50,659 nucleotides of DNA from Desulfurellales bacterium (GTDB lineage Bacteria; Campylobacterota_A; Desulfurellia; Desulfurellales; Hippeaceae). The stretch covers positions 1-50,659 of the forward strand of contig JALVUQ010000040.1 of assembly GCA_027035575.1 (NCBI GenBank), given 5' to 3'. Positions within the stretch are counted from its first letter, which is position 1. Each line of letters begins with the position of its first letter. Positions 1 through 50,659 of the stretch are shown piece by piece. The position numbers and the translations under genes are program-made. The notes under the pieces are model-generated. The model saw only the letters and a program-made list of their open reading frames with translations, had not been told where the DNA came from and did no database searches.

Positions 1-13
1 ACATCCCCACAAT

Positions 14-1369
14 CTTGTGTCCATCCCATTATACCAAACCCCTCCTCACTCTTCAATCCCATCTCCAAACTTAACTACAAACATCTGATTCAGTTCATAT
101 CTTTTTGCCTTAATCAGAGGATTAGCTTTCCGGGTTTTATGCAGTTTATCGGTAGCAATAAACAGAGCAACATTTAAAATATCCATAGATTGAAAAAACC
201 CTCCCTTTTTTAATCTCTGTTTTTCAAAGGTAGAATGAACAGATTCAACAGAGTTGGTTGTATTGATAAATTTTCTGATAGTTTCAGGGTATTTTAAAAA
301 GGTCAGAAATTCTTCCTTTTTTGAGAATAAGTACTGAGTGTAGGTCTTATATCGGTCTTTAAACTTTTCAATAATCTCCGTTTTAAAAATTTCCACTCCT
401 TTTTCAAAGGTATCACAGTAATTTTTAATCTCTTTAAGCTTTTTATTTACATAAGAGGCATCCTCTTTTTTCATATGTTTATACACATTCCTTGCAAGAT
501 GGACTGTACATTTCTGAATATCGGAGCAGGGAAAATAGGCTTTTATCGCCTCGGATATACCGCTGAAATCATCACAGATGAACATCAAGACCTTTTTCAT
601 CCCCCTGTTTATTAAATCCTGAAATACATCCATCTATGTGGATTTATTCTCACTTCCAAAGAAAGAGTAAAATCCAAGAAGGGATTTATTTGCATTGGTA
701 TCTATTCCTGCAACAGTGTAAACAACCGCCTTTTTAACTCTTTTGTCTTTTTCGTCTTTTACCATACAGTGGTAGGCGTCTATGTAGATGAAATAATAGT
801 TTTCCTGAAGTTCTTTTGATTTAAACTCAAGCATTTGGGTTTTTATGTATTCAAATATCTCATCATATGCCTTTTCACTGAAGTCTAAGCCCCTTAATTT
901 CATTTTATAAACAATCTCCTGTTTGGAATCTCCGTTGATTAGAAAGGAGAAAATTAAATCCTCGAAGCTTTCATCATATCTTTGATATTTGGGAGGGAGA
1001 AGATGGGAGCGGAAGTTTCCGCTCCTTGTTCTTGGGACATCCAAGTTCAGTTTACCAAGAGATGTGCTCAGGCTTCTTTTATAACTCCCGTTGCCCTTAT
1101 CCTTTGAATTTTCAAGTAGGTATTCATATCTTTCTTTACCCATAATCTCAATCAATAATCCTTCCATTAGGGCAGCCAATTTGTTTTTCCCATATTCGTC
1201 CAATTCCTTTATTACATCCGTATCATTCATAACCTCTTTTAACATCTCTTTGTTCATTTTAGCATCCTCCTTTTTCCCTTCTTCTGTTGTTGGTTACGCA
1301 TAACACGCTACCTTAATTCTACAACACGTTACCGTAAATTTTACTACATTATTCTTATGGAGACACAAG
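14..1369 (-). mobile_element. IS256-family insertion sequence
   Basis: The element carries one mutator-type transposase gene on the minus strand. An 8-bp perfect inverted repeat, CTTGTGTC at 14-21 and its complement at 1362-1369, brackets the gene, with weaker similarity just inside it. IS256-family ends are usually longer (about 20-30 bp), so the true tips may extend a few bases further, on the left possibly beyond the window edge. No target-site duplication is visible in the few bases available at the left. The right end abuts a chemoreceptor fragment, so the insertion or a later deletion probably destroyed that gene. Confidence 0.75.
46..1257 (-). pseudogene. IS256-family (mutator-type) transposase, interrupted by one in-frame TAG
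   Basis: Two reading frames (634-1257 and 46-633) lie in the same frame, separated by a single TAG at 634-636. Read through, they give about 403 codons, the usual length of an IS256 transposase. The DDE residues can be placed: Asp160 in FIYIDAYH, Asp229 in FICDDFSG and Glu338 in TTNSVES. The stop falls at codon 208 between NKST and MDVFQDL. Family members usually have a Trp there, so TGG to TAG is the likely change. An ATG follows the stop directly, so a separate C-terminal fragment could be made, but it would lack the first catalytic Asp. The start at 1257 has AGGAGGA upstream. The rest looks undamaged, so the inactivation is probably recent. Confidence 0.85.
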
Positions 1370-1621
1370 AATATTTTAAGTCCCGAAGAGCATGTCAATG
1401 AGGTTGTTGACAAAACAGACAGAACAATAAACGAGATTCACTCGACAAGTGCAGCAACGCAAGAAATCTCATCGACCGTATCAGAGATAGATTCTCAGGT
1501 TAAGGAGGTTAGTGAGGCTGTAAAAGAAAACGCCAAAGCTGCCGAAGATGTGGCTCAGTCTGCCGAAGAGCTTAACAATATAGCAAAAAAGGTTTCGGAG
1601 TTGGTTAACCAATTTCATTGA
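1370..1621 (+). pseudogene. Methyl-accepting chemotaxis protein, C-terminal fragment
   Basis: This open frame has no start codon and runs into the right end of the IS element. The peptide (for example NEVVDKTDRTINEIHSTSAA, then SEIDSQVKEVSEAVKENAKA) has the heptad coiled-coil pattern typical of the last helix of an MCP signalling domain, ending NIAKKVSELVNQFH. The sensor, HAMP and tip regions are missing. No promoter or ribosome-binding site is visible, so it is most likely a dead remnant left by IS insertion or an associated deletion. The IS/MCP junction is uncertain by about 10-20 bases. Confidence 0.75.
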
Positions 1622-1750
1622 GATTAAATTAACCGCTCAAAAGGGCTTTTTGCTGGCTTTACCTATATTTTAAAAATTAAAAATAGCGTTTTTAAGCAAA
1701 AAGCGTGGTTTGTGTGGACAAATATCTAAAATAGAGTATGCTTTCAAGCT

Positions 1751-2980
1751 ATGGAAAAAGAGCAAAGCCTCGGATTGGTTGTTCCCGTTGCCGTTTTTTT
1801 GGGCGGCATAGGAGGTGGAATTGTTTTTCCGATTCTTCCGATATTGGGGCTTCAATTCGGACTCTCCGCCGCATTCATAGGTATTATACTGTCTTCAAAC
1901 AGGGTGGCAAGAATTGTTTCAAATCAGCTTGTCGGTCTGTCCATAGATACATTCGGGGGTAAAAAACCGTTAATTATAGGGCTTTTTATAGAAAGTATCG
2001 GCAGTTTGCTCTATGTTTACTCCCTCTATTCGACCTACCACGGGGTTGCTATGTTGGTCGGAAGGTTTGTTTGGGGTGTTGGCTCGGCATTTGTGTTTAT
2101 CTCAGCAAGCACAATAGCTCTCAATATGTCGGTGCGCTCAACAAGAGGCAAATCAACGGCAAAAGTAAGAATAGCCATATCCCTCGGCGTGCCGTTCGGG
2201 CTTGTGCTTGGCGGTGTTTTGGCAGGGGTGTTTAGCGATGCCACGGCTTTTTTCTTCAGCGCTCTCTCGTCTTTTATATCCGCGCTTCTTGTGATTTTTA
2301 TGTTTAAAGAGAAAAAGAAGGTATCCTCCAAAGTTTCCATAAACATAAAGGATGCCTTTGTCTATATGTTTAAAAACAGGGATGTGTTCGCCATAGGCTT
2401 ATACAATATGTTTACGTTTTTTTCCCTACAGGGTGTTGTAATGGCAACGCTTGTACTGTTTATAAAAAGCAAAAATTTTCATTTTATCTATAGTGACGCC
2501 AGATTTAGCAGCGGCGTTATTATGGCTTTTATGATGCTCTCCTCAGGTATAAGCGGCATAGTAGCCGGAAGGATTGTGGATAAATTAAAACTTCGCAGCG
2601 TTATCACATTTCCTTTTGTATTCATAGCGGTTATCGGGTTTTTTGTACTTGCAGAAGCAGCAAGCTCTTTTTATGTAATTGCGGCGTTAATAGCTCTGGG
2701 CAGTGCGATAGGAATAAATAACGTAGCGCTGTTAAGCATACTCGGAGACATAACCCCAAAACAAAAAAGGGGCATTTCCGTGTCCGTATATCAACTGCTC
2801 GGAGATATAGGCGGAATGTTAGGACCCGTATTCGGTATTCAGATTGGGATGCTTTTTGGTTTTTCCAAAGCCTATATTGCGACTGCAGTCATATTTTCTT
2901 TCTCGCTTTTGTTGTTAATTCGTATTTATGGTATGGAGAAATCATATATAAAAAAACGTGGCAATCCTTCTGCAGCCTGA
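1751..2980 (+). CDS. Major facilitator superfamily transporter
   Basis: This 409-residue protein has about 12 hydrophobic segments and no signal peptide, the normal size and topology of an MFS efflux or uptake carrier in the inner membrane. A motif-A-like loop between helices 2 and 3 (GLSIDTFGGKKPL) and its repeat in the second half (GRIVDKLKLRSVI) support the family. The N-terminal half (FPILPILGLQFGLSAAFIG) resembles drug/proton antiporters, but the substrate cannot be read from sequence. The ATG at 1751 lacks a good Shine-Dalgarno, so the start is not certain. It stands alone between an IS-damaged region and a convergent gene 22 bp away. Confidence 0.8.
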   Translation: MEKEQSLGLVVPVAVFLGGIGGGIVFPILPILGLQFGLSAAFIGIILSSNRVARIVSNQLVGLSIDTFGGKKPLIIGLFIESIGSLLYVYSLYSTYHGVAMLVGRFVWGVGSAFVFISASTIALNMSVRSTRGKSTAKVRIAISLGVPFGLVLGGVLAGVFSDATAFFFSALSSFISALLVIFMFKEKKKVSSKVSINIKDAFVYMFKNRDVFAIGLYNMFTFFSLQGVVMATLVLFIKSKNFHFIYSDARFSSGVIMAFMMLSSGISGIVAGRIVDKLKLRSVITFPFVFIAVIGFFVLAEAASSFYVIAALIALGSAIGINNVALLSILGDITPKQKRGISVSVYQLLGDIGGMLGPVFGIQIGMLFGFSKAYIATAVIFSFSLLLLIRIYGMEKSYIKKRGNPSAA

Positions 2981-3002
2981 ATTGAGCTTAAAGCAGCGTT
3001 TT

Positions 3003-5762
3003 TTAATTTGAACTGTCAAGCTCTCTTATTTTATCCATCAAAGCGTTGTATTCTTTAATCATACCCATCTCTTTGTAACACAAAGCTATCTTTAAAACGG
3101 TCTTTTTTTTGTCTTCGGAGTAGGGCAGATAATCCTGAAACGTTTTTACAGCCTTTTCGTACTCTCCGAACTCATAATAAAGATTGCCAAGCGCGTCAGA
3201 TATTTCACCAACGAGCTTATCGTTCATACCGAGCGCCTTTTCAAGATTTTCCTTGGCATTGAAGTAGTCTTCCCGCATTAAATAAAGTTTTCCCAAAGCA
3301 ACATACACAAGAGGCTGAAACGGTATAAGCTCGACCGCTTCTTTAAGATACTCTTCGGCTTGTGTAAGTTGATTTTTATCTATCATTATACTCCCGAGCA
3401 AAAACGGTATATCCCCAAACGCACCGTATTTCTCGTAAAGATAGAGCAGCTTTTCATATGCCTTGTCAAGCTCCTCTTTTCTTACAAATTCCATAACCCT
3501 TTCATACTCCTCAAAAGCCTCAGACTCCATTTTAAGTTGCTCAAACAGCAATTTTTGCCTTTGAATGTCCTTTTGGGATTTTGCCATTTCCGAGACAATA
3601 TCCATCCATTTCAAGACCTCTTTGTTTTTAGGGTCGTGCTCCAGCGCTCTTTGCACGAGGTTTTTTGCAGCAATAAAATTTTGCCTGTTTATCTCTGTTT
3701 TTGCCAGTATCAAATGAGACGGAATAATCTTTTTCAAAACCTCATAGTCAAACTTTGCCTTTTTGAAGTCAGAATCAAGCTCCAAAGCCTTCTCAAAGTC
3801 CCGCAGCGCATCTTTATACATAAATCTGTTCAAACTGCACAGCTTCGCACGCCAATAATACAAGGATGCGCTGTCAGGATAGAGTTTTATCGCCTCGTCA
3901 GCCAAACTCAAACCGTCATATATATTCTGAAATTCAAAGTATAAGGAGAGCATTGCAGCTATATCGTCAATTTTGCTCAAGAATTTGTCCCTGTTCTGTT
4001 TAGATTTTTTTTCAAGGCTCAAATATTTATAGAGGTTGTCCACATATTTTTTTGCCGATGAGGTTTTTTCTTTAATCAATGTAAAGTATTTTAGAGACTG
4101 TTCTATTCTTTTTCCGACATCCTGCCCCTCTATATCCATCTCTTCTTGGTTAAAAAGGAAAAACTCCTTAAAGTAGAAGGTGCTGACGGCGCCTTGGAAA
4201 ACCTTGTCGAATGTAATCTCGTCATTGATTTTATTTACAATTTCAACCTCTTTTCTGATTAAATCCTCATTTTTCGTATTTTTCCATATCTTTAAAATTT
4301 GTTTATCGAGCTTCAGAGCCTTTGATGAATTTTTAACCATATCCTCAAGGGATTTTTTTATCTGCCTTGTTTTTTTGATAAATCCATCATACTCGGGTTG
4401 TTTTGCAGTATTTAAAAAGCCCTTATCTATATTTTTATCCATAAATTTATCTATTGCTTCTTGAAAACTCATAACCTCAGTATAATCTATAAACGCACCT
4501 CCTTCGGTGGCGTTGATAAATTTATACCCCTCTTTTGTCAGATTGGCTGCAATATCCTCAACGAGCTTCAAACCCGAATAGAGCGTTGGAGTTGTCGGAA
4601 CCTTTTCCTCGTAATTACCCTTAACCCATATAACATCCTTTGAAATCGCCCCTTCTATCGATGTTCCTTTGGCGTGCTCCATACCGCCTGAATATGCCCA
4701 GTCCTGACCTATAAAAATTATCGGATTTGCACCCAAAACGTATGCGAGCTGCACAGCCATATGAGTTACGGCGTTAACTCCGAAGCGCTTTTTTTTACTC
4801 TCTTTTATCAACTCTTTATACAGCTCCATAAACGACATAGGCGTAAACGATAAAAACGAGCGTTTAAACAGTTTAGGTATGGAAAAATAAACGCCGTCGG
4901 CGCAAACATAGTTTGTAGCGTTTTTTTCTTTGTCTTCCAAAATTGCCTTATATTTTTCAACATTTATCGTTTGATAGTCCACACCGCATACAAAATCCGG
5001 TGTAATTTTCAGGTTTTTTAGCGTGGGTATAACGCTGTCTGCTGCTATTATAACACATCTGTCCTTTATATCTTTAAGCAGGTCAACATTTTTGCTTAAA
5101 GACGGACCGCTTGCAGCAATGACAGCCGGTTTGCCTTTGAATTTATCGTTTAAATCATCTATGGAGCCTCCTGTCACCAAAGACGGAATGTTTTTTATTA
5201 CGTTTTCTGCTATTTGCTTCGATTTGTTCATCAAGGTATTTCTGTTTAAAAGAATGGGCGTTATGTTTTTGTATATCAACTCTTGGATTGCTTTTAAATC
5301 ATAAGATTTAATTTTGTCATAATCGGGGGTATCCACCTGTATGAGATTGCCCCAATACAATCTTTGCATAAGCAGGTTTATTATTGAGGCTATCTTTTCT
5401 TTTACATCCTCATCTATGGATAAAATTATTATCTTCGGGTTGCTTATTATGTCCGATAAATCGATTTTTTCAAAAACCTTTTTTAAGATACACAGATTCG
5501 TTTCCAAAGCCACTATAACGGTTTTCGGATACTTTTCTTGTAAACTTTTTATGGTGTTGCCGATACCAAACCCGTGAACAAATATAGTATCAACGGATTT
5601 AATATTTGCCTGCCCAACCTCTTTTTTTTCATCAAGCTCCATATCATTATAAAACAGTTTTCCGTCTTCTATTTTTATGTTTTCATCACAACTGCTGTTT
5701 TCAATCTTTTGAGCCAAATCTCTGTATCTTTTTTCCAATGCCTTTCTGTTTTTTTCCAACAT
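3003..5762 (-). CDS. Maf/MptE-like (DUF115) flagellin-modification protein with C-terminal TPR repeats
   Basis: This 919-residue soluble protein has a central 6-hydroxymethylpterin pyrophosphokinase MptE-like (Maf, PF01973) domain at about residues 190-430. It is recognised by KPAVIAASGPSLSKN, followed by IIAADSVIPTLK, DFVCGVDYQ and NPIIFIGQDWAYSGG. Maf proteins in Campylobacterota and other flagellates are thought to transfer nonulosonic acids (pseudaminic or legionaminic acid) to flagellin. Residues about 620-910 are helical repeats of TPR type (ALYYWRAKLCSL, PLVYVALGKLYL, EISDALGNLYYEFGEYEKA). The gene is divergent from flagellin across a 236-bp gap. A good AAGGAGG lies upstream of the ATG. 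Flagellin modification is inferred from family and position; the TPR half may recruit the substrate. Confidence 0.82.
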   Translation of the reverse strand: MLEKNRKALEKRYRDLAQKIENSSCDENIKIEDGKLFYNDMELDEKKEVGQANIKSVDTIFVHGFGIGNTIKSLQEKYPKTVIVALETNLCILKKVFEKIDLSDIISNPKIIILSIDEDVKEKIASIINLLMQRLYWGNLIQVDTPDYDKIKSYDLKAIQELIYKNITPILLNRNTLMNKSKQIAENVIKNIPSLVTGGSIDDLNDKFKGKPAVIAASGPSLSKNVDLLKDIKDRCVIIAADSVIPTLKNLKITPDFVCGVDYQTINVEKYKAILEDKEKNATNYVCADGVYFSIPKLFKRSFLSFTPMSFMELYKELIKESKKKRFGVNAVTHMAVQLAYVLGANPIIFIGQDWAYSGGMEHAKGTSIEGAISKDVIWVKGNYEEKVPTTPTLYSGLKLVEDIAANLTKEGYKFINATEGGAFIDYTEVMSFQEAIDKFMDKNIDKGFLNTAKQPEYDGFIKKTRQIKKSLEDMVKNSSKALKLDKQILKIWKNTKNEDLIRKEVEIVNKINDEITFDKVFQGAVSTFYFKEFFLFNQEEMDIEGQDVGKRIEQSLKYFTLIKEKTSSAKKYVDNLYKYLSLEKKSKQNRDKFLSKIDDIAAMLSLYFEFQNIYDGLSLADEAIKLYPDSASLYYWRAKLCSLNRFMYKDALRDFEKALELDSDFKKAKFDYEVLKKIIPSHLILAKTEINRQNFIAAKNLVQRALEHDPKNKEVLKWMDIVSEMAKSQKDIQRQKLLFEQLKMESEAFEEYERVMEFVRKEELDKAYEKLLYLYEKYGAFGDIPFLLGSIMIDKNQLTQAEEYLKEAVELIPFQPLVYVALGKLYLMREDYFNAKENLEKALGMNDKLVGEISDALGNLYYEFGEYEKAVKTFQDYLPYSEDKKKTVLKIALCYKEMGMIKEYNALMDKIRELDSSN

Positions 5763-5827
5763 ATATCTTCAAACCTCCTTACGGTTATCATAAAAATCAA
5801 TAGCAACAATTATTCCCAACTTTTTAT

Positions 5828-5854
5828 TAAAGTTTTGCAGGTTGCATCCGATTA
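5828..5854 (+). promoter_or_regulatory. Sigma-28 (FliA) promoter of flagellin
   Basis: TAAAGTTT at 5828-5835, an 11-bp spacer, then TCCGATTA at 5847-5854. The enterobacterial FliA consensus is TAAAGTTT-N11-GCCGATAA, so the -35 matches fully and the -10 at 6 of 8 positions with ideal spacing. It lies about 145 bp upstream of the flagellin ATG, implying a leader of roughly 135 nt. A late-class flagellar gene is expected here. Confidence 0.85.
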
Positions 5855-5899
5855 TTAAGTTGAGAAAGAAATTAAGGTGTACAAAGGGGGTGATGCCTT

Positions 5900-5992
5900 A
5901 AGGAGAAACAAACAACCCTTAAAGAGGTTTTTTAAGGGCTTTCGGATTTGGGCTTTCTATGTTTAACCTTTAAAAATTAAGACTTTAGGAGG
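5900..5992 (+). promoter_or_regulatory. Structured flagellin leader with two GGA sites
   Basis: The flagellin leader contains AAGGAG at 5900-5905, not followed by a gene start. A hairpin follows: CCCTTAAA at 5916-5923 pairs with TTTAAGGG at 5931-5938 around a 7-nt loop. The true Shine-Dalgarno AGGAGG is at 5987-5992. Two GGA-containing sites, one over the ribosome-binding site, recall flagellin leaders controlled by CsrA/FliW in Bacillus and Campylobacter. That control is inferred. The hairpin has no U-tract, so it is not an obvious terminator. Confidence 0.45.
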
Positions 5993-5998
5993 AAAACT

Positions 5999-7798
5999 AT
6001 GGGATTGAGAATCAATACCAATATTAACGCTCAATATGCGGTTATGAACCTAAACAACACAAACAACAAATTATCACAATCTCTAAACAGGCTCTCAACG
6101 GGCTTGAGAATAACAAAGGCGGCAGACGATGCAGCCGGTATGACAATTGCAGACTCTTTGAAATTTCAGTCTTTGAACTTAGGGCAGGCAATTAACAACG
6201 GCAACAACGCAATAAAACTTATCCAGATTGCCGATATGGCTCTCCAAAAATCTATCGATATCGTTCAGACGGTAGCCCAGAAGGCAACACAGGCAGCAAA
6301 CGCCACAGAGGACTCCGCATCAAGAAGTGCTCTGCAGTCGGATGTTAACAAATTGATTGAAGAGCTGAACAACATTGCAGAAACAACATCCTACAAAGGC
6401 GTTAACCTGCTTGACGGAACATTTACAAACAAGCTTGTTCATGTCGGTGCATATATGGACCAGACACTCTCAATTGGCGCACAAAGAACGGCAGCAGACT
6501 CAATCGGCTGGGTAGCAAGGTCGGGTGCAACAAATGATGTTGCTCAGGACGAATGGATAAATTCCAATCAATATCTTCAGGAAAATGCTTCTGCAGCCAC
6601 AACCTATATGACGTTCAATGCAAACACAGATTTTGCAAGATTTAAAGCTGATGATACTACAATTAACGGTGTAGCAATAGGTAATCTTGCAGCCGGTATT
6701 AATGAAGATCAGCAGGTTGACGCAAAAACTGTTGCTGCAGCCATAAACAGTGTTAAAGCACAGACAGGTGGCGTTGAAGCAGAAGCTACAACAACTGTGA
6801 CGGGAACAGGCGCAATAACGGCTGGTACAATCAGTGCAGGCACATTCTTTATAAACGGTGTGGATATAGGCCAAGTTAATGTAGGAACAAAGGATGCAAA
6901 CAACGCCCTTGTTAATGCAATCAATCAATTCCAAGACCAGACAGGTGTTGTTGCAAGTAAAAACGCAAACGGTCAGCTTGTTTTAACAGCACAAGACGGA
7001 AGAAATATTGCAGTTAAAGCCAACACAAACGTGACAAACATAATACATCTTTCTGATAGTGAGACAAAACTAACTGGAACCGTTGCTTCTATCACAGATG
7101 CTACAAACTTTTACCTAAATGGAGTATCAATTACCTTAACTGCCGGTACCAGTGCAATCTCAGGTGCTAAGGAAATAAATTCCGCTTTAACAGCTGCGGG
7201 TATAGATACTACTCACCAGATCAGAGCATCTTATTCCGGAGGCAAGCTTAAACTTTACGCAATAGACGGAAGGGATATTAATATACACTTTGCAAGCGCA
7301 AATGCAACGGCGAGCGCATTAGGTTTTGTCGGCTTAGATACCGCAACTGCAAACCATGATACAAATTTCATAGCAAACGAATCTGCCCACGGCAACATAA
7401 CGCTTACAAGTACAGATACAATTGCTATCGGAGGCAACAAACCTGCCGTATCCGGTCTGAAGGAAGGAACAATTTCTCCGAATAAGAAGCTCGAAGATGT
7501 TAACGTAACAACTCAATCAGGAGCCGAGCTTGCAATAAAAATAGCACAATCCGCTTTAAGCGACCTTGATAAAGTGAGAAGTAACTTAGGTTCTGTTCAA
7601 AACCAGATTCAGGCAACCGTTGAGAACATCTCGGTCACACAGATTAACATCAACGGAGCGGAATCAACAATAAGAGACGTTAACTTCGCAAAAGAGTCTT
7701 CAAACTTCTCCAAACTGCAAATTCTTGCACAGTCCGGCACCTATGCACTTGCACAGGCAAACGCAGTTCAGCAGAACGTATTGAGACTGCTTCAGTAA
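5999..7798 (+). CDS. fliC: Flagellin with three internal IN-type repeats
   Basis: This 599-residue filament subunit has canonical ends: D0/D1 at 1-170 (MGLRINTNINAQYAVMNLNN, LSTGLRITKAADDAAGMTIA) and C-terminal D1/D0 at about 500-599, ending QANAVQQNVLRLLQ. The D1 region (KATQAANATEDSASRSALQ, then TFTNKLVHVGAYM) resembles Helicobacter/Campylobacter flagellins. The variable middle has three copies of a flagellin hook-IN-like unit, near 220-262 (TINGVAIGNL), 283-345 (FFINGVDIGQVN, LVLTAQDGRNIAV) and 371-443 (FYLNGVSITL, LKLYAIDGRDINI). Ser/Thr-rich surface loops fit glycosylation by the divergent Maf-like protein. The start has a strong AGGAGG, and a strong terminator follows. Export is through the flagellar type III system, hence no signal peptide. 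Confidence 0.95.
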   Translation: MGLRINTNINAQYAVMNLNNTNNKLSQSLNRLSTGLRITKAADDAAGMTIADSLKFQSLNLGQAINNGNNAIKLIQIADMALQKSIDIVQTVAQKATQAANATEDSASRSALQSDVNKLIEELNNIAETTSYKGVNLLDGTFTNKLVHVGAYMDQTLSIGAQRTAADSIGWVARSGATNDVAQDEWINSNQYLQENASAATTYMTFNANTDFARFKADDTTINGVAIGNLAAGINEDQQVDAKTVAAAINSVKAQTGGVEAEATTTVTGTGAITAGTISAGTFFINGVDIGQVNVGTKDANNALVNAINQFQDQTGVVASKNANGQLVLTAQDGRNIAVKANTNVTNIIHLSDSETKLTGTVASITDATNFYLNGVSITLTAGTSAISGAKEINSALTAAGIDTTHQIRASYSGGKLKLYAIDGRDINIHFASANATASALGFVGLDTATANHDTNFIANESAHGNITLTSTDTIAIGGNKPAVSGLKEGTISPNKKLEDVNVTTQSGAELAIKIAQSALSDLDKVRSNLGSVQNQIQATVENISVTQININGAESTIRDVNFAKESSNFSKLQILAQSGTYALAQANAVQQNVLRLLQ

Positions 7799-7824
7799 TC
7801 AATCCGGTAATCACAGCATACTTT

Positions 7825-7853
7825 AAAGCCCGCTTTGAAAGCGGGCTTTTTTG
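7825..7853 (+). terminator. Rho-independent terminator of flagellin
   Basis: AAAGCCCGCTTT and AAAGCGGGCTTT form a GC-rich stem with a minimal loop, followed by a run of T. It lies 26 bp after the flagellin stop, making flagellin monocistronic. Confidence 0.92.
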
Positions 7854-7965
7854 TTTATATTTTTTGTACAACATAAGCTGCGTATATTTCAGATATTTTT
7901 GCAGCTTGAAGAATAAAACTCTATATAAAGCCCTGAAGTTTAAACGGATGTATTTTCAATCTTTA

Positions 7966-8319
7966 TTATTTCTTTTTGGAAAACAAACCCTTGATTTTCT
8001 TTAACAATTCACCAGATTTCAGTAAACCCTCCAGTTGCATTTCTACGGCTCTTGTAGATACGGCTCCCATTTCGCTTCCCACAACTTTGCTGCCGTGCAT
8101 AAAAAAAGTCTGCGGTGTAGATTTGATGTTGTATTTTTCTGCTAATTCCATATTGTTGGAGATGTTTATGTTGAAAAACTCTATGCCTTTTTGAGCATAT
8201 TTCTTTTCAATCTGCTTCAAGATTTTTTCCATTTTTCTGCAATACGGGCAGTGATTGCTTGTAAAAATCAAAACATATTTTCCGTCTTTGTCATCCGGCG
8301 GATTCTTAATATCCTTCAT
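7966..8319 (-). CDS. Thioredoxin-fold protein with CPYC active site
   Basis: This 117-residue protein has a thioredoxin fold: VLIFTSNHCPYCRKMEKIL carries the redox CxxC motif (CPYC, as in glutaredoxins) and STPQTFF supplies the cis-proline. A Lys-rich tail (IKGLFSKKK) follows a short C-terminal helix. There is no signal peptide or membrane segment, so it should act in the cytoplasm as a thiol-disulfide oxidoreductase. It could also be a truncated member of the thioredoxin_2/DsbC-like group; a partner cannot be deduced. It is monocistronic, with GGTGAGG just upstream of the ATG. Confidence 0.75.
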   Translation of the reverse strand: MKDIKNPPDDKDGKYVLIFTSNHCPYCRKMEKILKQIEKKYAQKGIEFFNINISNNMELAEKYNIKSTPQTFFMHGSKVVGSEMGAVSTRAVEMQLEGLLKSGELLKKIKGLFSKKK

Positions 8320-8578
8320 ACCTCACCTTTCTTCAATAGATTAAATTCAAACTTACCGCACTATTTATCAATACCATTCTAAACCAACCATTTAATAAAA
8401 ACAAGCTTTTACACCCCCCCTTTTTTTTATTACACTTCGTACCTGCGGGATGTGGAAGATGGGTAGGGGTTGAGAGAAACTTAAACGGGTTTTTTAGATA
8501 GATATAAGACGGTTAAAAATGTATTGTTATAGATAAAATAACTCCTGTTTGGATTTATGTTGCCGGTAGTTATAAAAA
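8320..8578. other. Intergenic region with a C7T8 homopolymer tract
   Basis: This 259-bp divergent gap separates the thioredoxin-like gene from the permease. Apart from the promoters it must hold, the visible oddity is a run of seven C followed by eight T at 8414-8428. No hairpin, RNA gene or convincing sigma-70 pair was found for the long rightward array that starts here. Confidence 0.4.
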
Positions 8579-9397
8579 TTGAACTTCGAGTTAAAATTTG
8601 TTAGTTTATCGAGTGTGAAGAAGGATTTTTTGTTTTGGTTTTCCGTGTTTTTTATCTTGCTTATAGTTTTTTGCGCAATTTTTGCGCCCTATATTGCTCC
8701 ATATAATCCCTACGCCATAAACCCGCACGCAATTTTGCAGCCGCCGAGTGCTCAACATATATTCGGAACGGACAGGATAGGCAGAGATGTTTTTTCGAGG
8801 ATGATTTTTGCCGGTCGTATTTCCATAGAGGTGTCCTTAATTGCTGTTTCTATCTCGATTGCCATAGGCATACTGATAGGAGCCGTTAGCGGTTATTTTT
8901 CCGGTTGGATTGATACGATTCTTATGAGATTTACGGATGTTATGCTCACCTTCCCGGTTTTTTTCCTTATTTTGGCTGTTGTGGTGGTTATAGGTCCAAG
9001 TATAATGAACGTTATGGTCGTTATAGGTTTGACAGGCTGGATGGGTGTTGCAAGGATGGTTAGAGCGGAAGTGCTGAAGATAAGGGAGATGAACTATGTT
9101 CATGCAGCCAAACTGCTGGGCAAAAGCGACTTTTATATTATTCTGCGACATATAGTTCCAAACGCTTTATCGCCGGTCATTGTTTATGCTACTTTGGGTA
9201 TCGGAAGCGCTATTTTGACGGAATCGGGGCTATCGTTTTTGGGGCTTGGTGTTCAACCTCCGACTGCAAGCTGGGGAAGCATACTTTCAGAGGGCAAAGA
9301 CGTTATTGATATAGCTTGGTGGATGAGCTTTTTCCCCGGTATTGTCATATTTTTAAGTGTTGTTTCGTTTACGATAATAGGTGAAAAACTAAAGTAA
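8579..9397 (+). CDS. dppC: Oligopeptide/dipeptide ABC transporter permease, DppC/OppC type
   Basis: This 272-residue inner-membrane permease has an N-terminal OppC_N segment (LIVFCAIFAPYIAPYNPY, then HIFGTDRIGRDVFSRM) followed by a BPD_transp_1 domain with the ABC-docking EAA loop (EMNYVHAAKLLGKSD) and the family signature SGLSFLGLGVQPPTASWG. It would be one of two permeases in a peptide or nickel importer. No DppB, DppA or DppD lies beside it; a matching ATPase is encoded about 12 kb downstream in the same array. The TTG at 8579 has no clear ribosome-binding site. A GTG about 36 bp later could be the real start. Its stop overlaps the rodA start (TAATG). Confidence 0.85.
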   Translation: MNFELKFVSLSSVKKDFLFWFSVFFILLIVFCAIFAPYIAPYNPYAINPHAILQPPSAQHIFGTDRIGRDVFSRMIFAGRISIEVSLIAVSISIAIGILIGAVSGYFSGWIDTILMRFTDVMLTFPVFFLILAVVVVIGPSIMNVMVVIGLTGWMGVARMVRAEVLKIREMNYVHAAKLLGKSDFYIILRHIVPNALSPVIVYATLGIGSAILTESGLSFLGLGVQPPTASWGSILSEGKDVIDIAWWMSFFPGIVIFLSVVSFTIIGEKLK

Positions 9398-10482
9398 TGT
9401 TTCAGATAGACAGGAAAAAACTGAAGTATTTCGATTACCCGCTTTTTTTTAGTGTTCTGTTAATTTCCTTAATGAGTATATTCACAATATACACAATAAG
9501 TAAAGGCAGAATTTTTGCTTTAAGGCAGCTCTTTTGGGTATTGTCGGGTGTTGCTTTGTCCATAGTTGTAGCCAACATAGATATCAGGAAAATAAAATCA
9601 TTTGCCAAGCCGTTTTATCTGTTCTCACTGCTGCTTTTAATTTTGGTATTTTTAAACGGCGTTTTGAGCCACGGCGCAAGAAGATGGATAAGCATAGCCT
9701 TTTTTCATATACAACCGTCTGAATTTGTTAAGGTTTCCATAATACTTATTCTTGCGCACTATTTTGATGAAAATCCCAAGTATGAAGCGTACGATTTTAA
9801 GGAGCTTTTCATACCGTTTCTTTTGATAGCTTTTCCGACGGGGCTTATTTTGATTCAACCAGACCTTGGTACGTCTGTTATAATTTTGGCTATATCCTTT
9901 AGTATCCTTTTACTTGCGGGTATCAAGAGGTCTTTGTTGATGAAAATGGCAATTCTCGGTATTGTTTTTTTACCTTTTGCCTGGTCAAGCCTCAAACCTT
10001 ATCAAAAGGACAGGATTATGGCTTTTATAAACCCGTATGCGGCTCCGGCCACATACGGTTATCATATAATTCAATCTGAGATTGCCATAGGTTCGGGCGG
10101 GCTTTTAGGCAAAGGTGTTAAGGGCGCAACGCAAACGGCTTTAAATTTTTTACCTGAGAGTCATACCGATTTTATATTTTCCGTTTTCAGCGAACAAAGA
10201 GGATTTGTTGGCGACCTTATTTTGATTTTTCTCTATTTATTTATTATATTAAGAGCGATACAGATAGCTAAAAATACAAAAAGCAATTTTGAAAGGTTTG
10301 TTGCAATCGGTATCATTGCAATGATTTGGGTTTCTTTTGTGTTTAACGTAGGAATGACAATGGGGCTTCTTCCCGTTGTCGGAATCCCCCTTGTTTTTTT
10401 TAGTTACGGGGGCAGTGCAATGATTATAAATTTTTTCTGTTTGGGTTTGTTGTTGAGTATTAAGTTGAGGAATAGCCTATGA
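9397..10482 (+). CDS. rodA: Rod-shape-determining peptidoglycan glycosyltransferase RodA
   Basis: This 361-residue SEDS-family protein has about ten membrane segments. RodA/FtsW landmarks are visible: GARRWISIAFFHIQPSEFVK, LIQPDLGTSVII, the extracellular ESHTDFIFSVFSEQRGF loop and the C-terminal VGIPLVFFSYGGSAM. SEDS proteins polymerise lipid II; RodA does so during sidewall elongation with a class B PBP and MreBCD. The length and short N-terminus favour RodA over FtsW. It is coupled to the upstream permease by TAATG and to the RNase gene by ATGA. Confidence 0.93.
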   Translation: MFQIDRKKLKYFDYPLFFSVLLISLMSIFTIYTISKGRIFALRQLFWVLSGVALSIVVANIDIRKIKSFAKPFYLFSLLLLILVFLNGVLSHGARRWISIAFFHIQPSEFVKVSIILILAHYFDENPKYEAYDFKELFIPFLLIAFPTGLILIQPDLGTSVIILAISFSILLLAGIKRSLLMKMAILGIVFLPFAWSSLKPYQKDRIMAFINPYAAPATYGYHIIQSEIAIGSGGLLGKGVKGATQTALNFLPESHTDFIFSVFSEQRGFVGDLILIFLYLFIILRAIQIAKNTKSNFERFVAIGIIAMIWVSFVFNVGMTMGLLPVVGIPLVFFSYGGSAMIINFFCLGLLLSIKLRNSL

Positions 10483-11855
10483 CAAGATTGCTGATATCTT
10501 CCGACCCGTTTTTGACCAAAGTTGCCAAAGTGGAAAACGGTAAGTTGAGTGTTTTTAGCGTTAGAAGAAAAAGCGACTCTATTCTTGTCGGAAATATATA
10601 CAAAGGTGTTGTGCTGAACATTTCAAGGAGTTTAAATGCCGCTTTTGTGGATATTGGGATTGGCAAAAATGCTTTTTTGAGCCTTGAGAAACAGGAAAAC
10701 GGAAAGAGAATAGCTGAAAACGACGAGATTCTTGTTCAGGTGTTTAAACCGATAATTTCAACAAAAGGACCGAAGGTTACAACCAATATAACCCTGCCTG
10801 GTAATTATATTGTTCTTTTGAGGGGAAACGGTTTTATCGGTATTTCAAAGCAGATTAAAGATGCAGACAAAGCAGATAAATTAAGAAAATTTTTAAAGAG
10901 ATTTTCGACAGACAAGATAGGATTTATAGCAAGAACGGCATCGCAGTATGCAGATTTAAACGAGTTAGAGAATGATTTAAAGTATTTACTGGAACTTAAC
11001 GAGGAAATAACAAAAAAAGCAAAAAACACCAAAGCACCCGCATTGATAATGGAAGAGCCCTCGCTTCCCATTTGGGTTATCAGGGAGTATTGCGACAAAG
11101 AGACCGGTAGTGTTATACTCGATAATGAATACGCTTATATAAACACAAAAAAACACCTCTCTAAAATAGGCTCTCCGTGTGCGGAGAAATTATCTTTGTA
11201 TAAACATAAAGAACCTATTTTTAAATTTTTCGGCATAGATGAGGATGTAAAATCTCTTGAGTCCAATACCGTTGTGCTTAAAAAAGGAGAATACATTACA
11301 ATTGAAAAAACAGAGGCTCTTTTTGCCATAGACGTAAATTCCGGCAAGTATAACTACAACAGCGATGTTGAGGACGCTATCTTTGAGATAAACAAAGAGG
11401 CTGCGTATGAGATTTTCAATCAAATAACCTTGAGGGATATGGGCGGATTGATAGTTATAGATTTTATTGATATGGAAAACGAGGACAATAAGCACAAGCT
11501 TGAAGAAATACTTGAAAATCTGGCTGCAAAAAATAAAAGGGAGACGCACGTCGGCAAGTTGAGTCAGTTCGGACTTGTCGAAATTTCAAGAAGAAAAAAT
11601 GATAACGATATTTTTGATAAAATGTTTGATAAATGCGAAAGCTGTTTAAATACGGGGCTTGTTAAGAGCGTTCCGCTTTTATGCTCGGAAATATATGAGA
11701 AGGTTAGATATGAAAAAGGCAGATTTAAGTTAATTGCAACGGCAAACGTTGTTGAATATATGAAAGACAGGATAGGTGATTTTGATAATAAACTGCACTA
11801 TGAGATAAAAAGCGGGTGTAATGCGGAAGATTATAATTTAGAGGTGATTAAATGA
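10479..11855 (+). CDS. rng: Ribonuclease E/G family endoribonuclease (RNase G)
   Basis: This 458-residue protein has an N-terminal S1 domain split around GNIYKGVVLNISRSLNAAFV, followed by the RNase H-like catalytic region. The catalytic metal ligands are in FAIDVNSGKY and GGLIVIDFIDM, and the zinc-link cysteines in CESCLNTG match RNase E/G. The protein ends soon after, without the long RNase E degradosome scaffold, so RNase G-like is the better name. It would process rRNA and mRNA 5' ends. Linkage to rodA recalls the mre/rod-cafA arrangement of many bacteria. The start overlaps rodA by 4 bp. Confidence 0.9.
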   Translation: MTRLLISSDPFLTKVAKVENGKLSVFSVRRKSDSILVGNIYKGVVLNISRSLNAAFVDIGIGKNAFLSLEKQENGKRIAENDEILVQVFKPIISTKGPKVTTNITLPGNYIVLLRGNGFIGISKQIKDADKADKLRKFLKRFSTDKIGFIARTASQYADLNELENDLKYLLELNEEITKKAKNTKAPALIMEEPSLPIWVIREYCDKETGSVILDNEYAYINTKKHLSKIGSPCAEKLSLYKHKEPIFKFFGIDEDVKSLESNTVVLKKGEYITIEKTEALFAIDVNSGKYNYNSDVEDAIFEINKEAAYEIFNQITLRDMGGLIVIDFIDMENEDNKHKLEEILENLAAKNKRETHVGKLSQFGLVEISRRKNDNDIFDKMFDKCESCLNTGLVKSVPLLCSEIYEKVRYEKGRFKLIATANVVEYMKDRIGDFDNKLHYEIKSGCNAEDYNLEVIK

Positions 11856-13144
11856 TTGAGAGATACACAAGACAGAAAATGGGAGCAATCTGGACAAAAG
11901 AGTCTAAATTTAAAAGATGGCTCGATGTTGAGATAGCTGTTGTTAAGGCTTGGGAGGCAGTCGGAAAAATCCCTTCCGGTACTGCTGAAAAAGTAGAACA
12001 AAGAGCTGCCTTTGAAATAGATAGAATCGAGGAGATAGAAAAAACGACCAGACACGATGTTGTGGCTTTTTTGGAAAACGTTAAAGAGCATCTCGAAGAT
12101 GAAGGGGATTATCTGCATTTCGGGATTACCTCTTCAGACACAATAGACACGGCTATGGCTATAACTTTAAGAGATTCGGCTGATATTATTATAGACGACA
12201 TTAAAGAGATTCTTTCAACAATAAAGAAAAGAGCGTTTGAGTTTAAAGATACGCTTATGATAGGGCGCTCCCACGGCATACACGGTGAGCCGATAAGTTT
12301 CGGTTTTGTTTTTGCATTGTGGTATGAGGAGATGAAAAGAAACCTAAAAAGGATGGAAGATGCCAAAGAGGTTGTCTCATACGGGAAAATTTCCGGCTCT
12401 ATGGGCACATTTGCAAATGTTGAGCCGAGGGTTGAAGAGACAGCCTGCAAACTGTTGGGTTTGAAAAACGCAAAAATCTCAAACCAGATTATCCAAAGGG
12501 ACAGATATGCGCAATATATGGCAACACTCGCAGTAATAGCCTCAAGCATTGAAAAGATTTCAACGCAGATAAGGCACTATCAAAGAACGGAGGTTAGAGA
12601 AGCCGAGGAGTTCTTCCATAAAGGACAAAAGGGCTCGTCTTCTATGCCGCACAAGAGAAACCCGGTGCTGAGTGAAAATCTGTGCGGATTGGCTAGACTT
12701 GTAAGGGGCAATGCTATGGTAGCTTTTGAAAATGTAGCGCTGTGGCACGAAAGGGATATTTCACACTCCTCAAACGAGAGGATAATACTGCCTGATTCCA
12801 ATATAGCAATAGATTTTATGCTCTTCAGGCTTAACGAAGTCTTAAAAAATCTCACTGTTTATAAAGAGAATATGTTGCAAAACCTGAATATGACAAGGGG
12901 CGTAATTTATTCACAGCGATTGATGCTTGCACTTGTTGCAAAAGGAGCCGACAAAATAGAAGCGTATGAGCGCGTTCAGAAGTATGCTATGGATTCCTGG
13001 GAAAATAAAAAGGACTTCAAATCTTTAATACTGAATGATAAATTTGTATCTGAATTTTTAACAAAAAAAGAGATTGAGGAGTGCTTCGACCCGAAATACT
13101 ATATTAGAAAAATGGATGTTATATTTAACAGAGTTTTTGACTAA
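11852..13144 (+). CDS. purB: Adenylosuccinate lyase
   Basis: This 430-residue protein belongs to the fumarase/aspartase superfamily. PurB landmarks are the N-terminal MIERYTRQKMGAIWTKESKF, TSSDTIDTAM, the histidine segment MIGRSHGIHGEPISFG and the mobile signature loop GSSSMPHKRNPVLSENL near residue 260. It catalyses two fumarate eliminations in purine synthesis (SAICAR to AICAR and adenylosuccinate to AMP). The length matches the short PurB class. It overlaps the upstream RNase gene by 4 bp (ATGA). Confidence 0.96.
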   Translation: MIERYTRQKMGAIWTKESKFKRWLDVEIAVVKAWEAVGKIPSGTAEKVEQRAAFEIDRIEEIEKTTRHDVVAFLENVKEHLEDEGDYLHFGITSSDTIDTAMAITLRDSADIIIDDIKEILSTIKKRAFEFKDTLMIGRSHGIHGEPISFGFVFALWYEEMKRNLKRMEDAKEVVSYGKISGSMGTFANVEPRVEETACKLLGLKNAKISNQIIQRDRYAQYMATLAVIASSIEKISTQIRHYQRTEVREAEEFFHKGQKGSSSMPHKRNPVLSENLCGLARLVRGNAMVAFENVALWHERDISHSSNERIILPDSNIAIDFMLFRLNEVLKNLTVYKENMLQNLNMTRGVIYSQRLMLALVAKGADKIEAYERVQKYAMDSWENKKDFKSLILNDKFVSEFLTKKEIEECFDPKYYIRKMDVIFNRVFD

Positions 13145-13188
13145 CAACCGCATTTATAGTAAGATTTTTTAAATTAGGAGTGGCGCTT

Positions 13189-14214
13189 GTGGAGCTGTTG
13201 GATAGATTGGAAGAGTCCATAATTATAACCGACAAAAGCGGTGTGGTGAAGTATTCAAACAACTCTGCCCGTTCGCTGCTTGATATCGAAAGAAAAAATA
13301 AAATAACAACCGTTTTCAAGCCGGATGACAGGGAGATATTTTTTGTAAATTTAATGAGAATTGTGGAAAAGTACGGAAAATATCACAACTTCATCAGGCT
13401 TGTTTCAAAACAAGACAGTCTTATCTTTTGTTGGTTAAACGCTTTTACATATAATGACGATATTGTTTTTGAGATTTTTGACCTGTCCAAGGCAAGTTCC
13501 AACAATCCTAATATCAATGACGATAACTATGTTAGGCTGTTAAAATATATGTCGGAAGGCGTTGCCCACTCAATAAGAAATCCGATTATGTCGGCGGGCG
13601 GGATGCTTAACAGGTTAAAAAGCAAACTTCCCAAAGAGACGTCTGACAGCATTCTTTCTTACATAGAAATTGTAGAAAAGAGCCTGTATAAAATTATGCA
13701 TATCATTGCAAACATAGAAGTCATAAGCAACTCGTTACCGGCTTCTTTGAAAAAGATAGATTTGAGCGAAGTTGTCAGAAATGTGGCTGAAAAATATAAA
13801 AAATTCGACAATATTACTATCAATATTAAGGCTCAAGAGAGCGTTGAGATTTATGCGGACGATTCCCATATTGCTTTCGTTATCGAAGAAATTGTGAAAA
13901 ATTCATACGATGCGTCGGGTGGAGAGGCGGTTGTTGTTGACATAGAAATTAAAAAAGAACAAGAAAAAGCTGTTGTGGTTATATCGGATAACGGTCCGGG
14001 AATTGAGGATGAGAACATTCCTTTGGTTATGATTCCGTTTTACTCCACAAAGCCGAGCAATATGGGGGTGGGCTTGTCTTTATCGAAATTTATAGTTGAA
14101 GGTTATGGCGGCAGTATTGAAATAGATTCAAAAAAGGGTGAAGGAACAACTTTAATCGTGACGCTGCCGGTTGAAAAGAGAAATATTTTAAGAAGAGAAG
14201 TGGTAGATGTCTAA
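13189..14214 (+). CDS. Soluble PAS-domain sensor histidine kinase, NtrB-like
   Basis: This protein of about 341 residues has no membrane segment. An N-terminal PAS-like domain (about 1-100, LLDRLEESIIITDKSGVVKY) precedes a HisKA segment with GVAHSIRNPIMSAGGML (His127 from this start) and a complete HATPase (EIVKNSYDAS, VVISDNGPGIED, GVGLSLSKFIVEGYGG). The residue after the phosphorylatable His is Ser, where most HisKA kinases have Glu or Asp. I chose the GTG at 13189 over 13180 because AGGAG at 13176-13180 is then correctly spaced. It overlaps the Cache-HAMP sensor gene by 8 bp and sits in front of cheA, so it may take input from that sensor. No dedicated response regulator is adjacent. Confidence 0.85.
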   Translation: MELLDRLEESIIITDKSGVVKYSNNSARSLLDIERKNKITTVFKPDDREIFFVNLMRIVEKYGKYHNFIRLVSKQDSLIFCWLNAFTYNDDIVFEIFDLSKASSNNPNINDDNYVRLLKYMSEGVAHSIRNPIMSAGGMLNRLKSKLPKETSDSILSYIEIVEKSLYKIMHIIANIEVISNSLPASLKKIDLSEVVRNVAEKYKKFDNITINIKAQESVEIYADDSHIAFVIEEIVKNSYDASGGEAVVVDIEIKKEQEKAVVVISDNGPGIEDENIPLVMIPFYSTKPSNMGVGLSLSKFIVEGYGGSIEIDSKKGEGTTLIVTLPVEKRNILRREVVDV

Positions 14215-15418
14215 GATAAATAAACTATCGAAAAAGATTATAATATACACGACGTCACTTATTCTTTTAGTAACACTGATTTTTACCGTGGTTTCTATGT
14301 CGGCTTTGATGATGTTTAAGAAATATACAATAAACAAAACCGAAAATACGTTTAAAGATAACGCCAACAGAAACTTGGAAAGAGAGGTTGTATTTTACGC
14401 CAAGATTTTAAAGAAAGCTATGGATTCGAGAAGTAAGACGGTTTTTATGTTCGGTAAGATGCTTGATAAGGAGATAGAGGCTTATAAAAATTGCAAAAAT
14501 AAGAACTTTCTTACGGATATTTATGAGGAGATGAATCAATCCTTTGACATAAGGGATATTGAGATATTGAACTCAAATTTTAAGGTTTTGTGTAAATTCC
14601 CCGAATACATAGACACATCCTCCATACCGAGCCTGTTAAAAGAAACGGTTAAACCGACGGATAGATTTATATCAAGGATAAGATATATTGACTTTCATAA
14701 AAATAGCGATAACAGCGTGTCCTATTCTTATGTCTATTTGACCAAAGCCAACGATAAAAGCCCCATATTTGTGGTTTTTGATTTTAACCCTTACAGTATG
14801 TATTCTTTGATAAAAACGGCGCAGCTCTACCCGTATTCTCAAAAATATCTGTGGGTTATAAATAGAAAAGGAGTGTTGATATACGACCCTCCGACAAAAA
14901 ATCACCCCTTGATTACACTGTTGGATAATGTAAACTTGACAAATCCGAAAAACGGTTTGGCATTAAGCGAGATTGTCAAAAATAAAATATTAAAGGGCGG
15001 TACGGGCGTATCGAGATATATTTTTAGAAATGTTGACAAATTCGTGGGATACACTTATATTAAAGAATTGGGATGGGGGCTTGGTTTGACGCTTCCTACC
15101 GAGGAGTTTTACGCCCCCATTATCAATTTGAGCAGGGATATTGATGTTAAGACCATACACACACTGTCAGTATTGAGCATAGTCAATGCCATAATTATAT
15201 TGATTGGTGTGACGGTTGCTATGTTTGTCTCTAAGAAGATTACAAGCCCCATCAACAGGACGATAGAGGCAATAGATGCCCTGATTAAAGAGGGTAAGTT
15301 GAAAAAGCTTTCAATAGAAGGGGATGATGAGTTGCAGGATCTGGCTTTGTCTGTAAACAAACTGATGGATTTTTTTGATAAAGTATGCGCTAATTCGGAT
15401 AAAACAAAGGGGGTCTAA
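14207..15418 (+). CDS. Membrane Cache-HAMP sensor protein without output domain
   Basis: This 403-residue protein has a TM helix at about 10-35 and a large periplasmic region at about 40-315, with double-Cache character (YLWVINRKGVLIYDPP, FVGYTYIKELGWGLGLTLP). A second TM at about 320-345 is followed by a HAMP domain (KKITSPINRTIEAIDALIKE, then DELQDLALSVNKLMDFF), where the protein ends. Normally such a module is followed by a kinase, MCP or GGDEF domain; none is present. The gene lies between a soluble PAS kinase (8-bp overlap) and cheA (start codon directly after this stop). It could pass ligand signals to either kinase. The ligand is unknown; small carboxylates or amino acids are common for dCache domains. 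Confidence 0.8.
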   Translation: MSKINKLSKKIIIYTTSLILLVTLIFTVVSMSALMMFKKYTINKTENTFKDNANRNLEREVVFYAKILKKAMDSRSKTVFMFGKMLDKEIEAYKNCKNKNFLTDIYEEMNQSFDIRDIEILNSNFKVLCKFPEYIDTSSIPSLLKETVKPTDRFISRIRYIDFHKNSDNSVSYSYVYLTKANDKSPIFVVFDFNPYSMYSLIKTAQLYPYSQKYLWVINRKGVLIYDPPTKNHPLITLLDNVNLTNPKNGLALSEIVKNKILKGGTGVSRYIFRNVDKFVGYTYIKELGWGLGLTLPTEEFYAPIINLSRDIDVKTIHTLSVLSIVNAIIILIGVTVAMFVSKKITSPINRTIEAIDALIKEGKLKKLSIEGDDELQDLALSVNKLMDFFDKVCANSDKTKGV

Positions 15419-17803
15419 ATGGCTGATAATATGGAAGAGATGGAAGAGATAGTTCAGGATTTTTTACTTGAAGCAGAGGAGCTTTTGGAGGAGCTTGATG
15501 AAGATTTGGTAAAGCTTGAAAGCTCCGGTGACGATACCGACCTTTTGAATAAGATATTCAGAGCCTTTCACACAATTAAGGGTTCATCGAGTTTTTTGGG
15601 CTTTGAGACCCTGACACACCTGACTCACAGACTTGAAGATGTTTTGAATAAGTTAAGAAAATTTGAGCTTTCTTTAAGCAGCGAACTGATGGATGCCATA
15701 TTAGCCGGCGTTGACAAGGCAAAAGAGATTATAGAGGTAATTAAGGAAAAGGGTGACCCTGAGGCTATAGATGTGGAAGAGAACATACAGGCTTTAAGCA
15801 AGTTTTTGGAAGAACCTCAAGAGCCTCAAGAGGAGATTTCAGAAGAAGAGCTTTTAAAGGAGCAGGAAGAGGAGATAAAAGAAGAGGAACTTTTGGAGAA
15901 CGTAGAAGCCGAACAAGAGGCTGAAGAGCCGAAGGAAGAAAAATCCGAAAACAAAGCAAAAAAAAGCGATGATGAAATAGAGGCTGAAATACAGAGGCTT
16001 CTTGCGCAAAGAATGGAAGAAGACAGAAAGAAACGACAGCAAAAAAAACAACAGGAAGAACAAAAGCAAAAAGAAACTCAAAAGGAAGAAGATAAACAGG
16101 TTCAAGCTCAACAACAACCCACTCAAGAAACCAAACCACAGGCTCAAAAACAGCAAACAAAAGCAAAATCCAAGTCCAAGCCGGTTATAGAGCAGACAAT
16201 CAGGGTTGATGTTACAAGATTGGATGATTTGATGAATCTTGTGGGTGAGCTTGTTTTGGGCAAAAACAGATTGGTAAGCGTTGCACAAAAAGCCGAGGAG
16301 AAGTTTGAGGGTGACGATATAGTCGAGGAGTTATCAGGTGTTGCATCCCAGATAACACTTGTAACTACCGATTTGCAGATGGGAGTTATGAAAACGAGAA
16401 TGGTGCAGGTCGGTAAGGTGTTTAATAAGTTCCCAAGGGTTGTACGTGATATATCCAAAGAATTGAATAAAGAGGTTGAGCTAATTATAGAGGGTGCGGA
16501 AACCGAGCTTGACAAGAGTGTCGTTGAGGAGATTAACGACCCGCTTGTTCATATAATTAGAAACGCCATTGACCACGGAATAGAGCCGAAAGAAAAAAGG
16601 CTGGCTGCCGGAAAACCGCCGAAGGGCAAGATAGTTCTTTCTGCTTTTCACGAAGGTAATTACATAATAATAAAAACAACGGACGACGGCGGAGGAATGG
16701 ACCCTGAAGTCTTAAAGAGCAAGGCTTTGGAAAAAGGTCTCATAACGGAAACCGAAGCAAGGCAGATGACAAAGGAAGAGGCATTTGGGCTTATATTCAA
16801 ACCCGGTTTCTCGACCGCTCAAAAGGTCAGCAATATTTCAGGGCGCGGTGTCGGAATGGATGTTGTTAAAACAAACATAGAAAAGCTCAACGGAACGATT
16901 GAGGTTCAATCGGAAATCAATAAAGGAACTACAATAATGCTTAAGATTCCTTTAACACTCGCTATTATTCAAGCTTTATTGGTAAAGGTTACAAAGGAAT
17001 TCTTTGCCATTCCTCTTGTCAGTGTTGTTGAAACTGTAAGAATCAGCAAAGATGATATAAAAAAAGTGGAAAACAGGGATGTCTTGAGATTAAGAGACAG
17101 CATCATTCCTCTTGTTTATCTCGGCGACGCTCTCGGAATAGGAAAAAACAAAAAGACGATAGATTCAAAAGAGATATATGTGGTCGTTGTTGCCGTTGCC
17201 GAGAAGAAGATAGGTCTGGTTGTTGATAAATTGATTGGCAGGGAGGAGATTGTCATAAAATCCCTCGGTCATTATCTAACCAATATCAAATCAATCTCAG
17301 GTGCCACAATAATGGGAGACGGTTCGGTTACGCTTATTCTCGACATTCCTTCCATTGTAGGTGAGGCTGCAAACGTGGAAACAAATATAGAAGACCACTT
17401 TGCCGATAAAGCTATTGAGATGAAGAGCAAGCCGTCCTGCTTGATAGTGTCGGCTGAAGATGAGATAAAACACTCCATTGGTCAATATATGAAAGAAGCG
17501 GATTTTGAGATATATGAAGCTTCAAACGATAAAGAGGGTCTTGATATTGCATCCGAAAACATAGTAGATGTCATATTTATAGATTTGGACATACCGATAA
17601 ACGACGGTTATAACTTTACGAGACTGATTAGGACATTTCCGTCTTATAAGGATGTTTTTGTGGTGGGTGTATCAACAGACGGAACATTCGATAAGGAGAA
17701 GGTTAGTGAAGTTTTAATGAATAAGATTATTTTCCACCCGATAACTATAAAGGATATCGATGCGGTGATGGAGATGATTACAAAAAGAATAAAAGTGGCT
17801 TAA
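15419..17803 (+). CDS. cheA: Chemotaxis histidine kinase CheA with C-terminal receiver domain (CheAY)
   Basis: This 794-residue protein has an HPt/P1 domain with the phosphorylated His51 in AFHTIKGSSSFLG. A Glu/Gln/Lys-rich low-complexity linker (about 130-255) replaces a recognisable P2 CheY-binding domain. The P3 dimerisation helices (RLDDLMNLVGELVLGKNRL) start near 265. The P4 ATPase has RNAIDHGIEP, DDGGGMD and GRGVGMDVVK, and P5, the CheW-like domain, is at about 510-650. A receiver domain at about 673-790 has Asp722 as likely phospho-acceptor, but the conserved Lys of the KP motif is His773 (IIFHPIT). CheA-receiver fusions are typical of Campylobacterota. The following gap to cheW is 13 bp to the chosen start. 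Confidence 0.95.
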   Translation: MADNMEEMEEIVQDFLLEAEELLEELDEDLVKLESSGDDTDLLNKIFRAFHTIKGSSSFLGFETLTHLTHRLEDVLNKLRKFELSLSSELMDAILAGVDKAKEIIEVIKEKGDPEAIDVEENIQALSKFLEEPQEPQEEISEEELLKEQEEEIKEEELLENVEAEQEAEEPKEEKSENKAKKSDDEIEAEIQRLLAQRMEEDRKKRQQKKQQEEQKQKETQKEEDKQVQAQQQPTQETKPQAQKQQTKAKSKSKPVIEQTIRVDVTRLDDLMNLVGELVLGKNRLVSVAQKAEEKFEGDDIVEELSGVASQITLVTTDLQMGVMKTRMVQVGKVFNKFPRVVRDISKELNKEVELIIEGAETELDKSVVEEINDPLVHIIRNAIDHGIEPKEKRLAAGKPPKGKIVLSAFHEGNYIIIKTTDDGGGMDPEVLKSKALEKGLITETEARQMTKEEAFGLIFKPGFSTAQKVSNISGRGVGMDVVKTNIEKLNGTIEVQSEINKGTTIMLKIPLTLAIIQALLVKVTKEFFAIPLVSVVETVRISKDDIKKVENRDVLRLRDSIIPLVYLGDALGIGKNKKTIDSKEIYVVVVAVAEKKIGLVVDKLIGREEIVIKSLGHYLTNIKSISGATIMGDGSVTLILDIPSIVGEAANVETNIEDHFADKAIEMKSKPSCLIVSAEDEIKHSIGQYMKEADFEIYEASNDKEGLDIASENIVDVIFIDLDIPINDGYNFTRLIRTFPSYKDVFVVGVSTDGTFDKEKVSEVLMNKIIFHPITIKDIDAVMEMITKRIKVA

Positions 17804-17816
17804 AAGAGGTGTGGTT

Positions 17817-18359
17817 ATGAAAGACGAAGTTGATCTATTTGATAAAAGCCTGGCAATCGCGGAGGATTACGAAGAACAGCTTGCAAAAAGCCAAAGGAAG
17901 TCAGATGCTTTGATACTGAAAGACGAGTATGACCAGGTTGTGGGTTTCATATTGAAAGACGAACTGTTCGGTATTGATATTTTAAACGTCGAGGAGATAA
18001 TAAAACCGGTTGATTTTACATATGTTCCCAATACAAAGCCTTTTGTTATGGGCGTTATCAATTTAAGGGGCAAAATAATTCCCATAGTCGATTTGAGACT
18101 GAAATTCGGACTCGTTAAAAAACCGATAGATATAGAATCGAGAATCATAGTGGCACATATGGATGAATATACTGTGGGGTTTATAGTTGATAAGATTGAA
18201 AGGGTGTATTACATAGAAAAAAAGAGTATAGAACCCACTCCGCCGAACATTCCCCAAACTATTGAAAAGTATGTAAGAGGCGTCGGCAAGATGGACAATA
18301 AGATTATGACCCTGTTAAACATAGAAAGTCTGCTCAAAGAGGGCGGCGGATTAAATTAA
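17817..18359 (+). CDS. cheW: Chemotaxis coupling protein CheW
   Basis: This 180-residue protein has a helical N-terminal extension of about 40 residues followed by one CheW domain (VVGFILKDELFGIDILNVEE, VMGVINLRGKIIPIVDLRLK). CheW links chemoreceptors to the CheA P5 domain in the polar array. The ATG at 17817 is preferred over the GTG at 17811, because AGAGGTG at 17805-17811 is then a properly spaced ribosome-binding site. It lies in the chemotaxis operon between cheA and cheV. Confidence 0.93.
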   Translation: MKDEVDLFDKSLAIAEDYEEQLAKSQRKSDALILKDEYDQVVGFILKDELFGIDILNVEEIIKPVDFTYVPNTKPFVMGVINLRGKIIPIVDLRLKFGLVKKPIDIESRIIVAHMDEYTVGFIVDKIERVYYIEKKSIEPTPPNIPQTIEKYVRGVGKMDNKIMTLLNIESLLKEGGGLN

Positions 18360-18373
18360 ACAAGGGGTGTTGT

Positions 18374-19315
18374 ATGGAAGACAAGATTGATATATTACAG
18401 GTCGGCACAAACCAGATGGAGCTTGTTGATTTCAGGATGTACGAACACAAGCCCGACGGTACGATATACGAAGGAATATACGGAATAAATATTGCCAAAG
18501 TTAAAGAGATTATAAAGTATCCGAACGTTATAAAGATACCATCCAAAGAGTCTCTTCTTGAGGGAATTTACAATCTAAGGGGAGAGGTTATACCTATTGT
18601 CAGTTTGGCAAAGTGGTTAAATATCAACGAACCTTCGGACATAACAACAAGAAAGGTTATCATTACACTTTTTAATAATATTACCGTAGGATTCATAGTT
18701 CATGATGCCAAAAGAATAAGAAGGGTTTCCTGGAGGTTTGTCAAGCCGCCGAGTGAGGTCTTGAAACACCAATACGGTAATAAAATTGTCGGAACGATAA
18801 ATCTGGACGAAGAACACGTTATGCTTATTCTGGATTTTGAGAGCATCTGTGAAGAGCTTGGAATTTTCTCGGAAGAGGATATAAAGAGAATTGAACGAGT
18901 TGCAATAGAGGCAGGTAAAGAGAAGAAAAAAGCAAAGATTCTTATAGCCGACGACTCGTCAACGGCAAGAAAGATAATTAAAAAAGCCGTGGCTCCTTTG
19001 GCAGAGGATATAATAGAAACAACAGACGGGCAGGAGGCTTGGGATATGCTGAACAAGCTTTATGAAAACTCAAACGGAGATATAAAAAATTTTGTTGATA
19101 TAGTTATAACGGATGTTGAAATGCCCAATATGGACGGTTACAGACTAACGAAACTGATAAAGGAAGACGAGAGATTTAAGAACCTTCCTGTTGTTATGAA
19201 TACATCCCTTTCGGGAAATGCCAACCTTCAGAAAGCCAAAGATGTGGGGGTTGACGATTTCTGCACTAAATTTATAGCCGATGAGTTTACAAGGGCTGTG
19301 GCTAAAAATATATAA
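18374..19315 (+). CDS. cheV: CheV: CheW-receiver fusion chemotaxis adaptor
   Basis: This 313-residue protein has a CheW-like domain at about 10-165 (IPSKESLLEGIYNLRGEVIP) and a receiver domain at about 185-313 (ILIADDSSTARKII, IVITDVEMPNMDGYRLTK). The phospho-acceptor Asp lies in ITDVEMP. The conserved Lys is kept (CTKFIADEF), though the usual following Pro is Phe. CheV proteins couple receptors to CheA and can adapt or drain phosphate from the kinase. Preceded by AAGGGG, 14 bp after cheW. Confidence 0.93.
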   Translation: MEDKIDILQVGTNQMELVDFRMYEHKPDGTIYEGIYGINIAKVKEIIKYPNVIKIPSKESLLEGIYNLRGEVIPIVSLAKWLNINEPSDITTRKVIITLFNNITVGFIVHDAKRIRRVSWRFVKPPSEVLKHQYGNKIVGTINLDEEHVMLILDFESICEELGIFSEEDIKRIERVAIEAGKEKKKAKILIADDSSTARKIIKKAVAPLAEDIIETTDGQEAWDMLNKLYENSNGDIKNFVDIVITDVEMPNMDGYRLTKLIKEDERFKNLPVVMNTSLSGNANLQKAKDVGVDDFCTKFIADEFTRAVAKNI

Positions 19316-19327
19316 GGAGCGTAAGAT

Positions 19328-19804
19328 ATGGCGAAACTAAGCGTTGAATGGATAAATCCGTTTATTGAAGCAGCAGAGGAAATTATGGATACTGTGGCTA
19401 TGTTGAAATTAAAAAGAGGGAAACTTGAGCTGCGGGAAAACAGCACCGTTGCTTACGATGTAAGCGGTATAATAGGCATAACCGGTGAAGCCGTCGGTTC
19501 AATTGCACTGTCTTTTCCAAAAAAAACGGCAATTGCTGCCGTCAGCAATTTCATAGGAGAAGAGGTGTTGGGGATAGACAGCGACACAACCGATGCCATA
19601 GGAGAGTTGACAAATATGGTAGCAGGACGTGCAAAAAAGATATTCTCAGAGCGCAATGTCAAACTTAAAATATCCACACCAAATGTTGTTGTGGGAAAGA
19701 ATCACACCATAGTTTCGCCAAAAGGAACGCCCAGCATTGTTATACCTTTTGAATCCGATGCTGGAGAGCTGGCTATACAGGTAGCTTTAAAGCCGGCAGT
19801 ATAA
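19328..19804 (+). CDS. cheX: CheX-family CheY-P phosphatase
   Basis: This 158-residue protein is of the CheC/CheX/FliY class. The single active-site motif ExxN is present as Glu93 and Asn96 in IGELTNMVAGRAKK; one such motif per chain and this length indicate CheX rather than CheC. CheX hydrolyses CheY-P as a dimer. It sits 12 bp after cheV with AGGAG upstream, and is followed by a second, unrelated candidate phosphatase (CheZ-like). Confidence 0.87.
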   Translation: MAKLSVEWINPFIEAAEEIMDTVAMLKLKRGKLELRENSTVAYDVSGIIGITGEAVGSIALSFPKKTAIAAVSNFIGEEVLGIDSDTTDAIGELTNMVAGRAKKIFSERNVKLKISTPNVVVGKNHTIVSPKGTPSIVIPFESDAGELAIQVALKPAV

Positions 19805-19819
19805 TAAGGAGGATGGTTT

Positions 19820-20545
19820 ATGTCGCAGAGTGATATAGATAGCCTTATTGAGGAGTTTGGCAAAGCCGAAAAAGGCAGCATAGAAGATATAATAGACGAA
19901 TTTACTCAGGAAAGCTCTAAAGAGGAGTTGTCGAGAAAAGATAGTAAAGAAAATGAACAAACAAACTTGAAAGATGACGGTAACGGTTTGAGCCAGGAAA
20001 AGATTGAGGGGGTTCGTTTGCCGGAAAACGAGCATAGAGTTATAGATAAATTGGATGAGATAAATAAAGAGAGCGAAGAAAAGGTTAATAAACTTTTTGA
20101 ATATCTTGAAACAATAACCGACGAGTTAGATAAAACCGAGAAATTGATAAAAGAGATAAAACCGTATATGGAAAAGCATAAGGAATTTATGGATTTCTTT
20201 GTGGAGCATTTCCCGAAAACAGTTGTTAAAAATAATTATGAATATTTCAAAAATATAATCGATATTACAAAAGATATAGAAAATAGCGTTTCCGTTATCA
20301 GAAATAACGTGTTTGACGCTATGGATACGCTGCAATTTCAGGATATAACAAGACAAAAAATAGAAAGAGTTATAAGCGTGATTAAGGCTCTGCACGACTA
20401 TTTGAATATGTGGTTTGATTCGTCCTACGACGATAAGCCGAGGGCACGTGTGGCTCACACGATTGTAGATGAAAAAGAGAAGGATAAAATCGACCAAGAT
20501 GTTGAAGATATAATAAAACAAATGCAAGAAAAAGGAGAGATTTAG
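19820..20545 (+). CDS. cheZ: CheZ-like chemotaxis phosphatase with docking-like peptides at both ends
   Basis: This 241-residue, highly charged helical protein has, at about 85-195, a long four-helix-type segment with the CheZ signature LQFQDITRQKIERVI. Asp175 and Gln179 match E. coli CheZ Asp143/Gln147 in spacing. The N-terminus MSQSDIDSLIEEFG looks like the CheY-P-binding peptide of FliM/FliN (consensus around EIDALL). The extreme C-terminus DQDVEDIIKQM resembles the C-terminal CheY-binding helix of E. coli CheZ. The residues between are Ser/Lys/Glu-rich and probably disordered. It sits 15 bp after cheX and directly before cheY, which supports a role in CheY-P turnover. Family assignment is by motif, since CheZ proteins outside Proteobacteria diverge strongly. 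Confidence 0.78.
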   Translation: MSQSDIDSLIEEFGKAEKGSIEDIIDEFTQESSKEELSRKDSKENEQTNLKDDGNGLSQEKIEGVRLPENEHRVIDKLDEINKESEEKVNKLFEYLETITDELDKTEKLIKEIKPYMEKHKEFMDFFVEHFPKTVVKNNYEYFKNIIDITKDIENSVSVIRNNVFDAMDTLQFQDITRQKIERVISVIKALHDYLNMWFDSSYDDKPRARVAHTIVDEKEKDKIDQDVEDIIKQMQEKGEI

Positions 20546-20546
20546 G

Positions 20547-20921
20547 ATGAAAATAATAACTGTTGACGATTCCTCCACTATGAGAAGGATTATAAAAAAT
20601 ACACTCAAAAGAATAGGTTACGGAGATGAAATCTTAGAAGCCGGAGACGGGAAAGAGGCTTTGGATGTTTTGGCAAACAACAGCGTTGATTTGATAATAA
20701 CAGATTGGAATATGCCGGTTATGGACGGATTGACCTTTGTTAAACATATCAGGGCAGACAGTAAGTTTGATGATACTCCAATCATTATGGTTACGACAGA
20801 AGCTGCAAAAGAGGATATAATAACGGCATTAAAAGCCGGTGTTAACAATTATATAGTAAAGCCGTTTACGCCGGATGTTTTGAAAGATAAGATAGATACG
20901 GTTCTCGGCAAGAAAGATTAG
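20547..20921 (+). CDS. cheY: Chemotaxis response regulator CheY
   Basis: This 124-residue single receiver domain has all catalytic residues: the acidic pair in ITVDDSSTMRRII, phospho-acceptor Asp in IITDWNMPVMDG, Thr in MVTTEA and Lys in YIVKPFTPDVL. CheY-P binds FliM at the flagellar switch to control rotation. It starts 2 bp after the CheZ-like gene, and its stop directly precedes the GTG of the ABC ATPase gene. Confidence 0.96.
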   Translation: MKIITVDDSSTMRRIIKNTLKRIGYGDEILEAGDGKEALDVLANNSVDLIITDWNMPVMDGLTFVKHIRADSKFDDTPIIMVTTEAAKEDIITALKAGVNNYIVKPFTPDVLKDKIDTVLGKKD

Positions 20922-21776
20922 GTGATAGAGCTAAAATCCGTTTATAAGAAATACAAGATAAAGGGATTTTTTTCAAAAGACGAGATTTATGCCCTGAAAA
21001 ATATCGATATAACAATAGAAAACGGAAAGCATATAGGCATAATAGGAGAATCCGGCGCAGGGAAAACCACACTTGGCAAAATTTTAAGTCTTATAGAGAT
21101 GCCTACCTCCGGCTTTGTTTTGTTTGACAATAAAGCGGTTACAAAAAATAATATAAAAGAATTTAGAAAAAAAATCGGTGCTGTTTTTCAAGACCCGAGC
21201 ACGTCGTTAGACCCGAGGTTTACGGCTATGGCAACTCTTAAAGAGGCTAAGCCGTATGTAAACAGCATTTACGAGATGTGTGAGAGGGTAAATATAAAAA
21301 AAGAGCTCTTAAGTAAGTATCCGAATCAATTGAGCGGCGGAGAACAGCAGCGTATAGCGATAGCGAGAGCTCTTTTGCCAAACCCAGAATACCTGTTGTT
21401 AGACGAAGCCACAAGCGCTTTAGATATGTCAACGCAGGCAAAAATAATAAATTTGTTGTGCGATATAAACAGAGATAAAAGATATACCTACATATTTATT
21501 TCTCACGACTTAAAGCTTGCAAATTTTATATCGGATAAGATTTATGTTCTCTACGGCGGTGAGGTTGTTGAAGTTTACGATAAGGCAAATGACGAACCGC
21601 TGCATCCATACACCCTTTCTTTGTTAAAAGATGCCAAAACGATAGAAAAAGAGAATAGTGAGGGCTGCTTTTTTTACGATGTATGCAAAAAGCGCAAAAA
21701 GATATGTAAAACCGACAAACCCTCTTTTAAACAAAGAAATTCTCACCATAAATTAAAGTGTTTTTTATATGATTGA
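20922..21776 (+). CDS. dppF: Oligopeptide ABC transporter ATPase, DppF/OppF type
   Basis: This 284-residue ATPase has Walker A GESGAGKTTLGK, a Q-loop FQDPSTSLDPR, the ABC signature LSGGEQQRIAIARAL, Walker B YLLLDEATSALD and switch His in ISHDLKLA. FQDPxxSLxPR and the C-terminal cysteine cluster (GCFFYDVCKKRKKIC) are hallmarks of Opp/Dpp ATPases. It would energise a peptide importer, probably the one containing the permease at 8579. No second ATPase (DppD), second permease or binding protein is visible in this window. The GTG at 20922 follows the cheY stop immediately. It overlaps rlmN by 8 bp. Confidence 0.87.
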   Translation: MIELKSVYKKYKIKGFFSKDEIYALKNIDITIENGKHIGIIGESGAGKTTLGKILSLIEMPTSGFVLFDNKAVTKNNIKEFRKKIGAVFQDPSTSLDPRFTAMATLKEAKPYVNSIYEMCERVNIKKELLSKYPNQLSGGEQQRIAIARALLPNPEYLLLDEATSALDMSTQAKIINLLCDINRDKRYTYIFISHDLKLANFISDKIYVLYGGEVVEVYDKANDEPLHPYTLSLLKDAKTIEKENSEGCFFYDVCKKRKKICKTDKPSFKQRNSHHKLKCFLYD

Positions 21777-22794
21777 CATTCTGTCTTTAACAAAAGATGA
21801 GCTTGGTGACATATTGGCGGAATACGGACTTGAAGATTATAGAAAAAGCCAGATTTTTTCTTTTGTTTACAAGCATTATGTTGACGATATAGACAAAATA
21901 ACAACCTTGAAAAAAGATGTTAGGAATTTGTTAAAGAACAGATTCTTCATCTCATCCGGAAGGTGCGCTAAAACAACCTATGCTGAAGACGGAACGGTTA
22001 AATATCTGCTTGAGCTGCAGGATTCAAATAAAATAGAGAGTGTTTTCATACCAATGAAGAACGACAGGAATACAATATGCGTATCTACCCAGGTAGGTTG
22101 CAGAATGGGCTGTAGGTTTTGTGCAACCGGGAAAATGGGTTTGATTAGGAATCTTGATACATCTGAGATTGTGCTTCAGGTTAGATACATTATGAAAAAA
22201 CACTCTTTAAAAAACACCAATGTTGTGTATATGGGAATGGGTGAGCCCCTTGACAATTACGAAAATGTTGTAAAATCCGTTAAGATATTGATTGATGAAG
22301 ACGGAATAAACATATCAAAAAGAAGAATAACTCTTTCCACCTGCGGCATAACACCCGCCATAGAAAAGCTAAAAAAGGACTTACCCTATATCAATATGGC
22401 TCTTTCTTTACACTCCGCAACGGATGAAAAGAGGAGCTACCTTATGCCTGTTAACAGAAAATACCCATTAAAAGAGGTTATGGAGAGTTTAAAAACGTTC
22501 CCTATGCCGAGAAGAAAAAGGATAACCTTTGAGTATGTGATGATAGATGATGTCAATGATACCAATGAGGATAGAAAAGCCCTCTTGAGATTGTTATCAA
22601 CCTACAAAAGCAAGCTGAATATTATACCACTCAATAAACATAACCTTATGAACAGCAACCTAAACCCGACTCCAAACGAAAAAATAGAGGAGTTTGCCGA
22701 GTATTTGAGAAGTAAAGGGATGTTTGTGACCGTTAGAAACTCAAAAGGTTCTTCAATTAAGGCTGCCTGCGGTATGCTTGCAACTAAAGTTTAA
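21769..22794 (+). CDS. rlmN: 23S rRNA (adenine2503-C2)/tRNA methyltransferase RlmN
   Basis: This 341-residue radical SAM enzyme has the 4Fe-4S cluster cysteines in CRMGCRFCATGKMG (Cys111, Cys115, Cys118). A second essential Cys near 334 (KAACGMLATKV) serves as the general base/resolving residue. MGMGEPLDNYENV and LSLHSATDEKRS are RlmN landmarks. It methylates C2 of A2503 in 23S rRNA and A37 of some tRNAs. Its end overlaps the convergent ruvC by 11 bp, so no terminator separates the two. Confidence 0.95.
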   Translation: MIDILSLTKDELGDILAEYGLEDYRKSQIFSFVYKHYVDDIDKITTLKKDVRNLLKNRFFISSGRCAKTTYAEDGTVKYLLELQDSNKIESVFIPMKNDRNTICVSTQVGCRMGCRFCATGKMGLIRNLDTSEIVLQVRYIMKKHSLKNTNVVYMGMGEPLDNYENVVKSVKILIDEDGINISKRRITLSTCGITPAIEKLKKDLPYINMALSLHSATDEKRSYLMPVNRKYPLKEVMESLKTFPMPRRKRITFEYVMIDDVNDTNEDRKALLRLLSTYKSKLNIIPLNKHNLMNSNLNPTPNEKIEEFAEYLRSKGMFVTVRNSKGSSIKAACGMLATKV

Positions 22795-23248
22795 GCGTGT
22801 ATATATGTGTCAAGGCGACTCCGAGCGCATCCGAGACATCGAGAGGTTGGTTTGTCAGGTCTATTTTCAATGTTTTTTCCACTATAAACTTTATCTGTTC
22901 TTTTGTTGCGGCTCCATATCCGCAGACAGCTTGCTTTACCTGCCTCGGCAGATATTGATATATGCCTATATTTTTTTCTTTTGAGGCTATAATAACAGCG
23001 GCTCTTACTTCGCTTAACAGCATAGACGATTGTATATTAACCGAATAAAAGGAGTCTTCAACAGCCACGTTTTCAACGTTGTTATTTTCTATAATCTTCT
23101 TAACGTATAAAAAAATTTTATAGATTTTATCCTCTTTTGATAGGCTTTTCTTTAGTTTGATATAGTCATATTCAACATCTTTGGTTTTGGTGTCTATAAG
23201 ACCGCAGGCTGTAATTGAACTACCCGGGTCTATGCCTAAGATAAGCAT
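22784..23248 (-). CDS. ruvC: Holliday junction resolvase RuvC
   Basis: This 154-residue nuclease has all four catalytic carboxylates at the positions found in E. coli RuvC: Asp7 (LGIDPGS), Glu64 (VAVEDSFYS), Asp137 and Asp140 (LDVSDALGVALTH). RuvC cuts Holliday junctions with RuvAB, which are not in this window. The start lies 29 bp inside the end of the upstream LysM gene on the same strand, implying translational coupling. No Shine-Dalgarno is visible. Confidence 0.95.
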   Translation of the reverse strand: MLILGIDPGSSITACGLIDTKTKDVEYDYIKLKKSLSKEDKIYKIFLYVKKIIENNNVENVAVEDSFYSVNIQSSMLLSEVRAAVIIASKEKNIGIYQYLPRQVKQAVCGYGAATKEQIKFIVEKTLKIDLTNQPLDVSDALGVALTHIYTLKL

Positions 23249-24815
23249 ATTTGTTGTTTATTCTGAAAACTCTTTTGACAGCTACAAGCCTTTTAAGATA
23301 GTATCGTGTAAGCCTCGATATTTTTATGCCGCTCCTTCTTCCGGCAGCGTGTATAAATCGGTTGTTTCCTATATAAATCCCTACGTGTGTAACTCTCGCA
23401 TAGCTCAATGTGTGGAAAAACAGTAAATCACCAACCTGTATTCTGCTTAGAGGCACAAAGACACCGACAGTTCTATATTGTTCCTCAGCCGTTCTCGGAA
23501 TCTTCATTCTGATAAAGCGTTCGTAAATCTTTTGAACAAATGCCGAACAGTCTATTCCATGCAGCAAACTGTCTCCGCCGAAGCGGTAAGGTCTTCCTAT
23601 AAAACGCTCGGCATAGTGGATAAGAGCCTTTCTTCTTTCTCTAAGCAGTGAATATTCAAGCTCCAGTTTGCTTTTATTAACCATATTTTTGTTGGGGACA
23701 AAGATATATCTCCCCGCCATTAGGGTATTTGAGCCCAGATTGTTTAACATTTTAATAACATAGACTTTCGTGTTGAATTTTTTGGCTATTTTATAGAGCG
23801 TGTCACCTCTTCTTATTTTATACGGTGTTGAATAGACGAGGTATCTCGGTGGTATGTACAGGTTTTCTTTTTTTGATAACATAATCTTTTGTGTCAGCTC
23901 TCCGGGGATGACAATCAAATCCCCCGGTTTTATAAATCTGCTTTTATTAGGATTAAGCTCCATTAAACGTTTTAAAGTTAAGCCGAATCTTCTGGCAATT
24001 GAGCTAAGCGTATCGCCACTTCTGACTATGTAGTATCCGTCTCCGATTGTACCGGGCTTTAAAGAGTGGTTTTTCTTAATCAAAGCAGCTTTCAATTTTT
24101 TGCAGGAAAGCGAATTGTTTTGCCGTACTATGTTTTGTTTTTTCGGTTTTTTTTGTGTTTTGACAGCGCTTTGTACTGCTGCAACCTTAACTTGCTTGTT
24201 TGAAGCTGTTTTTTGTCTTGCCTGCGGCAGCTTTATTTCGTTATCCGGTCTTATTTTAGACCAGTCTATGTCCGGGTTTAGTTTTTGTATTTCCTCTATG
24301 CTGACATTAAGTTTTTTTGCTATCTTTATCAAAGAGTCGTTTTTCCTGACAACATAAACGTTCTTGGGATGTTGTTTTTCCTCTTTCTTAACTGTAACGA
24401 CCGTGTTGTTTGTTAGAGGAATCTTTATTTTATCGCCCGGTCTTATTTTAAGCCAGTGTATTTTCGGGTTGTATTTTTTTATCAAAGCCGGTTTAATTTT
24501 TAGCTTTTTTGATATTTTTATCAAAGAATCGCCGGACTTAACTATATATATGTTTTTATCGGTACTTTCTTTGAGCGGCTTTTGACGGGCTTTTTTTACA
24601 GAAGGTATTTTTATTTTTTCACCGGGTCTAATCTTCAGCCACTTTGTATGAGGATTTAATCTCTTTATCTGGTAAGGCTTAAATCCGAGCTTTTTTGAAA
24701 TTCCGATTAAAGAATCGCCCGATTTAACGGTATATATATTTGCATACGAACTGTTCGCGAATACAAATATTAAAGATATTATTGCAAAACCAAAAATGAC
24801 CCTCGACCAACGCAT
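23220..24815 (-). CDS. Secreted peptidoglycan hydrolase: five LysM repeats plus NlpC/P60
   Basis: This 531-residue protein has a signal peptide (MRWSRVIFGFAIISLIFVFA, cleaved near NSSYA). Five LysM modules begin IYTVKSGDSL, IYIVKSGDSL, VYVVRKNDSL, YYIVRSGDTL and PYKIRRGDTL. A C-terminal NlpC/P60 cysteine peptidase follows, with the nucleophile in GIDCSAFVQ and histidines in VTHVGIYIG and FIHAAG. It should bind peptidoglycan in the periplasm and cleave stem peptides, as separation or remodelling endopeptidases do. LysM modules 1-3 and their Lys/Pro-rich spacers are alike, suggesting duplication. The initiation codon sits about 5 nt past a -10 hexamer, so the mRNA may be leaderless. Confidence 0.92.
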   Translation of the reverse strand: MRWSRVIFGFAIISLIFVFANSSYANIYTVKSGDSLIGISKKLGFKPYQIKRLNPHTKWLKIRPGEKIKIPSVKKARQKPLKESTDKNIYIVKSGDSLIKISKKLKIKPALIKKYNPKIHWLKIRPGDKIKIPLTNNTVVTVKKEEKQHPKNVYVVRKNDSLIKIAKKLNVSIEEIQKLNPDIDWSKIRPDNEIKLPQARQKTASNKQVKVAAVQSAVKTQKKPKKQNIVRQNNSLSCKKLKAALIKKNHSLKPGTIGDGYYIVRSGDTLSSIARRFGLTLKRLMELNPNKSRFIKPGDLIVIPGELTQKIMLSKKENLYIPPRYLVYSTPYKIRRGDTLYKIAKKFNTKVYVIKMLNNLGSNTLMAGRYIFVPNKNMVNKSKLELEYSLLRERRKALIHYAERFIGRPYRFGGDSLLHGIDCSAFVQKIYERFIRMKIPRTAEEQYRTVGVFVPLSRIQVGDLLFFHTLSYARVTHVGIYIGNNRFIHAAGRRSGIKISRLTRYYLKRLVAVKRVFRINNKYAYLRHRPG

Positions 24816-24820
24816 ACTTT

Positions 24821-24849
24821 TTTATATCAAAGAAACTGTTATTTTTCAA
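24821..24849 (-). promoter_or_regulatory. Sigma-70 promoter of the LysM/P60 gene
   Basis: On the minus strand, TTGAAA (24849-24844), a 17-bp spacer and TATAAA (24826-24821). The -10 ends only 5 nt before the ATG at 24815, so the predicted transcript starts at or within the start codon. Confidence 0.6.
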
Positions 24850-24867
24850 GAGTTGAATCAGGCTTAA

Positions 24868-24896
24868 TTGATTTTTTTCAAAGCTTTCTGTATGAT
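24868..24896 (+). promoter_or_regulatory. Sigma-70 promoter of the unknown gene/Lon-like operon
   Basis: TTGATT at 24868-24873, a 17-bp spacer and TATGAT at 24891-24896. It lies about 30 bp upstream of the ATG at 24926 and is arranged back-to-back with the LysM promoter. Confidence 0.7.
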
Positions 24897-24925
24897 GTGC
24901 TTAGAATTGTTAAAGGGGTGTGGTT

Positions 24926-25222
24926 ATGTACTCGATAGACGTTATCATAGAAAAAAAAGAGAAATGGACATTCAAGAATTTGCTTTCCAAAAGAAAGGTG
25001 AAATATATTGAGTGGTTTATAGAATTTGACTCTGAAAACTCAATAATTTCATTTGAGATAGAAAGTGAGGAGTGCCTTGGTGATGTTTGCGATTTTTTAA
25101 AGGAAAAATCTCCACGCTCAAGATTGATACTACCCAACGGAACCAGCGTTAAACCTTCAAAAAAGAGCGTTAAAGAGATATATTCGGAATTTATGTCCAA
25201 GATTCATTACAAGGAGAAGTAG
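24926..25222 (+). CDS. Small protein of unknown function, coupled to a Lon-like protease
   Basis: This 98-residue soluble protein belongs to no family I recognise. It is rich in charged residues, with beta-strand-like segments (YIEWFIEFDS, SIISFEIES) and a helical C-terminus (KEIYSEFMSKIHYKEK). The ATG at 24926 is favoured over the GTG at 24920, because AAAGGGG at 24912-24918 is then well placed. Its stop directly precedes the ATG of the Lon-like gene, so the two are translationally coupled. An adaptor or regulator of that protease is possible, but only position supports it. Confidence 0.65.
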   Translation: MYSIDVIIEKKEKWTFKNLLSKRKVKYIEWFIEFDSENSIISFEIESEECLGDVCDFLKEKSPRSRLILPNGTSVKPSKKSVKEIYSEFMSKIHYKEK

Positions 25223-27571
25223 ATGGCTGTAAAAAAGTTGAAATATAAAGATTTGAAGTTCGAGCTCAATATGGATTTGGATAAAATTAAGCCCCAAGAC
25301 AGCAGTTTTATATATCAAAAAAGAATTGAACTTGCCCTAAATAAGCTCGTCAGGATGAGGTCTAACGACTATAATGTTTATATCGCAGGCAATTTGAGTA
25401 AAAATGACAAAGAGATTATAGCAAATTTGGTTAAAGGCTATGCTGCGGATAAAAAGCCGAAGTTGTACGACTATTGTTATGTGAATAACTTTAAAAATCA
25501 AAAAATGCCAAAAATTATAAAGCTGCAGAAAGGCAGAGGCGGAGAACTGGCAAAAGAGATGAACTCGTTTGTTAGCTACCTTAAAAAGAGCGTGCCGGAT
25601 ATTTTTGAAAGTAAGGAGTATGAAAGCAGAATTCAGGAGATAGCCGGTTATTACGATAAAGAACAAAAAAAGCTCTATGAGGATATCCAAAAAAAGGCTA
25701 ACGATTTGGATTTTGTTTTAAGTTTTTCCCAGATGGGCATAACGCTTTCCCCCATAGTTTCGGGCAAAGCAATTAACGAAAGGGAGTTTATGACTCTCTC
25801 TGAAGAGTTAAAAAATTCCATAGAGGAAAAAAGAAAAAAACTCGAAGAGCATATAAGGGTCTTCCTTGAAAAAAGTAAGAAACTTGAAAAAGAGAAGTTC
25901 GAGAAAATCAAAAAGATTAACGACGAGATGGGGCTTTTGATTGTAGGGCAGAAGATAGAGGAGATAAAAGAGAAATTCAAGGACAACGAAGAGGTGGAAG
26001 AATATCTTGACGAGGTTGAGGAGTACACGCTCAACAACATAGCTATATTTTTGCCACAAAAAACCCAGACTTTCCCATTTATGCAAACGCAAAACAAATA
26101 TACGGAATACAAGGTCAATCTGTTTGTGGACAACGGACACACCGACGAAATACCTGTGATATATGAAGAAAATCCGACCTACTACAATATTTTCGGCAAG
26201 CTGGAAAAGCAGGCTTATTTCGGTGCGTTTGTAACCGATTTCACTCACATAATAGCAGGCAGCATCCACAAGGCAAACGGCGGATATTTAATTCTTGATG
26301 CTATGAGCGTTCTAATGAGTCCCGGTGTTTGGGATACCCTTAAAAAATCGCTTATGTCGAAGAAAGGCGTTATAGAAGAGTGGAGTGAAAAATACGGAAT
26401 AATAGCTTCCGAAACGCTTAAACCGGAACCTATGGAGCTTGATGTTAATGTGATTTTGGTAGGTTCCGAATATATTTATAATCTGCTTTATACCTACGAC
26501 GACGATTTTGAAAAACTCTTCAAGTTAAAAACCGATTTTGACTATGCCATTCCGAAAAACAAAGACAATACCGTACGTTTTGCTTCCAAAGTTATGTCTT
26601 TTTGTGAAAAAAACAACCTTAAAAAACCTGATAAAAGCGGAATGGCGGGACTTCTGCAATATTCATCCAAGTTGAGCTCAAACAGAGATAAAATATGGGC
26701 ATATTACGACGATATTCTGGATATTTTGAGAGAAGCTCATCTTGTAAGCAGCTCAGACAGCATAACTTACGACGATGTAAATACAGTTGTGCAGGAGAAG
26801 CGATATTTAAAGGATTTGTGGAGAGAAAAGATATACGAGATGATTACTAAAGGCGATATAATAATAGATTTAAAAGGCGAAAAAACGGGGCAGATTAACG
26901 GTTTGTCGGTTTTGGATTTGGGAGATTTTTCTTTCGGACGCCCCAATAAAATTATGGCTAAAACGTTTGTAGGCAAAGAGGGCGTTATAAATATAGAAAG
27001 AGAGTCCAAGCTCTCCGGTAAGATATTCGACAAAGCATCGTTCATCATTTCCGGGTATATCGGCAATACATACGGCTTCAATAAGCCTTTGAGCTTTGCG
27101 GCAACGATTTCTTTTGAGCAATCCTACTCATACATAGAGGGTGACAGCGCATCCATTGCCGAAACTCTTGCGGTTCTTTCGTCTTTGGCAGAGATACCTT
27201 TAAAACAGAACCTTGCCGTTACCGGCTCTATGAACCAGGAGGGAGTTGTTCAACCGATAGGCGGGGCTATTGAAAAGATAGAGGGATTTTATGATATCTG
27301 CAAAGAGAGCGGTAATTTGAAGGGTAGTGGTGTTGTAATTCCCAAACAAAACTTGAAAAACCTGATATTGAAAGACGAAATACTTAACTCCGTGAAGAAA
27401 AGGGAGTTTAATATCTATACCGTTGAAACGATAGATGATGCCATAGAGATATTCAGCGGCGTTAAAGCCGGAAAAAGAATCGGAAATGCTTTTGAAAAAG
27501 GCACATTCCACTATGCGGTTGATAAGAGGTTGAAAAAGATAAACGATACATTTAAGAAAGAGGAAGAGTAA
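25223..27571 (+). CDS. Lon-like serine protease (AAA_32/Lon_C type) lacking a Walker A motif
   Basis: This 782-residue protein has the layout of the YcbZ/LonC-like group: an N-terminal AAA_32 region, a coiled-coil insertion (about 190-270), a Walker-B-like GGYLILDAMSVLMSPGVWD, and a C-terminal Lon protease domain. The catalytic dyad is Ser642 (EGDSASIAE) and Lys685 (GGAIEKIEGFYD), 43 residues apart as in E. coli Lon. Where relatives have a GxPGxGR-type P-loop, this protein reads YNVYIAGNLSKNDKEII, so ATP binding may be lost. It may degrade or process unfolded proteins independently of ATP. The start directly follows the 98-residue gene, with AAGGAG upstream. Its stop overlaps aroC (TAATG). 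Confidence 0.87.
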   Translation: MAVKKLKYKDLKFELNMDLDKIKPQDSSFIYQKRIELALNKLVRMRSNDYNVYIAGNLSKNDKEIIANLVKGYAADKKPKLYDYCYVNNFKNQKMPKIIKLQKGRGGELAKEMNSFVSYLKKSVPDIFESKEYESRIQEIAGYYDKEQKKLYEDIQKKANDLDFVLSFSQMGITLSPIVSGKAINEREFMTLSEELKNSIEEKRKKLEEHIRVFLEKSKKLEKEKFEKIKKINDEMGLLIVGQKIEEIKEKFKDNEEVEEYLDEVEEYTLNNIAIFLPQKTQTFPFMQTQNKYTEYKVNLFVDNGHTDEIPVIYEENPTYYNIFGKLEKQAYFGAFVTDFTHIIAGSIHKANGGYLILDAMSVLMSPGVWDTLKKSLMSKKGVIEEWSEKYGIIASETLKPEPMELDVNVILVGSEYIYNLLYTYDDDFEKLFKLKTDFDYAIPKNKDNTVRFASKVMSFCEKNNLKKPDKSGMAGLLQYSSKLSSNRDKIWAYYDDILDILREAHLVSSSDSITYDDVNTVVQEKRYLKDLWREKIYEMITKGDIIIDLKGEKTGQINGLSVLDLGDFSFGRPNKIMAKTFVGKEGVINIERESKLSGKIFDKASFIISGYIGNTYGFNKPLSFAATISFEQSYSYIEGDSASIAETLAVLSSLAEIPLKQNLAVTGSMNQEGVVQPIGGAIEKIEGFYDICKESGNLKGSGVVIPKQNLKNLILKDEILNSVKKREFNIYTVETIDDAIEIFSGVKAGKRIGNAFEKGTFHYAVDKRLKKINDTFKKEEE

Positions 27572-28722
27572 TGTTGAGATTTCTCGATGCAGGCGAGTCT
27601 CACGGAAGAGAGCTTGTGGCTATCATAGACGGCTTTCCGGCCGGTTTAAAGATAGATTTGGATTTTATAAATAAAAATTTACTGCTCAGGCAATCGGGGT
27701 ACGGGCGAGGCGGAAGGCAAAAAATAGAAAAAGACACCGTTGAATTTGTAAGCGGTGTCAGGTTTTTGGAAACAATCGGCTCTCCCATAACAATGATTAT
27801 ACGCAACAAGGATTTTCAAAACTGGCTTTCTGTTATGGCTTATGATGCTGAATTTACGGACAAGAAAGCTGTCACTTCACCCAGGCCGGGGCACGCCGAT
27901 TTAAACGGATATATAAAATACGACAGGTCTGATATTAGAGATGTGCTCGAACGCTCAAGCGCAAGAGAGACTGCCGTCAGGGTTGCAGTGGGTTCTTTGT
28001 GTGAATACGCCCTGCTGAAGCTTGGAGTTCAAATTGTTTCTTTTGTTAAAGCAATAGGCAAAGTTAGTTTAAACGATGTTGATTACGATAATCCTGCATT
28101 AATTGAAAATATTGAAAAATCCCCTGTTTTTTGCCCGGATGAAAAAACCGGAGATTTAATGATTGCCCAAATAGAGCAGGCAAAGAAAGAAAAAGATACA
28201 ATCGGCGGAGTTGTGGAGGTCGTGGCAAAAAACGTTGTTTGCGGATTGGGGAGCTATGTACAGTGGGACAGAAGGCTCGATGCAAAACTTGCGTATGCTC
28301 TTATGAGTATTCAGGCGGTAAAGGGTGTGGAGATAGGAGAGGGTTTTAAGAATGCTTCAAGATTGGGCTCGCAGGTGCACGACGAGATTATATATGAAAA
28401 CGGTTATAAGAGAAAAACAAACAGAGCAGGCGGTATAGAAGGGGGTATTTCAAACGCAGAGCCTATCATTGTAAGGGCGTATATGAAGCCCATACCTACA
28501 CTCGTTAAGGGTTTGGATTCTGTTGATGTAAAAACCAAAAAAGCAACAAAGTCGGCTTTTGAAAGGAGCGATGTTTGTGCCGTTCCGGCTTTAAGTGTTG
28601 TAGCCAAATCGGTTATGGCTTTTGAATTGTTAAAGGCATATATTGATAAATTCGGAGGGGATACTTTAAATGAGATGTCTTTGAGAATTCGGGAGTATAA
28701 AGAGTACTTAAAAACAAAATGA
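27571..28722 (+). CDS. aroC: Chorismate synthase
   Basis: This 383-residue enzyme shows the family landmarks GESHGRELVAIIDGFPAGL, the FMN-binding PRPGHADLNGYIKY and RSSARETAVRVAVG segments, and GIEGGISNAEPI. It converts EPSP to chorismate with reduced FMN as catalyst, the last step of the shikimate pathway. The start overlaps the protease stop, and the end overlaps aroK by 4 bp (ATGA), giving a coupled aroC-aroK pair. Confidence 0.96.
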   Translation: MLRFLDAGESHGRELVAIIDGFPAGLKIDLDFINKNLLLRQSGYGRGGRQKIEKDTVEFVSGVRFLETIGSPITMIIRNKDFQNWLSVMAYDAEFTDKKAVTSPRPGHADLNGYIKYDRSDIRDVLERSSARETAVRVAVGSLCEYALLKLGVQIVSFVKAIGKVSLNDVDYDNPALIENIEKSPVFCPDEKTGDLMIAQIEQAKKEKDTIGGVVEVVAKNVVCGLGSYVQWDRRLDAKLAYALMSIQAVKGVEIGEGFKNASRLGSQVHDEIIYENGYKRKTNRAGGIEGGISNAEPIIVRAYMKPIPTLVKGLDSVDVKTKKATKSAFERSDVCAVPALSVVAKSVMAFELLKAYIDKFGGDTLNEMSLRIREYKEYLKTK

Positions 28723-29210
28723 ACATAATTCTTATAGGATTTATGGGCAGCGGAAAAAGCTCAACGGCAAGATTTATATCGAGAAACTATTCCTTTAGAT
28801 TTGTGGATTCCGACAGAATAATAGAGAAGAAACTGAAAATGAGCGTTAGGGAGATATTTGAAAATTTCGGAGAGAATTTTTTCAGAAGTGTTGAAAGGGA
28901 TATAATTTCGTCTAATCTGTTTTTTTGCAACGATTGCGTTATAGCAACGGGAGGAGGATTACCTTGTCATTTTAACAATATTGAATTGTTGAAAAAGATA
29001 GGGTGGGTTTTTTATTTGAAGCTGAGTTTTGAGGATATAATAAACAGGGTTAAAAATAAAAAAAACAGACCGCTGCTTGACAATATTGAAGAAGCGCGTT
29101 CTTTATTTGATAAACGAGCCAGTTGCTATAAGAATGCGCATTTTATCATAGATGCCTCAAGAAACACGGAAGAGATAGCTCGTGATATAATTTTTAAAAT
29201 TAGCTCTTGA
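28719..29210 (+). CDS. aroK: Shikimate kinase
   Basis: This 163-residue NMP-kinase-fold enzyme has Walker A GFMGSGKSSTARF, the shikimate-binding Asp in VDSDRIIEKKL, ATGGGLP, and the lid Arg in KNRPLLDN. It phosphorylates shikimate at the 3-OH using ATP. It overlaps aroC by 4 bp. Its stop codon lies within the -35 hexamer of the following tRNA promoter. Confidence 0.93.
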   Translation: MNIILIGFMGSGKSSTARFISRNYSFRFVDSDRIIEKKLKMSVREIFENFGENFFRSVERDIISSNLFFCNDCVIATGGGLPCHFNNIELLKKIGWVFYLKLSFEDIINRVKNKKNRPLLDNIEEARSLFDKRASCYKNAHFIIDASRNTEEIARDIIFKISS

Positions 29211-29235
29211 CATTCTCTTCCAAAAAGTTTATATA
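29207..29235 (+). promoter_or_regulatory. Strong sigma-70 promoter of tRNA-fMet
   Basis: A perfect TTGACA at 29207-29212, a 17-bp spacer and TATATA at 29230-29235, 13 bp before the tRNA. The -35 overlaps the aroK stop codon (TGA 29208-29210). Confidence 0.85.
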
Positions 29236-29248
29236 TTTGCACACTTGA

Positions 29249-29325
<77 letters not shown>

Positions 29326-29341
29326 ATTAAAAACTTGATTT

Positions 29342-29377
29342 AACGCCAATCTCGGCATTACCGGGGTTGGCGTTTTT
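29342..29377 (+). terminator. Terminator after tRNA-fMet
   Basis: AACGCCAA at 29342-29349 pairs with TTGGCGTT at 29367-29374. An inner CTCGG/CCGGG stem extends it, and a T run follows. Confidence 0.88.
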
Positions 29378-29472
29378 TATTGAAAAAGCCAAGAATGGTG
29401 TAACTTGCTTCTAACTGCTTTCATTATTTCTTCTTCTTCAAGTGTAGGTATATTGTTAATTATTATTTCTTA

Positions 29473-31038
29473 ATGGTATTTTCTCTATATTTTTGTGGAG
29501 GAAGTGGTGGTGGTAGTCCTTCTTCTCAAACAAGCGGCAAAAGCATTTCTGTTACCGGAAAAGTTTCAAGTTTGAGTTATACTGTAGCATACAACGGCAA
29601 TATTATAGACAAGATATTAAATTTTTTTACGGGAAGAAAAGTCGTAGCGGCAAGTGGTGAAGAGGTAGATGCTGTTTGGGGACTTCCCACATTAAAAGGG
29701 GAGATATCTCCTGAATCTTTTAAATACAAGGTGAATATACCCATTAATGCGGATGGCACTTTTACCGTAAATTTACCTAAAACTGCAAAGATTAACTTGG
29801 GAGGAAAGCAAGTAACTCTCAATTTGGATTGGATACTGCTTTTAATAAATACAAATGCTCAGAGCAAAAAAGATATGATTGTAGGCTATATCACTTTAAG
29901 CGACTCGAACGATTCTCTACTTTGGATACCTATATCGGATGCTCTGGGAAATATAAATTTAGGTGTATTGTCTCAAAATGGTAATGAGGCAAGGTCTTCT
30001 GCAACTCTTTCGGAAGAAGCGGGAACATTTTCCCTTTCTCTTAATCAGTTAAAGCAAATTGCAAAAAGCGACGATGTATTAAAAAACATAAAAAATATTT
30101 TTATGAACTATGACGAGAATACGGGAGAATATTGGATGCTTCAACCTTATTTCGGCTGGAACGATAATCCTTTGTCTATAAAAAATCAATGGTCTAATCC
30201 TGATAATCTCAGTTTTTACGGATACGCCTTCTACTTATCTACAAATAACACAACCAATCCAACGTTTAGCGACGTTTGTCAGGGTAATAAAATAATGAAA
30301 CTATATCCTCCTACTGCGATACATTTAATTGACACCTCTTCGGTTTCTTTTGACAACTCTACCCCAATTTATACTGAAAAAGCACAAATAGAAACCGATA
30401 GCGACGGAACACAGGAATGTTCCGGACATTATTTCTATTTAGCAACAGACAACGACTCGCTCAACCCCGGATATATGTACAACTTTATTGTAGGAGACAG
30501 CAATTTACTTGCACCGGATAATCAAACCCAACGCATACCTTCAGGTTACTGGACTCTTAAAATGTATGACAACACTACCCATTATGAAAGTACTGTTGCT
30601 ATGTTTGATCTATCGATAGCAAGTCCTTTTGATTCTGAAGGAAATCCGACTATCTTTTTCCCATCAGTTAAAGTAAACGTTGACAGCAACGATACTATAC
30701 AATCAATTCAAATAAAATTTTATACATTTAGCTCGTCCGGTTGGACGGAAGTTACAGACCCCGTGGTGCTTGAGAAAATGCTTTCGGAATTAGCCGTTTC
30801 CCTGGATTATTATGGAGGTAGCCAAAGAATAGAAGATAACTATTACGTCATTGGCGAAAACGATATATTATCCAATTCTTCTTTAACCTTACCTATAACC
30901 ATAGATGCGTCAAAACTTGACCACGTGTGGAAATTTAGTGGCTACAACGGTAATGCAGAGCCTGTTGCCGAATCTATATCCGTAGGATATTCAATGGGAA
31001 ATGTTGACTTTAGATTTGTCTGGAGAAACCAAAGTTAA
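29473..31038 (+). CDS. Putative surface lipoprotein, unknown function
   Basis: This reading frame of about 521 residues begins MVFSLYFCGGSGGGSPSSQT: a hydrophobic stretch, a lipobox-like Cys and a Gly/Ser-rich tether. The rest is a Ser/Asn/Asp-rich, beta-strand-type extracellular sequence with no domain I can name. The start is doubtful. The hydrophobic stretch is too short for a full signal peptide, no ribosome-binding site precedes the ATG, and the open frame continues upstream to 29404 (including KCRYIVNYYFL) with no ATG, GTG or TTG. Either a rare start such as ATT at 29452 is used or the 5' end was damaged. The Cys plus low-complexity Gly/Ser design resembles the lipoprotein at 47367-50252. 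A hairpin terminator follows. Confidence 0.65.
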   Translation: MVFSLYFCGGSGGGSPSSQTSGKSISVTGKVSSLSYTVAYNGNIIDKILNFFTGRKVVAASGEEVDAVWGLPTLKGEISPESFKYKVNIPINADGTFTVNLPKTAKINLGGKQVTLNLDWILLLINTNAQSKKDMIVGYITLSDSNDSLLWIPISDALGNINLGVLSQNGNEARSSATLSEEAGTFSLSLNQLKQIAKSDDVLKNIKNIFMNYDENTGEYWMLQPYFGWNDNPLSIKNQWSNPDNLSFYGYAFYLSTNNTTNPTFSDVCQGNKIMKLYPPTAIHLIDTSSVSFDNSTPIYTEKAQIETDSDGTQECSGHYFYLATDNDSLNPGYMYNFIVGDSNLLAPDNQTQRIPSGYWTLKMYDNTTHYESTVAMFDLSIASPFDSEGNPTIFFPSVKVNVDSNDTIQSIQIKFYTFSSSGWTEVTDPVVLEKMLSELAVSLDYYGGSQRIEDNYYVIGENDILSNSSLTLPITIDASKLDHVWKFSGYNGNAEPVAESISVGYSMGNVDFRFVWRNQS

Positions 31039-31046
31039 TCTTTTGG

Positions 31047-31088
31047 CGCCGTATATATCTTTTAGATATATACGGTGTTTATCTTTTT
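31047..31088 (+). terminator. Terminator after the putative lipoprotein gene
   Basis: A 13-bp stem (31047-31059 with 31065-31077, one G:T pair) closes a 5-nt loop and is followed by a T-rich stretch. It lies 8 bp after the stop codon. Confidence 0.8.
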
Positions 31089-31222
31089 AAAACGTGTTTT
31101 TAATACCTATGTGCTCAATTTTATGCAGTTTGAAATTTACAAACCGGTAGCTTTACACACTTTAAGGGCAGAGTAATAAATATTACAAAAAATATATATC
31201 AAGTTTTAGCTTAAAGCTTTTT

Positions 31223-31645
31223 TTATCTAACGTCCATCACTTCTATGTCGAAAATCAGGTTTTTGCCGGCTAAAGGATGGTTAAAATCAATCATCACGTA
31301 GTCTTCTTCAACCTCCGTTACGACAACGGGGATTTCTGAAGTTTCCGTTTGTGCCATAAGCTGCATTCCCACCTCCGGTGTTATGTCGCTTGGGAACTGT
31401 TCTTTGGAGACCTTTTGAATGGCTTCGGGATTTTTTTCTCCGTATGCATCTTTTGCATCAACCGATATCTCTTTTTTATCGCCCTTTTCAAGTCCTTCCA
31501 ATCCTTTTTCCAATCCCGGAATGATTGAACCGCTTCCGAAAACAAACTCCAACGGCTCCCTGCTTCTTGAAGAATCAAAAATCGTTCCGTCCTCCAACCT
31601 TCCTTCATAGTGAATTACAACCGTCTTACCATCTTCAATCTTCAT
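31223..31645 (-). CDS. FKBP-type peptidyl-prolyl isomerase, SlyD-like
   Basis: This 140-residue protein has an FKBP domain (VVIHYEGRLEDGTIFDSS, PLEFVFGSGSIIPGLEKGLE) with the IF insert-in-flap typical of SlyD (KVSKEQFPSDITPEVGMQL, then FNHPLAGKNLIFDIEV). It should act as a cytoplasmic prolyl isomerase and chaperone. The His/Cys-rich metal-binding tail of E. coli SlyD is absent; the chain ends at MDVR. The ATG has GAGGAGG upstream. It is monocistronic. Confidence 0.93.
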   Translation of the reverse strand: MKIEDGKTVVIHYEGRLEDGTIFDSSRSREPLEFVFGSGSIIPGLEKGLEGLEKGDKKEISVDAKDAYGEKNPEAIQKVSKEQFPSDITPEVGMQLMAQTETSEIPVVVTEVEEDYVMIDFNHPLAGKNLIFDIEVMDVR

Positions 31646-31942
31646 ACAAACCTCCTCTTTGGTGCAACACTTTTACCATTATTTTAAAAATTTGCAAGTT
31701 ATTATTGACAAATCGCAAATTTTTAAACTCTTATTCGTTTGTTTTCGGTCAAAAGCGAGTTTTTAGAGCCGTTTTTTAAGTTAAGCTAAAAATATATACT
31801 AAATGATTATACTTGAAAAAGAGGAGTAAATAAGTAGTATTTTCTTGATGAAAAAGCGAATTGCACCGTTTGAGGGTTATAATTTTAAAAAATTGAAAAG
31901 AAGCGAACAATTTAAAGAGACGTTAATTGCTGGAGGAAGATT
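31646..31942. other. Divergent intergenic region
   Basis: This AT-rich gap of 297 bp separates the FKBP gene from the small gene at 31943. It must hold both promoters, but I could not choose a convincing -35/-10 pair on either strand. The small gene has GGAGGA before its ATG. No RNA gene or repeat was seen. Confidence 0.4.
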
Positions 31943-32257
31943 ATGAAGAATGAAATATTAGACCCGTTTTTCGAGCAGAGCCTTGAAGAGGGTATTAAAG
32001 AGATAACATACGACGATGTGCTGGATTTTCTCGATGTTATTTTGAAAAAGGGTGTGCGTCACGCCATAATCGAAGAGCTTGAAGATATGACCGAATATAT
32101 CATATCTTTGGAAAAACTGCTTGAGGAGAATAAAATAGCCTTTGATGATAGTGAAATGAAAAGGATTAAGTTCGATTATGAAGATGAGATAAAAGAGAAA
32201 AGGAAATGGTTTCTTTTGTACTTTGCAAGTAAAATAGTTAAAAGGGAAGGTCCTTGA
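31943..32257 (+). CDS. Small helical protein of unknown function
   Basis: This 104-residue, strongly acidic protein is predicted almost entirely helical ([40 protein letters not shown]) with a basic-aromatic end ([19 protein letters not shown]). There is no signal peptide or known domain. It has a good GGAGGA ribosome-binding site and lies 1 bp before the dcd start, so it is a real coupled gene. The function is unknown. Confidence 0.7.
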
Positions 32258-32258
32258 T

Positions 32259-32810
32259 ATGAGTATTAAATCTGATAAGTGGATTATCGAACAGGCTGAA
32301 AAGGGTATGATTGAGCCCTTTGCGGACAGGCAGGTCAGAAAAGGCGTAATCAGCTACGGAGTGAGTTCATATGGATACGATATGCGCATAGCAGACGAAT
32401 TTAAAATTTTTACAAATGTAAACAATACTGTTGTTGACCCTAAAAACTTCAGCGAAAAGAACTATGTGGATTTTAGGGGTGATGTTTGTATCATACCGCC
32501 AAACAGTTTTGTTCTTGCAAAAAGCGTCGAATATTTCAGAATACCGAGAAATATCCTAACCGTGTGTGTCGGCAAATCAACCTATGCCCGTTGCGGACTG
32601 ATTGTTAATGTAACGCCGTTTGAACCGGAATGGGAAGGGTTTGTAACCATAGAGATTTCTAACTCCACACCTATACCGGCTAAAATTTATGCAAACGAAG
32701 GCATTGCTCAGGTTCTGTTTTTTGAATCGGATGAGGAGTGCCTTGTCAGCTATGCGGATAAAAAGGGCAAATATCAAAAACAGACTGGGCTTACGCCACC
32801 GAAACTTTAG
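32259..32810 (+). CDS. dcd: dCTP deaminase
   Basis: This 183-residue trimeric dUTPase-fold enzyme shows [39 protein letters not shown] and the catalytic Glu in [10 protein letters not shown]. The C-terminal [14 protein letters not shown] closes over the nucleotide. It deaminates dCTP to dUTP, feeding dTMP synthesis. The length and motifs match monofunctional Dcd; whether it also has dUTPase activity cannot be decided by eye. It starts right after the upstream small gene. Confidence 0.94.
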
Positions 32811-32826
32811 GATAAAGGAGTGTGTT

Positions 32827-33582
32827 ATGTCGGGTCACAATAAATGGAGCAGTATTAAACACAAAAAAGCGAGAGAGGACAGTAAAAGAGGTGCTATATT
32901 TACAAAAATCATTAAAGAGTTAACCATAGCCGCAAGGGAAGGCGGCGGAAATCCCGAGGCTAATCCGAGGCTGAGGCTTGCTATAGAGAAAGCCAAAGAT
33001 GCCAATATGCCAAAACAAAACATAGAAAAAGCCATTAAAAAAGGAACCGGCGAGCTTCCCGGAACAACATACGAGGATGTGACCTATGAGGGATATGGTC
33101 CGGGCGGTGTTGCTATGATTATCGAGACAACAACCGACAACAGACAAAGAACAACCGCAAGCGTCAGACATCTTTTGAGTAAATACGGCGGAAGTTTGGG
33201 AGAAAACGGTTGTGTTTCTTGGATGTTCGACTATGTGGGCTATATGACGTTTGACAAAACGTCCGTTGATGAGGATGCTCTCTTTGAGGCTGCATTGGAA
33301 GCCGGAGCCACCGATGTGAGAGAAAACGAAGAGGATGGAGTATTTGAGGTTTTGACAGACCCCAAGGAGTTTGTGAGCGTGAAGGAAAAGCTGCAACAAG
33401 AAGGGTTTAATCCTTCCGAAGCAGAGTTGACTAAGATACCGCAAAATACAGTCAAGTTGGAAGAGGATAAAGCCATCAGTATGTTAAAACTTATGAACGC
33501 CTTGGAAGAAGACGAAGACGTATCCAACGTGTATGCGAACTTTGATATCTCCGATGAAATAATGGATAAATTCGAGCAATAA
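32827..33582 (+). CDS. yebC: YebC/PmpR-family protein
   Basis: This 251-residue protein is recognised by its invariant start [20 protein letters not shown], by [20 protein letters not shown] and by [11 protein letters not shown]. YebC-type proteins act as transcriptional regulators, and recent work on the family also implicates them in translation of proline-rich stretches. A longer frame opens at 32689 inside dcd, but the ATG at 32827 follows AAAGGAG and matches the conserved family start. It is probably co-transcribed with dcd. Confidence 0.94.
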
Positions 33583-33645
33583 TTTTTTGAAGCTTTTTGT
33601 TTTTGGTTACTCTGTATCGATTAAGAACACCATAAAAGGAAATGT

Positions 33646-36189
33646 ATGGAAAGCGGTTTTTTAGAAAAAAAGCTCAAAGAAAAAGAGGAACTGTTCGGAT
33701 ATTTGGGGCAATTAAACAAAAAAAGAAGCGGTGTAAGGGATGTTGTTAAAATACACTCCAAATGGGCGGACGAGCTAATCAGAGACTTTTTTTCTTATGC
33801 AAAGATTTCAAAAAGAGACTTTTGCGTTGTTGCTCTGGGCGGCTACGGAAGAAAGCAGCTTAATCTGCATTCAGACATAGATATAATGCTCCTTACACAG
33901 CGCTCTTTTGAGGATACTATTGTAAAGGAGCTGTACGATATTTTTTATACTCTGGGATACGAATGTTACATTGCAACAAGAACCATAGAGGAGTGTACGG
34001 AGCTTTCAAAACAAGACGATACAATAAAAACCTCTCTTTACGATTCAAGATTTTTATACGGCAGCTATTCTATATTTAAAAAATTCGAGACCACCCTTTT
34101 AAATCGCATTATCAAATACGAAGCTGAAAAATTTATAGAAGCCAAACTTGCATATTTGAAAGAAAGGTATAAAACATACGGTAACACAATCTTTGTTCTT
34201 GAACCGAATGTAAAAGAGGGCGTGGGGTCTTTAAGGGATTATCACACACTCCTATGGATAGGCAAAACCCTTTTTTTTACGAAAAACGCACTTGATATGA
34301 AAAGAAAGGGCATAATTTTAGAGGAGGACTATTTCCATCTTAAACACTCTCTATATTTTTTATGGCAGTTGAGAAATGCCCTGCACTTTGTCACATCAAA
34401 AAAAACGGATATTCTGCATCTTGACTTGAGGAAAAAGGTTGCCGTTGAGATGGGCTATGAGGACTCAAAAAGATTTGATGCGCAAGAAAGACTGATGAGA
34501 AAATACTATTATCACGCCAGAAATATGGAGAGGTTGACTCAAAAATACCTCAAGGTGTTCTTAAACAAAGAACCGGATACTGGGAAAAAATTCTATCTTG
34601 ACAACCACACGTTTTTTGATAAACAGGTGATTGTATCGGATAAAAAAGACATAAGCGTTGAGGATATTTTTTATATTTTTTACCACTCCGCCTTGTATAA
34701 CTACGATATATCCATTGAAACGCTTGATAAAATAAAAAATACGACCAATGAATATATACGCAGAAACAGAAAAAACGAGACCGTCTCTTTTGTATTTAAG
34801 AGCATACTTTCTATGAAAAAACCGATATCCAAGACAATCAGAATGATGCACGAAGTCGGGCTTTTGGATAAATACATACCGGAGTTCGGTAATATATGCT
34901 GTTTAAGCGAATACAGTCTTTACCACAAATATACTGTTGATGAACACTCCATACAGGCTCTTGAGCACCTTGATTTGTTGTACGATTTTGATGTACCCAA
35001 AACATTTTTGGTCAGGCTGGGGTACCTGTGGAAAAATTTAAAGCCGCACGAGAGATTGATTTTGAGACTCGCCGTTTTACTCCACGATATAGGTAAAATA
35101 GAAAAAGAAAAACACGAAATCGTAGGGGCAAAGCTGTCGAAGATAGCTGCAAAGAGGTTGAGCATAGGTAAGGATTTGGAAGAAAAACTTATATTTTTGG
35201 TTAAAAACCATCTTCTCATAAACAGAACGGTTTCGGGAAGAGACATAGAGGATGCAAAAACCCTCAGGGATTTTGTGGAAATCGTACAATCAAAAGACAA
35301 TTTGATACTTCTGAATCTTTTAAACTACGCAGATATGAAGGCTGTAAACGACAATGTTTGGAACTCTTGGAGAGAGAGCATAGTTGAATCTTTATATCTG
35401 AAGGCAACCTACTACTTTGAGGATAAAAGCTACGACGAGTATTTGAAGGTTAATGCAAAAGAGTCAAAAAGAAGAATAAAAACCATTCTCGGTGCGCCGT
35501 ATGACGAGCTTATCGAGCAGTTCCCGGATAAGCTTTTCAAGGATATAGATACAAAAAGCGCAGCCAAGTACATTAAAGACATACAAGATACCGGGCGCAA
35601 CGTGTTTTTGTATAGAAGCTCAAAAGGCGTGGATAAGCTGCTCGTTTACTATAAAAACGAATTCGGTCTTTTTCATAAAATCAGCGGTGTGCTTGCGTGT
35701 TTTAATATAAATATCATATCCGCCAAATCCTACGATTTGAAAAACGGGATGATTATGGATATATTCGATGTAAACCTGCCGAGTGATTTCAAACTTGAAA
35801 GCCGCGAAATAGAGGATATGCTAAAGGATGCTGAAAACGGAAAGGTCAGTTTGAATGAGTGCGTTATGGCTAAAAGAAACGTGTTTTTAAGCAGGTCGCA
35901 GAGGGCAAAGCTTGAAATTTCGCTTTCTGAGATTGATGTGGAAATTAACAATGACCTAAGCGATATCTACACCGTAATAAGCATAAAGGCACCCGACAGG
36001 ATAGGACTTGTGTATGACATTACAAAGGTTTTTTTGAAATTCAAGCTCTATGTAGGTATGTTTATACTGGATACAAAGGGGGCTTTTGCAAAGGACACGT
36101 TCTATGTGGCTGACGAATATTTAAAGAAAATATACTCGGATAAATTTATAAATCTTGTTAAAAGCGGACTGTATGAGGTTTTAAGTTGA
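33646..36189 (+). CDS. glnD: GlnD: PII uridylyltransferase/uridylyl-removing enzyme
   Basis: This 847-residue protein shows all GlnD modules. The nucleotidyltransferase domain has GGYGRK (65-70) and Asp77/Asp79 in SDIDIML, followed by a GlnD-type helical domain. An HD hydrolase domain has His480-Asp481 in LLHDIGKIEKEKH. Two C-terminal ACT domains begin near NEFGLFHKISGVLA and KAPDRIGLVYDITKVF. It modifies PII proteins according to glutamine. No glnB, glnK or amt gene is in the window; neighbours are PilZ and LPS genes. The ATG at 33646 follows AAAGGA. Confidence 0.94.
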   Translation: MESGFLEKKLKEKEELFGYLGQLNKKRSGVRDVVKIHSKWADELIRDFFSYAKISKRDFCVVALGGYGRKQLNLHSDIDIMLLTQRSFEDTIVKELYDIFYTLGYECYIATRTIEECTELSKQDDTIKTSLYDSRFLYGSYSIFKKFETTLLNRIIKYEAEKFIEAKLAYLKERYKTYGNTIFVLEPNVKEGVGSLRDYHTLLWIGKTLFFTKNALDMKRKGIILEEDYFHLKHSLYFLWQLRNALHFVTSKKTDILHLDLRKKVAVEMGYEDSKRFDAQERLMRKYYYHARNMERLTQKYLKVFLNKEPDTGKKFYLDNHTFFDKQVIVSDKKDISVEDIFYIFYHSALYNYDISIETLDKIKNTTNEYIRRNRKNETVSFVFKSILSMKKPISKTIRMMHEVGLLDKYIPEFGNICCLSEYSLYHKYTVDEHSIQALEHLDLLYDFDVPKTFLVRLGYLWKNLKPHERLILRLAVLLHDIGKIEKEKHEIVGAKLSKIAAKRLSIGKDLEEKLIFLVKNHLLINRTVSGRDIEDAKTLRDFVEIVQSKDNLILLNLLNYADMKAVNDNVWNSWRESIVESLYLKATYYFEDKSYDEYLKVNAKESKRRIKTILGAPYDELIEQFPDKLFKDIDTKSAAKYIKDIQDTGRNVFLYRSSKGVDKLLVYYKNEFGLFHKISGVLACFNINIISAKSYDLKNGMIMDIFDVNLPSDFKLESREIEDMLKDAENGKVSLNECVMAKRNVFLSRSQRAKLEISLSEIDVEINNDLSDIYTVISIKAPDRIGLVYDITKVFLKFKLYVGMFILDTKGAFAKDTFYVADEYLKKIYSDKFINLVKSGLYEVLS

Positions 36190-36869
36190 GAGAAGAAGCC
36201 ATCAGCATAAAAAATTTGGACAAAATCATACCCGTCGGGCAGAAAGTTATAGTCTATATATCCGAAGGCAACTTTAAAGGCACCTATTCAAGCTATATTT
36301 ATGACTTGGACGATAGATATATTTATATCCTTATGCCAACAAACGAAAACGGTTTGAAGGCGGTTATAAGAGAAGGCGAAAAGATAAACATCAGTTTTGT
36401 GTCAAAAAACGGCTATAGGGTTGGTTTTGATATTCCCGTGACCGAGATAATTCAGGAAGGCTCCAAGGTTATATATAAACTTGCAAAACCCGAAAAAGCC
36501 GTTAAGATAGAGTTAAGAGAAAACTTCAGGGTCGAAATGCTTATAGATGTTGAATTTTACTACTTCAAAGAGGGAAAAATCGGAAAAAGTCAAGGGACGA
36601 TTATCGATATTAGCGCCGGAGGCATTAAACTTTCCTGTGATGATGATTTGGAGATAAGGGATAAGTTGTTTTTGACATTCAAGTTGGGGGAATACCTGTT
36701 GGACGGTATTGAAGCTGAGGTTGTAAGAAAGGTTATAACCGGTGAAGAGGGTGTTAAGCATTACGGTCTTAAGTTTTCAAACATCAGCAAAGATAAGGAA
36801 GACAAAATAATAAAGTTCTGCATAAATAAACAGATTGAGATGGCAAGAAAGTTGAAAGGAATAGATTAG
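36186..36869 (+). CDS. PilZ-domain protein 1 (YcgR-like)
   Basis: This 227-residue cytoplasmic protein has an N-terminal YcgR-like beta domain (about 1-100, EGNFKGTYSSYIYDLDD) and a C-terminal PilZ domain. The c-di-GMP-binding residues are present: Arg111 and Arg115 in RENFRVEM, and the D-x-S-x-x-G motif in DISAGGIKLS (from 141). It is a likely c-di-GMP effector on motility or surface polysaccharide. It begins with TTG overlapping the glnD stop (TTGA) and is immediately followed by a paralogue of the same architecture. Confidence 0.9.
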   Translation: MREEAISIKNLDKIIPVGQKVIVYISEGNFKGTYSSYIYDLDDRYIYILMPTNENGLKAVIREGEKINISFVSKNGYRVGFDIPVTEIIQEGSKVIYKLAKPEKAVKIELRENFRVEMLIDVEFYYFKEGKIGKSQGTIIDISAGGIKLSCDDDLEIRDKLFLTFKLGEYLLDGIEAEVVRKVITGEEGVKHYGLKFSNISKDKEDKIIKFCINKQIEMARKLKGID

Positions 36870-37565
36870 ATGAGAAAAGAGCCTATCAGCCTGAAAAATA
36901 TAAGCGAGCTCATACCCTTAGGGCAAAAGGTCGAGGTTTATATCCCCGAAGGCAACTTTAAAGGTACATATTCAAGTTTTATATACGATATGGATGAAAA
37001 ATTCATCTATCTACTTATGCCAACCGACGAGCGAGGTATTAAAGCGGTTATCAGAGAGGGTGATAACCTGTATGTAAGTTTTGTCGATAAAAAGGATAGG
37101 CGGATAGGTTTTTCTACACATATCAAAGAGATAATAAATGATGAAGATAGAATTATATACAAGATAGACAAGCCCAAAGAGGATGCATACTCTATCGAAT
37201 TTAGGGAGAATTTCAGGGTTGATATATTGGCTGATGCTCAAATAACCTATATAAAAGGGGCTGAAATATATAAAGGTAAAGGAACGGTTATAGATTTAAG
37301 TGCAAGCGGTGCAAAGCTGTCGGTCGGTATTGCATCAAGCGTAGCTTTAGAGGTAGGCGATAGAGTTTTTATCTCTTTTAATCTTAATAATATGCAGTTG
37401 AAAAATATAGAGGCAAAGGTTGTAAGAAAAGCCGAATCGAGGACTGACAATGTTAACCACTACGGGCTTCATTTTGTAAGTATAGATAAGAAACTTGAGG
37501 ATAAACTGATTAAGTATTGTATAAACAGACAGCTTGAGCTTGCAAGAAAGGCGAGGGGTTTGTGA
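36870..37565 (+). CDS. PilZ-domain protein 2 (YcgR-like), paralogue of the preceding gene
   Basis: This 231-residue protein is co-linear with its neighbour (shared EGNFKGTYSS, LLMPT, KAVIREG). It has an intact PilZ signature: Arg112 and Arg116 in RENFRVDI and DLSASGAKLS from 142. The N-terminal halves are more alike than the C-terminal loops, where this copy has a longer insertion (VGIASSVALEVGDRV). The tandem arrangement without a gap implies duplication with retained binding function and possibly different partners or affinities. It overlaps rfaE1 by 4 bp (GTGA). Confidence 0.9.
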   Translation: MRKEPISLKNISELIPLGQKVEVYIPEGNFKGTYSSFIYDMDEKFIYLLMPTDERGIKAVIREGDNLYVSFVDKKDRRIGFSTHIKEIINDEDRIIYKIDKPKEDAYSIEFRENFRVDILADAQITYIKGAEIYKGKGTVIDLSASGAKLSVGIASSVALEVGDRVFISFNLNNMQLKNIEAKVVRKAESRTDNVNHYGLHFVSIDKKLEDKLIKYCINRQLELARKARGL

Positions 37566-38509
37566 AAGGTATGGAATTAAACGGATTAAGCAAAATAAAA
37601 ATTGCCGTTATAGGCGATTTGATATGTGATAAGTATGTCATAGGAAACGTGGAGCGCATATCACCCGAAGCGCCCGTTCCGGTTGTCAGAGTTGAAAAGG
37701 AAAAATATTTTTTGGGCGGTGCTTCGAATGTTGCTATCAATCTCAAAAGGCTTGGATGTGAAGTTTTTCTCTTCGGTGTTTTGGGAAGCGATACCTGCGG
37801 CAAAAGACTTGCGAATATGATAAAGAAAGAGGGCATAAATACGGAAGATTTAATTGTTTTGGATGACAGACCCACAACTATGAAAACAAGAGTCGTGGCT
37901 CATTCCCAGCAAATTGTTCGTTTTGACAGAGAAAAGATATTGAGATTGGATAAAAAATACTCGAAAGAGATGGTCAAGAAGGTGGCTGAATACGGTGTTA
38001 GCGCCGTTATAGTCTCAGACTACGGCAAAGGCGTTGTAACTCAACATCTCATAGAAGGGCTGACAAACATCAAAGGTCTGTTTGTCAGCGTTGACCCTAA
38101 GGTAAACAACGTGGATATATACAGAAATGTTGATATCATAACTCCAAACACCAAAGAGGCAAAATTAATGAGCGGCGTTGAGATAGATTCGTTTAAAAAC
38201 GGCTTGGAGTTAGCGGCAAGGAAAATAATAAAGGCATCAAACGCGCGCTATCTTTTAATAACCCGGGGCGAGAAGGGGATGACTCTTTTTGACAAAGACG
38301 GAAAGGTGTATCACCAATCTTCAAAAGCCAAGGATGTTTACGATGTAACGGGCGCAGGCGATACGGTCATCGCAGTTTTGACCGCTGCCGTTGCATCGGG
38401 TTTTGATATAAAACAGGCGGTTAAAATATCAAACACCGCAGCCGGAATAGTTGTAGGGAAAATGGGTACCGCCTCTGTCAGTATTGAAGAGATAGAAAAT
38501 AGCCTATGA
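37562..38509 (+). CDS. rfaE1: D-glycero-beta-D-manno-heptose-7-phosphate kinase (RfaE domain I)
   Basis: This 315-residue PfkB-family kinase shows IAVIGDLICDKYVIGNVERI, SPEAPVPVV, YFLGGASNVAINLKRLG and the C-terminal catalytic DVTGAGDTVIAVL. These are specific for the RfaE/HldE kinase domain, which phosphorylates heptose-7-phosphate for the LPS inner core. The adenylyltransferase half of bifunctional HldE is absent, so RfaE2 must be encoded elsewhere. GTG 37562 is used as start; an ATG 9 bp later is possible. It overlaps kdsB by 4 bp. Confidence 0.93.
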   Translation: MKGMELNGLSKIKIAVIGDLICDKYVIGNVERISPEAPVPVVRVEKEKYFLGGASNVAINLKRLGCEVFLFGVLGSDTCGKRLANMIKKEGINTEDLIVLDDRPTTMKTRVVAHSQQIVRFDREKILRLDKKYSKEMVKKVAEYGVSAVIVSDYGKGVVTQHLIEGLTNIKGLFVSVDPKVNNVDIYRNVDIITPNTKEAKLMSGVEIDSFKNGLELAARKIIKASNARYLLITRGEKGMTLFDKDGKVYHQSSKAKDVYDVTGAGDTVIAVLTAAVASGFDIKQAVKISNTAAGIVVGKMGTASVSIEEIENSL

Positions 38510-39234
38510 ATATAGCCATTTTAATACCTGCGAGGTTTAAATCAAGCAGATTTATGGGAAAACCGCTGGCAAATATACTCGGTAAGCCTATGATACAACG
38601 CGTTTATGAGGGGGTTAAAGACTCATCTTATGCAGCTTTCACAGCCGTTTTAACCGACGATGAGAGAATTTTTAAACTCTCAAAGGATTTCGGCGCCGAT
38701 GTTTTTATGGTAAAAGGAGACTTTGAGAGCGGAACGGACAGAATAGCACATTTTGTAAAGGATAAAGATTTTGATTACATAGTGAATATGCAGGGTGACG
38801 AACCGTTAATGGATGCAAAAACGATTGATAATCTTATTGAATGCGCTTTGTCTTCAAAAGAGCAGATGGCTACGCTTGTTGCAAAGTGTGAAGACAGCTT
38901 AATTGATAATCCCGATACGGTTAAGGTTGTGGTTGATAAAAATGGTTATGCGCTTTACTTTTCGCGCTCTAAGGTACCCTATGAAAGAAATAGGTTTCAC
39001 AACTATCTTAAACATATAGGTATTTACATATACTCCAAAGAAACCCTGCTTAAACTTCACGAGCTTCAAAAAAGCTCTTTGGAGAATGCAGAAGGGTTGG
39101 AGCAGCTCAGAGCTTTGGAAAACGGAATTAGGATAAAAACCTGCGTAACGGAAAAGTTTTTGATGGGTGTGGATACAAAAGAGGATTTAAAAGCACTCGA
39201 AAATTATTTGAGGGTTAATAAAGATGGGGTCTAA
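38506..39234 (+). CDS. kdsB: 3-deoxy-manno-octulosonate cytidylyltransferase
   Basis: This 242-residue CMP-KDO synthetase shows IPARFKSSRFMGKPLANILG (nucleotide binding), VNMQGDEPLMDAKTID, YFSRSKVPYERN and HIGIYIYSKETL. It activates KDO for lipid A core assembly. Together with rfaE1 it indicates a Gram-negative LPS envelope. It overlaps rfaE1 by 4 bp and coaBC by 11 bp. Confidence 0.95.
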   Translation: MNIAILIPARFKSSRFMGKPLANILGKPMIQRVYEGVKDSSYAAFTAVLTDDERIFKLSKDFGADVFMVKGDFESGTDRIAHFVKDKDFDYIVNMQGDEPLMDAKTIDNLIECALSSKEQMATLVAKCEDSLIDNPDTVKVVVDKNGYALYFSRSKVPYERNRFHNYLKHIGIYIYSKETLLKLHELQKSSLENAEGLEQLRALENGIRIKTCVTEKFLMGVDTKEDLKALENYLRVNKDGV

Positions 39235-40438
39235 AAAAGGAAATGTTTTAATAGGTGTGAGTGCAAGTATAGCGATTTACAAATCGCTGGAGGTTATAAG
39301 CCTTTTAAAAAAGAGGGGTTTCAACGTTAGGGTTGCTATGACGAGGGAGGCTTCGAATTTTATCTCTCCTGTCGTTTTTGAGGCTTTAACAAACAGCAAA
39401 GTATATATTGATGTCCTTGAGGAGTTTGATAACTCTGACGATACAAATATAACGCACATTGCACTTGCCAAGTGGGCGGATGTTTTCGCCATAATACCCG
39501 CAACCTCCAACATTATTGCCAAAATAGCAAACGGATTAAGCGATGATGCCGTCAGCCTGCTTGCATTGGCAAGCGAAGCCAAGAAGTTGATAGCCCCGGC
39601 TATGAATTCCTCTATGTATCTGAATCCCATAACACAAGAGAACATTGAAAAATTGAAAAAGTACGGATTCAGCATAATTGAACCGGTTGAAGGTGACCTG
39701 GCTTGTAACACAAAGGGCGTCGGGCATATAGCCGATGTGTGTGATATGGCGGATGCCGTAGAATCTCTTTCAAGCGAAAAAATACTCTCCGGTAAAAAGG
39801 TTATAGTCACGGCGGGTCCGACAGTTGAGGCAATTGACCCTGTCAGATTTATAACCAATAAGTCTAGCGGGAAAATGGGGTATGCAATTGCAAAAGCTGC
39901 TTCAGATTTCGGAGCTTGCGTAACGCTCATCAGCGGACCTTCAAATTTAAGAAAACCTTTCGGCGTTGACTTTATGAATGTCAACAGCGCTTTGGAAATG
40001 CTTGATAAATTGAAAAAGAGCATAGAAAAATACGGTGACTGCATTGTTATTATGGCGGCAGCCGTTTCGGATTTTAAACCGGAACACTATGAAAAACTAA
40101 AAATTAAAAAACACACTACTAACGATAAACTTGTATTGGAGCTTATACAAAACCCCGATTTAACCAAAGAGATAAACAAGTTTGCCGAAGAAAAAGGGAT
40201 AAACCTGTTTACAATAGGTTTTGCGGCTGAAACTGACAATCTGCTTAAAAACGCTGGGGAAAAAATTAAGAAAAAGGGGCTTGAGTTTATTGTTGCAAAC
40301 GATGTTTCAAGAAACGACATAGGGTTTAATACGGACGAGAATGAAGTAAACATAATATACAAAGACGGCAGTTCGGAAAGCCTGCCTAAGATGAATAAAT
40401 ACGACGTCGCTTGCGAAATTTTAAGGAGGATAGAGTGA
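39224..40438 (+). CDS. coaBC: Bifunctional CoaBC: phosphopantothenoylcysteine decarboxylase/phosphopantothenate-cysteine ligase
   Basis: In this 404-residue protein, residues about 1-180 are the FMN-dependent decarboxylase (CoaC), with the catalytic-His region NITHIALAKWADVFAIIPAT, PAMNSSMY and the flap GDLACNTKGVGH. Residues about 185-404 are the ligase (CoaB), with VTAGPTVEAIDPVRFITNKS and GKMGYAIAKAA. It catalyses two consecutive steps of coenzyme A synthesis. The decarboxylase flap reads ACNTKG where many relatives have ACGxxG, a mild variant. It overlaps kdsB by 11 bp and hisD by 4 bp. Confidence 0.95.
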   Translation: MGSKKGNVLIGVSASIAIYKSLEVISLLKKRGFNVRVAMTREASNFISPVVFEALTNSKVYIDVLEEFDNSDDTNITHIALAKWADVFAIIPATSNIIAKIANGLSDDAVSLLALASEAKKLIAPAMNSSMYLNPITQENIEKLKKYGFSIIEPVEGDLACNTKGVGHIADVCDMADAVESLSSEKILSGKKVIVTAGPTVEAIDPVRFITNKSSGKMGYAIAKAASDFGACVTLISGPSNLRKPFGVDFMNVNSALEMLDKLKKSIEKYGDCIVIMAAAVSDFKPEHYEKLKIKKHTTNDKLVLELIQNPDLTKEINKFAEEKGINLFTIGFAAETDNLLKNAGEKIKKKGLEFIVANDVSRNDIGFNTDENEVNIIYKDGSSESLPKMNKYDVACEILRRIE

Positions 40439-41712
40439 TACACATAAAAAAAGAAGAAGATATAAACTCCCTTTTTTCAAAAAAAAGAAATTTTTATACG
40501 AAGGAAAAAGAGGAAGTTGTTAGAAATATTATTAATGATGTGAAGGAAAACAAAGACAAAGCACTGTTTTACTACACCAAAAAATTTGATAACTTTGATG
40601 TAAACCGACTAAATATCAAGGTTAGCGAACAAGAAACGGAAAATGCCTTAAAGTTGATACCGGATGAAGAAAAAGACGTGATAAACTACGCCAAATACAG
40701 AATAGAGAGGTTTCACTTCGCTGCGAAACAGAGCTCTTTTTTTATTGAAGAAGACGGAGTTATTTTAGGAAACAGAGTAACGCCCTGCCAAAGCTGCGGT
40801 TTGTATGTGCCGGGAGGAAAAGCCGTTTATCCATCAACAGCTTTGATGACAATTGTTCCTGCAAAGGTTGCCGGTGTAAAAAATGTTTATGTGGCAACGC
40901 CGGCGCATAACGGTATCGTTAACCCATACGTTCTCTACGCCGCACACATATGCGGGGTCGGTGATATCTATAAAATAAGCGGAGCACAGGCAATTGCCGC
41001 TTTTGCCTATTCAACACAGAGTGTTGCAGGGGTTGATGTAGTGGCAGGACCAGGGAATATATATGTCGCACTGGCAAAAAAGATGGTATTTGGCGACGTT
41101 GCTATCGATTCGATTGCAGGCCCTTCCGAAATTGCCGTTGTGGCTGATGAAAGCGCAAATGTGGAATTTATAGCAAGAGACCTTCTAAGCCAGGCTGAGC
41201 ACGATGAGATGGCGGGATGTTATTTTGTAGGTCTTGATAGAGAGTTGACAAAGGGTGTTAAAAAGAGATTTATGGAGTTGGCAGATACGGCACAACGTAA
41301 CGATATAACAAGAGTTTCTTCAAAAAATGCAATGTTTTTTTATGCCGAAAGTGTTGAGCTTGCAGCTATGCTTATTGATAAGATAGCTCCCGAACACCTT
41401 GAAGTTCAACTTCAAGAGCCCTATATGTTTATGAATATGGTAAACAACGCGGGAGCAATATTTATCGGAGAATATACCCCCGAACCCATAGGTGATTATA
41501 TAGCAGGACCTAATCATACCCTGCCGACAAATCAGACCGCTCGCTTTGCGTCCCCTTTATCTGCGGACGTTTTTATGAAAAAGAGCAGTATTATACACTA
41601 CTCCAAAAAGGCATTTTTTAAAAATGCAAGGCACGCCTCCAAATTTGCAGAAATGGAAAGGCTATTTGCCCATCAATCGTCCATAGAGGTAAGGCTGAAT
41701 GAAGATAGTTAA
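40435..41712 (+). CDS. hisD: Histidinol dehydrogenase
   Basis: This 425-residue zinc enzyme shows LYVPGGKAVYPSTALMTIVP, ISGAQAIAAFAYSTQSV, the zinc/substrate segment LLSQAEHDEMAGCYFV and the catalytic-base region IAPEHLEVQL. It oxidises histidinol to histidine in two NAD-dependent steps. The frame opens upstream at a TTG (40411), but the GTG at 40435 is chosen. It has AAGGAGG at proper distance, forms a GTGA overlap with coaBC, and gives the normal length. No other his genes are adjacent. Confidence 0.95.
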   Translation: MIHIKKEEDINSLFSKKRNFYTKEKEEVVRNIINDVKENKDKALFYYTKKFDNFDVNRLNIKVSEQETENALKLIPDEEKDVINYAKYRIERFHFAAKQSSFFIEEDGVILGNRVTPCQSCGLYVPGGKAVYPSTALMTIVPAKVAGVKNVYVATPAHNGIVNPYVLYAAHICGVGDIYKISGAQAIAAFAYSTQSVAGVDVVAGPGNIYVALAKKMVFGDVAIDSIAGPSEIAVVADESANVEFIARDLLSQAEHDEMAGCYFVGLDRELTKGVKKRFMELADTAQRNDITRVSSKNAMFFYAESVELAAMLIDKIAPEHLEVQLQEPYMFMNMVNNAGAIFIGEYTPEPIGDYIAGPNHTLPTNQTARFASPLSADVFMKKSSIIHYSKKAFFKNARHASKFAEMERLFAHQSSIEVRLNEDS

Positions 41713-42160
41713 ACCCACACTTGAAGATGTTACCCAAATAAAAAACATAATAGACGAGTTTGCAAAAAAAAGAGATATTTTACCAAGAAGCTTGGAGGAT
41801 ATTGCAGAAAGAATAAGAGAGTTTTTTGTTGTAAAAAGCTCCGACGAGGTTATCGCAATAAGCAGTTTAAGGATATACTTCCCGTATCTTGCAGAAATCA
41901 GGACAATAGCCGTTAAGGAGTCATACCAAGGCAAGGGTTTGGCAAAACTATTGATAGATAAACAGTTAGAAGAAGCAAGAGAGTTGGGTATAAAAAGTGT
42001 TTTTGCATTAACATTTAGGGTGGATTTTTTTAAAAAGGTCGGCTTTAAGTTGATTGATAAGAAACAACTGCCTCAAAAAAAGATATGGGAGGATTGCGTT
42101 AAATGTCCTTTCTTCCCGGACTGCAAAGAAGAGGCTGTAATTATGCAAATAAAAGATTGA
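41699..42160 (+). CDS. GNAT acetyltransferase, short N-acetylglutamate synthase type
   Basis: This 153-residue single GNAT domain has the acetyl-CoA pyrophosphate loop in VKESYQGKGLAKLLIDK and AEIRTIAV preceding it. The C-terminal Cys motif IWEDCVKCPFFPDCKEEAV is characteristic of short ArgA-type N-acetyltransferases, also found fused to ArgH in some bacteria. It would start arginine synthesis by acetylating glutamate. It overlaps hisD by 14 bp. The amino-acid kinase domain of classical ArgA is absent. Confidence 0.83.
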   Translation: MKIVKPTLEDVTQIKNIIDEFAKKRDILPRSLEDIAERIREFFVVKSSDEVIAISSLRIYFPYLAEIRTIAVKESYQGKGLAKLLIDKQLEEARELGIKSVFALTFRVDFFKKVGFKLIDKKQLPQKKIWEDCVKCPFFPDCKEEAVIMQIKD

Positions 42161-42182
42161 TTTAGACTGTTGACTTCTTGCG

Positions 42183-42824
42183 ATGATTGAGTATGAGATT
42201 AAAGATGCCCTCTTAAAAAAAGGCTGCCCCGTTTGCAGTGTTTTAAAAAAGAGAACCGATGAAGTGCTGTGGTGGTTTGAAAAAGAGAACTATCACGAGA
42301 TAGAAACGCTTTCAAAACTGCACGATAATCCTTTTATATGCGAAAGGCACAAAGAAAAACTTTTGGTAATAGGAAATACGCTATCGGTTACATTTGAGTT
42401 TTTAATAGAAAAAGATATGGAATTTTTATCATCTCTTTCCAAGTTAAAGTCTAAAAAGCTCTCTCAAAAGGTTAAACACTCATCCTTCGATAGTTGTATG
42501 TTTTGCGCCCTTGAGAAAGATATTGAGCGCTTTATTGTTGAAAAATTTATTGAAATGCTCAAAGAAAACGAGACTAAAAAGTTGTATGAAAAATCCGAAG
42601 GGTTGTGCAGAAAGCATCTGTTTGAGTGTTTATTGAAAGCGGATAAAGCTCAAGAAAGCACCGAATTTCTTATTCGGGATGCTGTTTTGAGGTTATCAAA
42701 AATCGATAAACTCTTAAAAGAGTTTTTTCACAAATCGGATTACAGGTTTTCCGGTGAGAAAAAAGGCAAAGAGCAGAATGCCTGGATTGATGCTCTAAAT
42801 TTCTACTCAGCCAACAAAAAATAA
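42183..42824 (+). CDS. Two-CxxC (DUF6062-like) protein of unknown function
   Basis: This 213-residue protein is built as an internal duplication, each half with a CxxC and a downstream Cys-x2-His: KKGCPVCSVLKKR ... FICERHKEKL in the first and SCMFCALEKDIERF ... GLCRKHLFECL in the second. The arrangement suggests metal or cofactor binding. It resembles DUF6062-type proteins as I remember them; no activity is known to me. No signal peptide or membrane segment. It is the last gene of the glnD-to-here run, 22 bp after the acetyltransferase gene, and ends at a terminator. Confidence 0.7.
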   Translation: MIEYEIKDALLKKGCPVCSVLKKRTDEVLWWFEKENYHEIETLSKLHDNPFICERHKEKLLVIGNTLSVTFEFLIEKDMEFLSSLSKLKSKKLSQKVKHSSFDSCMFCALEKDIERFIVEKFIEMLKENETKKLYEKSEGLCRKHLFECLLKADKAQESTEFLIRDAVLRLSKIDKLLKEFFHKSDYRFSGEKKGKEQNAWIDALNFYSANKK

Positions 42825-42825
42825 A

Positions 42826-42853
42826 AAAGCCCCCTAAAAAAGGGAGCTTCTTT
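42826..42853. terminator. Bidirectional terminator between convergent operons
   Basis: AAGC and CCCT pair with AGGG and GCTT across one mismatch and an A-rich loop. The minus-strand product ends in a run of T and is the stronger terminator, serving the carboxylase operon. The plus-strand tail (TTCTTT) is weaker. Confidence 0.7.
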
Positions 42854-42874
42854 AAAGTTTCAGCCAATAAACAG

Positions 42875-43378
42875 TTATTCTATAACAACCATTTTTGCAT
42901 CAGCATCAATATTTTCACCGGCTTTTACAAACAGCTCTTTTACCTCTCCGTCTTTAGGGGCTCTTATCTCGTTCTGCATCTTCATAGCTTCCAAAATCAA
43001 AAGAACATCACCCTCTTTGACCTCGTCACCGACCTTAACCTTTACATCGATAATTGCTCCCGGCATCTCCGATTTAATTATCTGTTTGCCTTCAGCCGCT
43101 CCTCCGCCTCGTCTTTCGAGCATCTTTTTCTTCAGCTCGTCCATAACCTCAATTTTAAAAAGGTCGCCTTCGGTTAAGACATTATAAACGCCGTCTTGAT
43201 AATCGACATCGGTTTCATAGGATTTGCCGTTGACTATTAGCGAATATACGCTTGTTTCCGTTAGCTGGGTGTCAACAAGATACGACTTATCGTCAATTGT
43301 AACTTCAAACTTGTTGGCTTCAACCTCTTTCACGTTTACCCTATATTCCACTTTGTCTATATTAGCTACATACGCCAT
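42875..43378 (-). CDS. Biotin carboxyl carrier protein of an acyl-CoA carboxylase
   Basis: This 167-residue protein has a beta-rich N-terminal region (about 1-85) and a Gly/Ala linker (RRGGGAAEGK). A C-terminal biotinyl domain carries the biotinylated Lys in LEAMKM, with GDEVKEGDVLL before it and VKAGENIDADAKMVVIE after. It carries carboxybiotin between the two enzymes encoded just upstream. This format matches the small subunits of propionyl-CoA carboxylase, pyruvate carboxylase type II and methylmalonyl-CoA decarboxylase. It lies 15 bp after the carboxylase subunit and is the last gene of the operon. Confidence 0.9.
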   Translation of the reverse strand: MAYVANIDKVEYRVNVKEVEANKFEVTIDDKSYLVDTQLTETSVYSLIVNGKSYETDVDYQDGVYNVLTEGDLFKIEVMDELKKKMLERRGGGAAEGKQIIKSEMPGAIIDVKVKVGDEVKEGDVLLILEAMKMQNEIRAPKDGEVKELFVKAGENIDADAKMVVIE

Positions 43379-43393
43379 ACCACACCTCTCTTT

Positions 43394-44950
43394 TTAGGTT
43401 GAATACTTATAAATATCGCCGAAACTCGCACCGAACATAGCACTTCTTCTTCCTGACTCTTTCCACGGACTGCCCGAAGCGCAGGTCTCGTTAAATTCAA
43501 CGAGTTTCTTTTTCAGCTCTTTTTCTCTCAAGAACTCTTTTATAGCCGCCGCAGCAATGGCAACCTCAAGAGAACCTTCACGCGGTTGAGGTTTAACCAA
43601 GACCTCTTTATCAATGAAGTCCGTGCTTATGTTGCCGTCTATAAAGTCTTTGTTTCTTAAAACCTTCTGGTGGAAAGGTATAGTTGTTTTTATACCCTTA
43701 ACCACATATTCGTTTAGAGCTCTCTTCATTCTCGCTATGGCATTTTGCCTGTCAACATCCCAGACTATCAGTTTTGCAACCATAGGGTCGTAGTATATGG
43801 GCACTTCGCCTCTTGAATATACGCCGCTATCCACTCTAACGCCTGGTCCTCCCGGCAGTCTCAAGCCCGTTATCAATCCCGGGGATGGCATAAAGTTTTT
43901 ATCCGGGTCTTCGGCATATATACGACACTCCAAAGCGTGACCTATTTGCTTAACGTCTTCCTGTTTGTATGCCAAAGGTTTTCCTTCGGCTATTTCAATC
44001 TGCATTTTTACTATATCAATGCCCGTCACCATCTCCGTAACAGGGTGTTCAACCTGCAGCCTTGTGTTGACCTCCAAAAAGTAGAAGTTCATATCCTTGT
44101 CAACAAGAAATTCAACCGTCCCAACGCTGTCATAATTAGCTGCGGTAACGGCTTTGATAGCGGCATCACCCATTTTGTGTCTGACCTCATCGTTAATAGC
44201 CATTGAGGGTGACTCTTCTATAACCTTTTGATGTCTTCTTTGAATCGAGCATTCCCTTTCATAAAGGTGGATGGCGTTGCCGTGTTTGTCTCTTGCTATC
44301 TGAACCTCAACGTGTCTCGGATTCACGATTGCCTTTTCTATATACATTCTGTCGTCGCCAAAAGCGTTTAGCGCCTCTCCTTTGGCTAAGTCGTAAACAT
44401 CCTTAAACTCCTCTTCGCTTGCTATCAACCTCATCCCTTTTCCGCCGCCGCCTGCCGACGCCTTGAACATTATGGGATATCCGATTTCTTTGGCTCTTGC
44501 CAAAGCATCGTCCAAATCCTTAACAGGGTCTTTCATTCCCGGAACCACGGGAACTTGCGCCTCAATCATTCTTTGCCTTGCCCTGGTTTTATCTCCGAGA
44601 ATGTACATAGATTCGGTGTTCGGACCTATGAACGTTATGTTATTTTCTTCGCAAGCCTTTACAAATTCTGAATTTTCAGCCAAAAAACCGTATCCGGGGT
44701 GAACTGCATCGCACCCGGATTTAAGTGCAACCTCAACTATTTTGTCTATAACAAGATACGACTCCGCAGCCGGAGATGCCCCGATAAAATAGGCTTCATC
44801 CGCATATCTGACATGAAGGGCATTTCTGTCGGCTTCGGAATATACCGTAACCGTCTCTATACCCATTTTTTTGCAGGCACGGGCAATTCTTATTGCAATT
44901 TCACCCCTGTTTGCAATCAAAACCTTTTTGAATTCTTTATAATCAGCCAT
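43394..44950 (-). CDS. Biotin carboxylase subunit of an acyl-CoA carboxylase
   Basis: This 518-residue ATP-grasp enzyme shows KVLIANRGEIAIRIARACKK, HPGYGFLAENSEF, KASAGGGGKGMRLI, the ECSIQRRHQKVIEE segment and EVNTRLQVEHPVTE with catalytic Arg/Glu. It carboxylates biotin with ATP and bicarbonate. It is about 65 residues longer than AccC of fatty acid synthesis. The extra C-terminus (SGSPWKESGRRSAMF) suggests a dedicated propionyl-CoA or acyl-CoA carboxylase alpha subunit. Central gene of the three-gene operon. Confidence 0.93.
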   Translation of the reverse strand: MADYKEFKKVLIANRGEIAIRIARACKKMGIETVTVYSEADRNALHVRYADEAYFIGASPAAESYLVIDKIVEVALKSGCDAVHPGYGFLAENSEFVKACEENNITFIGPNTESMYILGDKTRARQRMIEAQVPVVPGMKDPVKDLDDALARAKEIGYPIMFKASAGGGGKGMRLIASEEEFKDVYDLAKGEALNAFGDDRMYIEKAIVNPRHVEVQIARDKHGNAIHLYERECSIQRRHQKVIEESPSMAINDEVRHKMGDAAIKAVTAANYDSVGTVEFLVDKDMNFYFLEVNTRLQVEHPVTEMVTGIDIVKMQIEIAEGKPLAYKQEDVKQIGHALECRIYAEDPDKNFMPSPGLITGLRLPGGPGVRVDSGVYSRGEVPIYYDPMVAKLIVWDVDRQNAIARMKRALNEYVVKGIKTTIPFHQKVLRNKDFIDGNISTDFIDKEVLVKPQPREGSLEVAIAAAAIKEFLREKELKKKLVEFNETCASGSPWKESGRRSAMFGASFGDIYKYST

Positions 44951-44964
44951 CGTATTACCTCCTT

Positions 44965-46509
44965 TTATAGCGGGATATTCCCGTGTTTCTTTGGAGGATT
45001 GGATTCCCTCTTGTTCTTGGTTAACTCCAAAGCCTGAATAAGTTTTAGTCTTGTATCGGCAGGGTCTATAACCTCATCTATATATCCCAAACCGGCTGCA
45101 ACATAAGGATTTGCAAATTTATCCCTATACATCTGAACCAGTTCGGCTTTCTTTTCAACCGGATTTTCAGCCTCAGCCAATTCTCTTCTAAATAGAATGT
45201 TAACGGCACCGTCAGGTCCCATAACGGCAATTTCTGCTATTGGGTAGGCGTAATTAACATCAGCTCTGAAGTGTTTCGATGCCATAACGTCGTATGCTCC
45301 TCCGTAGGCTTTTCTTGTAATAAGCGTAATCTTAGGAACGGTCGCCTCTGCATATGCAAACAACAATTTTGCTCCGTGAACTATAACGCCGTTGTGCTCC
45401 TGTGCAACACCCGGCATATATCCCGGCTGGTCTTCGAGTGTAATTATGGGTATATTAAACGCATCGCAGAACCTAATAAACCTCGAAGCCTTGATTGCGG
45501 CTTTGTAGTCCAAAGCACCGGCAAAAAACTGGGGTTGATTGGCAACTATGCCGATGGGACGTCCGTTTAGTCTTGCAAAACCGACAATCATATTCTTTGC
45601 GTAATTTTCCTGAATTTCAAAGAAATAACCGTCATCAACAACCTTTTTTATTAAATCTTTCATATTGTACGGCTTGTTTGGGTCTGAGGGAATCAAATCG
45701 TATATAGACTCCTCTCTCCTGTTTGCAGGGTCGTCCGTAGGTTGATACGGAGGGTCTTCCATATTGTTTTGGGGTATGAACTGCAGCAGTTCTTTGACTA
45801 TCATTAAGGCATCTTCATCGTTTTCTGCCGCAAAGTGAGCGACCTGTGTTTTTGTGGTGTGCGCATCGGCGCCGCCAAGCTCTTCTTTTGTTATCTCTTC
45901 TCCCGTAACGGCTTTAATTACATCAGGTCCGGTTATAAACATAAAGCTCGTATTTTTTACCATAATAGTAAAATCCGTAACGGCAGGCGAATATACGGCT
46001 CCACCGGCTGTGGGTCCCATTATAACCGAAATTTGCGGAATAACACCGGATGCCATAACGTTCCTTAGGAAAATATCGGCATAACCGGCTAAGGACTCTA
46101 CACCCTCTTGAATTCTTGCTCCGCCTGAGTCATTCAAACCTATAACGGGAGCACCTGTTTTCATTGCCAAATCCATTATTTTGCATATCTTCTTTGCAAA
46201 AGCTCCCGATAGCGAGCCTCCGAATACGGTGAAATCCTGACTGAATATATAAACAAGCCTTCCGTCTATTGTTCCGTATCCGGTCACGACACCGTCGCCT
46301 AAGATTTTTTGCTTATCCATACCAAAATCTTGACATCTGTGGGTTACAAATTTATCGAATTCAACAAAACTACCCTCATCAAGGAGCAATTTTATCCTCT
46401 CTCTTGCGGTCAATTTTCCTTGGGCGTGCTGCTTTTCTATCCTTTTTTCTCCGCCGCCGAGTTCAGCTTGAGCTTCTAACTCTTTGAGCTTTTCCAGCTT
46501 CTCCTTCAT
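44965..46509 (-). CDS. pccB: Carboxyltransferase subunit of an acyl-CoA carboxylase (PccB type)
   Basis: This 514-residue crotonase-fold carboxyltransferase shows [69 protein letters not shown] and the C-terminal [29 protein letters not shown]. Its close relatives are propionyl-CoA carboxylase beta and methylmalonyl-CoA carboxyltransferase/decarboxylase. No membrane decarboxylase subunit is nearby, which favours propionyl-CoA carboxylase, feeding methylmalonyl-CoA and succinyl-CoA. First gene of the operon, with AGGAGG upstream. Confidence 0.9.
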
Positions 46510-46544
46510 ATCTGACCTCCTGTATAAATATATATTCCATCATA

Positions 46545-46573
46545 AATATATACGAACGATATCAAAGTGTCAA
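46545..46573 (-). promoter_or_regulatory. Sigma-70 promoter of the carboxylase operon
   Basis: On the minus strand, a perfect TTGACA (46573-46568), a 17-bp spacer and TATATT (46550-46545), about 36 bp upstream of the pccB-like start. Confidence 0.85.
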
Positions 46574-46681
46574 CGAATTTATTTAATATTGTTTATTGTT
46601 TAGCTAATTATAGTTATAAATTAACAATGAATTAATGATGTAGAGGCTAATATTATATATTATAATTACGATTTCCCCTCT

Positions 46682-46750
46682 TTTTTAGTAATTGCCTCTT
46701 TTTGAACAGTGTTTCCATTCTATTCAAATACCTCTCTTATAATATCTGAA
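46682..46750. repeat. 69-bp direct repeat, copy 1
   Basis: Matches 50591-50659 at 67 of 69 positions in the same orientation. It covers the 3' end of a transposase-like frame and its downstream bases. The repeat may be longer, since copy 2 is cut by the window edge. Confidence 0.9.
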
Positions 46751-46893
46751 TATCTCAATTTTCTTTCTTGATATTTAGAGTCTTTGTCTTTAAAGAATAG
46801 ATAGAGGAATTTTTCTGCGCTATTTTCAGAATGAAAATAGCCTTTTATCCTAAAAGAGTCTTTTAACTCTTTAAAGCACCTCCCAAACACGGA
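46720..46893 (-). pseudogene. Transposase C-terminal remnant
   Basis: A 57-codon frame without a start, bounded upstream by a stop, ending SDIIREVFE. It reads FKELKDSFRIKGYFHSENSA, then EKFLYLFFKDKDSKYQERKL, resembling the C-terminal tail of IS256/mutator-like transposases as far as I can judge by eye. The same end is present at 50629-50659, so it belongs to a repeated element. The rest of the gene is missing. Confidence 0.55.
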
Positions 46894-47055
46894 TTATGCT
46901 CGGCGTCTGCTCTTGTTTGAAAGGTTTTGCTTTCTCTCAAGTAGGAGTTATGGCATACTACCCCCTGCCGCCTTCAAATGAGATGCACAATCTATCTTGT
47001 ACTTTAATATATAGCGCAAAAAGAAAAAAGGCGCAATCAAACCCAAGCAACACAT

Positions 47056-47289
47056 TTGGTTAAAGATTCTCTTTTGAGAGGCTCTGTAAGAAGAGTTAGT
47101 CCGAAAGCTGTTCAATGGACATCGCGTTCAACAAATATATGCAACACGCAAGAACCGTGCACTATTTATATCTATTACGACTATCATATTAAAGATATAT
47201 GGGGACGCTCTCTTGATGCCAACAATGACGGACAGCCGGGCGGTTCAGGCGGTAACTTTTGGTATATAGCAGGCTCGGGTAAACCGTAA
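47056..47289 (+). pseudogene. C-terminal fragment of a secreted surface protein (Big_5-like)
   Basis: The frame is open from about 47008 and ends at 47289; the only start is a TTG with no ribosome-binding site. YIYYDYHIKDIWGRSLDANN followed by DGQPGGSGGNFWYIAGSG matches the end of SbsA/Big_5 Ig-like domains, with their D-x-N-x-D-G calcium-like loop and a Phe-Trp strand. It is probably the tail of a large exported protein whose 5' part was removed by IS activity. Confidence 0.6.
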
Positions 47290-47332
47290 ATTGAGATTGA
47301 TTGAGTTTTTTAAAAATAGAAAAGGTGTGTGT

Positions 47333-47368
47333 AAAAAATAAAAGAGGGAAGAGTCCCCTCCTTTTATT
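47333..47368 (-). terminator. Terminator of the large lipoprotein gene
   Basis: On the minus strand, AATAAAAG-AGGG pairs with CCCT-CTTTTATT with a one-base bulge, followed by TTTTTT. It begins at the stop codon of the lipoprotein gene. Confidence 0.8.
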
Positions 47369-50252
47369 ATTGAGTGTTTGCTGCTTTTGTATAGAAGATT
47401 TTGCAAGAATCATCTGTGTAAGAGCAATAAGTGCCGTACAGCGTATTTCCTATTAAGAGTAAAGGATTGACAAAATATACTCCATATCGATAATCTTGAT
47501 AGTAGCAGCCCTCAGAGGAAGATAGAGTGAATTGTTTTACATCACTGTTTCCTGAGATGTTTTGCAGAGAATCTTTTGTGGGAACAGCAAAAAGGCTTAA
47601 ATAATCCATATTCATTCCGTAGTTCGACGGTGAAACAAAAATACCTGATAAATCTATAAAAACAGGTGGAATAGGGCTATAGTACGTCCAATATACATAA
47701 GTCGTAAAGCTTGAGCAGTCCATTTTGCTTGAATTGTCATTTGTATTAAAACTTATAGTGCAGGTGTGTACAGGCGGTATTTTATTTTTTATGCTGCTGT
47801 CCTCTGTATAAGTGAAATAGAATGCATTTGTGCTGTCAACTGCTCTCAAAAATTTTCCTCCACGGATTCTAATATCGGAAGAGCTAAGTGGTAAAACGTA
47901 AGGCTGTGACAGCTGCGTGATATTGCCATTTTCACCTAATCCAAATAGATATATCTTTGAATCTGTTAAAACAGAAAGTACCTTACCGTCTTGAGATACC
48001 GAAATATCTAAAATTTCTTTCCCCAAACTTTCTCCAAAATTTAATTCAGTCATATTGTCAAGTTCTGTTGTTGATGAGCCGTTATCAAAACCTGTTGGCT
48101 CTATTTTAACAGAGTAAATACTGCTTCCTTCTGCGAAATATAGTTTGTTGGAGACCGGAGAAAATGATAGGCTGTTTACACTATAAGAAAGCTCTCTTAA
48201 TCCAAGTATTGAACTTGACTGTGGCAGTGCAAATTTCCTGTAGCTTTGAGTCTGTAAGTCAATTTTATACAGACTGCCATCACTTGTTGCTGCAAACATC
48301 AAAGAACCATCTTGTGTTATGGTATATGATCGAATGCTTCCGGATAGATGTATAGATAAACTTCCATTATCTAAGCTCGGTATTTTCAGAGATTTAAGGA
48401 AGTAGCCGCTCTTATTGTCCAAGGTTATGTACAGCAGAGAATTATCGGGTGATTTCGCAATAAGGTAGAGATAATCTGTAACGCCGTTAATTATTTTTGA
48501 CTGCAAAGCACCTGAGCTTGACGGCTCTACCTTACTTGCCAGATATGAATCTATAATTATTAAATTGCTCTCGGTTGTTATGTAAATTATGCCGTCTTTT
48601 GCAATCATGTTTTCAATATCAGTATCTGGAGAAAACTTGATGACCGTTTTTTTGTCTTGATAGGTATTTTTGTCTATTATATGCAGGCTGTAACTATAGT
48701 CTTCACTTGAATCCCTTTTAAGAGTATTAAAGTTGGTGCCGATATAGTAATAGTTATTCGAATCACAAGCAGCCGCAGGAACATAATAGCCGCTTGCAAA
48801 TTTTTTAATAACACTTCCGTTGTCAGCATCTATCAAATACAATCCGTTATACGTTGATGCAAGGAGTTTTGCGTTTGAGTCGCACATAGAGATATTTTTT
48901 ACATCCTTAATCGGAGTGTTGTTATCATCAACTACGCTCTTAGGCTGTAATGTGTTTGATACATTATCGTAGCCCGATATATACGACAAAGAACCGTTAT
49001 CAAGCATAAAATATACGGTGTTGTTGTTCGAAACTTTGATTGTAGTTTCGCTATCTACTCCCGATATACTCCAACTTAAGATAGAAGGAGTGGAAAGAGA
49101 TTTTTTATATAAGGTGTAAGAATAAGAGACTTCCATCCCATAATAATCATCAAGCAGATAGTATAAGTTTCCGTTTGCTTGAGTTATGCTGCTAATGGAA
49201 GGTTGCTCGTCTGTATTAGAGTCACTACAATACTGTGTATTCTCCATTAGTTTCATAGATTTGTTATCAAGATTTACTCTATAGATACCGCTACAATAAT
49301 TGTTGCTGCTATTATCAGCATCTACAGACAGATAGATATTTCCGTCATAGATAAAGCCGTCACTCACGTTAGGATCGCTCAAGTTATCGTTTTCAAGTTG
49401 CTGTGTCAGGTCGATAGTTATATTGTCAAAACTGTAATTATCAGAGCTCATTTTTTCTATGTTAAGCATTACATCTTCATTGCTGTAATTGTCATATGTG
49501 TAGTATAGGTAAAAAGTGTTGTTGTCTATATCTATACCGCCGTCACCTTCGTCTTCTGTCAGTTGCTTTTTGTATAGAATTGGAGATGTGATTGGCGCTC
49601 CGTTTCTTATTTCTTTTACCAGATTTAACCAAGCCTTTTGATATCTCTTTTTTAATTTTTTTCTGTCTTTTGCCGGATTGAATGTCAGTAAATCTTCCAT
49701 ATTTGGTTTTTGCGTTGAGTTATCAAATATGTTATTGATGGCATCCTGTATTGCGTTTGATAGGTTATCAGGGTTCCCAAACTGAGATTTAACGGCATTG
49801 CAAACCATATTACTAACGGGTGTGACCTTTATCTCATCGAACCCTTGAATCTCGTCTCCTCTTGCAACAAGGCATAATGTTCCGTAATTAGGTGAGGGCG
49901 GATTGTCTATATTGCCGTCGTCATTTACGTCATAATCCGAACCGCCGCTAACTTCATAAACATACCAATCGTTCGGATTAAGCTCGTTTTGGTATGAGTT
50001 GAAGTATCCGATTTTATCCAATGTCGCGCCTGTCGATGTTGTTGTAGTGTGAATTAACACCTTTGTTCCGTTATCCAATAAATGATACACTTTGACCGTA
50101 GCTCCTCCCAAAGGTCCCAAAGTTGCTTGAGCGTTTTTGGTTGTTGAAGAAGACGAAGAAGATGACGAACCGCCTCCACCACCGCCACAAGAGTACAAAG
50201 CAAGTCCTAAAGACAAAAATAGAACAAAAAATAACCAAATCTTGCGATTCAT
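47367..50252 (-). CDS. Large surface lipoprotein, predicted beta-propeller
   Basis: This 961-residue protein starts with a clear lipoprotein signal (MNRKIWLFFVLFLSLGLAL, Cys in ALYSCGG), followed by a Gly6-Ser8 tether. Residues about 40-160 contain a carboxypeptidase-regulatory-like or Big-type segment (LGPLGGATVKVYHLLDNGTK) with an Asp/Asn-rich DVNDDGNIDNPP loop. From about 215 to the end come repeated strands of the type NGNLYYLLDD, DGSLMFAATSDGSLYKIDL and DGKVLSVLTDSKIYLFG, as in YncE/WD40-like propellers. It is likely anchored in the outer membrane with a sensing or binding role; the ligand is unknown. It has GGAGG before the ATG, its own promoter and terminator, and lies between two copies of a transposase 3' end. 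Confidence 0.8.
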   Translation of the reverse strand: MNRKIWLFFVLFLSLGLALYSCGGGGGGSSSSSSSSTTKNAQATLGPLGGATVKVYHLLDNGTKVLIHTTTTSTGATLDKIGYFNSYQNELNPNDWYVYEVSGGSDYDVNDDGNIDNPPSPNYGTLCLVARGDEIQGFDEIKVTPVSNMVCNAVKSQFGNPDNLSNAIQDAINNIFDNSTQKPNMEDLLTFNPAKDRKKLKKRYQKAWLNLVKEIRNGAPITSPILYKKQLTEDEGDGGIDIDNNTFYLYYTYDNYSNEDVMLNIEKMSSDNYSFDNITIDLTQQLENDNLSDPNVSDGFIYDGNIYLSVDADNSSNNYCSGIYRVNLDNKSMKLMENTQYCSDSNTDEQPSISSITQANGNLYYLLDDYYGMEVSYSYTLYKKSLSTPSILSWSISGVDSETTIKVSNNNTVYFMLDNGSLSYISGYDNVSNTLQPKSVVDDNNTPIKDVKNISMCDSNAKLLASTYNGLYLIDADNGSVIKKFASGYYVPAAACDSNNYYYIGTNFNTLKRDSSEDYSYSLHIIDKNTYQDKKTVIKFSPDTDIENMIAKDGIIYITTESNLIIIDSYLASKVEPSSSGALQSKIINGVTDYLYLIAKSPDNSLLYITLDNKSGYFLKSLKIPSLDNGSLSIHLSGSIRSYTITQDGSLMFAATSDGSLYKIDLQTQSYRKFALPQSSSILGLRELSYSVNSLSFSPVSNKLYFAEGSSIYSVKIEPTGFDNGSSTTELDNMTELNFGESLGKEILDISVSQDGKVLSVLTDSKIYLFGLGENGNITQLSQPYVLPLSSSDIRIRGGKFLRAVDSTNAFYFTYTEDSSIKNKIPPVHTCTISFNTNDNSSKMDCSSFTTYVYWTYYSPIPPVFIDLSGIFVSPSNYGMNMDYLSLFAVPTKDSLQNISGNSDVKQFTLSSSEGCYYQDYRYGVYFVNPLLLIGNTLYGTYCSYTDDSCKIFYTKAANTQ

Positions 50253-50319
50253 AAAACCTCCAATACTAAAAAATTTTAAGTTTTAACAAACTTACCTTAA
50301 ATGTCGTAATATGGGGGCT

Positions 50320-50347
50320 ATTGTATAGTCAATTTTTTTATTGTCAA
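50320..50347 (-). promoter_or_regulatory. Sigma-70 promoter of the large lipoprotein gene
   Basis: On the minus strand, TTGACA (50347-50342), a 16-bp spacer and TACAAT (50325-50320), about 68 bp before the ATG. A second TTGACT lies inside the spacer. Confidence 0.65.
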
Positions 50348-50558
50348 GATATTTTTTATTTTTTATCATACATTTTATTCTTAAATAAAGTTAAAAATAT
50401 TTTATTTTTACAGCACCAGAACGTAGCCTTTATAAATCCAACAACAAAAATCTTTGCGAAAATAATCATAGAATATACAAAAAGTCAGATTATTTTCTGT
50501 TTTTAATCAGGCTTGGGGTAATTTAATTGAAGAAAAATAAGAAACAAGCGGTTTAGAC

Positions 50559-50659
50559 GGTAATGTCAACTTAATTGTGTCACCCCCTCCTTTTTAGTAA
50601 TTGCCTCTTTTTAAGCAGTGTTTCCATTCTATTCAAATACCTCTCTTATAATATCTGAA
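50559..50659 (-). mobile_element. Left end of an IS element, cut by the window edge
   Basis: The last 31 bases (50629-50659) read on the minus strand as the transposase tail SDIIREVFE and a stop, identical to the remnant at 46720. Downstream, GGTAATGTCAAC and TTAATTGTGTCAC (50559-50583) look like an IS256-type terminal inverted repeat. It shares TTGTGTC with the end of the first IS in this window. The body of the element lies outside. Confidence 0.6.
50591..50659. repeat. 69-bp direct repeat, copy 2
   Basis: Same orientation as 46682-46750, with two mismatches (46704 and 46706 against 50613 and 50615), continuing to the window edge. Confidence 0.9.

Follow-up and report, generated by a model that had tools for sequence, protein, structure and literature searches.

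The CheZ protein encoded in the window, by which we mean the whole 50,659-nucleotide stretch of DNA analysed here, begins with a short peptide that closely resembles the N-termini of the motor proteins FliM and FliY. This peptide is near-invariant in one clade of CheZ proteins. The best explanation, to which we assign a probability of roughly 0.6, is that this clade gained an N-terminal arm that would dock phosphorylated CheY (CheY-P) and tether it at the catalytic site, beside an ancestral C-terminal tail. What the analysis shows is the sequence, its conservation, its restriction to the clade and the predicted architecture; binding, partner and effect are inferred.

We propose tethering by the N-terminal arm because peptides of the EIDALL and CheZ-tail types bind CheY, and because the cognate cheY is encoded beside cheZ. 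The EIDALL motif of FliM and FliY is the site at which CheY-P binds (PMC9126983), and the C-terminal peptide of CheZ also binds CheY, as cited in two further papers (PMC11528121, PMC12270135).

The cheZ gene, its product and its operon

The operon has the order kinase-(membrane sensor)-cheA-cheW-cheV-cheX-cheZ-cheY. The cheZ start codon has a Shine-Dalgarno sequence upstream, and 16 further distinct orthologues share the same start position. The open reading frame, its coordinates and the sequences of both termini are exactly as reported in a first-pass annotation of this DNA. The features referred to below are these:

15419..17803, + strand: cheA with a C-terminal receiver, a possible alternative ligand for the N-terminal peptide (Hpt, HATPase, CheW, Response_reg)
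18374..19315, + strand: cheV (CheW plus receiver), a possible alternative ligand for the N-terminal peptide (PF01584, PF00072)
19328..19804, + strand: cheX, of a second CheY-P phosphatase family (PF13690, E=1.8e-25)
19820..20545, + strand: cheZ, 241 aa, H. pylori/Campylobacterota-type CheZ phosphatase (NF041271 Phos_CheZ and catalytic motif core)
19823..19864, + strand: FliM/FliY-like candidate docking peptide of CheZ, SQSDIDSLIEEFGK, residues 2-15, with core SQSDIDSLI at residues 2-10 (PSSM score 19.4; AlphaFold2 helix 3-15)
19877..19903, + strand: second, weaker amphipathic segment SIEDIIDEF, residues 20-28 (hydrophobic pattern kept in Desulfurellia)
19904..20026, + strand: variable acidic linker, approximately residues 29-69 (predicted disordered; low conservation)
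20027..20419, + strand: helical hairpin, residues 70-200, predicted half of the dimeric four-helix CheZ bundle (AlphaFold2 helices 70-130 and 134-200)
20342..20356, + strand: catalytic D175...Q179 (DITRQ), invariant in a 57-row alignment
20492..20524, + strand: C-terminal tail helix DQDVEDIIKQM, residues 225-235, a diverged homologue of the CheY-binding tail
20547..20921, + strand: cheY, the presumed CheZ ligand (PF00072)

cheY is translationally coupled to cheZ, its start overlapping or nearly so, and the coupling is kept in relatives. The closest solved structure to the window CheY is the CheY homologue 3gwg (E=2.6e-46), which we take to be H. pylori CheY1. CheX and CheZ, which belong to unrelated CheY-P phosphatase families, adjoin in this one operon (19328-20545). 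Two other coding sequences of the window are without a Pfam match: positions 14207-15418, upstream of cheA, likely encode a membrane sensor, and positions 29473-31038 encode a protein of 521 aa whose start resembles that of a lipoprotein. The closest records are Desulfurellaceae/Desulfurellales and Hippea MAGs, which NCBI places in Campylobacterota, class Desulfurellia.

The CheZ sequence matches NF041271 over its full length (1-237/242, E=4.3e-30) with 105 bits, below the 350-bit equivalog cut-off, and we classify it by this match as a remote member of that H. pylori-type family. Its match to PF04344 (E=3e-4) reaches 21.1 bits, below the gathering cut-off of 30.7, which a distant Desulfurellia CheZ (G002) narrowly clears at 31.5. 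The catalytic motif core QxQDIxRQ is invariant, and D175 and Q179 of the window's QFQDITRQ (D-x-x-x-Q) are unchanged in 57 sequences of the clade. These two residues correspond by motif to D189 and Q193 of H. pylori CheZ, whose phosphatase activity is known according to the same source, citing its ref. 63 (PMC11237671). Judged by family and motif, this protein serves the Campylobacterota/Desulfurellia lineage as its CheY-P phosphatase.

AlphaFold2, run on a 56-row alignment (mean pLDDT 69), placed helices at residues 3-15 and 18-39, disorder at about 40-69, a hairpin at 70-130/134-200, a loop, and a C-terminal helix at 218-237. The predicted architecture is the CheZ plan plus an extra N-terminal arm; E. 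coli CheZ (PF04344) likewise has a helical hairpin with the D/Q catalytic pair, a linker and a C-terminal helix. A Foldseek search of the model against the PDB returned generic helical matches only, none of them significant, and CheZ was not among the matches of a PDB sequence search with a Desulfurellia CheZ profile. Because Foldseek gave no CheZ structure match, the fold assignment rests on sequence.

A motor-like peptide at the N-terminus

We scored N-termini on a nine-column matrix whose sole input was 35 N-terminal sequences of FliM and FliY from the same phylum (LSQEEIDALL and LSQDEIDSLF types). SQSDIDSLI scores 19.4 bits, a level like that of the FliM and FliY docking peptides of the same lineage, and this score was reached by 4 of 200,000 composition-preserving shuffles of the first 60 residues of CheZ. 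The best score elsewhere in the window's open reading frames was 11.7. Among 758 distinct ORF N-termini, scores of at least 12 occurred in FliM, FliY and the CheZ of this clade only. The peptide fits the docking-peptide pattern [ST]Qx[DE]IDxL[LIF] and matches the N-termini of the genome's own FliM (LSQEEIDALL) and FliY (LSQDEIDSLF). The first-pass annotation had likened this terminus to EIDALL-type peptides of FliM/FliN, and the shuffles confirm that likeness far above chance. Q3, I6, D7 and L9 are invariant in 17 Desulfurellia CheZ, with codons that vary at Q3, I6 and L9.

The same annotation had described a flexible linker between this peptide and the catalytic bundle, which is borne out: the segment is predicted to be disordered (pLDDT below 50 at residues 30-68) and is poorly conserved, residues 29-62 averaging 26% pairwise identity. 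It is also acidic and of low complexity. Between peptide and linker, SIEDIIDEF scores 2.4, a value that 9% of shuffles reach; it may be a degenerate, faded duplicate of the N-terminal peptide. An arrangement of three equal docking peptides (the N-terminal peptide, residues 20-28 and the C-terminal tail) was considered and set aside as unproven, as the first alone scores above chance.

Conservation and divergence of the two termini

To compare termini across lineages we counted scores of at least 8 on the FliM/FliY matrix, a threshold reached by 0.5% of random ends. The N-terminus reaches it in 17/17 Desulfurellia CheZ, in 66/68 from Campylobacterota (including C. jejuni) and in 0/19 from other phyla, so that orthologue alignment, which had been proposed as a check on the SDIDSLI motif, finds it kept clade-wide. 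The C-terminus reaches the same threshold in 0/17, 57/68 and 12/19, respectively. Over 56 CheZ of both lineages, pairwise identity is 76.5% in the N-motif columns, 45% in the whole hairpin and 13% in the linker. Together, the shuffles and this conservation lead us to reject the idea that the motif arose by chance or from composition.

CheZ is present in 246 of the 298 Campylobacterota genomes searched, and every full-length Campylobacterota CheZ inspected starts with the peptide or a close variant, the Arcobacter-type start being MSMSQEEIEALMNG. One C. jejuni CheZ begins MTQEELDALMNGD... and ends SNDDIEALIASLGQK; its gene lies on plasmid pCJ41K-01 (NZ_CP048757.1 26305-30814) in what is apparently a chromosomal block of flgG, glnA, cheZ, a U32 peptidase gene and purE. 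The CheZ of H. pylori and C. jejuni (NF041271; ‘remote CheZ’) shares with the window protein the full-length family match, the catalytic motif and an N-terminal peptide of this type, which in C. jejuni reads MTQEELDALM. Unlike the drifted tails of Desulfurellia, a strong FliM-like C-terminal tail is kept in the C. jejuni type (SNDDIEALIASLG), and cheZ there sits beside a U32 peptidase gene, whereas in the window it belongs to the che operon. The CheZ of other phyla differ from the window protein in having no FliM-like N-terminus and mostly the classical C-terminal tail alone.

In a tree made from the CheZ core only, a small third phylum groups with Campylobacterota and Desulfurellia at 99% SH-aLRT, and a long branch separates this clade from the rest. 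Because this tree unites the lineages with the N-terminal motif and the 19 CheZ of other phyla lack it, the simplest reading is that the peptide arose once, in this clade. Two proteins of the small further phylum, L193 and L194, belong to the same clade yet have weak scores at the extreme N-terminus (5.3 and 4.5), a point against the docking-arm explanation. In the CheZ-like L194 (90-875, + strand), the N-terminal part holds up to three docking-like sequences (NNIDDLLKEFG, ADDIDALIESV and DIVDEILAEL), and the protein stops directly behind the hairpin with no C-terminal tail; ADDIDALI alone scores well (11.2), and the record begins at a contig edge. For these two reasons the arrangement is no more than suggestive.

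In the window, the C-terminal tail forms an amphipathic helix that is conserved and lies where expected, with D225, V228 and I231 invariant in Desulfurellia. It aligns with the Campylobacterota tail (DVEDIIKQM vs DIEALIASL), and by this alignment we take it to be homologous to the CheY-binding tail. The first-pass comparison of DQDVEDIIKQM with that tail thus holds for homology and conservation, but its docking score lies at chance: -0.8 on the FliM matrix, which 23% of shuffles reach, and 1.1 on a matrix of other-phylum CheZ tails, which 8% reach. On the latter matrix the N-terminal peptide scores 15.7. Docking-like peptides at both termini, as first described for the window protein, are clear in Campylobacterota, but the C-terminal one has drifted from consensus in the lineage to which the window belongs. 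Since the tail drifted there, the N-terminal arm is probably the main, putative docking site of Desulfurellia CheZ.

Two observations concern CheZ tails elsewhere. Three distant CheZ-like proteins (L053, L058 and L060) have tails that are nearly exact FliM peptides (SQEDIDNIF, SQEEIDRIL and TQESIDKYF), which suggests that FliM and CheZ docking peptides have converged repeatedly. A natural CheW-CheZ fusion (L151, 1234-2421, - strand; PF01584 E=4e-34, PF04344 E=1.1e-35) ends in a clear docking tail, SQEDVDDLLKEFGF, and is apparently a phosphatase wired into the receptor array.

Candidate roles of the N-terminal arm

CheZ C-terminal and FliM peptides share a common face of CheY, alpha4-beta5-alpha5. 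Because both use this face, one CheY should be unable to take up the N- and C-terminal peptides of CheZ at the same time. The first-pass annotation had suggested bivalent capture of CheY-P, which is unlikely if it means two peptides on a single CheY; for the FliM side, use of this face is documented (PMC11528121). A more sensible form of bivalency would be one peptide together with the active site, or two CheY per subunit.

In the reading that we favour, the arm would consist of a helix-forming peptide of 9-13 residues, with consensus [ST]Q-x-[ED]-[IL]-D-x-L-[ILM], carried by an acidic linker that is long and flexible. In the manner of the FliM/FliY peptide, it would dock on alpha4-beta5-alpha5 of phosphorylated CheY, and so tether CheY-P beside the catalytic D175/Q179 of the bundle, the active site providing the second contact. 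Tethering may speed the capture of CheY-P, or each dimer may hold extra CheY-P on its other peptides, drawing CheY-P off the motor. In Campylobacterota CheZ, both docking ends would be intact and partly redundant. A functional precedent exists in FliY (CheC-type), a CheY-P phosphatase with an N-terminal EIDALL-type CheY-binding peptide (PMC9126983, PMC8809382), although its phosphatase fold is unrelated to CheZ and it belongs to the motor C-ring. The FliM N-terminal peptide shares the consensus SQ[ED]EID[AS]LL and the helix, but FliM is a switch protein and no phosphatase. We put forward more tentatively, at somewhat less than even odds, a stronger version: CheY-P docking would have been added at the N-terminus by convergence on the FliM/FliY peptide and, in Desulfurellia, largely moved there, giving dimers with at most four docking arms that would actively pull CheY-P away from the motor or buffer it. 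This version also takes in the tailless L194, from a sister lineage, with its several docking-like N-terminal peptides.

The arm is best read as having CheY-P for its partner, or else a receiver domain related to CheY. When N-terminal regions of H. pylori CheZ are deleted, its phosphatase function and its biofilm role persist, whereas a C-terminal deletion affects them, as summarised in PMC11237671 from its ref. 63. This result counts against docking by the N-terminal arm. It fits redundancy with an intact tail, but also targeting to the receivers of CheV, CheA or ChePep. A peptide that binds such a receiver (CheV, the C-terminal receiver of CheA, or ChePep in Campylobacterota) would serve to position CheZ, at the array or at the pole, and not to feed its active site. 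The CheA and CheV of this operon carry receivers, both the polar localisation and the function of H. pylori CheZ depend on ChePep (PMC11237671), and in another bacterium the N-terminal region of CheZ alone suffices for polar localisation (PMC7750401). We nonetheless consider this explanation unlikely: the peptide matches those of FliM/FliY and of CheZ tails, whose known ligand is CheY-P, and ChePep has been described only from members of Campylobacterota (PMC11237671).

The idea offered in the first-pass annotation, that the peptide mimics the motor and competes with FliM/FliY for CheY-P, would raise the switching threshold and leave catalysis unchanged. Competition with FliM is possible, given a peptide near-identical to the organism's own FliM and FliY peptides; as the whole account it appears improbable, since it requires a CheZ copy number comparable to that of the motor peptides and is itself a special case of CheY-P docking. 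A coincidentally similar acidic-amphipathic N-terminus, serving for example solubility or as a coiled-coil cap, would suit the acidic, low-complexity linker adjoining it, but is already disfavoured to the point of being very improbable by the shuffles, by conservation exceeding that of the whole catalytic bundle across phylum-level divergence, and by the absence of the motif, within the 758 N-termini, from anything other than FliM, FliY and the CheZ of this clade.

Our literature searches found no earlier description of a motor-like N-terminal CheZ peptide; key H. pylori CheZ papers (2006, 2010, 2015) were outside their reach, which makes any claim to priority provisional. The N-terminal region of H. 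pylori CheZ has been described as of ‘unknown function’ (PMC11237671). Docking of CheY-P by a near-invariant, clade-wide FliM-like peptide gives this region of H. pylori-type CheZ a precise, testable candidate role in organisms that are well studied. A wider suggestion is that enzymes of signal termination may evolve by copying the ligand-binding peptide of the output device, so that motor and phosphatase would then compete for one site.
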